This document shows positions 1 to 37,583 of a stretch of 37,583 nucleotides of DNA, piece after piece. A model generated the notes under the pieces. That model searched no databases. It was not told where the DNA came from and worked only from the letters and a program-made list of their open reading frames with translations. The stretch comes from Nitrospinaceae bacterium (GTDB lineage: Bacteria; Nitrospinota; Nitrospinia; Nitrospinales; VA-1). How positions within the stretch are numbered: the stretch's first letter is position 1; each line of letters starts with the position of its first letter. The position numbers and the translations under genes are program-made. The stretch covers positions 1-37,583 of the forward strand of contig JAJDAV010000053.1 in assembly GCA_029261695.1 (NCBI GenBank). The letters are read 5' to 3'.

Positions 1-423
1 TGGGATATTAGATATGTCGGTTTTTTCTTCAAGAGCTTGGATTAATTCCACAATGGTAATATCGCCTTCGCCACTAACCATTAAATCTACGTTGGGGTCA
101 TTTAGGATAAATCTTGGTTCATGTGAACAATGAGGGCCCCCAAAAATAATAGTTGTTTCCGGATTTATTTCTTTTACTTTAGCGGCATCTGCAAATCCGT
201 ATTTACACTCTATCGTCATGACCCCAATGCCAACTACTTGCGGATTAAATGAGTCCATGACTTTCTTTAACTCGCGATCCGGCGAATTAGAGATTCTAAG
301 GTCGAGAATTTTTACTTCATGCCCGGCTCGTTTTAAAACTGAACCAATTGCCAACAATCCCAGCGGCAAAACACGTGACATCGATTTTTTTTCGGCTGCC
401 GGTCTAAGTAATAAAATTCTCAT
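1..423 (-). CDS. B12-binding domain radical SAM protein, N-terminal part (cut by window edge)
   Basis: The reverse strand reads open from an ATG at 423 to the window edge, giving 141 residues beginning MRILLLRPAAEKKSMSRVLP. The pattern of an N-terminal LLLRP strand, a PLGLLAIGSVLKRAGHEV segment, a central VVGIGVMT strand and a later GGPHCSHEP followed by MVSGEGD matches the cobalamin-binding (Rossmann-like) domain that precedes radical SAM domains in the BchE/HpnJ-type family. In that family the FGGPHxS and GEGE-like segments are typical. The CxxxCxxC cluster motif would lie beyond the window, so the radical SAM part and the substrate are not visible. It could also be a stand-alone B12-binding protein. 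No neighbour indicates the pathway. Confidence 0.75.
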   Translation of the reverse strand, partial: MRILLLRPAAEKKSMSRVLPLGLLAIGSVLKRAGHEVKILDLRISNSPDRELKKVMDSFNPQVVGIGVMTIECKYGFADAAKVKEINPETTIIFGGPHCSHEPRFILNDPNVDLMVSGEGDITIVELIQALEEKTDISNIP

Positions 424-751
424 TTCATTTATGCTTTGTTTCTATTCAATATGCGTATTAATTAATAGTGCTCAGTCATCCTGAAATATTTTTCAGCCAT
501 TCAGCAGAATAAATCAAAATTTTTATTTTATTATTAAGAGTAAGCTGATTATTTCTAACACTAAAGTAGACTTGTGAAAGCCTCAATAAAGTTTACCACC
601 GAAATTTATTCTTAAAGCGTTTTTTCTGATGGACCCAGGGAATTGTGGCATTTCCCACAGCGAAAGCCTTGTCCTTGTTTTTTAACTTCTTAATTAACCC
701 TTACAGGTTTTTATAGGTATTTAATTTTCTTAAGAATGGACTTCGGGATGG
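424..751. other. 328-base intergenic region without a convincing gene
   Basis: This gap lies between the start of the B12-binding gene and the end of fur. It is AT-rich. It contains a 6-bp hairpin, CTGAAA/TTTCAG with loop TATT, at 481-496, just upstream of the B12-binding gene. A less AT-rich patch at about 605-690 is open in two minus-strand frames but has no normal start codon; one frame encodes a CGKCH motif. I see no tRNA and no classical terminator here. Confidence 0.5.
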
Positions 752-1180
752 TTAGCGGCACTCGCTACAAAGTCCGAACATGTCGAGCTTATGAGAGGTG
801 ATGGTGAACCCATTACGGCTGGCAACTTCTTCCTGAAACTTTTCAATCAGAGGGTGATTGAATTCGATGATCTTTCCGCATTCAGTGCAAATCATGTGAT
901 CGTGGTGACTATGCATGTATTTGTGCTCATATCTTTTTTGGCCATCGCCAAAATCCAGTTCCGATGCAAGACCACTTTGCGTCAATAGTGCTAATGTCCG
1001 GTAAACCGTTGCCAGACCGACTTTAGGTTCAACGGCTGTTACAAGATTATATAACTCTTCAGCACTAACATGGTTTTCGCAATCGATAAAAGCGTTGAGT
1101 ACTGCGCGTCTTTGTTTGGTGATTTTTAGCTTGTTCTGGACGATATAATCTTCCAAAACTTCCAGCTCTTTGCTTGCCAT
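752..1180 (-). CDS. fur: Fur-family metal-responsive transcriptional regulator
   Basis: The 142-residue protein has the full Fur layout. A winged helix occupies about residues 15-85, with the recognition-helix segment VGLATVYRTL. The metal-binding dimerisation half follows. Visible metal ligands are the His-rich stretch HSHHDH at 91-96, the structural zinc pair C98/C101 (CTEC) and a second pair C138/C141 (CSEC). Fur proteins bind Fe(II) and repress iron uptake genes at 19-bp GATAAT-type boxes; PerR and Zur share the fold, so iron specificity is an inference. It is supported by a good Fur box in this window at 31422-31440, in front of an iron permease. The gene is monocistronic or precedes nothing on its strand that looks related; its own promoter is at 1219-1248. 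Confidence 0.9.
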   Translation of the reverse strand: MASKELEVLEDYIVQNKLKITKQRRAVLNAFIDCENHVSAEELYNLVTAVEPKVGLATVYRTLALLTQSGLASELDFGDGQKRYEHKYMHSHHDHMICTECGKIIEFNHPLIEKFQEEVASRNGFTITSHKLDMFGLCSECR

Positions 1181-1218
1181 ATTTTGCTCTTAATTTGTCG
1201 TTTAAAAATCAGATCGGT

Positions 1219-1248
1219 AATCTAGCACGGTCACTGGCAAAGGGTCAA
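1219..1248 (-). promoter_or_regulatory. Candidate sigma70 promoter of fur
   Basis: On the minus strand a -35 TTGACC (1243-1248) is separated by 18 bases from a -10 TAGATT (1219-1224). The -10 is preceded by TGC, giving an extended -10. The predicted transcript start is near 1212, about 32 bases before the fur ATG. No clear Fur box overlaps it, so autoregulation is not supported by the sequence. Confidence 0.5.
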
Positions 1249-1313
1249 TATTGCCACATATTAATTAGATGGAGCTGAATATATAAGGTTGCACCTTTTT
1301 ACAAAGTTTAACT

Positions 1314-2576
1314 TTATGAATTCACCCATTTCCCAATGCTTGAAGATAGGGTATTTGACTCAATATTGTGTTGCTCCCCACTGTCCATATTCTTTAAGAC
1401 ATATTTCCCAGAAGTAATTTCATTATCACCTATTATTAAAGTGAACTTACAATCGGATTTATTGGCTTTACGCATCTGACTTTTCATACTTCCCATTTCA
1501 TAATCTCGGCCTACTTTAAATCCAGCAAGCCTCAATTCATGTGCGGCTTGAAATCCAGGGATTTTGGCAGCATCACCCAAACATACTAAATATATATCAC
1601 ACGCTTTATTTGGGTTTACGTCGTTCTCAAAGGGAATTAATGACACGAGACGTTCAATCCCCAAAGCAAATCCGAAACATGGGGTTGAAGGCCCTGACAG
1701 TTCTTCTACCAGCGTGTCGTATCGCCCACCACCACAAATTGCATTTTGTGCTCCCAGATTATTAGAGGTCACCTCAAAAGCGGTCATATTGTAATAATCC
1801 AAACCTCGGACGAGGTTGGTATTTATTGTATAGGGAGTTTTTGCAATATCCAGTAGTTGTTGCACTTCTGCAAAATGTTGTGCGCTGGTTTCATCCAAAT
1901 GATCTATCATTTTGGGAAGATTTTTGGCAATCTCTCCGCATTGTTCTGCCTTGCAATCCAGAACTCGTAATGGATTTCTCTCATATCGGTTCGTGCAGTT
2001 ATTGCATAGTTTGTCCAAGTGTTTTTCTATAGCTGATTTTAAAATTTCTCTATATTGAGGGCGGCAATTCTTATTCCCAAGGCTATTGATTTGGAGTGTA
2101 GAGTCTTTAAGGCCAAGTTTGCGGAAAAATTCAATGAGCATTGTCATTACTTCCACATCTACCGCTGGGCTTTGAGATCCCATTGCTTCTACCCCAATTT
2201 GATAAAACTGCCGCAACCTTCCTGCTTGTGGACGTTCGTAGCGGAACATGGGTCCAATGTAAAACATTTTAGTGACAGAAGGGGGAGCGTACATTTTATG
2301 TTCGATGTAAGCTCGAGCGACAGATGCAGTACCTTCCGGACGTAATGTTATAGAGTCACCTCCACGATCCTCGAAGGTGTACATTTCCTTCTCTACGATG
2401 TCGGTGGTCTCTCCTATACTGCGAGAAAAGAGGCGGGTGTCTTCAAAAATTGGAACCCGAATTTCCTCAAAACCGTAAAGTGGAAAAATACTGTGCGCGA
2501 TAGATTCCACCCATTGCCATTTCCAGATTTCATCTGGCAATATATCTTTTACGCCACGGATGCTTTGTAATTTCAT
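1314..2576 (-). CDS. hisS: Histidyl-tRNA synthetase
   Basis: This class II aminoacyl-tRNA synthetase charges tRNA-His in the cytoplasm. The 420-residue length is normal for the bacterial enzyme. Visible signatures are the N-terminal IRGVKDILP, motif 2 FRYERPQAGRLRQFYQIGVE (near residues 112-131), the histidine-specific RGLDYYNMTAFEV loop and the motif 3 region GGGRYDTLVEELSG followed by FGFALGIERL. The C-terminal anticodon-binding domain occupies about the last 90 residues. The start ATG at 2576 is preceded by TGGGAAAATT, a modest ribosome binding site. It sits between fur and fbp on the same strand with gaps of 133 and 105 bases, so it is probably its own transcription unit. Confidence 0.97.
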   Translation of the reverse strand: MKLQSIRGVKDILPDEIWKWQWVESIAHSIFPLYGFEEIRVPIFEDTRLFSRSIGETTDIVEKEMYTFEDRGGDSITLRPEGTASVARAYIEHKMYAPPSVTKMFYIGPMFRYERPQAGRLRQFYQIGVEAMGSQSPAVDVEVMTMLIEFFRKLGLKDSTLQINSLGNKNCRPQYREILKSAIEKHLDKLCNNCTNRYERNPLRVLDCKAEQCGEIAKNLPKMIDHLDETSAQHFAEVQQLLDIAKTPYTINTNLVRGLDYYNMTAFEVTSNNLGAQNAICGGGRYDTLVEELSGPSTPCFGFALGIERLVSLIPFENDVNPNKACDIYLVCLGDAAKIPGFQAAHELRLAGFKVGRDYEMGSMKSQMRKANKSDCKFTLIIGDNEITSGKYVLKNMDSGEQHNIESNTLSSSIGKWVNS

Positions 2577-2681
2577 AATTTTCCCAGCAAGTAGTTACAG
2601 TTTATCATTGGATCAGGGGTAAAAAAGAGTGGGGTGTATGCTTTTAATAACTATTAATTTAAGAGCGGGTTTAGGTTTGGA

Positions 2682-3716
2682 TTAACCGCTCAACCATTTA
2701 AACCAACCGCCTTTTTTTTCTGTTGCGCTGAGATGGGATTCTGCCATTTCAACGTCTTTTTTGCTGCCAATAAACAAGGGCAGTCGATCATGAATTCCTT
2801 TCGGAGTAATGTCCAGAATCCGTTGTTTTCCTGTAGAGGCTTTTCCACCGGCATTTTCTACAATTAACGCTAAAGGTGCAGCTTCGAAAGAAAATCGTAA
2901 TTTTCCTTTTGGACTATTTTTGTCTTTCGGATACATAAAAAGTCCGCCTTTCAGTAAAGTACGATGAAAGTCCGCTACCAGTGAGCCAATATATCGGAGT
3001 TTATAAGGACGGCCAGAAGAGGGATTGTCTTCTTTTAAAAAGGATACCAGATTTTTTTGATTTTCTTCCCATATGCCCCAGTTGCCTTCGTTGGCACTGT
3101 ATGTTGAGCCTTGTTCTGGAATTTTCAGATCTGGATGGGAAAGGAAAAATTCACCTAATGAAGGATCAAGGGTAAAGCCATAGACCCCTTGGCCAGCAGT
3201 GTAAACAAGTATGGTGCTGGAACCATAAACTATATAACCGGCTGCAACTTGTTCGTCGCCTTTTTGCCTTAAGTCTTCATCAGTGACTTCGTCTCCCTCG
3301 CTCTTTTTACGATAAATCGAAAATATAGTCCCTATATTAACGTTAACATCAATATTTGACGATCCATCGAGAGGATCCATCATAAATATATATTTCCCAG
3401 GATTGTCTTCAGAAGGAATTATATAAGGATCTTCTTTTTCCTCAGAAGTGATGGCACATACGGCCTCTGATTTCCCAATTATTGTAGTGAATGTAATATC
3501 TGAGAACTCATCCAGCTTTTGGACTTCTTCTCCTTGGACATTGATTTTTCCTGTTAGACCCAGGACATTTTCACCAATACCGGCGCTGTTCACCTCTAGA
3601 GAAATAATTTTTGATGCCACAATTATTTCATTCATCAAAGTAGTGAATTCTCCAGTAGCACCTGGGTTGGATTTTTCCTGCTGTCGAATATGTTGAACAA
3701 AAGTAGTTCGTTCCAT
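2682..3716 (-). CDS. fbp: Fructose-1,6-bisphosphatase, class I
   Basis: It hydrolyses fructose 1,6-bisphosphate to fructose 6-phosphate in gluconeogenesis or the Calvin cycle. The 344-residue length fits class I enzymes. The metal-binding signature DPLDGSS lies at residues 114-120, followed by NIDVNVNIGTIFSIYR. The downstream LRYIGSLVADFHRTL and the substrate-site segment GKLRFSFEAAPLALIVENAGG are also typical. The C-terminus ends in a short KKGGWFKWLSG extension. It has no sugar-metabolism neighbour here. An 8-bp AT-rich inverted repeat (3762-3769 with 3803-3810) lies upstream, but no promoter is clear enough to assign. Confidence 0.96.
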   Translation of the reverse strand: MERTTFVQHIRQQEKSNPGATGEFTTLMNEIIVASKIISLEVNSAGIGENVLGLTGKINVQGEEVQKLDEFSDITFTTIIGKSEAVCAITSEEKEDPYIIPSEDNPGKYIFMMDPLDGSSNIDVNVNIGTIFSIYRKKSEGDEVTDEDLRQKGDEQVAAGYIVYGSSTILVYTAGQGVYGFTLDPSLGEFFLSHPDLKIPEQGSTYSANEGNWGIWEENQKNLVSFLKEDNPSSGRPYKLRYIGSLVADFHRTLLKGGLFMYPKDKNSPKGKLRFSFEAAPLALIVENAGGKASTGKQRILDITPKGIHDRLPLFIGSKKDVEMAESHLSATEKKGGWFKWLSG

Positions 3717-3901
3717 AACTTATATAGTTCCGTTAAGATAAATTTAATTAAATCCCGCCCCAAATTTTCTTAGATTCATAATTAAGAAGCTAATTAAGTA
3801 ATGAAAATTTAAAGGTGGGAATGGACGGGAATTTTACATTATTTCTAATGCTCTAGCAATTGAAATGCCAAGAGGGAAAGTAGAAACAAATTGTCAGGAG
3901 G

Positions 3902-5464
3902 CTAGACTTTTTTATTACCACCTGATCCGTTTTCCCCTTGTAACTCCGTCACCATTTGGTTGAGTTCATCTGCCAGAACAGTTAACTCTGTAGTAACTAA
4001 TGAGGTTTGATCAATGGCTTGGGTGGATTGTTTGATGCCCGTTTGAATTTCTTTTAAAGCGATAAAAACCTGTGAGGTAGCCGTTTTTTCTTGCATCGTT
4101 GCCAATGAAATTTGTTTCATTGCTTCATTTGTTGATTTTGCACCTGATAACAGACTATCTAAATGCTCGTGTGCTCTGTTTGTTAGTTCTGCTCCAGTTT
4201 GGATATGTTTTGATTCTTTCTCTGATGCTAGAATTAAACGATTAACTCCCTGTTGAATTTCCTCAACGATCAATTCAATCTCGGCTGTGGAATCCATAAC
4301 ACTATCAGCAAGGCGTCGTATCTCAACAGCAACGACTCCAAATCGTTTGCCCTCATCACCCGCTGCAGAAGCCTCAATTGCAGCGTTGAAGGCAATCAGT
4401 TTCGTTTGGTCCGCAATATGGTTGATGATCTCCATAACTTTACCAACTTCTTTTGATTTTTTCCCAAGCTGGATTACAGACTCAACACTTTGATTGCTAT
4501 CTTTTGTGATTGTATCCATGTTTAGTTGTATGGATTTTATTATGTTCATTCCCTTTTCAGACTCTTCCAAATTAGTTTCTGCAATCTGCAATACAGAGCC
4601 GGAGCTTTGGGCAACCTGAGAGGAGGAAACTGAAAGCTCTTCGAGAGTTGAGGTGATGTCCGTTATTCTTTCGGACTGCTGCTTCATTATTATCGATTGA
4701 TCTTTAACCGTAGACGAAATGTTCTGCGACGATTTGTATAAGGTTTTTGCGGAATTAAAAATTTTGTCTACTTGATTTTCAATAGACTTTTTAATGTTTT
4801 CCACCATTTTTATAAAGCATGTGCCTAGATAACCAATCTCATCTTTAGTGGTGATATTGATTTTTACAGTAGTATTACCCTTCGATACTTCTGTCGCGGC
4901 TTCTGTCAATTGTTGGATAGGGCGGGTGATAATATTACTAAATATCAGGGATAAAATTGACCCGATTACAAAGATTCCGAAACATGAATAGAGTGTGAAG
5001 GTTTTATTTTCTTCAATGCTGCTGTACATGTCCTCTAATGATAGAGCCAACATTAATGTTCCATGTGGTTTGTCCTGATATTCTATTGGAACCGTGACAA
5101 ATAGTTTGTGGTCCTGTTCAAAAGGTTCGTTATATTTTAGGAAGTTGTTTAAATTTGGATTGAGTTTTTTAGGATCAAAAACTGATATTTTTTTCTGGTT
5201 GGTATCAAAAATTCCAAGGTAAACAAGCCTTGAATCTTTTTTTGCCCATTCAATCGCTACCCCTATACTTTCGAAGTCTAGAAGCTTTAGACTAATACCT
5301 GTAGATAAAGCAACAACCTCAGCCATATTGTGGACATGACTTTGGATGCTTTTTAAGGCTTGTTTTTTATGTGCCTGTGGATAGTAATTGTAGTTGAAAA
5401 TTGATATTAGGAAAATGATGAAAGAAAACAGAAGAAATAGTTTTAATCTGATGGATATTTTCAT
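3902..5464 (-). CDS. Methyl-accepting chemotaxis protein
   Basis: This 520-residue transmembrane receptor has TM1 at about residues 7-26, a periplasmic sensor of about 120 residues, and TM2 at about 157-177. A HAMP domain at about 178-235 starts with the proline in NIITRPIQQL. The rest is a long cytoplasmic coiled-coil signalling domain. The hairpin tip is recognisable (QTKLIAFNAAIEASAAG, then KRFGVVAVEIRRLADS), but it departs from the common QTNLLALNAAIEAARAG form. There is no C-terminal receptor-methylation docking pentapeptide; the protein ends in GGNKKV. No che gene is in the window, so it is an orphan receptor. The ligand is unknown; the periplasmic part resembles small four-helix or single-PAS sensors too weakly to choose. 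Confidence 0.92.
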   Translation of the reverse strand: MKISIRLKLFLLFSFIIFLISIFNYNYYPQAHKKQALKSIQSHVHNMAEVVALSTGISLKLLDFESIGVAIEWAKKDSRLVYLGIFDTNQKKISVFDPKKLNPNLNNFLKYNEPFEQDHKLFVTVPIEYQDKPHGTLMLALSLEDMYSSIEENKTFTLYSCFGIFVIGSILSLIFSNIITRPIQQLTEAATEVSKGNTTVKINITTKDEIGYLGTCFIKMVENIKKSIENQVDKIFNSAKTLYKSSQNISSTVKDQSIIMKQQSERITDITSTLEELSVSSSQVAQSSGSVLQIAETNLEESEKGMNIIKSIQLNMDTITKDSNQSVESVIQLGKKSKEVGKVMEIINHIADQTKLIAFNAAIEASAAGDEGKRFGVVAVEIRRLADSVMDSTAEIELIVEEIQQGVNRLILASEKESKHIQTGAELTNRAHEHLDSLLSGAKSTNEAMKQISLATMQEKTATSQVFIALKEIQTGIKQSTQAIDQTSLVTTELTVLADELNQMVTELQGENGSGGNKKV

Positions 5465-5547
5465 AAAGAGACCCCCATTTTCAATTTATGAAGGAAGTGA
5501 AAATTTCCATTAAGGAATCGCAAGAAGAAGATTCAAGCTGAAGTAAT

Positions 5548-5946
5548 TTATTTGAATCTGGCATCAAGTATGGTGTGGGTGATACGGCTGTCTTCTTTAC
5601 CGGGTCCCTCAACAACAATAGAACAGCCTAATATCCGGAGTTGATCGGGTTTTAAATTAAAATCTCTTTTGCTTGGGTACCAGTTATTGGGGTCAGGGGA
5701 CATGTCTGTTTCTATTGTGACAACAATGTCTTTCGAACTATGCGAGTTTTTTACTTTTCTGTAGATTCCCTTTCCTTCTCCACACGTACCATTATTGAGT
5801 AGAGGTTGTACATTTGATAATGCGGAAGAGGATGCGCTAGAAGAGCTTTTATCTACGGAAGCACAGGAAACTATCCCGCTCACAAAGAAACCGCAAAGAA
5901 TTATTTTTAAGCCTGTCTTGGTAAAATTAGATATAAAGGTCGCCAT
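5548..5946 (-). CDS. Small predicted lipoprotein, unknown function
   Basis: The 132-residue product has a hydrophobic signal segment at about 13-28 ending in a lipobox-like IVSC at about residue 28. A low-complexity serine linker (SSSSASSSALS) follows, as in outer-membrane-anchored lipoproteins. The mature domain is small and rich in beta-type sequence, with two further cysteines (in NGTCGEGKG and ILGCSIVVEG) that could form a disulfide. I do not recognise a family. It lies 10 bases downstream of the DUF4399 gene on the same strand, so the two exported proteins are probably co-transcribed. Its own ribosome binding site is weak, which fits translational coupling. Confidence 0.7.
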   Translation of the reverse strand: MATFISNFTKTGLKIILCGFFVSGIVSCASVDKSSSSASSSALSNVQPLLNNGTCGEGKGIYRKVKNSHSSKDIVVTIETDMSPDPNNWYPSKRDFNLKPDQLRILGCSIVVEGPGKEDSRITHTILDARFK

Positions 5947-5956
5947 GGAATTCTAA

Positions 5957-6361
5957 TTAGTCCTTGATAGAAATAATAATTCGGTCAGTAATGGGTGGAT
6001 CATAGGGAATGTGGTTTCCGTAAGCAAAAACTGCATATATCACATGTCGTCCTGGAACTAGCTTCAAATCCTTGCATTTGGAACCGTCTCCCATATGGAT
6101 TTCCTGCTTTCCAATAGGTTGACTTAAATCGGCAGGCAATGAGTTAAGCAGTAAGTGGTGATGGCCTCTACCTTCATTGATGCCTTTTTTGGCTTTTTCG
6201 ACAATGATTCCACTTACTTTCATGCACACTTTTACGGGACTGCTTAACTGCTCATTATTAGAAGGTTGAATAATTTTCACGGCTCTATCACCGGCCCAAA
6301 CTGGCTGAGATAAAATCATTAAAACAAAAACTATACCTACCGCTATCGAGTTTTTATTCAT
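5957..6361 (-). CDS. DUF4399-type secreted protein
   Basis: The 134-residue protein has a cleavable signal peptide (about residues 1-23, ending QPVWA). The mature part contains EGRGHHHLLLN and later GRHVIYAVFAYGNHIPYDPP, the hallmark pattern of DUF4399 proteins (small periplasmic beta-sandwich domains). The HHH cluster and a cysteine pair suggest metal or ligand binding, but no function is established. The start ATG has a good GGAG site 7 bases upstream. It is the first gene of a probable two-gene unit with the lipoprotein at 5548-5946. Confidence 0.75.
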   Translation of the reverse strand: MNKNSIAVGIVFVLMILSQPVWAGDRAVKIIQPSNNEQLSSPVKVCMKVSGIIVEKAKKGINEGRGHHHLLLNSLPADLSQPIGKQEIHMGDGSKCKDLKLVPGRHVIYAVFAYGNHIPYDPPITDRIIISIKD

Positions 6362-6442
6362 GTATTGCTCCGCATTCTAAATAACCTTTTGAATTAAGAT
6401 ATAATAACTTATTTTTTCGATTGCGACAAACAATTACAGCAG

Positions 6443-8281
6443 TTAACCGACTGATGCGGCAATAGGGTTACGGCTTTTCGAATACCTTTTTCGGTCATTT
6501 TCGTTAAGTATCTTTTTACGAAGGCGGATATTTTTTGGGGTTATTTCCGCCAGCTCATCCTCGTTAAGAAAGCTGAGGATTTGCTCTAAGCTCATTTTTG
6601 TGGGCGGTGTCAACGTGATATGTACATCATGCCCGGAAGTGCGCATATTGGTCAGTTTTTTTTCTTTGCAAACATTTACGACAAGGTCATTATCTTTATT
6701 GTTTTCACCCACAATCATTCCAGTATAAACCTCTTCACCGGCCGCCCAGAACAAGGTGCCTCGTTCTTGCAGGTTGAATAGAGAGAACCCGGTGGTTGCG
6801 CCATTTTCGAGTGAGATTAAAACACCATTGACCCTTTGGGCAATTTCTCCACAATGCGGAATGAATTGTTGGAAGTTTCTATTAATCACACCAGTCCCTT
6901 TGGTCATAGTGAGAAATTCAGATCGAAACCCAAACAAACCTCTTGTGGGAATGACAAACTCAAGCCGTGAATTACCTTCATTTTGAGCCATGTCTTTAAG
7001 GGTGGCTCTTCGTTTACCCATTGCCTCCATAATGCTGCCAACATATTGTTCTTCGATATCCAGGATGACAAATTCTTCAGGTTCATGGGGAACCCCATCC
7101 ACATCCTTTATTAATACTTCAGGGCGGGAGATACTAAATTCATATCCTTCGCGTCGCATGGTTTCAATGAGAATGGTGAGGTGAAGTTCGCCTCTACCCG
7201 AGACTTTGAAGGTGTCCTGCGTTTCGGTTTCCTCTACTCTCAACGAGACATTCGAACGTATTTCTCTATATAATCGATCGCGGATTTGTCGCGATGTTAC
7301 AAACTCGCCTTCTCGTCCTGCAAATGGAGATGAGTTTATGGAAAAATGAATGGCCAGAGTGGGTTCATCTATTTCAATAACAGGTAACGCATCAGGGAAT
7401 TCGATATCAGTGAGTGTTTCGCCAATTTCAACTTCCTTCATACCGGCTACTCCAATAATGTCGCCAGTGGTTGCTTCTTCTGATTCTATTTTTTTTAATC
7501 CTTCATATGTATAAAGTTTAGACATAGAAAAAGTTTTTGGAACTCCATCTCTGTCAATTTGTGTATAGTTCTTTTTCGCTTTAACTCGACCTCGATTTAC
7601 TTTCCCAACTGCAATTCTGCCGACATAGTCGTCATAATCCATAGATGAAACCAGCATTTGAAATCCACCCTCAGAATCCCCTACGTGACTAGGAACTTTT
7701 TCAATAATCATATCTAGAAGAGGGGTGATGTCGTTATTTGGCCCTAATGGAGTTTCTCTAGAAATTCCCTGTTTAGCGGAAGTGTAGATAATAGAAAAAT
7801 CCAACTGCTCATCATTAGCTCCCAATTCAACAAACAAATCAAAAACCTCATCAACGACTTGTTCCGTTCGAGATGCAGGGCGATCGATTTTGTTGACCAC
7901 AACGATCGGTTTTAGTCCTAATTCCAAAGATTTTTTCAATACAAATCGAGTTTGGGGCATGGGGCCTTCTACGGCATCTGCTAATAATAAAACCCCATTG
8001 ACCATTTTTAATATGCGTTCAACCTCGCCACCGAAATCCGCATGGCCTGGTGTATCGACAATATTAATTTTATGGTCCTTATAAAAGATGGCTGCATTTT
8101 TGGAAAAGATAGTAATGCCTCTTTCCTTTTCCAATTCATTGCTATCCATGATGCAGGTTCCCGAGAGTTCGCTTTCTCGAAACATGCCGCTTTGTCGGAG
8201 AAGGCAGTCCACTAAGGTGGTTTTCCCATGATCAACATGAGCAATAATTCCAATGTTTCTAATAGATTTTTGGTCGAGCAT
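6443..8281 (-). CDS. typA: Ribosome-associated GTPase TypA/BipA
   Basis: This translational GTPase binds the ribosome and assists large-subunit assembly and stress adaptation. The G-domain motifs are complete: AHVDHGKTT (P-loop), DTPGHADF (G3), NKID (G4) and TSAKQG (G5). The elongation-factor-like domains II, III and V follow, then the BipA-specific C-terminal domain with RGTLFWAAGEEVYTGMIVGE. The length is 612 residues. I chose the ATG at 8281 because an AAAGGA site lies four to five bases upstream; a TTG at 8299 in the same frame would place that site inside the coding region. It is transcribed away from the xerD-like gene, with a 270-base gap between the two starts. Confidence 0.97.
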   Translation of the reverse strand: MLDQKSIRNIGIIAHVDHGKTTLVDCLLRQSGMFRESELSGTCIMDSNELEKERGITIFSKNAAIFYKDHKINIVDTPGHADFGGEVERILKMVNGVLLLADAVEGPMPQTRFVLKKSLELGLKPIVVVNKIDRPASRTEQVVDEVFDLFVELGANDEQLDFSIIYTSAKQGISRETPLGPNNDITPLLDMIIEKVPSHVGDSEGGFQMLVSSMDYDDYVGRIAVGKVNRGRVKAKKNYTQIDRDGVPKTFSMSKLYTYEGLKKIESEEATTGDIIGVAGMKEVEIGETLTDIEFPDALPVIEIDEPTLAIHFSINSSPFAGREGEFVTSRQIRDRLYREIRSNVSLRVEETETQDTFKVSGRGELHLTILIETMRREGYEFSISRPEVLIKDVDGVPHEPEEFVILDIEEQYVGSIMEAMGKRRATLKDMAQNEGNSRLEFVIPTRGLFGFRSEFLTMTKGTGVINRNFQQFIPHCGEIAQRVNGVLISLENGATTGFSLFNLQERGTLFWAAGEEVYTGMIVGENNKDNDLVVNVCKEKKLTNMRTSGHDVHITLTPPTKMSLEQILSFLNEDELAEITPKNIRLRKKILNENDRKRYSKSRNPIAASVG

Positions 8282-8387
8282 TTTTTCCTTTAATATCAAT
8301 GATATATAATTAAATAGTTAACAAGCTAACTTAAGGCTCTTTGGCTTTAAAGTTGAATTAATTGTGTACTGTGTTGACTTACCCGCA

Positions 8388-8434
8388 GGAGAGGTTATTT
8401 GCGGCGAAGCTTCTGGGATGGGATGAACCAATAA
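8388..8434 (+). other. Possible leader peptide or structured element in the typA-xerD intergenic region
   Basis: A strong Shine-Dalgarno-like GGAGAGG (8388-8394) is followed after a few bases by TTG (8399) and 11 codons (reading MRRSFWDGMNQ if TTG initiates) before TAA. The patch is GC-richer than its surroundings. It overlaps a 5-bp inverted repeat, CCGCA (8383-8387) with TGCGG (8400-8404). It could be a leader peptide, a small RNA part or chance. Confidence 0.2.
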
Positions 8435-8516
8435 GGGAACATAGTTTTTTCTTGCGAAATTGTCGAAAGATTAGAATAACAGAATGCTTGTGAGAAACCT
8501 AAATAAAAATATATGT

Positions 8517-8545
8517 TTGTAAACCATTGAAAATTATATCATAAT
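8517..8545 (+). promoter_or_regulatory. Candidate promoter giving a leaderless xerD-like transcript
   Basis: TTGTAA (8517-8522) and CATAAT (8540-8545) are separated by exactly 17 bases. The -10 ends six bases before the ATG at 8552, so the expected start of transcription falls on or next to the initiation codon. No Shine-Dalgarno sequence precedes that ATG, which agrees with leaderless initiation. Confidence 0.4.
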
Positions 8546-8551
8546 TTTACT

Positions 8552-9430
8552 ATGAAAGCTCAAATTCAAGAATTTTCTGATTATTTGCAAATCGAAAAGA
8601 GGAATTCACCTCATACCGTTTCGGCTTATCGACGTGACCTCAACCGTTTTTCATCTGAAATTACGGTGCAAAAAATTGATTCTATAACAACTTCGAATAT
8701 CCGCAATTTTCTAATTACTCTAAAAGAGCAAGGAATGTCGCCTTCGTCGGTGGCTCGAAGTTTATCGTCAATTAAGTCATTTTTTAAATACTTATGTCAG
8801 GATAAACAGCTGAAAAGTAATCCTGCAGAAATTCTGGAAACCCCAAAGCGTTGGAGAAAGCTGCCGGATGTTTTGTCCACTGAGGATGTCGACAATTTAT
8901 TGAAGAGCCCTGATCAGGATTCAGTTTTAGGCCTTCGCGATCAGGCAATGTTAGAAATTCTTTATGCGAGTGGGTTGCGTGTTTCAGAGTTGGTCAACCT
9001 TAAGGTAAGTCAACTGGATATAGAAGTAGGCTATTTAAGAACTCTTGGCAAAGGGAGCAAGGAAAGAATAGTACCTATAGGCCATATGGCTAAGAAAGCA
9101 GTTGAAAACTATTTGCTGAACTCACGATCCGCACTTCTACATGGACGAAAAGCAGAAGAATTGTTCGTAACTCGAAGAGGGCGGGGTATGACAAGGCAAG
9201 GTTTCTGGAAATTGCTAAAGATTTATGTAGTCAAAGCAAACATTCGAGCCGGAGTTTCACCGCATACGCTGCGCCATGCATTTGCAACCCATCTCCTGGA
9301 AAGAGGCGCTGACCTGCGCTCTGTTCAGCAAATGCTTGGGCATTCAGATATATCTACAACACAAATTTATACCCATATTCTAGGGAAAAGGATGTTGGAA
9401 ATTCACCAGCAGTTTCATCCCAGATCCTGA
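8552..9430 (+). CDS. xerD: Tyrosine recombinase XerD (chromosome dimer resolution)
   Basis: The 292-residue protein has an N-terminal SAM-like core-binding domain (about 1-90) and a C-terminal catalytic domain. All six catalytic residues are visible: R143 (ASGLRVSEL), K167 (GKGSKERIVP), H238 and R241 (HTLRHAFATHLL), H264 (LGHSDISTTQ) and the nucleophile Y273 (QIYTH). The HSDISTTQIYTH block and the ending HQQFHPRS resemble XerD more than XerC, so I prefer XerD. It would act at dif with a partner recombinase encoded elsewhere, or alone as in single-Xer systems. No attachment site, integrase neighbour or mobile element is present, so a phage integrase role is unlikely. Confidence 0.9.
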   Translation: MKAQIQEFSDYLQIEKRNSPHTVSAYRRDLNRFSSEITVQKIDSITTSNIRNFLITLKEQGMSPSSVARSLSSIKSFFKYLCQDKQLKSNPAEILETPKRWRKLPDVLSTEDVDNLLKSPDQDSVLGLRDQAMLEILYASGLRVSELVNLKVSQLDIEVGYLRTLGKGSKERIVPIGHMAKKAVENYLLNSRSALLHGRKAEELFVTRRGRGMTRQGFWKLLKIYVVKANIRAGVSPHTLRHAFATHLLERGADLRSVQQMLGHSDISTTQIYTHILGKRMLEIHQQFHPRS

Positions 9431-9453
9431 TAGATGAAAGTGGAATTATTTTC

Positions 9454-9482
9454 TTGACTGAATTTGCCATAAAAGCTAACAT
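9454..9482 (+). promoter_or_regulatory. Candidate promoter of the yceD-rpmF-plsX-fab operon
   Basis: TTGACT (9454-9459) and TAACAT (9477-9482) are 17 bases apart, directly downstream of the xerD-like stop. Transcription would begin near 9489 and leave a leader of about 64 bases before the YceD gene, whose ATG has an AAAGG site. No similar promoter stands out in the short gaps that follow. Confidence 0.5.
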
Positions 9483-9552
9483 TCTGCTTTAATATCCTTC
9501 CTTCTGATCTTGGTTTCCAGGTTTTTTAAGGGTTTGAATTCAAAGGTCAACG

Positions 9553-10083
9553 ATGATTTTTGAAATTGAGGAAATCCCTGAAGGGGGATTTAGTTTTGAT
9601 GTGCTCGCAGATAAAGAGCATTTTGGGATTGATCAGCCTGATTGTACTTTGGTCGATGGCGTTAAGGTCAAAGGAAAGCTGACAAAGATTGAACGGGAAA
9701 TTTGTTTTTCAGGTGATTTGGAAGCACAGCTCAAAGTCGCTTGTACTCGGTGTTTAAAGCCGTTTCCGTTTGAAGTTAAGAGTAAGATTCAAGTTCACTT
9801 CATTCCTCGAATAAAAGAGCCGTCTCCGGGGAGCGAAGTAGAAATTAAAGAAACAGATATTGAGAAAGAAGTTTACGAAAATGACCGGGTGGATTTAAGC
9901 GGTCCGGTTCGAGATCAAATTCTACTTGATGTGCCTTTAATGTGTCTTTGCCAAGAAGATTGCAAAGGCATTTGTCCTGAGTGTGGTATTGATCTTAACT
10001 CGAATCAATGTGAGTGTAATAGCGAGGGGAAGATTGATCCTCGATTTGCAGAATTGTTAAAATTAAAAGACAAGTTGAAATAG
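9553..10083 (+). CDS. yceD: YceD/DUF177 family protein (large-subunit rRNA accumulation)
   Basis: The 176-residue protein shows the DUF177 pattern. A first cysteine pair, CTRCLKPF, lies near residues 61-68, an acidic middle follows, and a C-terminal cysteine-rich block reads MCLCQEDCKGICPECGIDL and ends in CEC. The YceD family is nearly always encoded directly before rpmF and is implicated in 23S rRNA accumulation in bacteria and plastids; the mechanism is not settled. Here it is followed after nine bases by rpmF, which reproduces the conserved gene order. The cysteine pattern suggests zinc binding. The ATG at 9553 has an AAAGG site seven to eight bases upstream. Confidence 0.88.
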   Translation: MIFEIEEIPEGGFSFDVLADKEHFGIDQPDCTLVDGVKVKGKLTKIEREICFSGDLEAQLKVACTRCLKPFPFEVKSKIQVHFIPRIKEPSPGSEVEIKETDIEKEVYENDRVDLSGPVRDQILLDVPLMCLCQEDCKGICPECGIDLNSNQCECNSEGKIDPRFAELLKLKDKLK

Positions 10084-10092
10084 GGAGATAAA

Positions 10093-10275
10093 ATGGCAGT
10101 ACCAAAGAAAAAGACATCCAAGTCCAAACAAGGAATGAGAAGGTCTCACCATAGCCTCAAAACCCCATCATATATGGAATGCCCCCAGTGCCATGAAATG
10201 GCTCGGCCTCACCATATTTGTTCTCATTGTGGGTACTATAAAGGCAAAGAAATAATGGAAGTAGAATCTGTTTGA
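10093..10275 (+). CDS. rpmF: Large ribosomal subunit protein bL32
   Basis: The 60-residue basic protein begins [20 protein letters not shown] after the initiator methionine, the standard bL32 start. It then carries a four-cysteine zinc ribbon, CPQC and CSHC with HHI between. This is the zinc-containing (C+) form. It sits between yceD and plsX, as in many bacteria. The gap of nine bases from yceD and the GGGAG site indicate co-transcription. Confidence 0.97.
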
Positions 10276-10347
10276 TTTTCTGCTTTAATTTTTATTTCTA
10301 ATTCCTCACTAAAGATTTCCCTGCTGCCCGGTTGAAAGGAGCCTTGG

Positions 10348-11469
10348 ATGAAAATCGTAGTTGATGCGATGGGAGGCGACCATGCCCCGGAGGCTATTGT
10401 AGAAGGCGCTGTGCTGGCAGCCCGGGAATACGACACGAAAATAATTCTCACCGGTTTATCGGAACAGATCCAAACTGAACTTGATAAGCACGACCCTGAC
10501 CATTTACTCCCCATTGAAATAGTTCATGCAGATGAAGTCGTTGAAATGCATGATAGCCCCGGAAAGGTGCTTCGTTCAAAACGAAAATCCTCAATGAAGA
10601 TTGGTTTGGATTTAGTTAAACAAGGCGAAGGTGTCGCATTTGTAAGCGCGGGAAACACTGGGGCTGTATTGGCTTATTCAACTGTAATCTTACGGCCCGT
10701 TAAAGGTGTAGACCGACCCGCCATAGCCATTCAGTTGCCTACACTAAAGGGAACTTCTATTCTTTTGGATGCTGGTGCTAATGTGGACTGTAAAACCAAC
10801 CAATTATTTCAGTTTGGAATAATGGGCCATGTATTTGCTGAATATATCTTGGAGAAAGAAAACCCTAGTGTCGGTTTATTGAGTATTGGAGAAGAGGATG
10901 GCAAGGGAAATGAAATTGTAAAAGAAACTTTCCAAATGCTCAAAAAAAGCCATATAAACTTCATTGGCAATATAGAGGGGAAGGAAGTTTATCGGGGAAA
11001 TGCAGATGTCATCGTCTGTGACGGCTTTACGGGAAATGTAGCTCTGAAAATCAGTGAAAGCCTTGCGGAAATGATTGGGACAAATCTTAAATTGATGTTC
11101 CAGAGTACTTGGCTTAGTAAACTGGGCTACTTATTCTTGAAACCTCAACTGGTTCAGTTTAAAAAAAAGGTGGACCATTCGGAAACGGGTGGCGCGCCGT
11201 TATTAGGAGTTAATGGTGTTGTGATTATTGCTCATGGTAGCTCCTCTCCCAAGGCTATTAAAAATGCCATTAATCGTGCCTATGAATTACGCGAGAAAAA
11301 TATTATCGATCATATCAAGCAGGACATCGAATTGAATCTTTCGGATGTAGAAAACTCTAAAGGGACTATTTGGAAGCAGATAAAAAGCATTGCTTTTGGA
11401 AGTGAAGGAGCAGAGCAAAAAGGTGAAGAAATTCCGCCAACCCCAGACTCAAAACCTAACGAAACCTGA
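10348..11469 (+). CDS. plsX: Phosphate acyltransferase PlsX
   Basis: PlsX converts acyl-ACP and phosphate to acyl-phosphate, the donor for PlsY in phospholipid synthesis. It is a peripheral membrane enzyme. The 373-residue protein starts with the diagnostic MKIVVDAMGGDHAPEAIVEG, and later has SAGNTGAVLA, LLDAGANVDCK, ICDGFTGN-like VCDGFTGNVALK and GGAPLLGVNG. The last 30 or so residues are a hydrophilic extension rich in Glu and Pro with no recognisable domain. A strong AAAGGAG site precedes the ATG. It is the first fatty-acid gene of the operon. Confidence 0.97.
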   Translation: MKIVVDAMGGDHAPEAIVEGAVLAAREYDTKIILTGLSEQIQTELDKHDPDHLLPIEIVHADEVVEMHDSPGKVLRSKRKSSMKIGLDLVKQGEGVAFVSAGNTGAVLAYSTVILRPVKGVDRPAIAIQLPTLKGTSILLDAGANVDCKTNQLFQFGIMGHVFAEYILEKENPSVGLLSIGEEDGKGNEIVKETFQMLKKSHINFIGNIEGKEVYRGNADVIVCDGFTGNVALKISESLAEMIGTNLKLMFQSTWLSKLGYLFLKPQLVQFKKKVDHSETGGAPLLGVNGVVIIAHGSSSPKAIKNAINRAYELREKNIIDHIKQDIELNLSDVENSKGTIWKQIKSIAFGSEGAEQKGEEIPPTPDSKPNET

Positions 11470-11483
11470 TAAATTTCTCCTAG

Positions 11484-12485
11484 ATGAATCCTATTTCAAT
11501 TTTTAAAGCCGCAATTGCGGGTACCGGTTCTTATGTGCCTGAGAAAATTCTAACCAATAAGGACTTGGAAAGTTCTCTTGAAACCACTGACGAATGGATC
11601 ACTACCCGGACAGGAATTAAGGAACGTAGGATTGCAGCAGAAAATGAATCTGCTTCAACTATGGCGGCTCAGGCGGGAAGGCGGGCTCTTGAATCTGCCG
11701 ATGTGAACCCCGATCAAGTGGATATGATCATTGTATGCACTTCCAGTCCAGATGTGTTATTTCCCTCCACTGCTTGTTTTGTGCAAAAAGAGTTGGAAGC
11801 GTTCAACTCTGCTGCTTACGATATTTCTGCGGTCTGCTCTGGCTTTGTTTTCGGCTTGTCGATTGCGGAGCAATATCTTAAGGCGGGACGTTATGAACAC
11901 ATCTTGGTAATTGGTAGTGAAGTGAACTCAAGAATTGTCGATTGGTCAGATCGCTCTACTTGTATCTTATTTGGTGACGGAGCTGGCGCAGTTTTGTTGA
12001 AAAGAACCGAACAAAAAGAACCTGTTGGGATTTTGTCCACCCATATTTATTCGGATGGAAGTTTGTCGGATCTCATAGCTGTTCCGGGTGGAATTGGAAA
12101 GACGGGAATCAACAAACAGGATGTGGATGATAAAAAGTATTTTATTAAAATGTCGGGTAACGCAACCTTTAAGGTAGCTGTGAAAAGAATGTCAGATGTA
12201 ATCCGAGAGGCATTGGAATTTAACAATATCAGCATTGAAGATGTTGATCATCTCATCCCACATCAGGCCAACCAGAGAATTGTTAGTGCCGTTGCTGAAA
12301 AATTAAACTTTCCAGAAGAAAAAATTTTTATGACTATTCAAAAATATGGAAACACCTCTGCAGCATCCATCCCTATAGGAATTGTTGATGCTAAAGGCAA
12401 AGGGAAAATTCAAAAGGGGGATGTCTCTGTTTTAGGTGTTGTGGGAGCAGGTTTAACCTGGGGATCGGCGGTGATTAAATGGTAA
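11484..12485 (+). CDS. fabH: 3-oxoacyl-ACP synthase III (FabH)
   Basis: FabH starts type II fatty acid synthesis by condensing an acyl-CoA primer with malonyl-ACP. The 333-residue thiolase-fold protein has the catalytic triad: C118 in SAVCSGF, the His in LIPHQANQRI and the Asn in YGNTSAASIP. The TDEWITTRTGIKERR segment near the N-terminus is also typical. The ribosome binding site is weak; coupling to plsX, which ends 14 bases upstream, is likely. Its stop codon overlaps the start of fabD (ATGGTAA). Confidence 0.97.
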   Translation: MNPISIFKAAIAGTGSYVPEKILTNKDLESSLETTDEWITTRTGIKERRIAAENESASTMAAQAGRRALESADVNPDQVDMIIVCTSSPDVLFPSTACFVQKELEAFNSAAYDISAVCSGFVFGLSIAEQYLKAGRYEHILVIGSEVNSRIVDWSDRSTCILFGDGAGAVLLKRTEQKEPVGILSTHIYSDGSLSDLIAVPGGIGKTGINKQDVDDKKYFIKMSGNATFKVAVKRMSDVIREALEFNNISIEDVDHLIPHQANQRIVSAVAEKLNFPEEKIFMTIQKYGNTSAASIPIGIVDAKGKGKIQKGDVSVLGVVGAGLTWGSAVIKW

Positions 12486-13414
12486 AGATAGCTTTTGTTT
12501 TTCCAGGCCAGGGGTCGCAATTTGTAGGAATGGGTAAGGATTTTTATGACCATGTTCCCGAAGCCAGGCAATTGTTTGAGGAAGCTAATGAAGTTCTGGG
12601 ATATGACCTTGCAAGTATTTGTTTTAATGGCCCAGATGAGACTCTAAGGTTGACAGAAAATACCCAGCCGGCCTTGTTGATCCATAGTACAATGGCCTTG
12701 AATATATTAAGGGAAAATGGTATTAATTCGGTACTTGCTGCCGGTCATAGCTTGGGAGAATTTTCCGCGTTGGTGGCTGCAGGGGCTCTGGAATTTAAAG
12801 ACGCTGTTCGGTTAGTACGTCTGCGGGGACAATTTATGCAGGCAGCTGTTCCCGTTGGAATTGGGTCTATGGCCGCGATTATAGGATTGCCTGCCGAGGC
12901 CATTCAAGATTTATGTGATAAGGTTTCCAGCGAATCTAATCTTGTCCAGCCTGCTAATTTAAATAGTCCGGTTCAAACCGTAATTGCGGGTCATAAGGAA
13001 TCTGTTGATAAGGTTTCTGAAAATGCTCTAGCGGCTGGGGCAAAAAAGGCAGTGGTGCTACCGGTGAGCGCGCCTTTTCATAGCGCATTAATGAAACCGG
13101 CGGAAATCCGACTTCAAAAAGAGTTGGAAGACACTGAGTTTTACGACCTGTCCTTTCCTGTCATAAATAATATCGAGGCAAAACCCATTACCAAAGGAAA
13201 TGTGGCAAGAGAGTCTTTAGTAAAACAAGTATGTTCTCCGGTTCGATGGTCAGAAACCATGCAATGCATCGTTGATAACCAAATTGATGCAGTTGTGGAA
13301 TTAGGCTCCGGAAAAGTATTGAGCGGTTTAATGAGGAGATTTGATAAAAATATTAAATGCTTTCAGGTTGGGGATAGAGAATCATTATCCCAAACTCTTG
13401 CCGCATTAAAATAA
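12479..13414 (+). CDS. fabD: Malonyl-CoA:ACP transacylase
   Basis: It loads malonyl groups from malonyl-CoA onto ACP. The 311-residue protein has FVFPGQGSQFVGMG at the N-terminus, the nucleophile S91 in GHSLGE, the arginine in VRLRGQFMQ that holds the malonyl carboxylate, and the catalytic histidine in VSAPFHSALM. The gene overlaps fabH by seven bases, so the two are translationally coupled. Confidence 0.97.
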   Translation: MVKIAFVFPGQGSQFVGMGKDFYDHVPEARQLFEEANEVLGYDLASICFNGPDETLRLTENTQPALLIHSTMALNILRENGINSVLAAGHSLGEFSALVAAGALEFKDAVRLVRLRGQFMQAAVPVGIGSMAAIIGLPAEAIQDLCDKVSSESNLVQPANLNSPVQTVIAGHKESVDKVSENALAAGAKKAVVLPVSAPFHSALMKPAEIRLQKELEDTEFYDLSFPVINNIEAKPITKGNVARESLVKQVCSPVRWSETMQCIVDNQIDAVVELGSGKVLSGLMRRFDKNIKCFQVGDRESLSQTLAALK

Positions 13415-13436
13415 ATATAGAAAAATTGGATATAAA

Positions 13437-14177
13437 ATGGAACTTGACGGAAAAATTGCCCTTATAACTGGGGGCGCACAGGGAATCGGAAGAATCATTA
13501 GTGAAGAGTTGGCGGGGCAGGGTGCCCATGTTATTTTGGGCGATGTTAATTTAGAGGGTGCTGAGAAGACAGCAGAAGAGATTAAGAGCGGTGGAGGAAA
13601 AGCCTCTGCGGTTCGAATTGATGTTTCAAGTGCCGCTGACGTAAAAACTGTTTTTGATTCGATCATAAAAGAATATAAGCCTGTTGATATTGTTGTAAAT
13701 AATGCTGGGATTACCCGAGATGGATTATTAGTACGAATGAAAGAGGCTGATTGGGACCTCGTGCTGAATATTAATTTAAAGGGTAGTTTTTTGTGCAGCC
13801 AGCAAGCTGCCAAACAAATGATGAAGCAGAAAAGTGGAGCTATTGTAAATATTGCTTCGATTGTAGGTGTGATGGGAAATTTTGGTCAGGCAAATTATTC
13901 AGCTTCCAAGGCTGGGTTGATCGGCTTTACCAAAACACTTGCAAGAGAGATTGCGCCTCGGGGTATTCGTGCTAATGCAGTTGCACCAGGTTTTATCGAT
14001 ACAGAAATGACAAGAGTATTAGAAGAATCGGTTCGAGAAAAATTAATCGAGCAAATTCCACTTGCTCGTTTAGGACAACCAGAAGATGTTGCACGCTGTG
14101 TTTCTTTTTTGGTTTCGGAAAAGGCCAGTTATATTACGGGTCAGGTAATTAATGTAAACGGTGGTATGTTGATGTAA
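13437..14177 (+). CDS. fabG: 3-oxoacyl-ACP reductase
   Basis: This NADPH-dependent short-chain dehydrogenase reduces 3-oxoacyl-ACP in each elongation cycle. The 246-residue protein has the cofactor motif TGGAQGIG (11-18), the NNAG motif (88-91) and the catalytic S141, Y154 and K158 in NYSASKAG. The C-terminus ITGQVINVNGGMLM is the usual FabG end. It lies 22 bases after fabD and 24 bases before acpP, within the operon. Confidence 0.96.
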   Translation: MELDGKIALITGGAQGIGRIISEELAGQGAHVILGDVNLEGAEKTAEEIKSGGGKASAVRIDVSSAADVKTVFDSIIKEYKPVDIVVNNAGITRDGLLVRMKEADWDLVLNINLKGSFLCSQQAAKQMMKQKSGAIVNIASIVGVMGNFGQANYSASKAGLIGFTKTLAREIAPRGIRANAVAPGFIDTEMTRVLEESVREKLIEQIPLARLGQPEDVARCVSFLVSEKASYITGQVINVNGGMLM

Positions 14178-14201
14178 TTCCAACTAGGAGTTTGAAAAGC
14201 T

Positions 14202-14435
14202 ATGTCTGTTGAAGAAAAGGTTAAAGAAATTATTGTCGATCAATTAGGGGTGGATGAAAAACAGGTCAATTCCGAAGCATCATTTATTGATGATTTAGGC
14301 GCGGATTCTTTGGATACTGTTGAATTAGTCATGGCTTTGGAAGAGGAATTTGATATTGAGATTCCTGATGAAGATGCTGAAAAAATTGCGACAGTGCAAA
14401 ATGCGGTAGATTATATTAAAGGCCAAACTAATTGA
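14202..14435 (+). CDS. acpP: Acyl carrier protein
   Basis: The 77-residue acidic protein carries growing acyl chains on 4'-phosphopantetheine attached to S36, seen in the motif [10 protein letters not shown]. The overall pattern ([11 protein letters not shown], then [17 protein letters not shown]) matches AcpP closely. A TAGGAG site lies upstream of the ATG. It is followed by fabF after a short gap that contains a small hairpin over the fabF ribosome binding site. Confidence 0.98.
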
Positions 14436-14443
14436 TTAGCCTC

Positions 14444-14457
14444 CCTCACCCCTGAGG
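14444..14457 (+). promoter_or_regulatory. Hairpin covering the fabF ribosome binding site
   Basis: CCTCA (14444-14448) can pair with TGAGG (14453-14457) over a CCCC loop. The AGG of the right arm is the only Shine-Dalgarno sequence for the fabF ATG at 14465. If the hairpin forms, it would lower fabF translation relative to acpP, whose product is needed in large excess. Confidence 0.35.
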
Positions 14458-14464
14458 TATATTG

Positions 14465-15706
14465 ATGAAAAAAAGAGTAGTTGTAACTGGGATGGGGATT
14501 GTTTCTCCCTTAGGCTTGGGAGCGAAGGCGAACAAAGAGGCTTTGTTCAGTGGTCGTTCTGGAGTTGATCGTATAACCAGTTTTATCCCTGATGATGACT
14601 TCCCTGTGAAAATAGCAGGTGAGGTGAAGGGGTTTGACGCGAAAGATTATATCGATCATAAAGAAATTAAAAAGATGGACCGGTTCATTCACTATGCCGT
14701 GGCCTGTAGTAAAATGGCCATGAATGAATCTGGGTTGGAAATCAATGACTCCAATGCTGAGAGAGTAGGGGTTATTGTTGGTGTGGGTCTTGGCGGTCTC
14801 CCCGCAATTGAAAAATATCACGACATTTATAAAGAAAGAGGAGTGAAAAAAATCACTCCATTTTTTATTCCCATGCTGATTGCGAATCTTGCATCCGGGC
14901 AGGTATCTATTCTCACCGGTGCCAAGGGACCTAATTCGTGTGTTGTCACGGCTTGTGCCACAGGAACTCATTCCATAGGTGAGGCCGCAAGGCTGATTCA
15001 ATACGGTGATGCGGATGTAATGATTGCAGGGGGAACTGAATCCGTTATAACTCCTCTTTGTGTGGGAGGATTCAACGCTGCAAAAGCTTTATCGCATAGA
15101 AATGATGACCCGCAAGGTGCCAGCCGACCTTTTGATAAAAATCGAGATGGTTTTGTTATAGGTGAGGGCTGTGGTGTGCTGATTCTTGAGGAATTGGAGC
15201 ATGCTAAAAAAAGAGGAGCTCCTATCCTTGGCGAGGTTATCGGATACGCTCTTAATGGGGATGCGCATCATATTACAGCAACAGCCCCAGGAGGGGAGGG
15301 GGCAGCGAGGTGTATGAACCTAGCCCTGAATAATGCAGGAATTAATAAAGAAGATGTTGACTATGTCAACGCCCACGGGACCTCAACCGCTGCTGATGCG
15401 ACAGAGACTCAAGCTATTAAAACCGTTTTTAAGGATCACGCAAAAAAACTTCCGGTCAGTTCAACTAAATCTATGACGGGGCACCTTTTGGGAGCCGCGG
15501 GTGGTGTTGAAGCAATTTTTTCACTCATGGCAATGGAAAGCGGGACCTTACCTCCCACCATAAATTATACGACGCCCGATCCAGAATGCGATCTGGACTA
15601 TGTACCCAACCAAGCCAGAGAAGCGAAAGTAGATATATGTCTATCCAATTCTTTTGGTTTTGGTGGTACCAATGGAGTTCTGGTTTTTAAAAAATTCACT
15701 GGATAA
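14465..15706 (+). CDS. fabF: 3-oxoacyl-ACP synthase II (FabF)
   Basis: It condenses acyl-ACP with malonyl-ACP during chain elongation. With the ATG at 14465 the product has 413 residues and begins [11 protein letters not shown], the family's usual start; a TTG one codon earlier is less likely. The catalytic residues C164 (TACATGTHS), H304 (NAHGTST) and H340 ([10 protein letters not shown]) are all present, and the C-terminal [15 protein letters not shown] is intact. It lies between acpP and rnc, the classical order. Confidence 0.97.
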
Positions 15707-15714
15707 CATTTAAA

Positions 15715-16431
15715 ATGGATTTTTCAGAAACACGTATGGAGGAATTATCCTCTCTCCAGAGTAAAACCAACTATAAGTTTGCCGATTTAAAACTTCTCAA
15801 TAAAGCTCTCACTCATAAATCTTACGCTAACGAAAAAAGCAACAACCACAAGCACAATGAACGGTTGGAGTTTTTAGGAGATTCTGTTCTTGATATTCTT
15901 GTAAGTGATTATCTCGTACAAAAGTTCAGTGATTTTGCCGAAGGAACATTGTCGAAAATCCGAGCCTCGGTAGTCAACGAATCCTGCCTTGCAAAATTGG
16001 CTAAGAAAATTGAATTAGGTGCTTATTTACTGCTGGGTAGGGGGGAAGACTTGTCTGGCGGAAGAGAAAAACCTTCTATTCTTGCAGATGCTTTTGAAGC
16101 CTTAGCCGGTGCTGTGTTTCGTGACGGTGGTTTGGTGGCTGCCTCGGGAATCTTCCTTCCTTTGTTAGTAGAAGAAATTGATAAAACGGCGGATTCATGG
16201 TCTTTTAGAGATTTCAAAAGTGATCTTCAGGAGTACACGCAGAATAAACTGGTTTGTATCCCCGCCTATAAAGTGGTCCGAGAAATTGGCCCTGATCATG
16301 CGAAAGAATTTGAAGTGGTTGTGATTATTAAAAATGAGATTCAAGGCAAAGGGCAGGGGCGAAGTAAAAAAGAAGCAGAACAGGCAGCGGCAAAAATTGC
16401 TATAGAAAGTTTCTCCTCGGGTGCACAATAA
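15715..16431 (+). CDS. rnc: Ribonuclease III
   Basis: RNase III cleaves double-stranded RNA, including rRNA precursors. The 238-residue protein has the catalytic signature NERLEFLGDSVLD and the second acidic site LADAFEALAGAVFRDGG in the nuclease domain (about 10-160). A C-terminal double-stranded RNA-binding domain follows, with FEVVVIIKNEIQGKGQGRSKKEAEQAAA. It starts nine bases after fabF and closes the lipid operon. Confidence 0.96.
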   Translation: MDFSETRMEELSSLQSKTNYKFADLKLLNKALTHKSYANEKSNNHKHNERLEFLGDSVLDILVSDYLVQKFSDFAEGTLSKIRASVVNESCLAKLAKKIELGAYLLLGRGEDLSGGREKPSILADAFEALAGAVFRDGGLVAASGIFLPLLVEEIDKTADSWSFRDFKSDLQEYTQNKLVCIPAYKVVREIGPDHAKEFEVVVIIKNEIQGKGQGRSKKEAEQAAAKIAIESFSSGAQ

Positions 16432-16453
16432 AAATTTTAGTTCTTATAATAAC

Positions 16454-16483
16454 TTGAGATAAAATATAGCTCATTCATATCAT
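16454..16483 (+). promoter_or_regulatory. Candidate promoter of the pentapeptide-repeat gene
   Basis: TTGAGA (16454-16459) and TATCAT (16478-16483) are spaced by 18 bases. The predicted transcript start near 16490 is only about eight bases from the ATG at 16498, with no good Shine-Dalgarno sequence between. This would make a nearly leaderless message. Confidence 0.45.
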
Positions 16484-16497
16484 TTTAGAGTTTTAAT

Positions 16498-16908
16498 ATG
16501 CTTGAAGATTGGATTTTAAGAAAGAAGGAAATCGAAGACTCTAAAGATAAGTTGAAGGGCGCCGACTTATGTAATGCAAAACTTATGCAGGCTAAGCTAA
16601 AAGGCGCGTGTTTGGAAGATGCAGACTTAACAGCCGCATATCTAATCAAAGCAGACCTTAGTGGAGCTAATTTGTCTGGAGCCGACTTAACCCAGGCTGT
16701 ATTAAGTGAAGCGGATTTGTCGGGAGCAGATTTTGATGGCACAGAACTAGAAGACACTTTTTTAAATGGTGCAAATTTAAAGGGCGCAGTAAACCTGACC
16801 TGCGATCAACTTGATTTGGCTAATTATGATAAAGATACAATTTTTCCTGATTATATAACTATAAACTGGTCACCCGACGGGTTTTGTGAATGCATCGAAG
16901 AACAATAA
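16498..16908 (+). CDS. Pentapeptide-repeat protein
   Basis: The 136-residue protein is built mainly of A(D/N)LXX repeats from about residue 18 to 102, for example ADLSGANLSGADLTQAVLSE. This predicts a short right-handed beta-helix of about four turns. A short charged helix precedes it and an acidic tail ends with CECIEEQ. Pentapeptide proteins include DNA-gyrase-protecting mimics and many of unknown role; nothing here specifies the function, and no signal peptide is present. The next gene follows after 18 bases. Confidence 0.85.
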   Translation: MLEDWILRKKEIEDSKDKLKGADLCNAKLMQAKLKGACLEDADLTAAYLIKADLSGANLSGADLTQAVLSEADLSGADFDGTELEDTFLNGANLKGAVNLTCDQLDLANYDKDTIFPDYITINWSPDGFCECIEEQ

Positions 16909-16926
16909 TAATAGGATGACAGGAAG

Positions 16927-17400
16927 ATGAAAGAAAAAGAAATACTCAAATTGATGTCGGACATTCCTTTCTTTAAACCATTTACTTTAAAAGAGAAGAA
17001 AGTAATGGCATCAATTGATACTCACATTGTTGAGTTTCATAAGGGTGACTATGTTATTCGACAGGGGGAAAAAGATTCTACAATTTTTGTTCTTCTCAAG
17101 GGGAGTCTGGCAATTACAAAAGATGAGGTCCCAGATGCTGAGTTGAATACTTTGAATGCTGGTTCTATGTTTGGCGAGGTACCGTTGATAACTGGAAAAT
17201 CTCGATCGACAAATGTTATAGCCAAGAAAAAAGTTATTGTGTTGAAGATGGATAGTTATCTCCTAAAAACATTGGACCCTGCTATCTTGAATAAATTTAA
17301 AGACCATCTTTTGAAAATTTTGATTGGTAGGTTGGATGAAATGAATACAGCAATGGCTGCTTTTAAACATGAATTTGAAAAAATGTATAGGCGTTTGTAA
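16927..17400 (+). CDS. Cyclic nucleotide-binding-fold protein without an output domain
   Basis: The 157-residue protein is essentially one cNMP-binding beta-roll. It has GDYVIRQGEKDSTIFVLLKGSLAI and the phosphate-binding cassette region MFGEVPLITGKSRSTNV, including the Glu and Arg that contact cyclic nucleotides in CRP-type proteins. A short helical C-terminus (EFEKMYRRL) follows with no helix-turn-helix, kinase or channel domain. Such single-domain proteins act through partner proteins. The neighbouring 66-residue membrane protein, 20 bases downstream, is a possible partner by position only. Confidence 0.85.
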   Translation: MKEKEILKLMSDIPFFKPFTLKEKKVMASIDTHIVEFHKGDYVIRQGEKDSTIFVLLKGSLAITKDEVPDAELNTLNAGSMFGEVPLITGKSRSTNVIAKKKVIVLKMDSYLLKTLDPAILNKFKDHLLKILIGRLDEMNTAMAAFKHEFEKMYRRL

Positions 17401-17420
17401 TAGCGCATTTTGAGAAATTT

Positions 17421-17621
17421 ATGGTAAATAAAAAGCTGCCATACGAACGAGACCCCATTCCAGAAGATAAAGAACCTCCAAAGTTTGAAGTGGAAACTAT
17501 TGCTTCAAAAATAACCTTTGGTTTTAGTGTCTCGTTAGCTATATTTTTTCTTTCCCTTGTGGCCATTGGTATATGGCAATCGTTTAACCAATTCCTTGAT
17601 TATTTAGCGAACTTCTTTTAA
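17421..17621 (+). CDS. Small single-pass membrane protein, unknown
   Basis: The 66-residue product has a hydrophilic N-terminus (MVNKKLPYERDPIPEDKEPP) and one strong transmembrane helix at about residues 33-56. A short hydrophobic tail ends in DYLANFF. No family is recognised. It lies 20 bases after the cNMP-fold gene and 13 bases before the radical SAM gene, so it is probably a real member of that operon. Confidence 0.6.
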   Translation: MVNKKLPYERDPIPEDKEPPKFEVETIASKITFGFSVSLAIFFLSLVAIGIWQSFNQFLDYLANFF

Positions 17622-17634
17622 ATAAATACCCTCT

Positions 17635-18651
17635 GTGAAAAAACGAAATCAATTAATTATTCCTGTATTCATTCCGCATGAGGGTTGTCCCTATCGTTGT
17701 GCCTTTTGCAATCAGACGAAAATTACCGGGGTAGGTATGCAAAGTGATCAGAAAATTGTTCAGGATGCAATTCATACTTATTTGGATGTTTTTGATTCAG
17801 GGGGATTGCCGGCAGAACGCCAAGTAGCTTTTTATGGGGGAAGTTTTACAGGGCTATCAATTCAAAGACAAAAATTATTGCTTGATGCCGTTAGGCCTTG
17901 GATTGAGTCAGGAAAAATCCATTCGATTAGGGTTTCTACTCATAGCTTAGTTGTAGATGAACAAAATATTTCATTACTCAAAGAGAATAATGTTCGTACC
18001 GTTGAGTTGGGTATTCAATCTACAAACGATAAAGTACTGGATGCGGTGGGTCGGCCTTGCGATTTTAATACAGTCAGATCGGCTGTAAATTCAATTCGTA
18101 AAAATGGTTTGGGTCTTGGTTTACAATTGATGCCAGGTCTCCCAGAAGACAATGAATCTATTTTTATGCAGTCAGTGCAAGATGTGATTGGACTTGAGCC
18201 TGATTTTGTGCGAATTTATCCGACTCTGGTAATAAAGAATACTGATTTGTATAAAATGTATACCTCAGGCGCATACGTTGCGTGGAATTTGGAGAGAATG
18301 ATTCAACTAGTGAAAAATGCGTTAATAGAATTTAATAAATTTAATATTCCTGTGGTCCGAGTGGGTTTGCATGCAGACCCCTCGATGCTTGAAAATCTTG
18401 TGGATGGTCCCTATCATCCGTCTTTTAGATATTTGGTTGAAAGTCGGATCGCCAGAGATAGAATGTTTGATTTGATCGACCGCTTGGCGAAAATCCCTTC
18501 AACAATTTCTTTTAGGGTTCCTAGCAGGCATGTTTCTTTATTCCTAGGACATAAAAAGGATAATATTTCAGCTATTAAGAGCAGGTATGGTGTTCAAAAT
18601 ATATTGATTCAACAAATTGGCAATCTAGAAGATTTGCAGTTGGTTGCCTGA
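17635..18651 (+). CDS. Elp3-like radical SAM protein (COG1243-type, no acetyltransferase domain)
   Basis: The 338-residue protein starts at GTG and carries the 4Fe-4S motif C18-x3-C22-x2-C25 (HEGCPYRCAFCNQ). FYGGSFTGL (a GGE-like element) and ELGIQSTNDKVLDAVGRP follow, as in the Elp3/HemN-like radical SAM branch. It lacks the GNAT domain of true Elp3, so it is unlikely to modify wobble uridine on its own. In Clostridia a similar gene commonly sits between rnc and smc; here it is also close downstream of rnc, separated by three small genes. The substrate is unknown. The ribosome binding site is poor, so coupling to the upstream gene is likely. Confidence 0.82.
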   Translation: MKKRNQLIIPVFIPHEGCPYRCAFCNQTKITGVGMQSDQKIVQDAIHTYLDVFDSGGLPAERQVAFYGGSFTGLSIQRQKLLLDAVRPWIESGKIHSIRVSTHSLVVDEQNISLLKENNVRTVELGIQSTNDKVLDAVGRPCDFNTVRSAVNSIRKNGLGLGLQLMPGLPEDNESIFMQSVQDVIGLEPDFVRIYPTLVIKNTDLYKMYTSGAYVAWNLERMIQLVKNALIEFNKFNIPVVRVGLHADPSMLENLVDGPYHPSFRYLVESRIARDRMFDLIDRLAKIPSTISFRVPSRHVSLFLGHKKDNISAIKSRYGVQNILIQQIGNLEDLQLVA

Positions 18652-18685
18652 TTATTATTTAATTTGTAAATGAAAGGAAGTTTTA

Positions 18686-18970
18686 ATGGTTACTATTGGA
18701 ATGAATTATCAGATGATACCGGGTAAGGAGAAGGTTTTTGAAGATGCCTTTACAGCAGTTTTAGGTGTAATGGAAGAAATGGAAGGTCACTCAAAATCTT
18801 TTTTATACAAAGACGTTAGCAATGCTCAGTCGTATTTGATAGTTTCCGAGTGGAGCGAAGAGCAGGCGTTTAATGATTTTATGGCATCTGACAAATTTAA
18901 AAATGTAGTGAACTGGGGAAAAGAAAATATTTTGGCAGGACGCCCTTCACATACTGTTTATAAGCATTAG
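18686..18970 (+). CDS. ABM-fold (antibiotic biosynthesis monooxygenase-like) protein
   Basis: The 94-residue protein matches the dimeric alpha/beta-barrel ABM family. It has an N-terminal strand MVTIGMNYQMIPGKEKVFEDAF, a central FLYKDVSNAQSYLIVSEW and a C-terminal VNWGKENILAGRP. Members include haem-degrading and quinone monooxygenases and many of unknown role. An AAAGGAAG site precedes the ATG. Its TAG stop shares bases with the stop of the convergent small gene at 18967-19173. Confidence 0.75.
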   Translation: MVTIGMNYQMIPGKEKVFEDAFTAVLGVMEEMEGHSKSFLYKDVSNAQSYLIVSEWSEEQAFNDFMASDKFKNVVNWGKENILAGRPSHTVYKH

Positions 18971-19173
18971 TTTGCAGGAGTATGTTCATAAAGACCATCG
19001 CGAATGCAGCGTTTGACTTTTTTATAAAATAACTCTGTGTCATGGGGTAGTTGACCATCTAAACGCCAACGGACTTTTATGATTTTACCGGCAGGATGCT
19101 CAATGACGTCAATAACTTCACCCGTATTTCGGGAGAAGTGTTCGTAAAGTGTATCGCCAGTATTAATTTTCAT
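18967..19173 (-). CDS. Small conserved-looking protein, unknown
   Basis: The 68-residue product begins MKINTGDTLYEHFSRNTGEV and is a beta-rich sequence with DVIEHPAGKIIKVRWRL and a basic end. This looks like a small SH3-like or KOW-type barrel, but no family is certain. An AGGAA site lies about nine bases before the ATG. The gene ends inside the stop codon of the ABM-fold gene (TAA against TAG). Confidence 0.6.
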   Translation of the reverse strand: MKINTGDTLYEHFSRNTGEVIDVIEHPAGKIIKVRWRLDGQLPHDTELFYKKVKRCIRDGLYEHTPAN

Positions 19174-19302
19174 TAGTATTATTCCTGAATTTTTATAGTT
19201 TTAGTTTATACATTTTAATTTGGAAATGCATTTTAAATTCCGCAAACGGGTTTAAAATTTTACTCAATAAGCGTGTAATGATATGGGGTTTACCTGCGGG
19301 CA

Positions 19303-19322
19303 GATAATTTAATACAATTATC
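19303..19322. promoter_or_regulatory. Perfect 7-6-7 palindrome, candidate operator
   Basis: GATAATT (19303-19309) and AATTATC (19316-19322) are exact inverted repeats around a six-base spacer. The palindrome overlaps a -10-like TACAAT (19313-19318) in front of the lipoyl-fold gene. It resembles a Fur box but is one base longer than the 19-bp form, so the binding protein is uncertain. Confidence 0.45.
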
Positions 19323-19360
19323 ATCAGCGTTATTTACCATTGGTAAGAGAGGAAGTTTTG

Positions 19361-19612
19361 ATGGAAGATTATATTATTATGTGCCCGATGTACCCCACTA
19401 TGACTTCAGGAAAAGTAGATAAATTCCTGGTTAGAAAAGGGGATAAAGTCAAACCGGGAACTGCCGTTGCCGAGATAATCTCTGAAGGCTATTTTACGCT
19501 GCTTTCAGAGGTTGAAGGCGTTATTACAGAATTCTATGTAATGGAAGGTGAGTATGTAGAGGTGGATACTGCCATCATTGAAATTGAATTAGCTGAACCA
19601 GAAGAAAAGTAA
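19361..19612 (+). CDS. Biotinyl/lipoyl-fold small protein lacking the usual lysine
   Basis: The protein has 83 residues from the ATG at 19361, which has an AGAGGAAG site; a TTG at 19340 is less likely. The sequence follows the hammerhead lipoyl fold: GKVDKFLVRKGDKVKPGTAVAEI, then SEVEGVITEFYVMEGEYVEV, then AIIEIE. In lipoyl and biotinyl domains the hairpin between the two halves holds the modified lysine (DKA or MKM). Here that turn reads IISEGYFTLLSE and contains no lysine. It therefore probably cannot be lipoylated or biotinylated in the ordinary way. No 2-oxoacid dehydrogenase, carboxylase or glycine-cleavage gene is nearby. Its stop abuts the mgtE stop. Confidence 0.75.
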   Translation: MEDYIIMCPMYPTMTSGKVDKFLVRKGDKVKPGTAVAEIISEGYFTLLSEVEGVITEFYVMEGEYVEVDTAIIEIELAEPEEK

Positions 19613-20965
19613 TTAGAAAGCAGCGAGAATAAATTTAGCGGTGATGAGATAGATCGCAAGTCCGAGTATATCGTTCGCGACCGTTATGATTGGCCCTGTG
19701 CTTATTGCGGGGTCAATATCCATATTGATAAAGATGATTGGAGTCAGAGAACCTACCAGAGCAGCTACCGATACGGCTAGAATGATTCCAGTTCCTACGA
19801 CGACTCCTAATATGGGATCTGTATTTAATAATACTTCAGCCGTAAGACCAATTAAAGTACCACAAAGAACCCCGAAGATTACGCCATTTAGAACCCCTAC
19901 GAGAATTTCGCTTTTAATTATATAGGCAATATTGTCATCTTGAATGTCTCCGGTTGCAAGCCCTCTAACAATAATAGTTGCTCCCTGAATCCCCACATTG
20001 CCCGCAAGGCCGATTACAAATGGGATAAATAGAATTATGGCGGCATATTCTGAAAGTGTTCCGTCAAATGCACCTAGAATCCAGGCGCTTATTATGCCCC
20101 CAATAAATGTTGTGAAAAGCCAGGGAGCGCGTGCTATTAGTTTACTACTGGTTTTTTTTGCAAAGGGATCTACCTTCGCAGTACCGACCATAGTGTATAT
20201 ATCTTCACTGGCGATATCTTCCATGCCACGAATTACATCATCAAAAGTTACAACTCCATGAATAACATTGCTATCGTCTACAACGGGTAAAATGCTCAAA
20301 TGCTCTTGACTCATCACATTAGCGATTTTTTCACAAGGATCGCTGACCCTTATTTTAGGGGTATCGGGACGAATAAATTCTTTTGCCAAGGCGGAAGCTG
20401 GAGCATTTAACAGGTCGCGAAGTTTGAAGAATCCCAAGAGTTTGTTCTGATTATCAACAACATAAAAGTAGGGTTGTGTATCCGAATCCGATTCTTGTCT
20501 GATCTTTGTGAAGATTTCAGCGGCGGGTTGATTCCATTGAACCTGATTGAACTCTGGGGTCATTAGACCACCGGCAGTTTCCTCTCCATATTGAATTAAA
20601 TCTTTCAGGACTTCAGCATCTTGCTTTTCCATTTTACTCAGGAGTTCTACCTGAGTTTCATTAGAATGTTCTTGGATTATATCGGTGGCTTCATCTTCTG
20701 CCATTTCATCCAGAAGTTGCGCCAGGTAATCTTTATCAAGAGTTTCCTGAATTTCCATCCTACTGTCCATATCTGTCTCATAGAGTAGGGCATGGCGTTT
20801 GCTATCATTGTCAAGGAGATGGAATATCTGAACCTTATCATCTTTGGAAAACTCATTCAGACGACGGGCAATTTCGAAGTGGTCGAACTCATTAATATAG
20901 ATAGCCAAGGCTTCCCCCTGAGTATTTTCATCTTTAAGCGCGTTTTTAATTTTTTCAATTGGCAT
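19613..20965 (-). CDS. mgtE: Magnesium transporter MgtE
   Basis: The 450-residue inner-membrane channel has the three MgtE parts. The N-terminal helical superhelix domain (about 1-130) includes LDEMAEDEATDIIQE. A CBS pair (about 130-255) has SILPVVDDSNVIHGVVTFDDV. A five-helix pore domain (about 280-450) has GNVGIQGATIIVRGLATG. In the family, cytosolic Mg2+ bound between the N and CBS domains closes the pore. The gene abuts the convergent lipoyl-fold gene with no base between their stop codons. A 7-6-7 palindrome lies upstream at 20997-21016. Confidence 0.96.
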   Translation of the reverse strand: MPIEKIKNALKDENTQGEALAIYINEFDHFEIARRLNEFSKDDKVQIFHLLDNDSKRHALLYETDMDSRMEIQETLDKDYLAQLLDEMAEDEATDIIQEHSNETQVELLSKMEKQDAEVLKDLIQYGEETAGGLMTPEFNQVQWNQPAAEIFTKIRQESDSDTQPYFYVVDNQNKLLGFFKLRDLLNAPASALAKEFIRPDTPKIRVSDPCEKIANVMSQEHLSILPVVDDSNVIHGVVTFDDVIRGMEDIASEDIYTMVGTAKVDPFAKKTSSKLIARAPWLFTTFIGGIISAWILGAFDGTLSEYAAIILFIPFVIGLAGNVGIQGATIIVRGLATGDIQDDNIAYIIKSEILVGVLNGVIFGVLCGTLIGLTAEVLLNTDPILGVVVGTGIILAVSVAALVGSLTPIIFINMDIDPAISTGPIITVANDILGLAIYLITAKFILAAF

Positions 20966-20996
20966 AAAAAACTTTCAACTTTGGCTGGAATTAGCG

Positions 20997-21016
20997 TAAT
21001 CTATTCAAGTAGATTA
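20997..21016. promoter_or_regulatory. 7-6-7 palindrome in the mgtE/small basic gene divergent region
   Basis: TAATCTA (20997-21003) and TAGATTA (21010-21016) are exact inverted repeats around TTCAAG. It sits about 30 bases upstream of mgtE and about 35 bases upstream of the plus-strand gene, where an operator or a 5' hairpin could act. Confidence 0.4.
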
Positions 21017-21050
21017 TTGATTTTCCAACTTGCCAGCATTGCGAGGAATT

Positions 21051-21293
21051 ATGATTCTAAATATGTCCCATGAGGATAAAAAAAAATATAAGGAAGCGTT
21101 CGAACCACGCAAAACTCGAACTAGAACAAAAAGGTCCACTATTTTATCAAAAAAAACTAAGGGCCTGTTAGATAAAAAATTTGTAGATGGTCACCCAGAG
21201 GGGAAAGATCAGGATGCTCCCCAAATTGATCCACACGTGAAGATGAATGATAACTATTTGCGCACGGGACCCTATAAGCCAAAGAAAAAATAA
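21051..21293 (+). CDS. Small basic protein, unknown
   Basis: The product has 80 residues from the ATG at 21051, which follows GAGGAATT. It is very hydrophilic and lysine/arginine rich (EPRKTRTRTKRSTILSKKTK near the middle of the N-terminal half) and ends in RTGPYKPKKK. No signal peptide, membrane helix or recognised domain is present. Such composition suggests nucleic acid or ribosome contact, but that is speculation. An ATG at 21063 is an alternative start with a poorer ribosome binding site. Confidence 0.55.
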   Translation: MILNMSHEDKKKYKEAFEPRKTRTRTKRSTILSKKTKGLLDKKFVDGHPEGKDQDAPQIDPHVKMNDNYLRTGPYKPKKK

Positions 21294-21331
21294 ATAGACC
21301 TAATTGGGGTTAAGTTGAAAAGATAAGTTTT

Positions 21332-21357
21332 CGACTCGGATGAGACTTTCTGAGTCG
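21332..21357. other. 6-bp hairpin between convergent genes
   Basis: CGACTC (21332-21337) pairs with GAGTCG (21352-21357) over a 14-base loop. It lies between the ends of the small basic gene and the HD-GYP gene. Neither side is followed by a clear T run, so it is a weak terminator candidate at best. Confidence 0.25.
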
Positions 21358-21386
21358 GATCTCCTGATATGGGAAGAGGGGGGAGG

Positions 21387-23054
21387 TCAGTTTTTGGCTG
21401 TGCCGTTTTCGTGTTTTTCCTGATAAATTTTGTAAATCTCTTGATCAATAAATAATTCCACCAGATCGTTGTCTAGCTCACCCTTTTCAGACATAGACCG
21501 CAGGATTCGATACACTGTTTCTAGTGGCATTGCCTTTTTATAAGGTCTGTCTGATGCGGTCAGCGCCTCGGCTATATCTGTCACCGCCATTAGTTTTCCT
21601 TCAAACGGAATTTCATCTCCCTTCAAACCAAGCGGATAACCCTTTCCATTTATAAACTCATGATGCGCTCCTGCAAAGCTGGGTATATTTTTTAGTTTTT
21701 TGGTAAATGGAATTTGTTTGAGCATTCTTAGCGTTACAGCAGCATGATCCTGCATCTTTTTTCTTTCTGCCTCAGTTATGCTGCCACGGCGTATCGATAG
21801 GTTGACCAACTCGTCTTCCGTTATGAAAGGCTGCTCTTGTCCTTCGTTGTCGATGTAAGTTTTTTGAGATATTTCCTTTAGCCTTTCAAGGGTTTCATCT
21901 TCTAGGAACTCCCCAGGTTCATTACATTTATTAATGAAAGCGCGAATATCTTCCAACTCCAATATTTGTCTTTCCGAGTCGGCTTCGATTTTCTTGATCT
22001 CAGCGGTATCAGCCTTTTTCTCCAGTAGTGCTATTTTCTTTTCTTGGCCTTCCAACTTAACCTTCTGAATCATGTAATCCATTCGCAGACGCACATAATG
22101 AATACGGTCAAATATGGTTTGTAGCTTTTTAGCTTTTTCTACGATTTCAACAGGTGAGGTAACTTTTCCAATATCATGCATGTAAGCGGCGATTCTCAAT
22201 TCGTACATTTGATCTGGAGAAAATGTTATGTCCTTAAAAACTCCATTTTCATTATTATGGATGACCTCTGCCATCGTAAGGGTTAAATCTGCTACCCGTC
22301 TGATATGTCCGCCGGTTACAGGGGATTTTTCATCAATTGCTGTTGCCATGACCTTTACGAAGGCTTCAAACAACTCGGTCATGTTGGAGATTAGCTTGGC
22401 ATTGGTGATAGAAACGGCTGCCTGCGAGGCCAATGATTCAGAAAGATTTTCGTAATCCTGAGAAAAGGCTATGACCTGATTATTTACAGGATTAGTGGCA
22501 TTGAGAAGTTGAAGTACTCCGATGACATCATTGTCGTGGTTTTTCATCGGAACTACTAGCATGGATTTAGAACGATAGCCCGTTGATTGATCAAATTTTT
22601 TCGGGCCGGTGAAATCGAAAAGGTCCGTATCGTAAACATCTGGGATGTTAACTGAAGTTCCTTTCAGTGCAACGAAGGCAGAGACATTGGATTCTTTCAA
22701 TTCAACCGGAGGGAAGGGGATTGTTTCCCCAGTTTTTCCTCCCATACGAATTTTGAGACTATCGTTTTGTACAATTTGAAAACGAAGAGTATTGTCCTCG
22801 ACAATATACAGTGTGCCAGCATCAGCATTGGTAAAGCTGCGGGCTTGATCGACAATCATTTCAAGCAAGGTGTTGAGATCATAAACCCCAGAGAGAGCCC
22901 GGCCAATATCAGATAGCTTTTTTATCTGTCCGCCTAATCTCTCAGCGTAGACGGTAACTTCATCGACAACACTTCGTAAAAGTGTGTTTAAGTTTTCATC
23001 AGGTGAAAGTCTGACTGTCTCTTCTGTCTTTTTCGGAGCTAATTTTTCGTTCAT
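21387..23054 (-). CDS. GAF/HD-GYP domain signalling protein with an insertion in the HD-GYP domain
   Basis: The 555-residue cytoplasmic protein has a GAF sensor (about 45-220; DAGTLYIVEDNTLRFQ, SMLVVPMKNHDNDVIGVLQL). An HD-GYP phosphodiesterase domain follows, which in this family hydrolyses cyclic-di-GMP. The metal residues H293-D294 (YMHDIGK) and the HHEFINGKGYP motif (464-474) are present, so it should be active. Normally the HD is followed within about 30 residues by the KPGxLTxEE-type segment; here that segment (RRGSITEAERKKMQDHAAVT) begins only at about 422. About 110 residues of charged, probably coiled-coil sequence are inserted. No GGDEF gene is in the window. Confidence 0.9.
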   Translation of the reverse strand: MNEKLAPKKTEETVRLSPDENLNTLLRSVVDEVTVYAERLGGQIKKLSDIGRALSGVYDLNTLLEMIVDQARSFTNADAGTLYIVEDNTLRFQIVQNDSLKIRMGGKTGETIPFPPVELKESNVSAFVALKGTSVNIPDVYDTDLFDFTGPKKFDQSTGYRSKSMLVVPMKNHDNDVIGVLQLLNATNPVNNQVIAFSQDYENLSESLASQAAVSITNAKLISNMTELFEAFVKVMATAIDEKSPVTGGHIRRVADLTLTMAEVIHNNENGVFKDITFSPDQMYELRIAAYMHDIGKVTSPVEIVEKAKKLQTIFDRIHYVRLRMDYMIQKVKLEGQEKKIALLEKKADTAEIKKIEADSERQILELEDIRAFINKCNEPGEFLEDETLERLKEISQKTYIDNEGQEQPFITEDELVNLSIRRGSITEAERKKMQDHAAVTLRMLKQIPFTKKLKNIPSFAGAHHEFINGKGYPLGLKGDEIPFEGKLMAVTDIAEALTASDRPYKKAMPLETVYRILRSMSEKGELDNDLVELFIDQEIYKIYQEKHENGTAKN

Positions 23055-23234
23055 AAAATTTGGGTTTTATGTGCTGAATGACCACTTATTGCTAGTCAAA
23101 ATTATTTCAAAATAGATTTCTAATTATGAAATAAAAATTGAATTAAATCAATGCAATTGGAGAATTTGAAAAAGGCGAATAATTAGTAGCTTGGCCGCCA
23201 ACTCTCCAAATCCATTGAGAAATCGCTGTTTTGG

Positions 23235-24038
23235 CTAGAAGTAATCCTTGAGAAGTTGAGGCTCTTCCGACAACCAAATCTTCTTGCCGCACACGTTAAC
23301 AAACAGGGGTTTATTAGATTCAAAAAGAGTCAAATGAGATTGATATAGATCTTCGGCATTCGTTCGACAGTCACCGTAGGCTTCTTTTTCTTCTTTAAAA
23401 ATTCCTTCCTCAAACTCTTTGATGCCTTCTTTAGAACTCTTCCCTGAGAAGTAGTTTTTTAATAAGGGGTCTTTTATATTTTCTGGGTTTTTAGCTGACT
23501 TTCTAAGGAGAAGTTTTATCCCACGAGAAGATTGGGACTCAAATAGTCCTGCACGGATACATGCATGGTGGGACTTGCCTGATTCGAGAGTCCATTTCTC
23601 AATCGCTTCCTTAGAATAGCCCATAGCCCCATAAGTAGCTAATTGATGGCGAATTACATAAAAAGTAGAGTAAGAAACTATCGTTTTAATGTTGAGTTGT
23701 TCTTCAAGCATTGGTAGAGGGTCGAAAGACAAGCGATTGGACTGTGCGATAGAGTCTGGTTTAGCTTCAGCTATAGGGACACCTACCTCTCCTAAAGCAG
23801 TGGCATAAAACATATAGTCAAATGGTTCTTGATTTTCGGCTTTTATCTGCTTTACGCATTCAGGGTCGGATATATCCCCATAAATAGTTTTTGTTGCCCC
23901 ATCAATAGTGAAATCCGGGTCTTCTTTCCCAAACCAGTTAGCGATTATATTTGCTTCGCTTCCAAATTTTTGACGAACGGCTTTGATAGCTGCCTGTCCC
24001 ATAACTCCACTACCACCAATTACTAAAAAATTACTCAT
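23235..24038 (-). CDS. NAD(P)-binding Rossmann-fold oxidoreductase (SDR-like), unknown substrate
   Basis: The protein has 267 residues from the ATG at 24038, six bases after GAGG; the GTG one codon upstream is a poorer start. The N-terminal FLVIGGSGVMGQAAIKAV is a dinucleotide-binding motif. IYGDISDPE and MFYATALGE follow, as in short-chain dehydrogenase folds. The catalytic YxxxK is not in its normal form (YGAMGYSKEA), so it may be an atypical or extended SDR. The C-terminal third does not match a family I recognise. It follows two genes for exported proteins on the same strand, but the gap of 44 bases leaves co-transcription open. Confidence 0.7.
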   Translation of the reverse strand: MSNFLVIGGSGVMGQAAIKAVRQKFGSEANIIANWFGKEDPDFTIDGATKTIYGDISDPECVKQIKAENQEPFDYMFYATALGEVGVPIAEAKPDSIAQSNRLSFDPLPMLEEQLNIKTIVSYSTFYVIRHQLATYGAMGYSKEAIEKWTLESGKSHHACIRAGLFESQSSRGIKLLLRKSAKNPENIKDPLLKNYFSGKSSKEGIKEFEEGIFKEEKEAYGDCRTNAEDLYQSHLTLFESNKPLFVNVCGKKIWLSEEPQLLKDYF

Positions 24039-24082
24039 CACTAACCTCGATTATTAATATTTAAAAATTTTATTGAGAATGG

Positions 24083-24754
24083 CTAGGAGCCACCAGAACT
24101 TTCATTGATATCTACGTAAGGGATATTTGAGTTTTCTGTTAAAGCCTGATTCATGAATTTATCAGATTTAAAAAAAATGTCGATTTTGCTGGAAAGCTCT
24201 TTAACATTTTTAAGAATGGAGTCATCAGTTTGGCGACGGTCAATTTTTATAGCCATAGAAACGTAGGAGTCAATAAAAGGCGCTGCATTCATAATTGTTT
24301 TAATCACAGAGTTTAGATTTAAGGAGCGCTCTTTATTTTTAAGAGAAAACCGTAAGAATTCAAACCAGATATCAATATCTGATTCACTTTTTCCAAGAAT
24401 TATTAGTTCTTTCCGAAATTCCTCTTTGCCTTTTTCATTTATGCCATCACGCACATATCGGGCAACCTCGTTCATTGGGATACCATCAAGAGTGTCACAG
24501 AGATACTCAAGGTGAAAGATTACTGAATTTGCTTTCCTATCTAAATTAATAGCGAGGACTGAGTTTCCTTGTAGCTCGCGATTCTTTTCAAATAGTCCCC
24601 AAATCCCGTCCAATTGTGCAACTTTATCCCGCTCCTGGTGTAACGGTTTGATGTGTGAATGACATTCTGTAATGCTTTCCTTGCTGGCTAGTGAGGAACT
24701 GACATATGTTAGCGAAAAGAAAACGAAGGATAATAGCAGTACGAATTTTTGCAT
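24083..24754 (-). CDS. Exported helical protein, unknown
   Basis: The 223-residue protein has a signal peptide at about residues 1-23 (hydrophobic LLLSFVFFSLTYV, then SSSLAS). A mostly alpha-helical mature part follows, with two cysteines (TECHSH and YLCDTL). It ends in SSGGS. No known domain is recognised. It begins four bases after the stop of the small lipoprotein gene, so the two are very probably one operon. Confidence 0.65.
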   Translation of the reverse strand: MQKFVLLLSFVFFSLTYVSSSLASKESITECHSHIKPLHQERDKVAQLDGIWGLFEKNRELQGNSVLAINLDRKANSVIFHLEYLCDTLDGIPMNEVARYVRDGINEKGKEEFRKELIILGKSESDIDIWFEFLRFSLKNKERSLNLNSVIKTIMNAAPFIDSYVSMAIKIDRRQTDDSILKNVKELSSKIDIFFKSDKFMNQALTENSNIPYVDINESSGGS

Positions 24755-24758
24755 CCGA

Positions 24759-24980
24759 TTATTGACCGCTTATGTGGGTAGAATTAGATGATCCCGAAAC
24801 ATGCAATTGACCACCGCTACCGCTAACATGTTCTTCTTTTATTTTGAGCTGGGGTTTTAAAGGATTAATTTCAATCTTGTTGATAGGTGCTGTGTTTTTT
24901 GTAGGAGCTTGATTTTTTTCTGCGTCATTCGAGCAGGAAACCGCAAGGATAGATAAGAATAAGATAAAAGGAAGCCTCAT
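24759..24980 (-). CDS. Small lipoprotein with a C-terminal nonapeptide repeat
   Basis: The 73-residue product has a lipoprotein signal peptide with lipobox LAVSC (Cys about 16). A lysine/proline-rich linker follows. The tail is made of a nine-residue repeat: HVSGSGGQL, HVSGSSNST and a partial HISGQ. An AGGGG site precedes the ATG. The family is not recognised; the repeat could be a short beta-strand stack or a ligand for a partner. It is the first gene of a unit with the exported helical protein. Confidence 0.65.
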   Translation of the reverse strand: MRLPFILFLSILAVSCSNDAEKNQAPTKNTAPINKIEINPLKPQLKIKEEHVSGSGGQLHVSGSSNSTHISGQ

Positions 24981-25087
24981 TTTTTGCCCCTGTAATGGTC
25001 AAGGATTTTTGAATTTATACTCACAGATAATTTAAGTCAATCATAAATAATAAGAATTAAACCGAACCAAAATATAAGTCACCGTTT

Positions 25088-25519
25088 TTATTTTGGCAGG
25101 CTGGTTTTTCCAAGTTTTAGTAGTATCTGGAACTCTTTTTTGGTGATTGGCATAACTGATAGCCTGGCTTGTTTGATCAATGCAATTTCCGAAAGTTCCT
25201 TTTTGGCTTTTATGACTTCAAGTGGAACCGGAATGTTAAATGGTATTACTGGCTTAAGATCCACAACAACCCAACGCTCATCATCAGTGGTGGGATCAGG
25301 GTAGGCCTCGCGAATGACTTCTGCAATGCCGACAATTTCTTTGCCAATTACACTATGGTAAAAAAGAACGAAGTCGCCTTTTTTCATAGCGTTTAAATTA
25401 TTTCGAGCCTGGTAGTTGCGAACTCCGTCCCAATAAGTGCTGCCATCCTTTTCGAATTGTTCCCAGCTATATTTAGAAGGCTCTTGTTTGACTACCCAAA
25501 AATTGTCTTTATTTTGCAT
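25088..25519 (-). CDS. EVE domain protein
   Basis: The 143-residue protein consists of one EVE (PUA-like) domain. It begins with WVVKQEPSKYSWEQF, continues with WDGVRNYQARNNLNAMKKGD and then VLFYHSVIGKEIVGIAEV, and has PDPT in the ligand-pocket region. EVE proteins bind modified bases in DNA or RNA. Many bacterial copies stand alone with unknown substrate, and no restriction system is adjacent. The length is typical of the stand-alone form. Confidence 0.92.
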   Translation of the reverse strand: MQNKDNFWVVKQEPSKYSWEQFEKDGSTYWDGVRNYQARNNLNAMKKGDFVLFYHSVIGKEIVGIAEVIREAYPDPTTDDERWVVVDLKPVIPFNIPVPLEVIKAKKELSEIALIKQARLSVMPITKKEFQILLKLGKTSLPK

Positions 25520-25644
25520 AATTAGATGATTTTTCTTAGAAAATACTTTATATTATGCCTTTTTGCTGTGATCTTGCTTTCATAGTTTTTAACCAAAAAG
25601 CGCTGTCAACAAAGGGCTTAAAGATAGAATGATCAATTATCTGA

Positions 25645-25673
25645 TTGACGTAAAACTGCAATGGAAATATAAT
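25645..25673 (+). promoter_or_regulatory. Strong sigma70 promoter of the aldolase operon
   Basis: TTGACG (25645-25650) and a perfect TATAAT (25668-25673) are separated by exactly 17 bases. Transcription should begin near 25680. The leader of about 77 bases before the ATG at 25757 contains no obvious riboswitch. Confidence 0.75.
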
Positions 25674-25756
25674 CAATCTCTCCAATATGTTGAAAATTAT
25701 ACTGCAATTTCGTTTTAATCGGGTGTATTAAAATGCCCGTTGGGAGATTTTATAAT

Positions 25757-26707
25757 ATGTATCGAAAAGAAATCAAAGTTTTAGATTGTACTATCCGTGA
25801 TGGCGGATTAATGAACAATCATCTGTTCAGTGATGATTTGGTTCGTGGAGTTTTTAATGCTGTAAACCAGTCTGGTGTTGATTATATCGAACTGGGCTAC
25901 AAGGCGGATGAAAATCAGTTCAAACGTGGTGAGTTTGGGCCGATGAAGTTTTGTTCTGAAAAGGATTTGGATAACGTAATTGGCGATACAGAAGTCAATT
26001 GTAAAATTTCTGTCATGGCTGATATTGGAAGGTTCGATCCTAAGTCGGTTGTTCCCAAAACTGAAAGCCACATTGATATGATGCGTGTCGCTTCTTATAT
26101 CAAGGACATTGATAAAGCGATTGAGTTTGTAAATACTTTGAATGCCAAGGGATATGAAACAACCATCAATATTATGGCTGTTTCTCACGCCAGAGAAAGA
26201 GAACTGGATGAAGCCCTCGAGCAGGTTGAAAAAGAAAGTGCCGCCGATGTTATTTACTTGGTAGATAGTTTTGGTGCTTTGTACTCGGAACAAATAGCTT
26301 ATCTGGCAAAAAAATATAAAGCGGCTATGCCAAGTCGAGAACTAGGTATTCACGCTCATAACAATCAGCAACTAGCATTTGCAAATACGATAGAGGCCAT
26401 CATTCAGGATATAAATTATCTTGATGGAACTATTTTTGGAATAGGGCGTGCTGCTGGCAATTGTCCTCTTGAGTTGTTATTGGGATTTTTAAAGAATCCA
26501 AAATTCAATATTCGTCCTATCCTGGAAGTTCTTGGGAAAGATTTCGTGAAATTACAAAAAGAAATCGAATGGGGATACACTATTCCTTACATGATTACGG
26601 GTATTCTGGATTTGCATCCTCGCGCCGGTATGAAGTTGAGGAATTCTGAAGATAAAGACGAATATTTAGGATTCTACGAAAAACTGACTTCAGAAGCTAA
26701 CGTATAA
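25757..26707 (+). CDS. HMGL-like (DRE-TIM) aldolase, substrate unknown
   Basis: The protein has 316 residues from the ATG at 25757, ten bases after GGGAG; an ATG at 25733 lacks a site. The DRE-TIM metal-binding motif VLDCTIRDGG is at residues 8-17. The barrel strands IELGYK, the later GIHAHNNQQLA (metal His pair) and GIGRAAGNCPLE follow, as in 4-hydroxy-2-oxovalerate aldolase (DmpG/BphI) and HMG-CoA lyase relatives. The C-terminal DmpG communication domain is short or divergent, and no acylating aldehyde dehydrogenase partner is nearby. It is therefore more likely a stand-alone aldolase/acyltransferase-like enzyme. It is followed three bases later by a KDPG/KHG aldolase. Confidence 0.82.
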   Translation: MYRKEIKVLDCTIRDGGLMNNHLFSDDLVRGVFNAVNQSGVDYIELGYKADENQFKRGEFGPMKFCSEKDLDNVIGDTEVNCKISVMADIGRFDPKSVVPKTESHIDMMRVASYIKDIDKAIEFVNTLNAKGYETTINIMAVSHARERELDEALEQVEKESAADVIYLVDSFGALYSEQIAYLAKKYKAAMPSRELGIHAHNNQQLAFANTIEAIIQDINYLDGTIFGIGRAAGNCPLELLLGFLKNPKFNIRPILEVLGKDFVKLQKEIEWGYTIPYMITGILDLHPRAGMKLRNSEDKDEYLGFYEKLTSEANV

Positions 26708-26710
26708 AGA

Positions 26711-27355
26711 ATGGCCTTCGATTTACCTCGATTTGAATCTGAACCCGTTATCGGGATCATCAGAGGTGTGAAGGAAGATTCTCTTGAGGGCGTAGTCGAA
26801 GCTTCGATTGCCGGTGGACTTCGTTTCCTCGAAATCACACTGAATACTCCGAACTGCTTTTCTCTGATAAAAACTATCACCCAAAAATACGACCAATTGC
26901 AGATTGGTGCAGGGACTGTGCTTTCTGCTGATGAAGCGAAATGTGCTTGCGATGCAGGGGCTCAATTTATTGTTGCCCCTAATTTTTCTAGTGAGGTTGC
27001 CTCTTTTTGCAGGGATAATAATATTGCTTATTTCCCCGGCGCACTTACACCTACGGAAATACAAACAGCTTGGAAAGCTGGAGCGACCATGGTCAAAGTT
27101 TTTCCAGCGTCTCAAATGGGACCAAGCTACTTTAAGCAGATAAAAGGTCCTTTTGATAAAATTAAATTGATGGCGGTGGGAGGGGTTAACCCCGCAAACA
27201 TCAAAGATTATCTGGCAGCTGGGGCAGATGCTGTTGCCTTGGGAGGTTCCATTTATTCAATGCAACGAATGGAAAATAAAATGTTTCATGAAATTCAGAA
27301 GGATATTGAAGAATTTATGTTTGAAGTAAAAACTTTTTATTCTAAAATAACTTAA
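26711..27355 (+). CDS. eda: KDPG/KHG aldolase (Eda family)
   Basis: This class I aldolase cleaves 2-keto-3-deoxy-6-phosphogluconate or 4-hydroxy-2-oxoglutarate to pyruvate plus an aldehyde. The 214-residue protein has E41 (FLEITL), the GAGTVL motif and the Schiff-base K129 in MVKVFPAS. MAVGGVNPANI then forms the phosphate site. It is co-transcribed with the HMGL-like aldolase. No Entner-Doudoroff dehydratase is in the window, so a KHG or other 2-keto acid substrate is equally possible. Confidence 0.9.
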   Translation: MAFDLPRFESEPVIGIIRGVKEDSLEGVVEASIAGGLRFLEITLNTPNCFSLIKTITQKYDQLQIGAGTVLSADEAKCACDAGAQFIVAPNFSSEVASFCRDNNIAYFPGALTPTEIQTAWKAGATMVKVFPASQMGPSYFKQIKGPFDKIKLMAVGGVNPANIKDYLAAGADAVALGGSIYSMQRMENKMFHEIQKDIEEFMFEVKTFYSKIT

Positions 27356-27397
27356 GAAGGTTTGACAAATCGCTAAAGATTTTGGTGGAGATTAATA

Positions 27398-27664
27398 ATG
27401 AGTTTTGACTTTATGAAAGATTTTATGATGTTTGAAGACGAAGAGCGGTTTGCTGGACTTTGTGAACAAATTGAAGAAGCGATCAGGGATGTGGATGCAG
27501 GGGAAGGTAAAGTCTCTGAACTAGAAATCATGCAAGCTTTGGACTATGTTGGATTCAATTTGTTCCGCGATAACTGGGAAGAGTATAAAAAAATGGATAT
27601 GATGAATCGTGATCAATCCTATCCCTCCACGTTTAAAGGAAAAGATAAAAGATTTTTGCACTAA
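27398..27664 (+). CDS. Small acidic protein, unknown
   Basis: The 88-residue product is acidic and probably helical (FMMFEDEERFAGLCEQIEEA). A region rich in Asp, Glu and Gly follows (RDVDAGEGKVSELEIMQAL), which resembles a degenerate EF-hand, and the end is basic. A GGTGGAG site lies seven bases before the ATG. It may be the third gene of the aldolase operon (gap of 42 bases). Its stop overlaps the stop of the convergent beta-propeller gene by four bases. Confidence 0.65.
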   Translation: MSFDFMKDFMMFEDEERFAGLCEQIEEAIRDVDAGEGKVSELEIMQALDYVGFNLFRDNWEEYKKMDMMNRDQSYPSTFKGKDKRFLH

Positions 27665-29181
27665 TTCATTTTTTCCAAATCTTTTAGTCGTTGCATCATC
27701 GAGTGCATTTTTTTATCGAGAGTCGTTAGATGACGACCCACCTCACCAATTTCTTTTTTCTCCTGATCCATATAGACCAGCCGGCACTTTTCAATATGCT
27801 CGGTAATATGTTCAATCATGTCATGAATTTCCTCGCTTTCTGATGTTAGCTCATCTGCGGTTTCTTGAAACTGAATGACTTCATCTGTTGTTGTCTCGAC
27901 GGCCTTTCGTCTTTTAACCCATGCACGATAATAGGCAATTACAAATCCAGAAAAAGTCAAAAATATCAAACCTAAAGTGGCTATATCAACGAGTAAAATA
28001 AAGTAGGAACCGAAAAATCGACCGTTGTGAATTTCGGTAATTACTTTGACTACATCCATTTTCATCTCACTCGGCGAGAGTTGGTTGGCCGCGCCACTGA
28101 GGTTTATATTCTCCCAACCTCGCCCATCATCTTTTGAAATAAAGAGGCCGGATGTTGTTCCCGCCAAAATAGTATTTTTATTCAATGCGTAAATATGGGT
28201 AAGATCATGGACTATAGAAGTGCCTCCCTCCAAATCAAGAAAAAGAGAAGTGAGTGGAAACCATGTGTCTCCTCCATCTTTACTTCGAGATATTATTTCT
28301 CCATGCCCAAACAATAAATGTGAAAGATCTTTGGGGTATACGTAGCCTGCTGTAACGGGGAGATCTTTAAAAGTTGGATCGGTAACCCAGTTTCTACCGC
28401 CGTTAAAGGATTTCAAAAGTCCCTGTTGCGTGCTGGTATATAAAAACTCAGGTTCGGTGTTTAGTGAAAGAATTGAGATGGGGTTTTTGACAACTTCATT
28501 CCAGACATTTTCCCATGTCTCACCGCTGTCGTTACTGCGAATTACATTATTAACGGTGACTGCATAAATATGCCCAAGGGAGAATTCAATTTGTGTGACA
28601 GCATTCTCATTGTAAACAATGTCCCATGTTTCACCCGCATCTGAGCTTTTATATATGCCTCCCTTACTGGCAGCAAATAGGACTTCAGGATCTTCAGGGA
28701 GGATTGAAATATCTAGAATATGTGGGTGTGCCAGTCCTGCCGATTCATCGATCCACTCGCTCCAGGTTTCGCCTTCATCCTCTGATTTGAATATGCCTAG
28801 TTTCGTTCCAGCATAAACTGTATTGGGGAAATCAGGGTGTAGTGAGAGGACTTGAATATTCTGGTCGAAAAGGCCCTGATTGATCTGCTTCCAGGTAGTG
28901 CCGGAATCTTTTGATCGATAGATTCCAACATTTGTTCCAATAAAAATTGTTTGGCTTGCAGATGGTGATACCAGAAGCGCCTGAATATTTAGATTGGCTC
29001 TCTGGACATTGAAGTATTTAGCAGGAAGATATTGACCACTTATCTGGGCTTTTTGAATGCCAAATTTTTCCGGGTGCATCAATAGGATGCCAGTAACCGA
29101 AAGTATTAATATAAAGATTCCACATAAAATGCCGGCCCATTTGTGTAGGTTTCGGGATCTTTTAAATAAACGAATTTTCAA
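27661..29181 (-). CDS. Membrane-anchored beta-propeller with PepSY-like helix and shared cytoplasmic tail
   Basis: The protein has 506 residues and starts at TTG after AGGCGG. The N-terminus RNLHKWAGILCGIFILILS with TGILL is the first helix of PepSY-associated transmembrane proteins. A periplasmic beta-propeller follows with seven BNR/Ycf48-like turns: SKDSGTTW, SEDEGETW, SSDAGETW, SNDSGETW, SFNGGRNW, SKDGGDTW, SKDDGRGW. A second helix lies at about 385-415. The last 55 residues are a cytoplasmic tail (IHDMIEHITEHIEKC...) that matches the tail of the upstream iron permease. It lies eight bases after that gene, so co-expression under Fur is expected. Its role could be assembly, sensing or electron transfer for the permease. 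Nothing indicates a peptidase or sialidase active site. Confidence 0.75.
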   Translation of the reverse strand: MKIRLFKRSRNLHKWAGILCGIFILILSVTGILLMHPEKFGIQKAQISGQYLPAKYFNVQRANLNIQALLVSPSASQTIFIGTNVGIYRSKDSGTTWKQINQGLFDQNIQVLSLHPDFPNTVYAGTKLGIFKSEDEGETWSEWIDESAGLAHPHILDISILPEDPEVLFAASKGGIYKSSDAGETWDIVYNENAVTQIEFSLGHIYAVTVNNVIRSNDSGETWENVWNEVVKNPISILSLNTEPEFLYTSTQQGLLKSFNGGRNWVTDPTFKDLPVTAGYVYPKDLSHLLFGHGEIISRSKDGGDTWFPLTSLFLDLEGGTSIVHDLTHIYALNKNTILAGTTSGLFISKDDGRGWENINLSGAANQLSPSEMKMDVVKVITEIHNGRFFGSYFILLVDIATLGLIFLTFSGFVIAYYRAWVKRRKAVETTTDEVIQFQETADELTSESEEIHDMIEHITEHIEKCRLVYMDQEKKEIGEVGRHLTTLDKKMHSMMQRLKDLEKMN

Positions 29182-29189
29182 AATACCGC

Positions 29190-31322
29190 CTAATTTTGTT
29201 TTCCTTGAAATGCTTGTTTCGCCAGTTTTTCATATTCATCTTGAAGCTGGTTTTCGACATATTTGACATGGCCAAATAGCTCGTGAATTTTTACGTCAAT
29301 TTCTTTTAGATGTCCGGATAACTCTTGAAGATCCTGATCTGGCGTGTCTTTAAGTAAGACCTCGCATTTTTTTGCATGATGTGAAATGTGTTCGACGAGA
29401 TCGTGAACCTGGGTAATATTGCTTTGCAACTGGTTTGTTTCTTCTTTTAATTGGGTTGTGCCAAGCTCTGCTTTAATAATAAAGGTATAGACAAGAGCAA
29501 AAATAAAAGCTGCAAATAAGACGGCCTGACCAATAAAGGTCTCCCAGGTGGGATACATTCCCAGCCACGAAATACTTGGAAGAAAATCTACGGCAGTCAT
29601 TGATAACTGTTCACCCATTTGTAATTCATGAAGGCCTTTGCCCATGAAAGTAAAAGCCATGTAGTAAAGCAGGACACTGGTAAAACCAAAAAACCATTTA
29701 ATAGGGATTCGTAGTCCCAATTGGTTGATCAAATAAAAAACTCCGGCAAGTACCACACACCCTGTAAAAAAACCTGGGACAATACCTCCAGTTGACTCTC
29801 CTGCATATAAAAATAGGGCTTTGTAAAATAGGACCGTCTCAAACCCTTCTCTATAGACAGAAATGAAAGCCACTGCACTCAGAGTAAATGCATTACCTTT
29901 AGACAATGCGCCGCGCATTTTTTTGTTGATGTATTCTTGCCACCTTTTATTATCAATTTTCGAAACAAGCCAATAGCTGACTGAAAATAAAATTGCTACT
30001 GCAACGAGCATAATCCAACCTTCTAACACTTCTTGACTTGCCATGCTGAGGTGGAGAACTTCATGGATAATATAGGCAGTAATGAAACTTGCCAGGATTC
30101 CTGCAACGACTCCGATATGAATACTTTTTACACGTGAATCGTTTCTAGATTTTCGTAAGAAGGCTATTAAGGCGGCAATAATCAGTATTGCTTCAAAACC
30201 TTCACGCACGATGATAGAGAAGGACTGGATAAACATTCCTGAAAATCCAACCTTTCTTTTCAATAACTCCAGCCCTCTAGAAAGGTCTAATAGAATTTCA
30301 CCTTGGAGTTTTTCTACATGTTCCAGAGGAGCTCCACGTTTGATTTCGCCTCGATAACGACTGAAAGCAGATTCAAGTTTGACTCCAAGTGGCTTATCTT
30401 GCGTAATCAGGTTTGATTCTATTTTTTCGTAGGTGAGATAGGCATCAAAGGCGATTTCCGCGGCGTCCTCCACCTTTCCTTCTTTATATGTATTTAAACT
30501 TTTGCTTAAAAGGCCCCGAATTTCACCAACTACTTGATCAGCAATTTCAGACCCGGCTTCGCTATTTTCCATCGCGGCCAGTTCTTGGTTTACAGGGGGG
30601 AGTTGAACATCTGCATTGGAGAATGTACGTAGATAATAGGTGACATCCCATATCTGTGCTTCCGACAAAATTCCGGCCCAGGCCATCATTCCCGTATTAG
30701 CAATTCCAACACTAATTACCTCGAAATTATCGTAAGCAGTTGTGTTTTTATCACCTGTCAATTTAGGGTCGGATAAAACAGCAGGGGCGGGGTCGAATTG
30801 GGTTGCCATCGGTCCATCGCCATTGCCTGCAATGCCATGGCAAACGGAACAATTATTCTCAAATATTTTTTTCCCATTGGTCAATGAAACAGGCGTAATA
30901 GGAACTTTATTTATCTCAATACCAAAAGTAGACATTAAATTTGAGTTGGTGTTATTGACTTCATCCCAAACTTTTTGGGAATCTACTTTATTTTCGATCA
31001 TTTCCAAGAGGGTAGGGAAGTGCTGACTTATTAACTTTGCCGCGTCTCTATTTTTAATTTCTTTAGAAACTCTTGAAAATCTTTCTTCGGCTTGTTTTAA
31101 AAATATTTGGCTTTCTTCATACTCAGGAGCAATAACTATTTTCCCGTCTACTACTCCTTCTTCAAATTCCTTTGCCGCAATATTCAACATCATGACAATT
31201 TTTTTTACTTTGTCCTGTGTTTCTTGATTGAATGCTGTTGATGTTACTGGTTTCCCAAAAATGAAAAAGATGGATAATATTAATGTAAGGGAGATTTTGG
31301 GAGTAATGGGAGGAATTTGCAT
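29190..31322 (-). CDS. Cytochrome c-FTR1 iron permease fusion
   Basis: The protein has 710 residues from the ATG at 31322, preceded by AGGA; a TTG at 31358 is an unlikely start. A signal peptide (about 1-30) is followed by a helical region. A c-type cytochrome domain with haem motif C158-SVC-H162 ([18 protein letters not shown]) and a distal Met in TGMMAWAG comes next. A long periplasmic helical segment leads to an FTR1 domain of about seven transmembrane helices. Both iron-binding motifs are intact: REGFEA (373-378) and REGFET (491-496). A cytoplasmic His/Cys tail ([15 protein letters not shown]...) closes the protein. FTR1 permeases import Fe(III) produced by an oxidase; in cytochrome-fused forms electrons are thought to leave through the haem. 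The Fur box and promoter upstream support iron control. Confidence 0.9.
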
Positions 31323-31421
31323 AGTCGAAGATCCTAGTAGGGGCCGTTCAAGGAACAATTAACCTTAGAGGGCTGTCATTCATTGATTTATTGGTTTAAA
31401 TCGTAATCGCTGAAAGAATAT

Positions 31422-31440
31422 AATAATGAGAATAATTATC
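31422..31440 (-). promoter_or_regulatory. Fur box over the start of the iron operon
   Basis: AATAATGAGAATAATTATC agrees with the 19-bp Fur consensus GATAATGATAATCATTATC at 16 of 19 positions. It contains a near-perfect 7-1-7 inverted repeat (TGAGAAT, A, ATTATCA). It begins one base downstream of the -10 and covers the predicted transcript start, a position where bound Fur-Fe would block transcription of the cytochrome c-FTR1 gene. Confidence 0.8.
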
Positions 31441-31441
31441 A

Positions 31442-31470
31442 ATACTAGGCTAAAGCCTTTAAAATGTCAA
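31442..31470 (-). promoter_or_regulatory. Sigma70 promoter of the cytochrome c-FTR1/propeller operon
   Basis: On the minus strand a perfect TTGACA (-35, 31465-31470) is separated by 17 bases from TAGTAT (-10, 31442-31447). Transcription would start near 31435, inside the Fur box, leaving a leader of about 110 bases to the ATG at 31322. Confidence 0.7.
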
Positions 31471-31612
31471 TAAAGATAACATTTTAGAAGCATTTTTACT
31501 CAATATGGATGCAAGGTAGAAAGTACTAATTTGAAGGCGAAGTGAGCATCAAAATGAATAATAATTTAGGGAGGTAAATCTACTTGTTATATAAACAGGG
31601 AAAAAACAGCTA

Positions 31613-31864
31613 TTATCCTTCTAATTCTTTAAGTTTATTCTCCCATTGTGTAATCAATTCTCGAAAACGTTCAACATGCTGCTTTTCTTCTTCCATTAAA
31701 TCTGCATACATGCGACGGGTACCAATATCTTCGTCAGAATCTTGCGGAGTTTTTTCTAGTAATGTTTTGTAGTAATTAACAGAGTTTTCTTCGCTGACAA
31801 TCCCTTTTCGGAGAATATTTAAGCGTGCTTGCACAGACCCAATTGTTTCTTCATCAAATTCCAT
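31613..31864 (-). CDS. Half-ferritin-like two-helix protein
   Basis: The 83-residue protein is two amphipathic helices joined by an acidic loop. Helix 1 carries E25/E26 in VSEENSVNYY. Helix 2 carries EEEKQHVERF with E60-x-x-H63. This spacing is the diiron half-site of ferritin-like and rubrerythrin proteins, as in the short encapsulated ferritin-like proteins that dimerise to complete the site. No encapsulin gene or localisation tail is visible. The iron permease operon begins next to it on the same strand, but separate promoters drive the two. A rubrerythrin-like fragment or unrelated helical hairpin remains possible. Confidence 0.65.
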   Translation of the reverse strand: MEFDEETIGSVQARLNILRKGIVSEENSVNYYKTLLEKTPQDSDEDIGTRRMYADLMEEEKQHVERFRELITQWENKLKELEG

Positions 31865-31906
31865 TTTGGAACCTATTTTGAGGTAGAATATTTAGTAGTA
31901 GTTAGA

Positions 31907-31915
31907 ATTATAGCA
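31907..31915 (-). promoter_or_regulatory. Extended -10 promoter of the half-ferritin gene
   Basis: The minus strand reads TGCTATAAT, a perfect extended -10, with the transcript start expected near 31900, about 36 bases before the ATG at 31864. The -35 region is poor, as is usual for extended -10 promoters. Confidence 0.5.
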
Positions 31916-31944
31916 AATTTAACACCATTTTTCTGGAGGGTCCC

Positions 31945-32409
31945 ATGACAAAATTATTTCTTCCAATCTTTCTATTAATGAGTATGTTGGCGGGTTGCTC
32001 ATTACATTCAGGTTCTACTTATGAGCGTGGAGAAATGGGGGCCCCGGCTTATTTTAAGAAAGGCGTTATCTTATCGGTTCGGGATGTGAAAATTAAGGGA
32101 ACCGAATCAGGCGCTGGTGCAGCCGCAGGTGCAGCAGCAGGTGGTCTTGCGGGTTCGACTTTGGGAGGGAACACAGCAACTCGGGCTTTAGGTGGTTTGG
32201 GGGGTGCTGTGATCGGGGGAATCGTGGGTCACACGACCGAAAATGTTATCACTGGGGGTGATGCTTCTGAGTTTATTATTCAGCCTGACGAAGGCGAACC
32301 CTATTCAGTGGTACAAGTAAATGATGAAGATTTGAAAGCTGGAGAAAGAATATTGATTATGGAATCGGGCAAGTTACGTATTGTTCGTGATAGTACTGCA
32401 AAAAAATAA
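31945..32409 (+). CDS. Glycine-zipper outer membrane lipoprotein (SlyB/Pcp-like)
   Basis: The 154-residue protein has a lipoprotein signal with lipobox LAGC (Cys18). A glycine/alanine zipper follows at about 55-97 (GAGAAAGAAAGGLAGSTLGG and GGLGGAVIGGIVGH), and then a small beta domain that ends in RIVRDSTAKK. This is the layout of 17-kDa antigen/SlyB proteins of the outer membrane. A GGAGGG site lies just before the ATG. It is transcribed away from the half-ferritin gene and towards the carboxypeptidase gene, with a gap of 20 bases. Confidence 0.85.
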   Translation: MTKLFLPIFLLMSMLAGCSLHSGSTYERGEMGAPAYFKKGVILSVRDVKIKGTESGAGAAAGAAAGGLAGSTLGGNTATRALGGLGGAVIGGIVGHTTENVITGGDASEFIIQPDEGEPYSVVQVNDEDLKAGERILIMESGKLRIVRDSTAKK

Positions 32410-32429
32410 TTAACTGAAGAAATGAAGAA

Positions 32430-33929
32430 ATGAATTCAAACTATCAAAAATTAGTAGAACGTTTAGAAGAAACCAGCCGCTTGGGCGGCATCATGGGTAT
32501 TCTGCATTGGGATCAGGAAGTCATAATGCCGAGCGGGGCGGCAGAATCGCGGGCCAAGCAAATGGGAGTACTTGCAGGAATTATCCATGAAAAAAGTACA
32601 GATCCAGAAATTGGTAAATTGCTGGACCAATTAAAGGATGAAAACTCTTTTGATGGATTCGAAGCATCTAATATTCGTGAGGCTCAGCGCGAGTATGAAA
32701 TGGAAACCAAGGTTCCCAAAAAACTGGTTATGGAAATGGCAGAGCTTTCATCTAAGGGCCATCAGGTCTGGGCAAAGGCACGTTCTGAGAATAAATTTTC
32801 TGATTTCGCGCCTATATTAACCCAATTAGTAGAGTTGAAAAAACACTGGGCGGAATACGTTTCCCCAGAATTGCAACCTTACGATGCAAATATCGACCTT
32901 TACGAACGTGGGACAACCATGGCTGAAATCACTCCTGTTTTTGAAAAAATAAAATCGGAACTCATCCCTCTAATAAAAGAAATAAAAGGGGCAGAATATC
33001 AACCCGACTCCTCACTTTTGTCAGGAGAATTTCCTGTAAACAAACAAGAAGCGTTGGGACGTCGTATTAGTGAAGATATGGGTTTCGCATTTGATAAGGG
33101 ACGAATGGATGTTTCTGTTCATCCCTTTTGCGGAGGTAGCCACCCCACAGATGTGCGAATCACCACTCGATATCGAACCGATAATTTTATTGAGTCACTT
33201 TATGCTGTAATTCACGAAACAGGTCATGGGCTTTATGAGCAAGGGCGAATGGAGAAGGGGAGAGATTTGCCCGCCTCAGAAGCACTCACCATGGGAATCC
33301 ATGAGTCTCAATCTCTTTTTTGGGAAAGAATGATTGCCCAGGGATTCGCTTTTTGCAAACGTTATTTGCCGTTAATAACCGAAACATTCCCTGAAAAGTT
33401 TAAAGGGATTTCAGAAGAGCAACTGTATGAGGCTGTCAATATTAGTGAGCCTTCATTTGTCCGGGTTGAAGCGGACGAAGTGACTTATCCGATGCATGTG
33501 ATTTTAAGATATGAAATAGAAAAAGGACTGTTTGATGGTTCGGTAGAAATAAAATCTTTACCCGATTTATGGAATGCAAAGATGAAAGAATACTTGGGGA
33601 TTGAACCTGATACAGACACTTTAGGGGTATTGCAGGATACTCATTGGAGCGGTGCGGCTTTTGGCTATTTCCCTTCTTATACTTTGGGTGCAATTTATGC
33701 AAGCCAGTTTTATGAGACTTTAAAACAGGAAAAACCTGATTTAGAAAATGAAATTGAATCTGGTAATCTTGCAATTATTCGTGAATGGCTGAATCAAAAA
33801 ATTCATCAAAAGGGAAGGCTGTTGTCTGTTCCCGAATTGGTAAAACAGGTAACTGGGGATGAATTGAACCCCGAAATATTTTTGAATTATCTTAAGAATA
33901 AATACAGAAAAATTTATAGAATTAATTAA
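32430..33929 (+). CDS. M32 family metallocarboxypeptidase (Taq carboxypeptidase)
   Basis: The 499-residue cytoplasmic peptidase removes C-terminal residues using one metal ion. The active-site motif HETGH is at 262-266 (AVIHETGHGLYEQG), and the third ligand Glu lies in GIHESQSLFWER (about 290). The conserved HPF at 231, the DVRITTRY segment and the VTYPMHVILRYEIE segment are all present. The length equals the family's usual 500. It lies six bases upstream of the SH3-domain gene. Confidence 0.96.
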   Translation: MNSNYQKLVERLEETSRLGGIMGILHWDQEVIMPSGAAESRAKQMGVLAGIIHEKSTDPEIGKLLDQLKDENSFDGFEASNIREAQREYEMETKVPKKLVMEMAELSSKGHQVWAKARSENKFSDFAPILTQLVELKKHWAEYVSPELQPYDANIDLYERGTTMAEITPVFEKIKSELIPLIKEIKGAEYQPDSSLLSGEFPVNKQEALGRRISEDMGFAFDKGRMDVSVHPFCGGSHPTDVRITTRYRTDNFIESLYAVIHETGHGLYEQGRMEKGRDLPASEALTMGIHESQSLFWERMIAQGFAFCKRYLPLITETFPEKFKGISEEQLYEAVNISEPSFVRVEADEVTYPMHVILRYEIEKGLFDGSVEIKSLPDLWNAKMKEYLGIEPDTDTLGVLQDTHWSGAAFGYFPSYTLGAIYASQFYETLKQEKPDLENEIESGNLAIIREWLNQKIHQKGRLLSVPELVKQVTGDELNPEIFLNYLKNKYRKIYRIN

Positions 33930-33934
33930 AATTT

Positions 33935-34450
33935 ATGGATCAGAGCGCACTAAATAGTTTTAGGAATGAACCTGAACGAAAATATTTGTATTGTGATAGT
34001 TGCAATTCACTATTGCCTGCTCCTGGAATTTATTGCGTGCAATGCGAACCTCCTCAGGGGCCTGAAATGACTTCAGACGGGGAGCTGACTTTTTCGCAAG
34101 CGATGTTGCGTATTGCTCTTCTAACCCTATTGTTCCTGATTGTTGCTGTTTTCAAGTTGGATGTTGACATGATAGGTGCTCTGGCACCGGATAAGGGGGA
34201 AACACAAATGAAAATAGCGGTGGATGAGGATTTTAAGATTTATTTTAAAATCAACACGGGTTTGGCTAATTTAAGGAGTCTCCCAAATGTAAAAAAAAGC
34301 AAGATAGTCGACTCTCTTCCTATGGGAACTCAAGTAGAGGTAATAGGTGTTGAGGGAGGTTGGTCCAACGTTAAGCTCAAGCAAGAAGCTGACGGGGTCG
34401 CCAAAACTGGATGGATTGCCACAAAACTTTTAGACTCTGAAATTAAGTAG
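33935..34450 (+). CDS. Zinc-ribbon / transmembrane / SH3-domain protein
   Basis: The 171-residue protein has a four-cysteine zinc ribbon at the N-terminus (C20-x2-C23 and C34-x2-C37). One transmembrane helix lies at about 59-78, and a bacterial SH3 (SH3_3-like) domain at about 105-170. The SH3 domain has the signature GLANLRSLPNVKKSKIV, then LPMGTQVEVIGVEGGWSNVK and GWIATKLL. The ribbon would be cytoplasmic and the SH3 domain periplasmic, where such domains often bind peptidoglycan. The function is unknown. It is five bases downstream of the M32 gene, so they are probably co-transcribed. Confidence 0.78.
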   Translation: MDQSALNSFRNEPERKYLYCDSCNSLLPAPGIYCVQCEPPQGPEMTSDGELTFSQAMLRIALLTLLFLIVAVFKLDVDMIGALAPDKGETQMKIAVDEDFKIYFKINTGLANLRSLPNVKKSKIVDSLPMGTQVEVIGVEGGWSNVKLKQEADGVAKTGWIATKLLDSEIK

Positions 34451-34462
34451 TAAATTTAGCGA

Positions 34463-35071
34463 TTAGATTTTTTTTGCAGTTTCAATAAAAGTTTTCTTAA
34501 ACTCATCGTAGTTTCGAGTTACGGGGAATTGAGGAAACTCTTCAATAACATTATCAGGTGCTCTAAAAAGAATTCCGGCTTCGGCTTGCTTTAACATCCC
34601 TGTGTCATTGTAAGAATCACCTGCGGCAATAACTTTTAAATTCAAGCCTTGTAATGCCTTTACTGCCTTGGTTTTCGCATCAGGTATTCGCAATTTGTAA
34701 TCAGCAATATTTCCAGAATCATCCACTACCAGATCGTGACATAAAAGAGTTGGGTAATCGAGTTGCGCCATTAGTGGGGCTGCAAATTGGTTGAAAGTGT
34801 CTGAAAGGATAATTACCTGAAATTCTGTTTTTAACCAGGCAAGAAATTCTTTTGCTCCTTCCATAGGAGAAATCTCTCTAATCACTTCGTTAATGTCGGA
34901 TAATCGCAGATTATTTTCGTTCAGAATTTTTAATCGTCCTTGCATCAATTCATCGTAGTCAGGAATATCACGAGTGGTTAGACGAAGTTTTTCAATGCCA
35001 GTTTTTTCTGCAAAAGCAATCCATATTTCCGGTACTAAAACTCCTTCAAGGTCAAGACAGGCTACTATCAT
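34463..35071 (-). CDS. thrH: Phosphoserine phosphatase/homoserine phosphotransferase ThrH
   Basis: The 202-residue HAD-family enzyme opens with CLDLEGVLVPEIWIAFAEKT, the ThrH signature, in which the usual DxDGT loop reads DLEGVLVPE. Motif 2 is VIILSDTF and motif 4 is AAGDSYNDTGML. ThrH can dephosphorylate phosphoserine and transfer the phosphate to homoserine. A strong AAGGAA site precedes the ATG. It is 20 bases downstream of murJ and probably in the same transcript. Confidence 0.94.
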   Translation of the reverse strand: MIVACLDLEGVLVPEIWIAFAEKTGIEKLRLTTRDIPDYDELMQGRLKILNENNLRLSDINEVIREISPMEGAKEFLAWLKTEFQVIILSDTFNQFAAPLMAQLDYPTLLCHDLVVDDSGNIADYKLRIPDAKTKAVKALQGLNLKVIAAGDSYNDTGMLKQAEAGILFRAPDNVIEEFPQFPVTRNYDEFKKTFIETAKKI

Positions 35072-35091
35072 TTAAAATTCCTTCTATATTT

Positions 35092-36666
35092 TTAGTTCGA
35101 ATCGGTTGATATTTTTTGGGTTTTATTACTTCTCAAATTCAAAAGGTAGTGCCATTCTTCATTTTTGAATATATGAGAGATTATGGCATATACCAGCATT
35201 CCCAAGGATATGCAAGCAAGCAGTGATCCGATGCGGATACCAATAGGGTCATTAAAGTCAAACCAGAACTGGTTGCAAAAATAGATTATGGTGCCCATTG
35301 CCCCCGCTGCAATGGACATTTTGATCGTTGAACGCAGGATTTTCTTACCTCCCAGAAGGCCAAGTCTTTTCCTTAGAAAATACATCAAGACGACCACATT
35401 AAATAATGCTGCAAGGGATGTTGCCAGTGCCAGGCCACCATGTTGTAAAGGCCCCATGAGAATTAGATTGAGAACAATATTAATTAGCATTGAATAAATG
35501 CCAACTTTAGCAGGGGTCTTTGTGTCTTGAAGGGCATAAAAGGCCGGGGCTATAATCTTTACTCCTGAATAGGCACAAAGACCTATCGAATAGTAAAGTA
35601 GAGCAATGGATGTTCCTTGAGTGGAAGCGTGAAGAAATTCCCCTCGCTCCCACAATGTATTCACAATCGGTTCTCTAAGAACAATCAGTCCAACGGTGGC
35701 AGGGATAGTGATGAATAGAATGAGACGAATGCTAAAGCTTAACGTCTCTACTAATTCCTTCTTTTCGCCCTTAGCGGCGTGGCTTGATAGTGTGGGGAGA
35801 AGTACAATAGCTAATGCTACTGCAAATACTCCGAGCGGAAGTTGAACCAATCGATTGCCATAGTAAAGATATGATATGGAACCATCGGGCAGTGTGGATG
35901 CTAATAATGTATCAACTAATAGATTTAACTCATAGACGGCCAGCCCTAAAATGGCAGGGCCCATTAGTTTTGCAATTTTAATTACTTCGGGCTGCCTGAC
36001 GTTCAGATGTTTTTTCCAGCCATACCCCTTTTTTATAACCGTTGGTAACTGCACTAAAACTTGAAGCAACCCCCCAATAAGAACTCCGATAGCAAGTCCA
36101 ATAATGGGTTCATCCATTTGTGGGACGACAATCAGAATGGCCGCAATCATGGAAATATTCTGCAAAATAGGAGTGGCTGCGGGAAGAGCAAAAACCTTGA
36201 GAGAATTTAATATCCCCATTGAAAAAGCGGCCAGACCAATGAAAAATAAATAGGGTGCCATCCATCGGGTTAAGTCTACAGTGAGATTGAATTTTTCTGG
36301 GTCATCTAAAAAACCTGGCGCGAATATAGTAATTACTGCTGGGGAAAACAAAAAGAGCGTCAAAGAGGCTATAGTCAGTAGAATAAATAGAATATTAAAA
36401 ATATTCGCAGTAAGCTCTTGGGCCGCCTGTTTTCCCTTTTGATTTAAGGTTTCTGAAAATATGGGAATAAATGCCGAAGACACAGCACCTTCCCCTAAAA
36501 CCCGTCTTTGCATGTTGGGAATTCTGAACGCTACGAAAAAAGCATCGGCGGCTGATGAAGAGCCGAAAGCCATGGCAATAAACATATCTCGGATGAATCC
36601 GAATATGCGAGATAGTAAGGTCATTCCACTTACTGCGCCTGCTGCTTTGCTGAAGGTTTTTTTCAT
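35092..36666 (-). CDS. murJ: Lipid II flippase MurJ
   Basis: The 524-residue MOP-superfamily membrane protein has about 14 transmembrane helices. It has the MurJ N-terminus MTLLSRIFGFIRDMFIAMAFG with PNMQRRVLGEGAVSSAFIPIF, and later YYGNRLVQLPLGVFAVALA and LWERGEF. It moves lipid II to the periplasmic side of the inner membrane for peptidoglycan synthesis. The bases before the ATG are pyrimidine-rich (CCCTCCATCCCTCCAG on the coding strand) and have no Shine-Dalgarno sequence, which is unusual beside its neighbours. Confidence 0.96.
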   Translation of the reverse strand: MKKTFSKAAGAVSGMTLLSRIFGFIRDMFIAMAFGSSSAADAFFVAFRIPNMQRRVLGEGAVSSAFIPIFSETLNQKGKQAAQELTANIFNILFILLTIASLTLFLFSPAVITIFAPGFLDDPEKFNLTVDLTRWMAPYLFFIGLAAFSMGILNSLKVFALPAATPILQNISMIAAILIVVPQMDEPIIGLAIGVLIGGLLQVLVQLPTVIKKGYGWKKHLNVRQPEVIKIAKLMGPAILGLAVYELNLLVDTLLASTLPDGSISYLYYGNRLVQLPLGVFAVALAIVLLPTLSSHAAKGEKKELVETLSFSIRLILFITIPATVGLIVLREPIVNTLWERGEFLHASTQGTSIALLYYSIGLCAYSGVKIIAPAFYALQDTKTPAKVGIYSMLINIVLNLILMGPLQHGGLALATSLAALFNVVVLMYFLRKRLGLLGGKKILRSTIKMSIAAGAMGTIIYFCNQFWFDFNDPIGIRIGSLLACISLGMLVYAIISHIFKNEEWHYLLNLRSNKTQKISTDSN

Positions 36667-36717
36667 CTGGAGGGATGGAGGGATTGGCGTATAATTATCC
36701 GAGGCTTCACGGGAAAT

Positions 36718-36726
36718 AGTATAACA
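36718..36726 (-). promoter_or_regulatory. Extended -10 promoter candidate for murJ
   Basis: The minus strand reads TGTTATACT with a start expected near 36711, about 45 bases before the murJ ATG. The -35 region is poor. Confidence 0.3.
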
Positions 36727-36772
36727 AAGCTGAAATCATTAATCGCAAAAAAAGTGTTACCGCTTCTTCACA

Positions 36773-36781
36773 TGATATACT
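36773..36781 (+). promoter_or_regulatory. Extended -10 promoter candidate for the 194-residue gene
   Basis: TGATATACT on the plus strand predicts a transcript start near 36788 and a 28-base leader before the GTG at 36816. It lies about 50 bases from the divergent murJ promoter candidate. The -35 is weak. Confidence 0.4.
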
Positions 36782-36815
36782 AAAGCCAGAAGAGTGGGTA
36801 ATAACGGAGTGAAAA

Positions 36816-37400
36816 GTGCCAAAAATAAAATTACGTGCTAAAGATCGGGTGATCTATGACAAGATCACCGAAGCTTATGAGAAAACAGAAATTGTCCAGA
36901 GACAACGACAACTGTCTCCCGGTCGATGGGACTTCGTAGTATTTGGTGCTGCTGAAAAAAATCAAACCGTTTTCAGAGAAGGGTTTGCCGAACACGCATC
37001 CATCAAACGTGCTCCTATTTATATTGCCTCTCTGGCCCAGGGAGGGCTTACCGATGTCAATGGTATTCCCATTGAAGAGTTTATTGAAGAAGATATTCCC
37101 GAAAAATATCAGGGACTGGAAATTATTCAGGTAGACCCCTTAAGGCCCCTTACTGTAATCAAGAAAGACAATTATTCTGGAAAAAAAGGTGCCGATAAAA
37201 TTTGTAAGGAATATGAAGATGCAAATATAGCAATTATTCGCTCACCTCATGAATCGGATTGGATGATTTCTGTAATGAAATATCTTAATGAATGCGATCA
37301 AAACTTTCCTGATCCTGTGCAACAAGCATTTTCTGGCCGGTCATCCAACAATATATTTTCCCTCAGTCAAAGAGGACCTTCTTCGGGCAGATTGAATTAA
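36816..37400 (+). CDS. Uncharacterised 194-residue protein
   Basis: The protein starts at GTG with a GGAG site six bases upstream. The sequence looks like a soluble alpha/beta protein (WDFVVFGAAEKNQ, LEIIQVDPLRPLTVI, NIAIIRSPHESDWM) with a basic N-terminus and a disordered Ser/Arg-rich tail. No catalytic motif or known domain is apparent. It is transcribed away from murJ, and its stop codon shares bases with the stop of the convergent GNAT gene. Confidence 0.65.
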   Translation: MPKIKLRAKDRVIYDKITEAYEKTEIVQRQRQLSPGRWDFVVFGAAEKNQTVFREGFAEHASIKRAPIYIASLAQGGLTDVNGIPIEEFIEEDIPEKYQGLEIIQVDPLRPLTVIKKDNYSGKKGADKICKEYEDANIAIIRSPHESDWMISVMKYLNECDQNFPDPVQQAFSGRSSNNIFSLSQRGPSSGRLN

Positions 37401-37583
37401 TCGGATCCTTTATCCAAGTTTTCTTTTTCATAGACGATATAACCTGAATCGCTCATACCCAGGGATTCGTACGTGTCTATTCCAGAGTTGTTATCTCTTA
37501 TGACATAGAGTCGCAAAGCTTTTACTTCTGGGTGGTTTCGTGCCAGCTCTTCTACGTGCTCATAAAGCATTCGAAAAACTCCT
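37397..37583 (-). CDS. GNAT-family acetyltransferase, C-terminal part (cut by window edge)
   Basis: The reverse strand is open from the window edge to a TAA at 37397-37399, about 62 residues. The sequence RMLYEHVEELARNHPEV, followed by LRLYVIRDNNSGIDTYESLG and MSDSGYIVYEKE, matches the C-terminal half of GNAT N-acetyltransferases (the beta5 strand, the N-x-x-x-x-x-Y-x-x-x-G segment and the final strand). The acetyl-CoA-binding loop lies mostly beyond the window. The substrate cannot be judged. Confidence 0.8.
   Translation of the reverse strand, partial: GVFRMLYEHVEELARNHPEVKALRLYVIRDNNSGIDTYESLGMSDSGYIVYEKENLDKGSD

Follow-up and report, generated by a model that had tools for sequence, protein, structure and literature searches.

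Why should two neighbouring membrane proteins of different fold end in the same cytoplasmic tail? The question is raised by an iron-handling locus in the 37,583-nt stretch of DNA from Nitrospinaceae, phylum Nitrospinota, analysed here (the window), where a cytochrome c–FTR1 iron permease and a membrane-anchored β-propeller protein carry similar His-rich C-termini. The hand-over of iron by FTR1-type permeases to the cytoplasm is poorly known, as is the supply or removal of electrons in cytochrome c–FTR1 fusions. The system described below adds a new cytoplasmic module to FTR1 iron uptake. A conserved, putatively ligand-bearing module found both on such a permease and on what is probably a transmembrane reductase gives both questions a tangible target for mutation. 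Nitrospinota abound in the sea as nitrite oxidisers (PMC10839748), and their iron uptake therefore matters for the marine nitrogen cycle.

Two membrane proteins of an iron locus

The permease gene (29190..31358; all genes and protein features given here lie on the reverse strand) encodes 722 aa, counted from the first start codon, and its product matches Pfam FTR1 (3.8e-26) and Cytochrom_C (1.3e-12). It scores 92.5 bits against PF03239 (FTR1), above the curated cutoff of 25.3, while its match to TIGR00145 (2.8e-34) lies under the curated cutoff of that model. An N-terminal helical domain is followed by a c-type cytochrome domain (30609..30893, residues 156-250, with CxxCH at C170/C173/H174), a second helical domain, the FTR1 membrane domain (29451..30242) and the tail. 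The membrane domain holds two REGxE motifs, both reading REGFE (R385-E389 and R503-E507), which vary little or not at all in the alignment. The AlphaFold2 model of this domain was poor. No clear Fur-type palindrome was seen upstream, and a 16-nt inverted repeat lies in the upstream region at 31452-31494. With its two REGxE motifs, FTR1 membrane domain, periplasmic cytochrome c and iron-related neighbours, the protein resembles FTR1/EfeU-type permeases, cytochrome c–FTR1 fusions included. However, the Gemmatimonadota fusions that we inspected either stop shortly beyond the last helix or finish in a coiled coil that is short and unrelated, whereas the window permease continues into a conserved, His-rich, predicted cytoplasmic hairpin.

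The gene for the propeller protein (27661..29181, 506 aa) follows the permease gene after a gap of 8 nt. Pfam matches are to Sortilin-Vps10 (1.6e-17), PepSY_TM (1.2e-10) and PepSY_TM_like_2 (2.8e-8), the last two above their curated cutoffs (PF03929, 42.2 bits against 28.8; PepSY_TM_like_2, 34.5 against 27). A periplasmic β-propeller of the sortilin/YCF48 type (28066..29004, residues 60-372; YCF48 match in Foldseek with TMt up to 0.72) is inserted between two membrane helices. The first helix (29074..29163, residues 7-36) carries invariant H13 at its cytoplasmic end and invariant H36 at its periplasmic end, and the second (27922..28056, residues 376-420) carries invariant H385, also on the periplasmic side, in a TE(I/L)HxGR motif. 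On the cytoplasmic side, the two helices have no other conserved His. PepSY_TM proteins whose function is known are membrane reductases that bear heme: FoxB, of this family, binds two hemes via conserved His on both membrane faces (PMC13038864; PMC10979944), and PepSY-like gene clusters have been linked with the reduction of iron and with flavinylated partners (PMC8238504). The propeller protein shares with FoxB-type reductases invariant His at the membrane faces, though just one of them on the cytoplasmic side, the predicted location of both termini inside and a periplasmic domain between helices, but it has just two membrane helices, a propeller in place of the PepSY domains and the C-terminal His-rich tail. 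It is probably a metal reductase of the PepSY_TM type. The earlier note on this DNA described the two proteins as otherwise unrelated, which is fair by fold, although both come from iron redox and transport families.

A further gene upstream of the permease (31613..31864) encodes an 83-aa ferritin-like protein of the rubrerythrin/encapsulated-ferritin type with an invariant EE...YY...EExxH pattern (E25/E26 and E59/E60xxH63). It matches Pfam Rubrerythrin at 2.4e-5 with 25.2 bits, above the cutoff of 22.8, under which two of its homologues fall, and its best PDB match, P. furiosus 5n5e, is weak (E=0.0038). The protein is a possible cytoplasmic iron-handling partner.

Homology, conserved residues and predicted fold of the tails

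The FTR1 tail comprises residues 648-705 (29244..29417) and the propeller tail residues 449-503 (27673..27837); both come after the last membrane helix, and positive-inside flanks and the domain order support the cytoplasmic placement that the earlier note gave them. Its gapless alignment of 45 residues with 15 identities proved exact in coordinates and reading, the propeller segment IHDMIEHITEHIEKCRLVYMDQEKKEIGEVGRHLTTLDKKMHSMM being encoded by 27694-27828 and the FTR1 segment by 29274-29408. The aligned pair has a BLOSUM62 score of 104, which was reached by 0 of 200,000 shuffles preserving the hydrophobic/polar class at each position (null mean 30.0, sd 12.9, maximum 100). When the FTR1 tail was used as a single query against its own genome, the propeller tail was found at E=4.5e-8 and nothing else fell below 0.3; against 60 related genomes, propeller tails were found at E 8.7e-10 to 0.009, with the best match outside the two families at 0.014. 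Profile against profile, hhalign gave a probability of 97.4% (E=1.1e-11). An HMM built from FTR1 tails alone matched 36 of 36 propeller tails (E 2.8e-13 to 1.2e-4), while the best unrelated protein among the 1,064 proteins searched had an E-value of 0.14.

The FTR1 and propeller tails are homologous. A chance or convergent likeness of two unrelated coiled coils might be considered, since both tails are charged helices and identity alone is the weaker evidence, 15 identities being reached in 61 of the 200,000 pattern-preserving shuffles. Yet the shuffle score and the single-query, profile and cross-family tests place the similarity beyond a chance coiled-coil match, and the same residue pattern recurs in a third carrier, a 209-212-aa PepSY_TM protein without a propeller that occurs in one other Nitrospinota family (G072, G073, G075 and G076), so that coincidence is scarcely credible here. 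The earlier note had itself proposed a profile search, with a likeness no better than that of random coiled coils as the outcome that would tell against it; the profile of FTR1 tails finds the propeller tails, and this objection fails. A generic coiled coil is ruled out by the distance between the cross-family E-values (2.8e-13 to 1.2e-4) and that of the best unrelated protein (0.14). Homology of the tail to the ferritin-like neighbour is likewise ruled out (hhalign probability 0.25%).

That the tail was no recognised domain was borne out, as no Pfam or NCBIfam family matched it above its cutoff; in profile searches of the PDB it matched coiled coils, for the most part along a portion of helix B. 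Among the papers searched, none dealt with the tail or with the pairing of FTR1 and the propeller protein. The tail family is undescribed in the libraries and literature searched, and both carrier proteins belong to known families. A profile of the tail could join the domain libraries and expose further carriers.

Conservation was counted over 86 distinct tails (46 FTR1, 36 propeller and 4 of the third type) in FTR1 numbering. The only positions that are fully invariant (86/86) are I658, H661 (codon 29376..29378) and H683 (codon 29310..29312). His is found at 652 in 84 tails, at 657 in 84 and at 692 in 81, and Glu at 656 in 80. At 688, Asp stands in 82 tails and His in the other 4, an exchange of one metal-ligand residue for another. 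The motif Hx4[H/D]x3H is present on each of the two tail helices, and the propeller tail of the window carries the equivalent set (H453, E457, H458, H462, C466, H484, D489 and H493, against H652, E656, H657, H661, C665, H683, D688 and H692). The His positions listed as potential metal ligands in the earlier note are kept as strictly as metal ligands, and the invariant His together with Asp or His at 688 look like a metal (or heme) site. The Cys that it also listed stands in 44 of 46 FTR1 and 36 of 36 propeller tails (80/82 at position 665), but the module does without it in the third carrier (0/4). Mean identity in the FTR1 protein is 70% for the tail against 72% for the membrane domain; in the propeller protein the tail (56%) is better kept than the propeller (40%) or the linker (38%).

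AlphaFold2 predicts a two-helix hairpin for both tails, with loops at 671-674 (FTR1) and 472-477 (propeller). The pLDDT is moderate in FTR1 (about 67-76) and low in the propeller protein (43-60), and the helical hairpin is accordingly a prediction of low to moderate confidence. Read from the position of the loop, not from coordinates, the ligand positions lie level in the hairpin as H661/H683, H657/D688 and H652/H692.

Carriers of the tail and its coupling to the propeller gene

The tail was found in 52 of 77 Nitrospinota genomes, and the FTR1–propeller gene pair is conserved across the order. The third carrier, which scores just under the curated Pfam cutoffs, has H10, H33 and H82, and its gene comes after those for a probable outer-membrane protein and an FMN-binding protein. 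These neighbours recall the flavinylation-associated PepSY-like clusters (PMC8238504), from which it differs in being a small 209-aa protein with a His-rich tail. In the four genomes that encode it, no FTR1 was found, the matches covering the cytochrome c part only, and no relative of the third carrier was found on plasmids. Another single-carrier genome, G056, encodes a tailed FTR1 without cytochrome c near P19-type (PF10634) and Fur-family genes, with no PepSY/propeller carrier detected; the tail thus travels with iron genes. Beyond the phylum, the tail was absent from all 26 Gemmatimonadota genomes searched, which encode the nearest FTR1 relatives outside Nitrospinota, in a limited sample without a positive control within the set, and about 30 FTR1 loci outside the phylum have C-terminal coils of their own that are unrelated to it. 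Within this small outside sample, the tail is seen only in Nitrospinota.

The propeller gene accompanies 39 tailed FTR1 genes and is absent beside 7, whereas it accompanies 0 and is absent beside 7 of the tail-less ones (Fisher 2.2e-5, uncorrected for descent; G006, where the contig ends, was excluded). All seven tail-less orthologues (G002, G005, G044, G038, G037, G040 and G050) are in genomes without the propeller and ferritin-like genes. Two of them, G002 and G005, belong to the same genus, and their FTR1 is 72-74% identical to the window protein. In G002, G005 and G044 only a short distance separates the FTR1 stop from the following gene, which is convergent. Because the tail and the propeller gene adjoin, both could have been lost in one contiguous deletion. 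The FTR1 tail is kept where no propeller gene was found in G013, G021, G028, G056, G060, G062 and G065, several of which are drafts, with the locus intact across the expected position in most. Conversely, G023 has a 444-aa propeller protein without a tail adjoining a tailed FTR1, and the propeller tails in its genus score weakly.

About 4 changes of tail state can be placed on the FTR1 tree. Three independent pairs are supported; in these the propeller gene follows the tail in 2.7 on average and the opposite never occurs (median p 0.25), and so small a number of tail changes leaves the paired co-loss test without the power to reach significance. The earlier note had suggested that the tails dock the two proteins together. 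This gains from the conserved gene pair and from the propeller gene never occurring with a tail-less FTR1 (0/7 against 39/46), but joining both proteins is not the sole role of the tail, as the single-carrier genomes, the tail loss in G023 and the third carrier preclude a dock for the hetero-pair only. Independent loss of the tails, which the same note regarded as telling against it, is seen once for the propeller protein, in G023, while the FTR1 tail is lost only where the propeller gene is gone.

Proposed role of the tail

The tail probably serves as a contact module that binds metal and couples the import of iron to redox chemistry in the membrane. To the fuller proposal, that it is a small cytoplasmic metal-binding hairpin on both permease and reductase which is able to join them, we would give an even chance. 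Metal binding, the metal concerned, the pairing of hairpins, a permease–reductase complex and the direction of electron flow are features that we infer from conservation and gene context. One iron-handling operon encodes both partners, the cytochrome c–FTR1 permease and the propeller protein, which would be a transmembrane heme reductase of the PepSY_TM type, and the metal of the tail would probably be iron. As the hairpin folds back, H661 would come to lie opposite H683, H657 opposite D688 and H652 opposite H692, giving three ligand layers on the side where the helices meet. A pair of hairpins (both from FTR1, both from PepSY proteins, or one of each) could then form a four-helix bundle that encloses the metal, self-paired with one carrier and mixed with both; since single-carrier genomes exist, hetero-pairing is not required. 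Where both proteins are present, the bundle may hold permease and reductase side by side, so that iron leaving the permease would be linked to membrane electron transfer. The permease may pass electrons to its cytochrome c, and the reductase may move electrons across the membrane. A bolder version, in which an undescribed di-metal or heme hairpin is interchangeable on Nitrospinota permeases and PepSY-type reductases and assembles an "oxidise, import, reduce" iron machine passing iron or electrons, is conceivable but rather unlikely.

The tail might instead be a metal-free dock, a coiled-coil hairpin for homotypic or heterotypic assembly in which the His are buried polar contacts setting pairing specificity. 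The predicted amphipathic helical hairpin, the coiled coils among the PDB profile matches (mostly part of helix B) and the link between tail presence and the partner gene would all suit such a dock. Nevertheless, most of the hydrophobic core is less strictly conserved than five His, an Asp and a Glu, the Asp/His exchange at 688 suits ligation better than packing, and the same residues are kept in single-carrier genomes, so we consider it unlikely. Distinctly less probable is that the tail docks a cytoplasmic partner common to both proteins, such as the ferritin-like protein, which would take iron at the permease exit. All 31 FTR1-bearing tree genomes with the ferritin-like gene have a tailed FTR1, and the gene is absent from all 7 tail-less genomes (Fisher 0.001, uncorrected for descent), an association that a single deletion does not explain because the gene is unlinked in several genomes. 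Against this stand 15 tailed genomes without the ferritin-like gene, the third-carrier genomes, which lack it too, and the small number of independent tail changes, just 3 to 4 across the tree.

Heme binding by the tail, with H661 and H683 as axial ligands, would offer a cytoplasmic entry or exit for the electrons of the PepSY membrane hemes, at the place where other PepSY proteins have an NAD-binding domain. PepSY_TM proteins carry hemes, some PepSY-like genes include an NAD-binding domain (PMC8238504), invariant His would stand on facing helices, and neither membrane helix offers cytoplasmic-side H13 a conserved partner. The conserved ligands, however, exceed what a bis-His heme needs. The same tail also occurs on FTR1, which is not known to need a cytoplasmic heme in any system; this reading is improbable.

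The metal-binding hairpin favoured here may be set beside known iron proteins. Hemerythrin has a ligand set of five His, one Glu and one Asp, and the tail has a similar set in HxxxE, HxxxH and HxxxxD, in that order. The tail has two predicted helices rather than four, and its motifs overlap on one helix, so that hemerythrin serves as a lead to how the tail may work. With Pfam searched at E up to 1, neither full protein matched the hemerythrin profile (PF01814), and there was no match to the CZB zinc-binding domain (PF13682). Although not homologous to the tail, the EncFtn half ferritins, a relative of which is encoded just upstream, are two-helix iron proteins whose metal site forms where hairpins pair.

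Neighbours of the permease and propeller genes

Upstream of the cytochrome c-FTR1 iron permease gene lies a small ferritin-like gene (window 31613-31864, minus strand), which, among the genomes where FTR1 was found, is confined to those whose FTR1 carries the His-rich C-terminal tail. Its linkage to FTR1 is sometimes absent, and in genome G006 it is in decay, with several stops. In G013, the position held by this gene in relatives, immediately upstream of FTR1, is occupied by a gene for a Bfd-type [2Fe-2S] protein (L063:5626-5919). At the other side, a gene for a conserved 88-aa protein of unknown family (window 27398-27664, plus strand) is convergent with the propeller gene and overlaps its end by 4 nt; this position is retained in many relatives, including those that have lost the propeller gene.

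Split and unfused forms

The propeller gene of the single-contig genome G009 is found in two pieces (loci L066:7169-9264 and L067:7505-8218): the first part is still next after FTR1, whereas the tail-bearing last part is oppositely oriented and separated from it by about 1 Mb, reflecting either an inversion or a misassembly. In the genus of G037 and G040, the cytochrome c and FTR1 parts are separate, unfused open reading frames (L158:6924-9303 and L160), and FTR1 has no tail. Gemmatimonadota cytochrome c-FTR1 fusions (L216, L219, L223, L231, L236-L238 and L242) have at their C-terminus, beyond a linker, a short conserved coiled coil of their own, SLER(M/I)xADLAE(I/L)RAEVER, which by profile is unrelated to the His-rich Nitrospinota tail.

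A cluster with a third tailed protein

A PepSY_TM protein with the His-rich tail is encoded in a three-gene cluster (L113:6566-9219) together with an outer-membrane-type protein and an FMN-binding protein bearing a flavinylation-like TGAT motif. Clusters of this type are kept in four genomes of one family.
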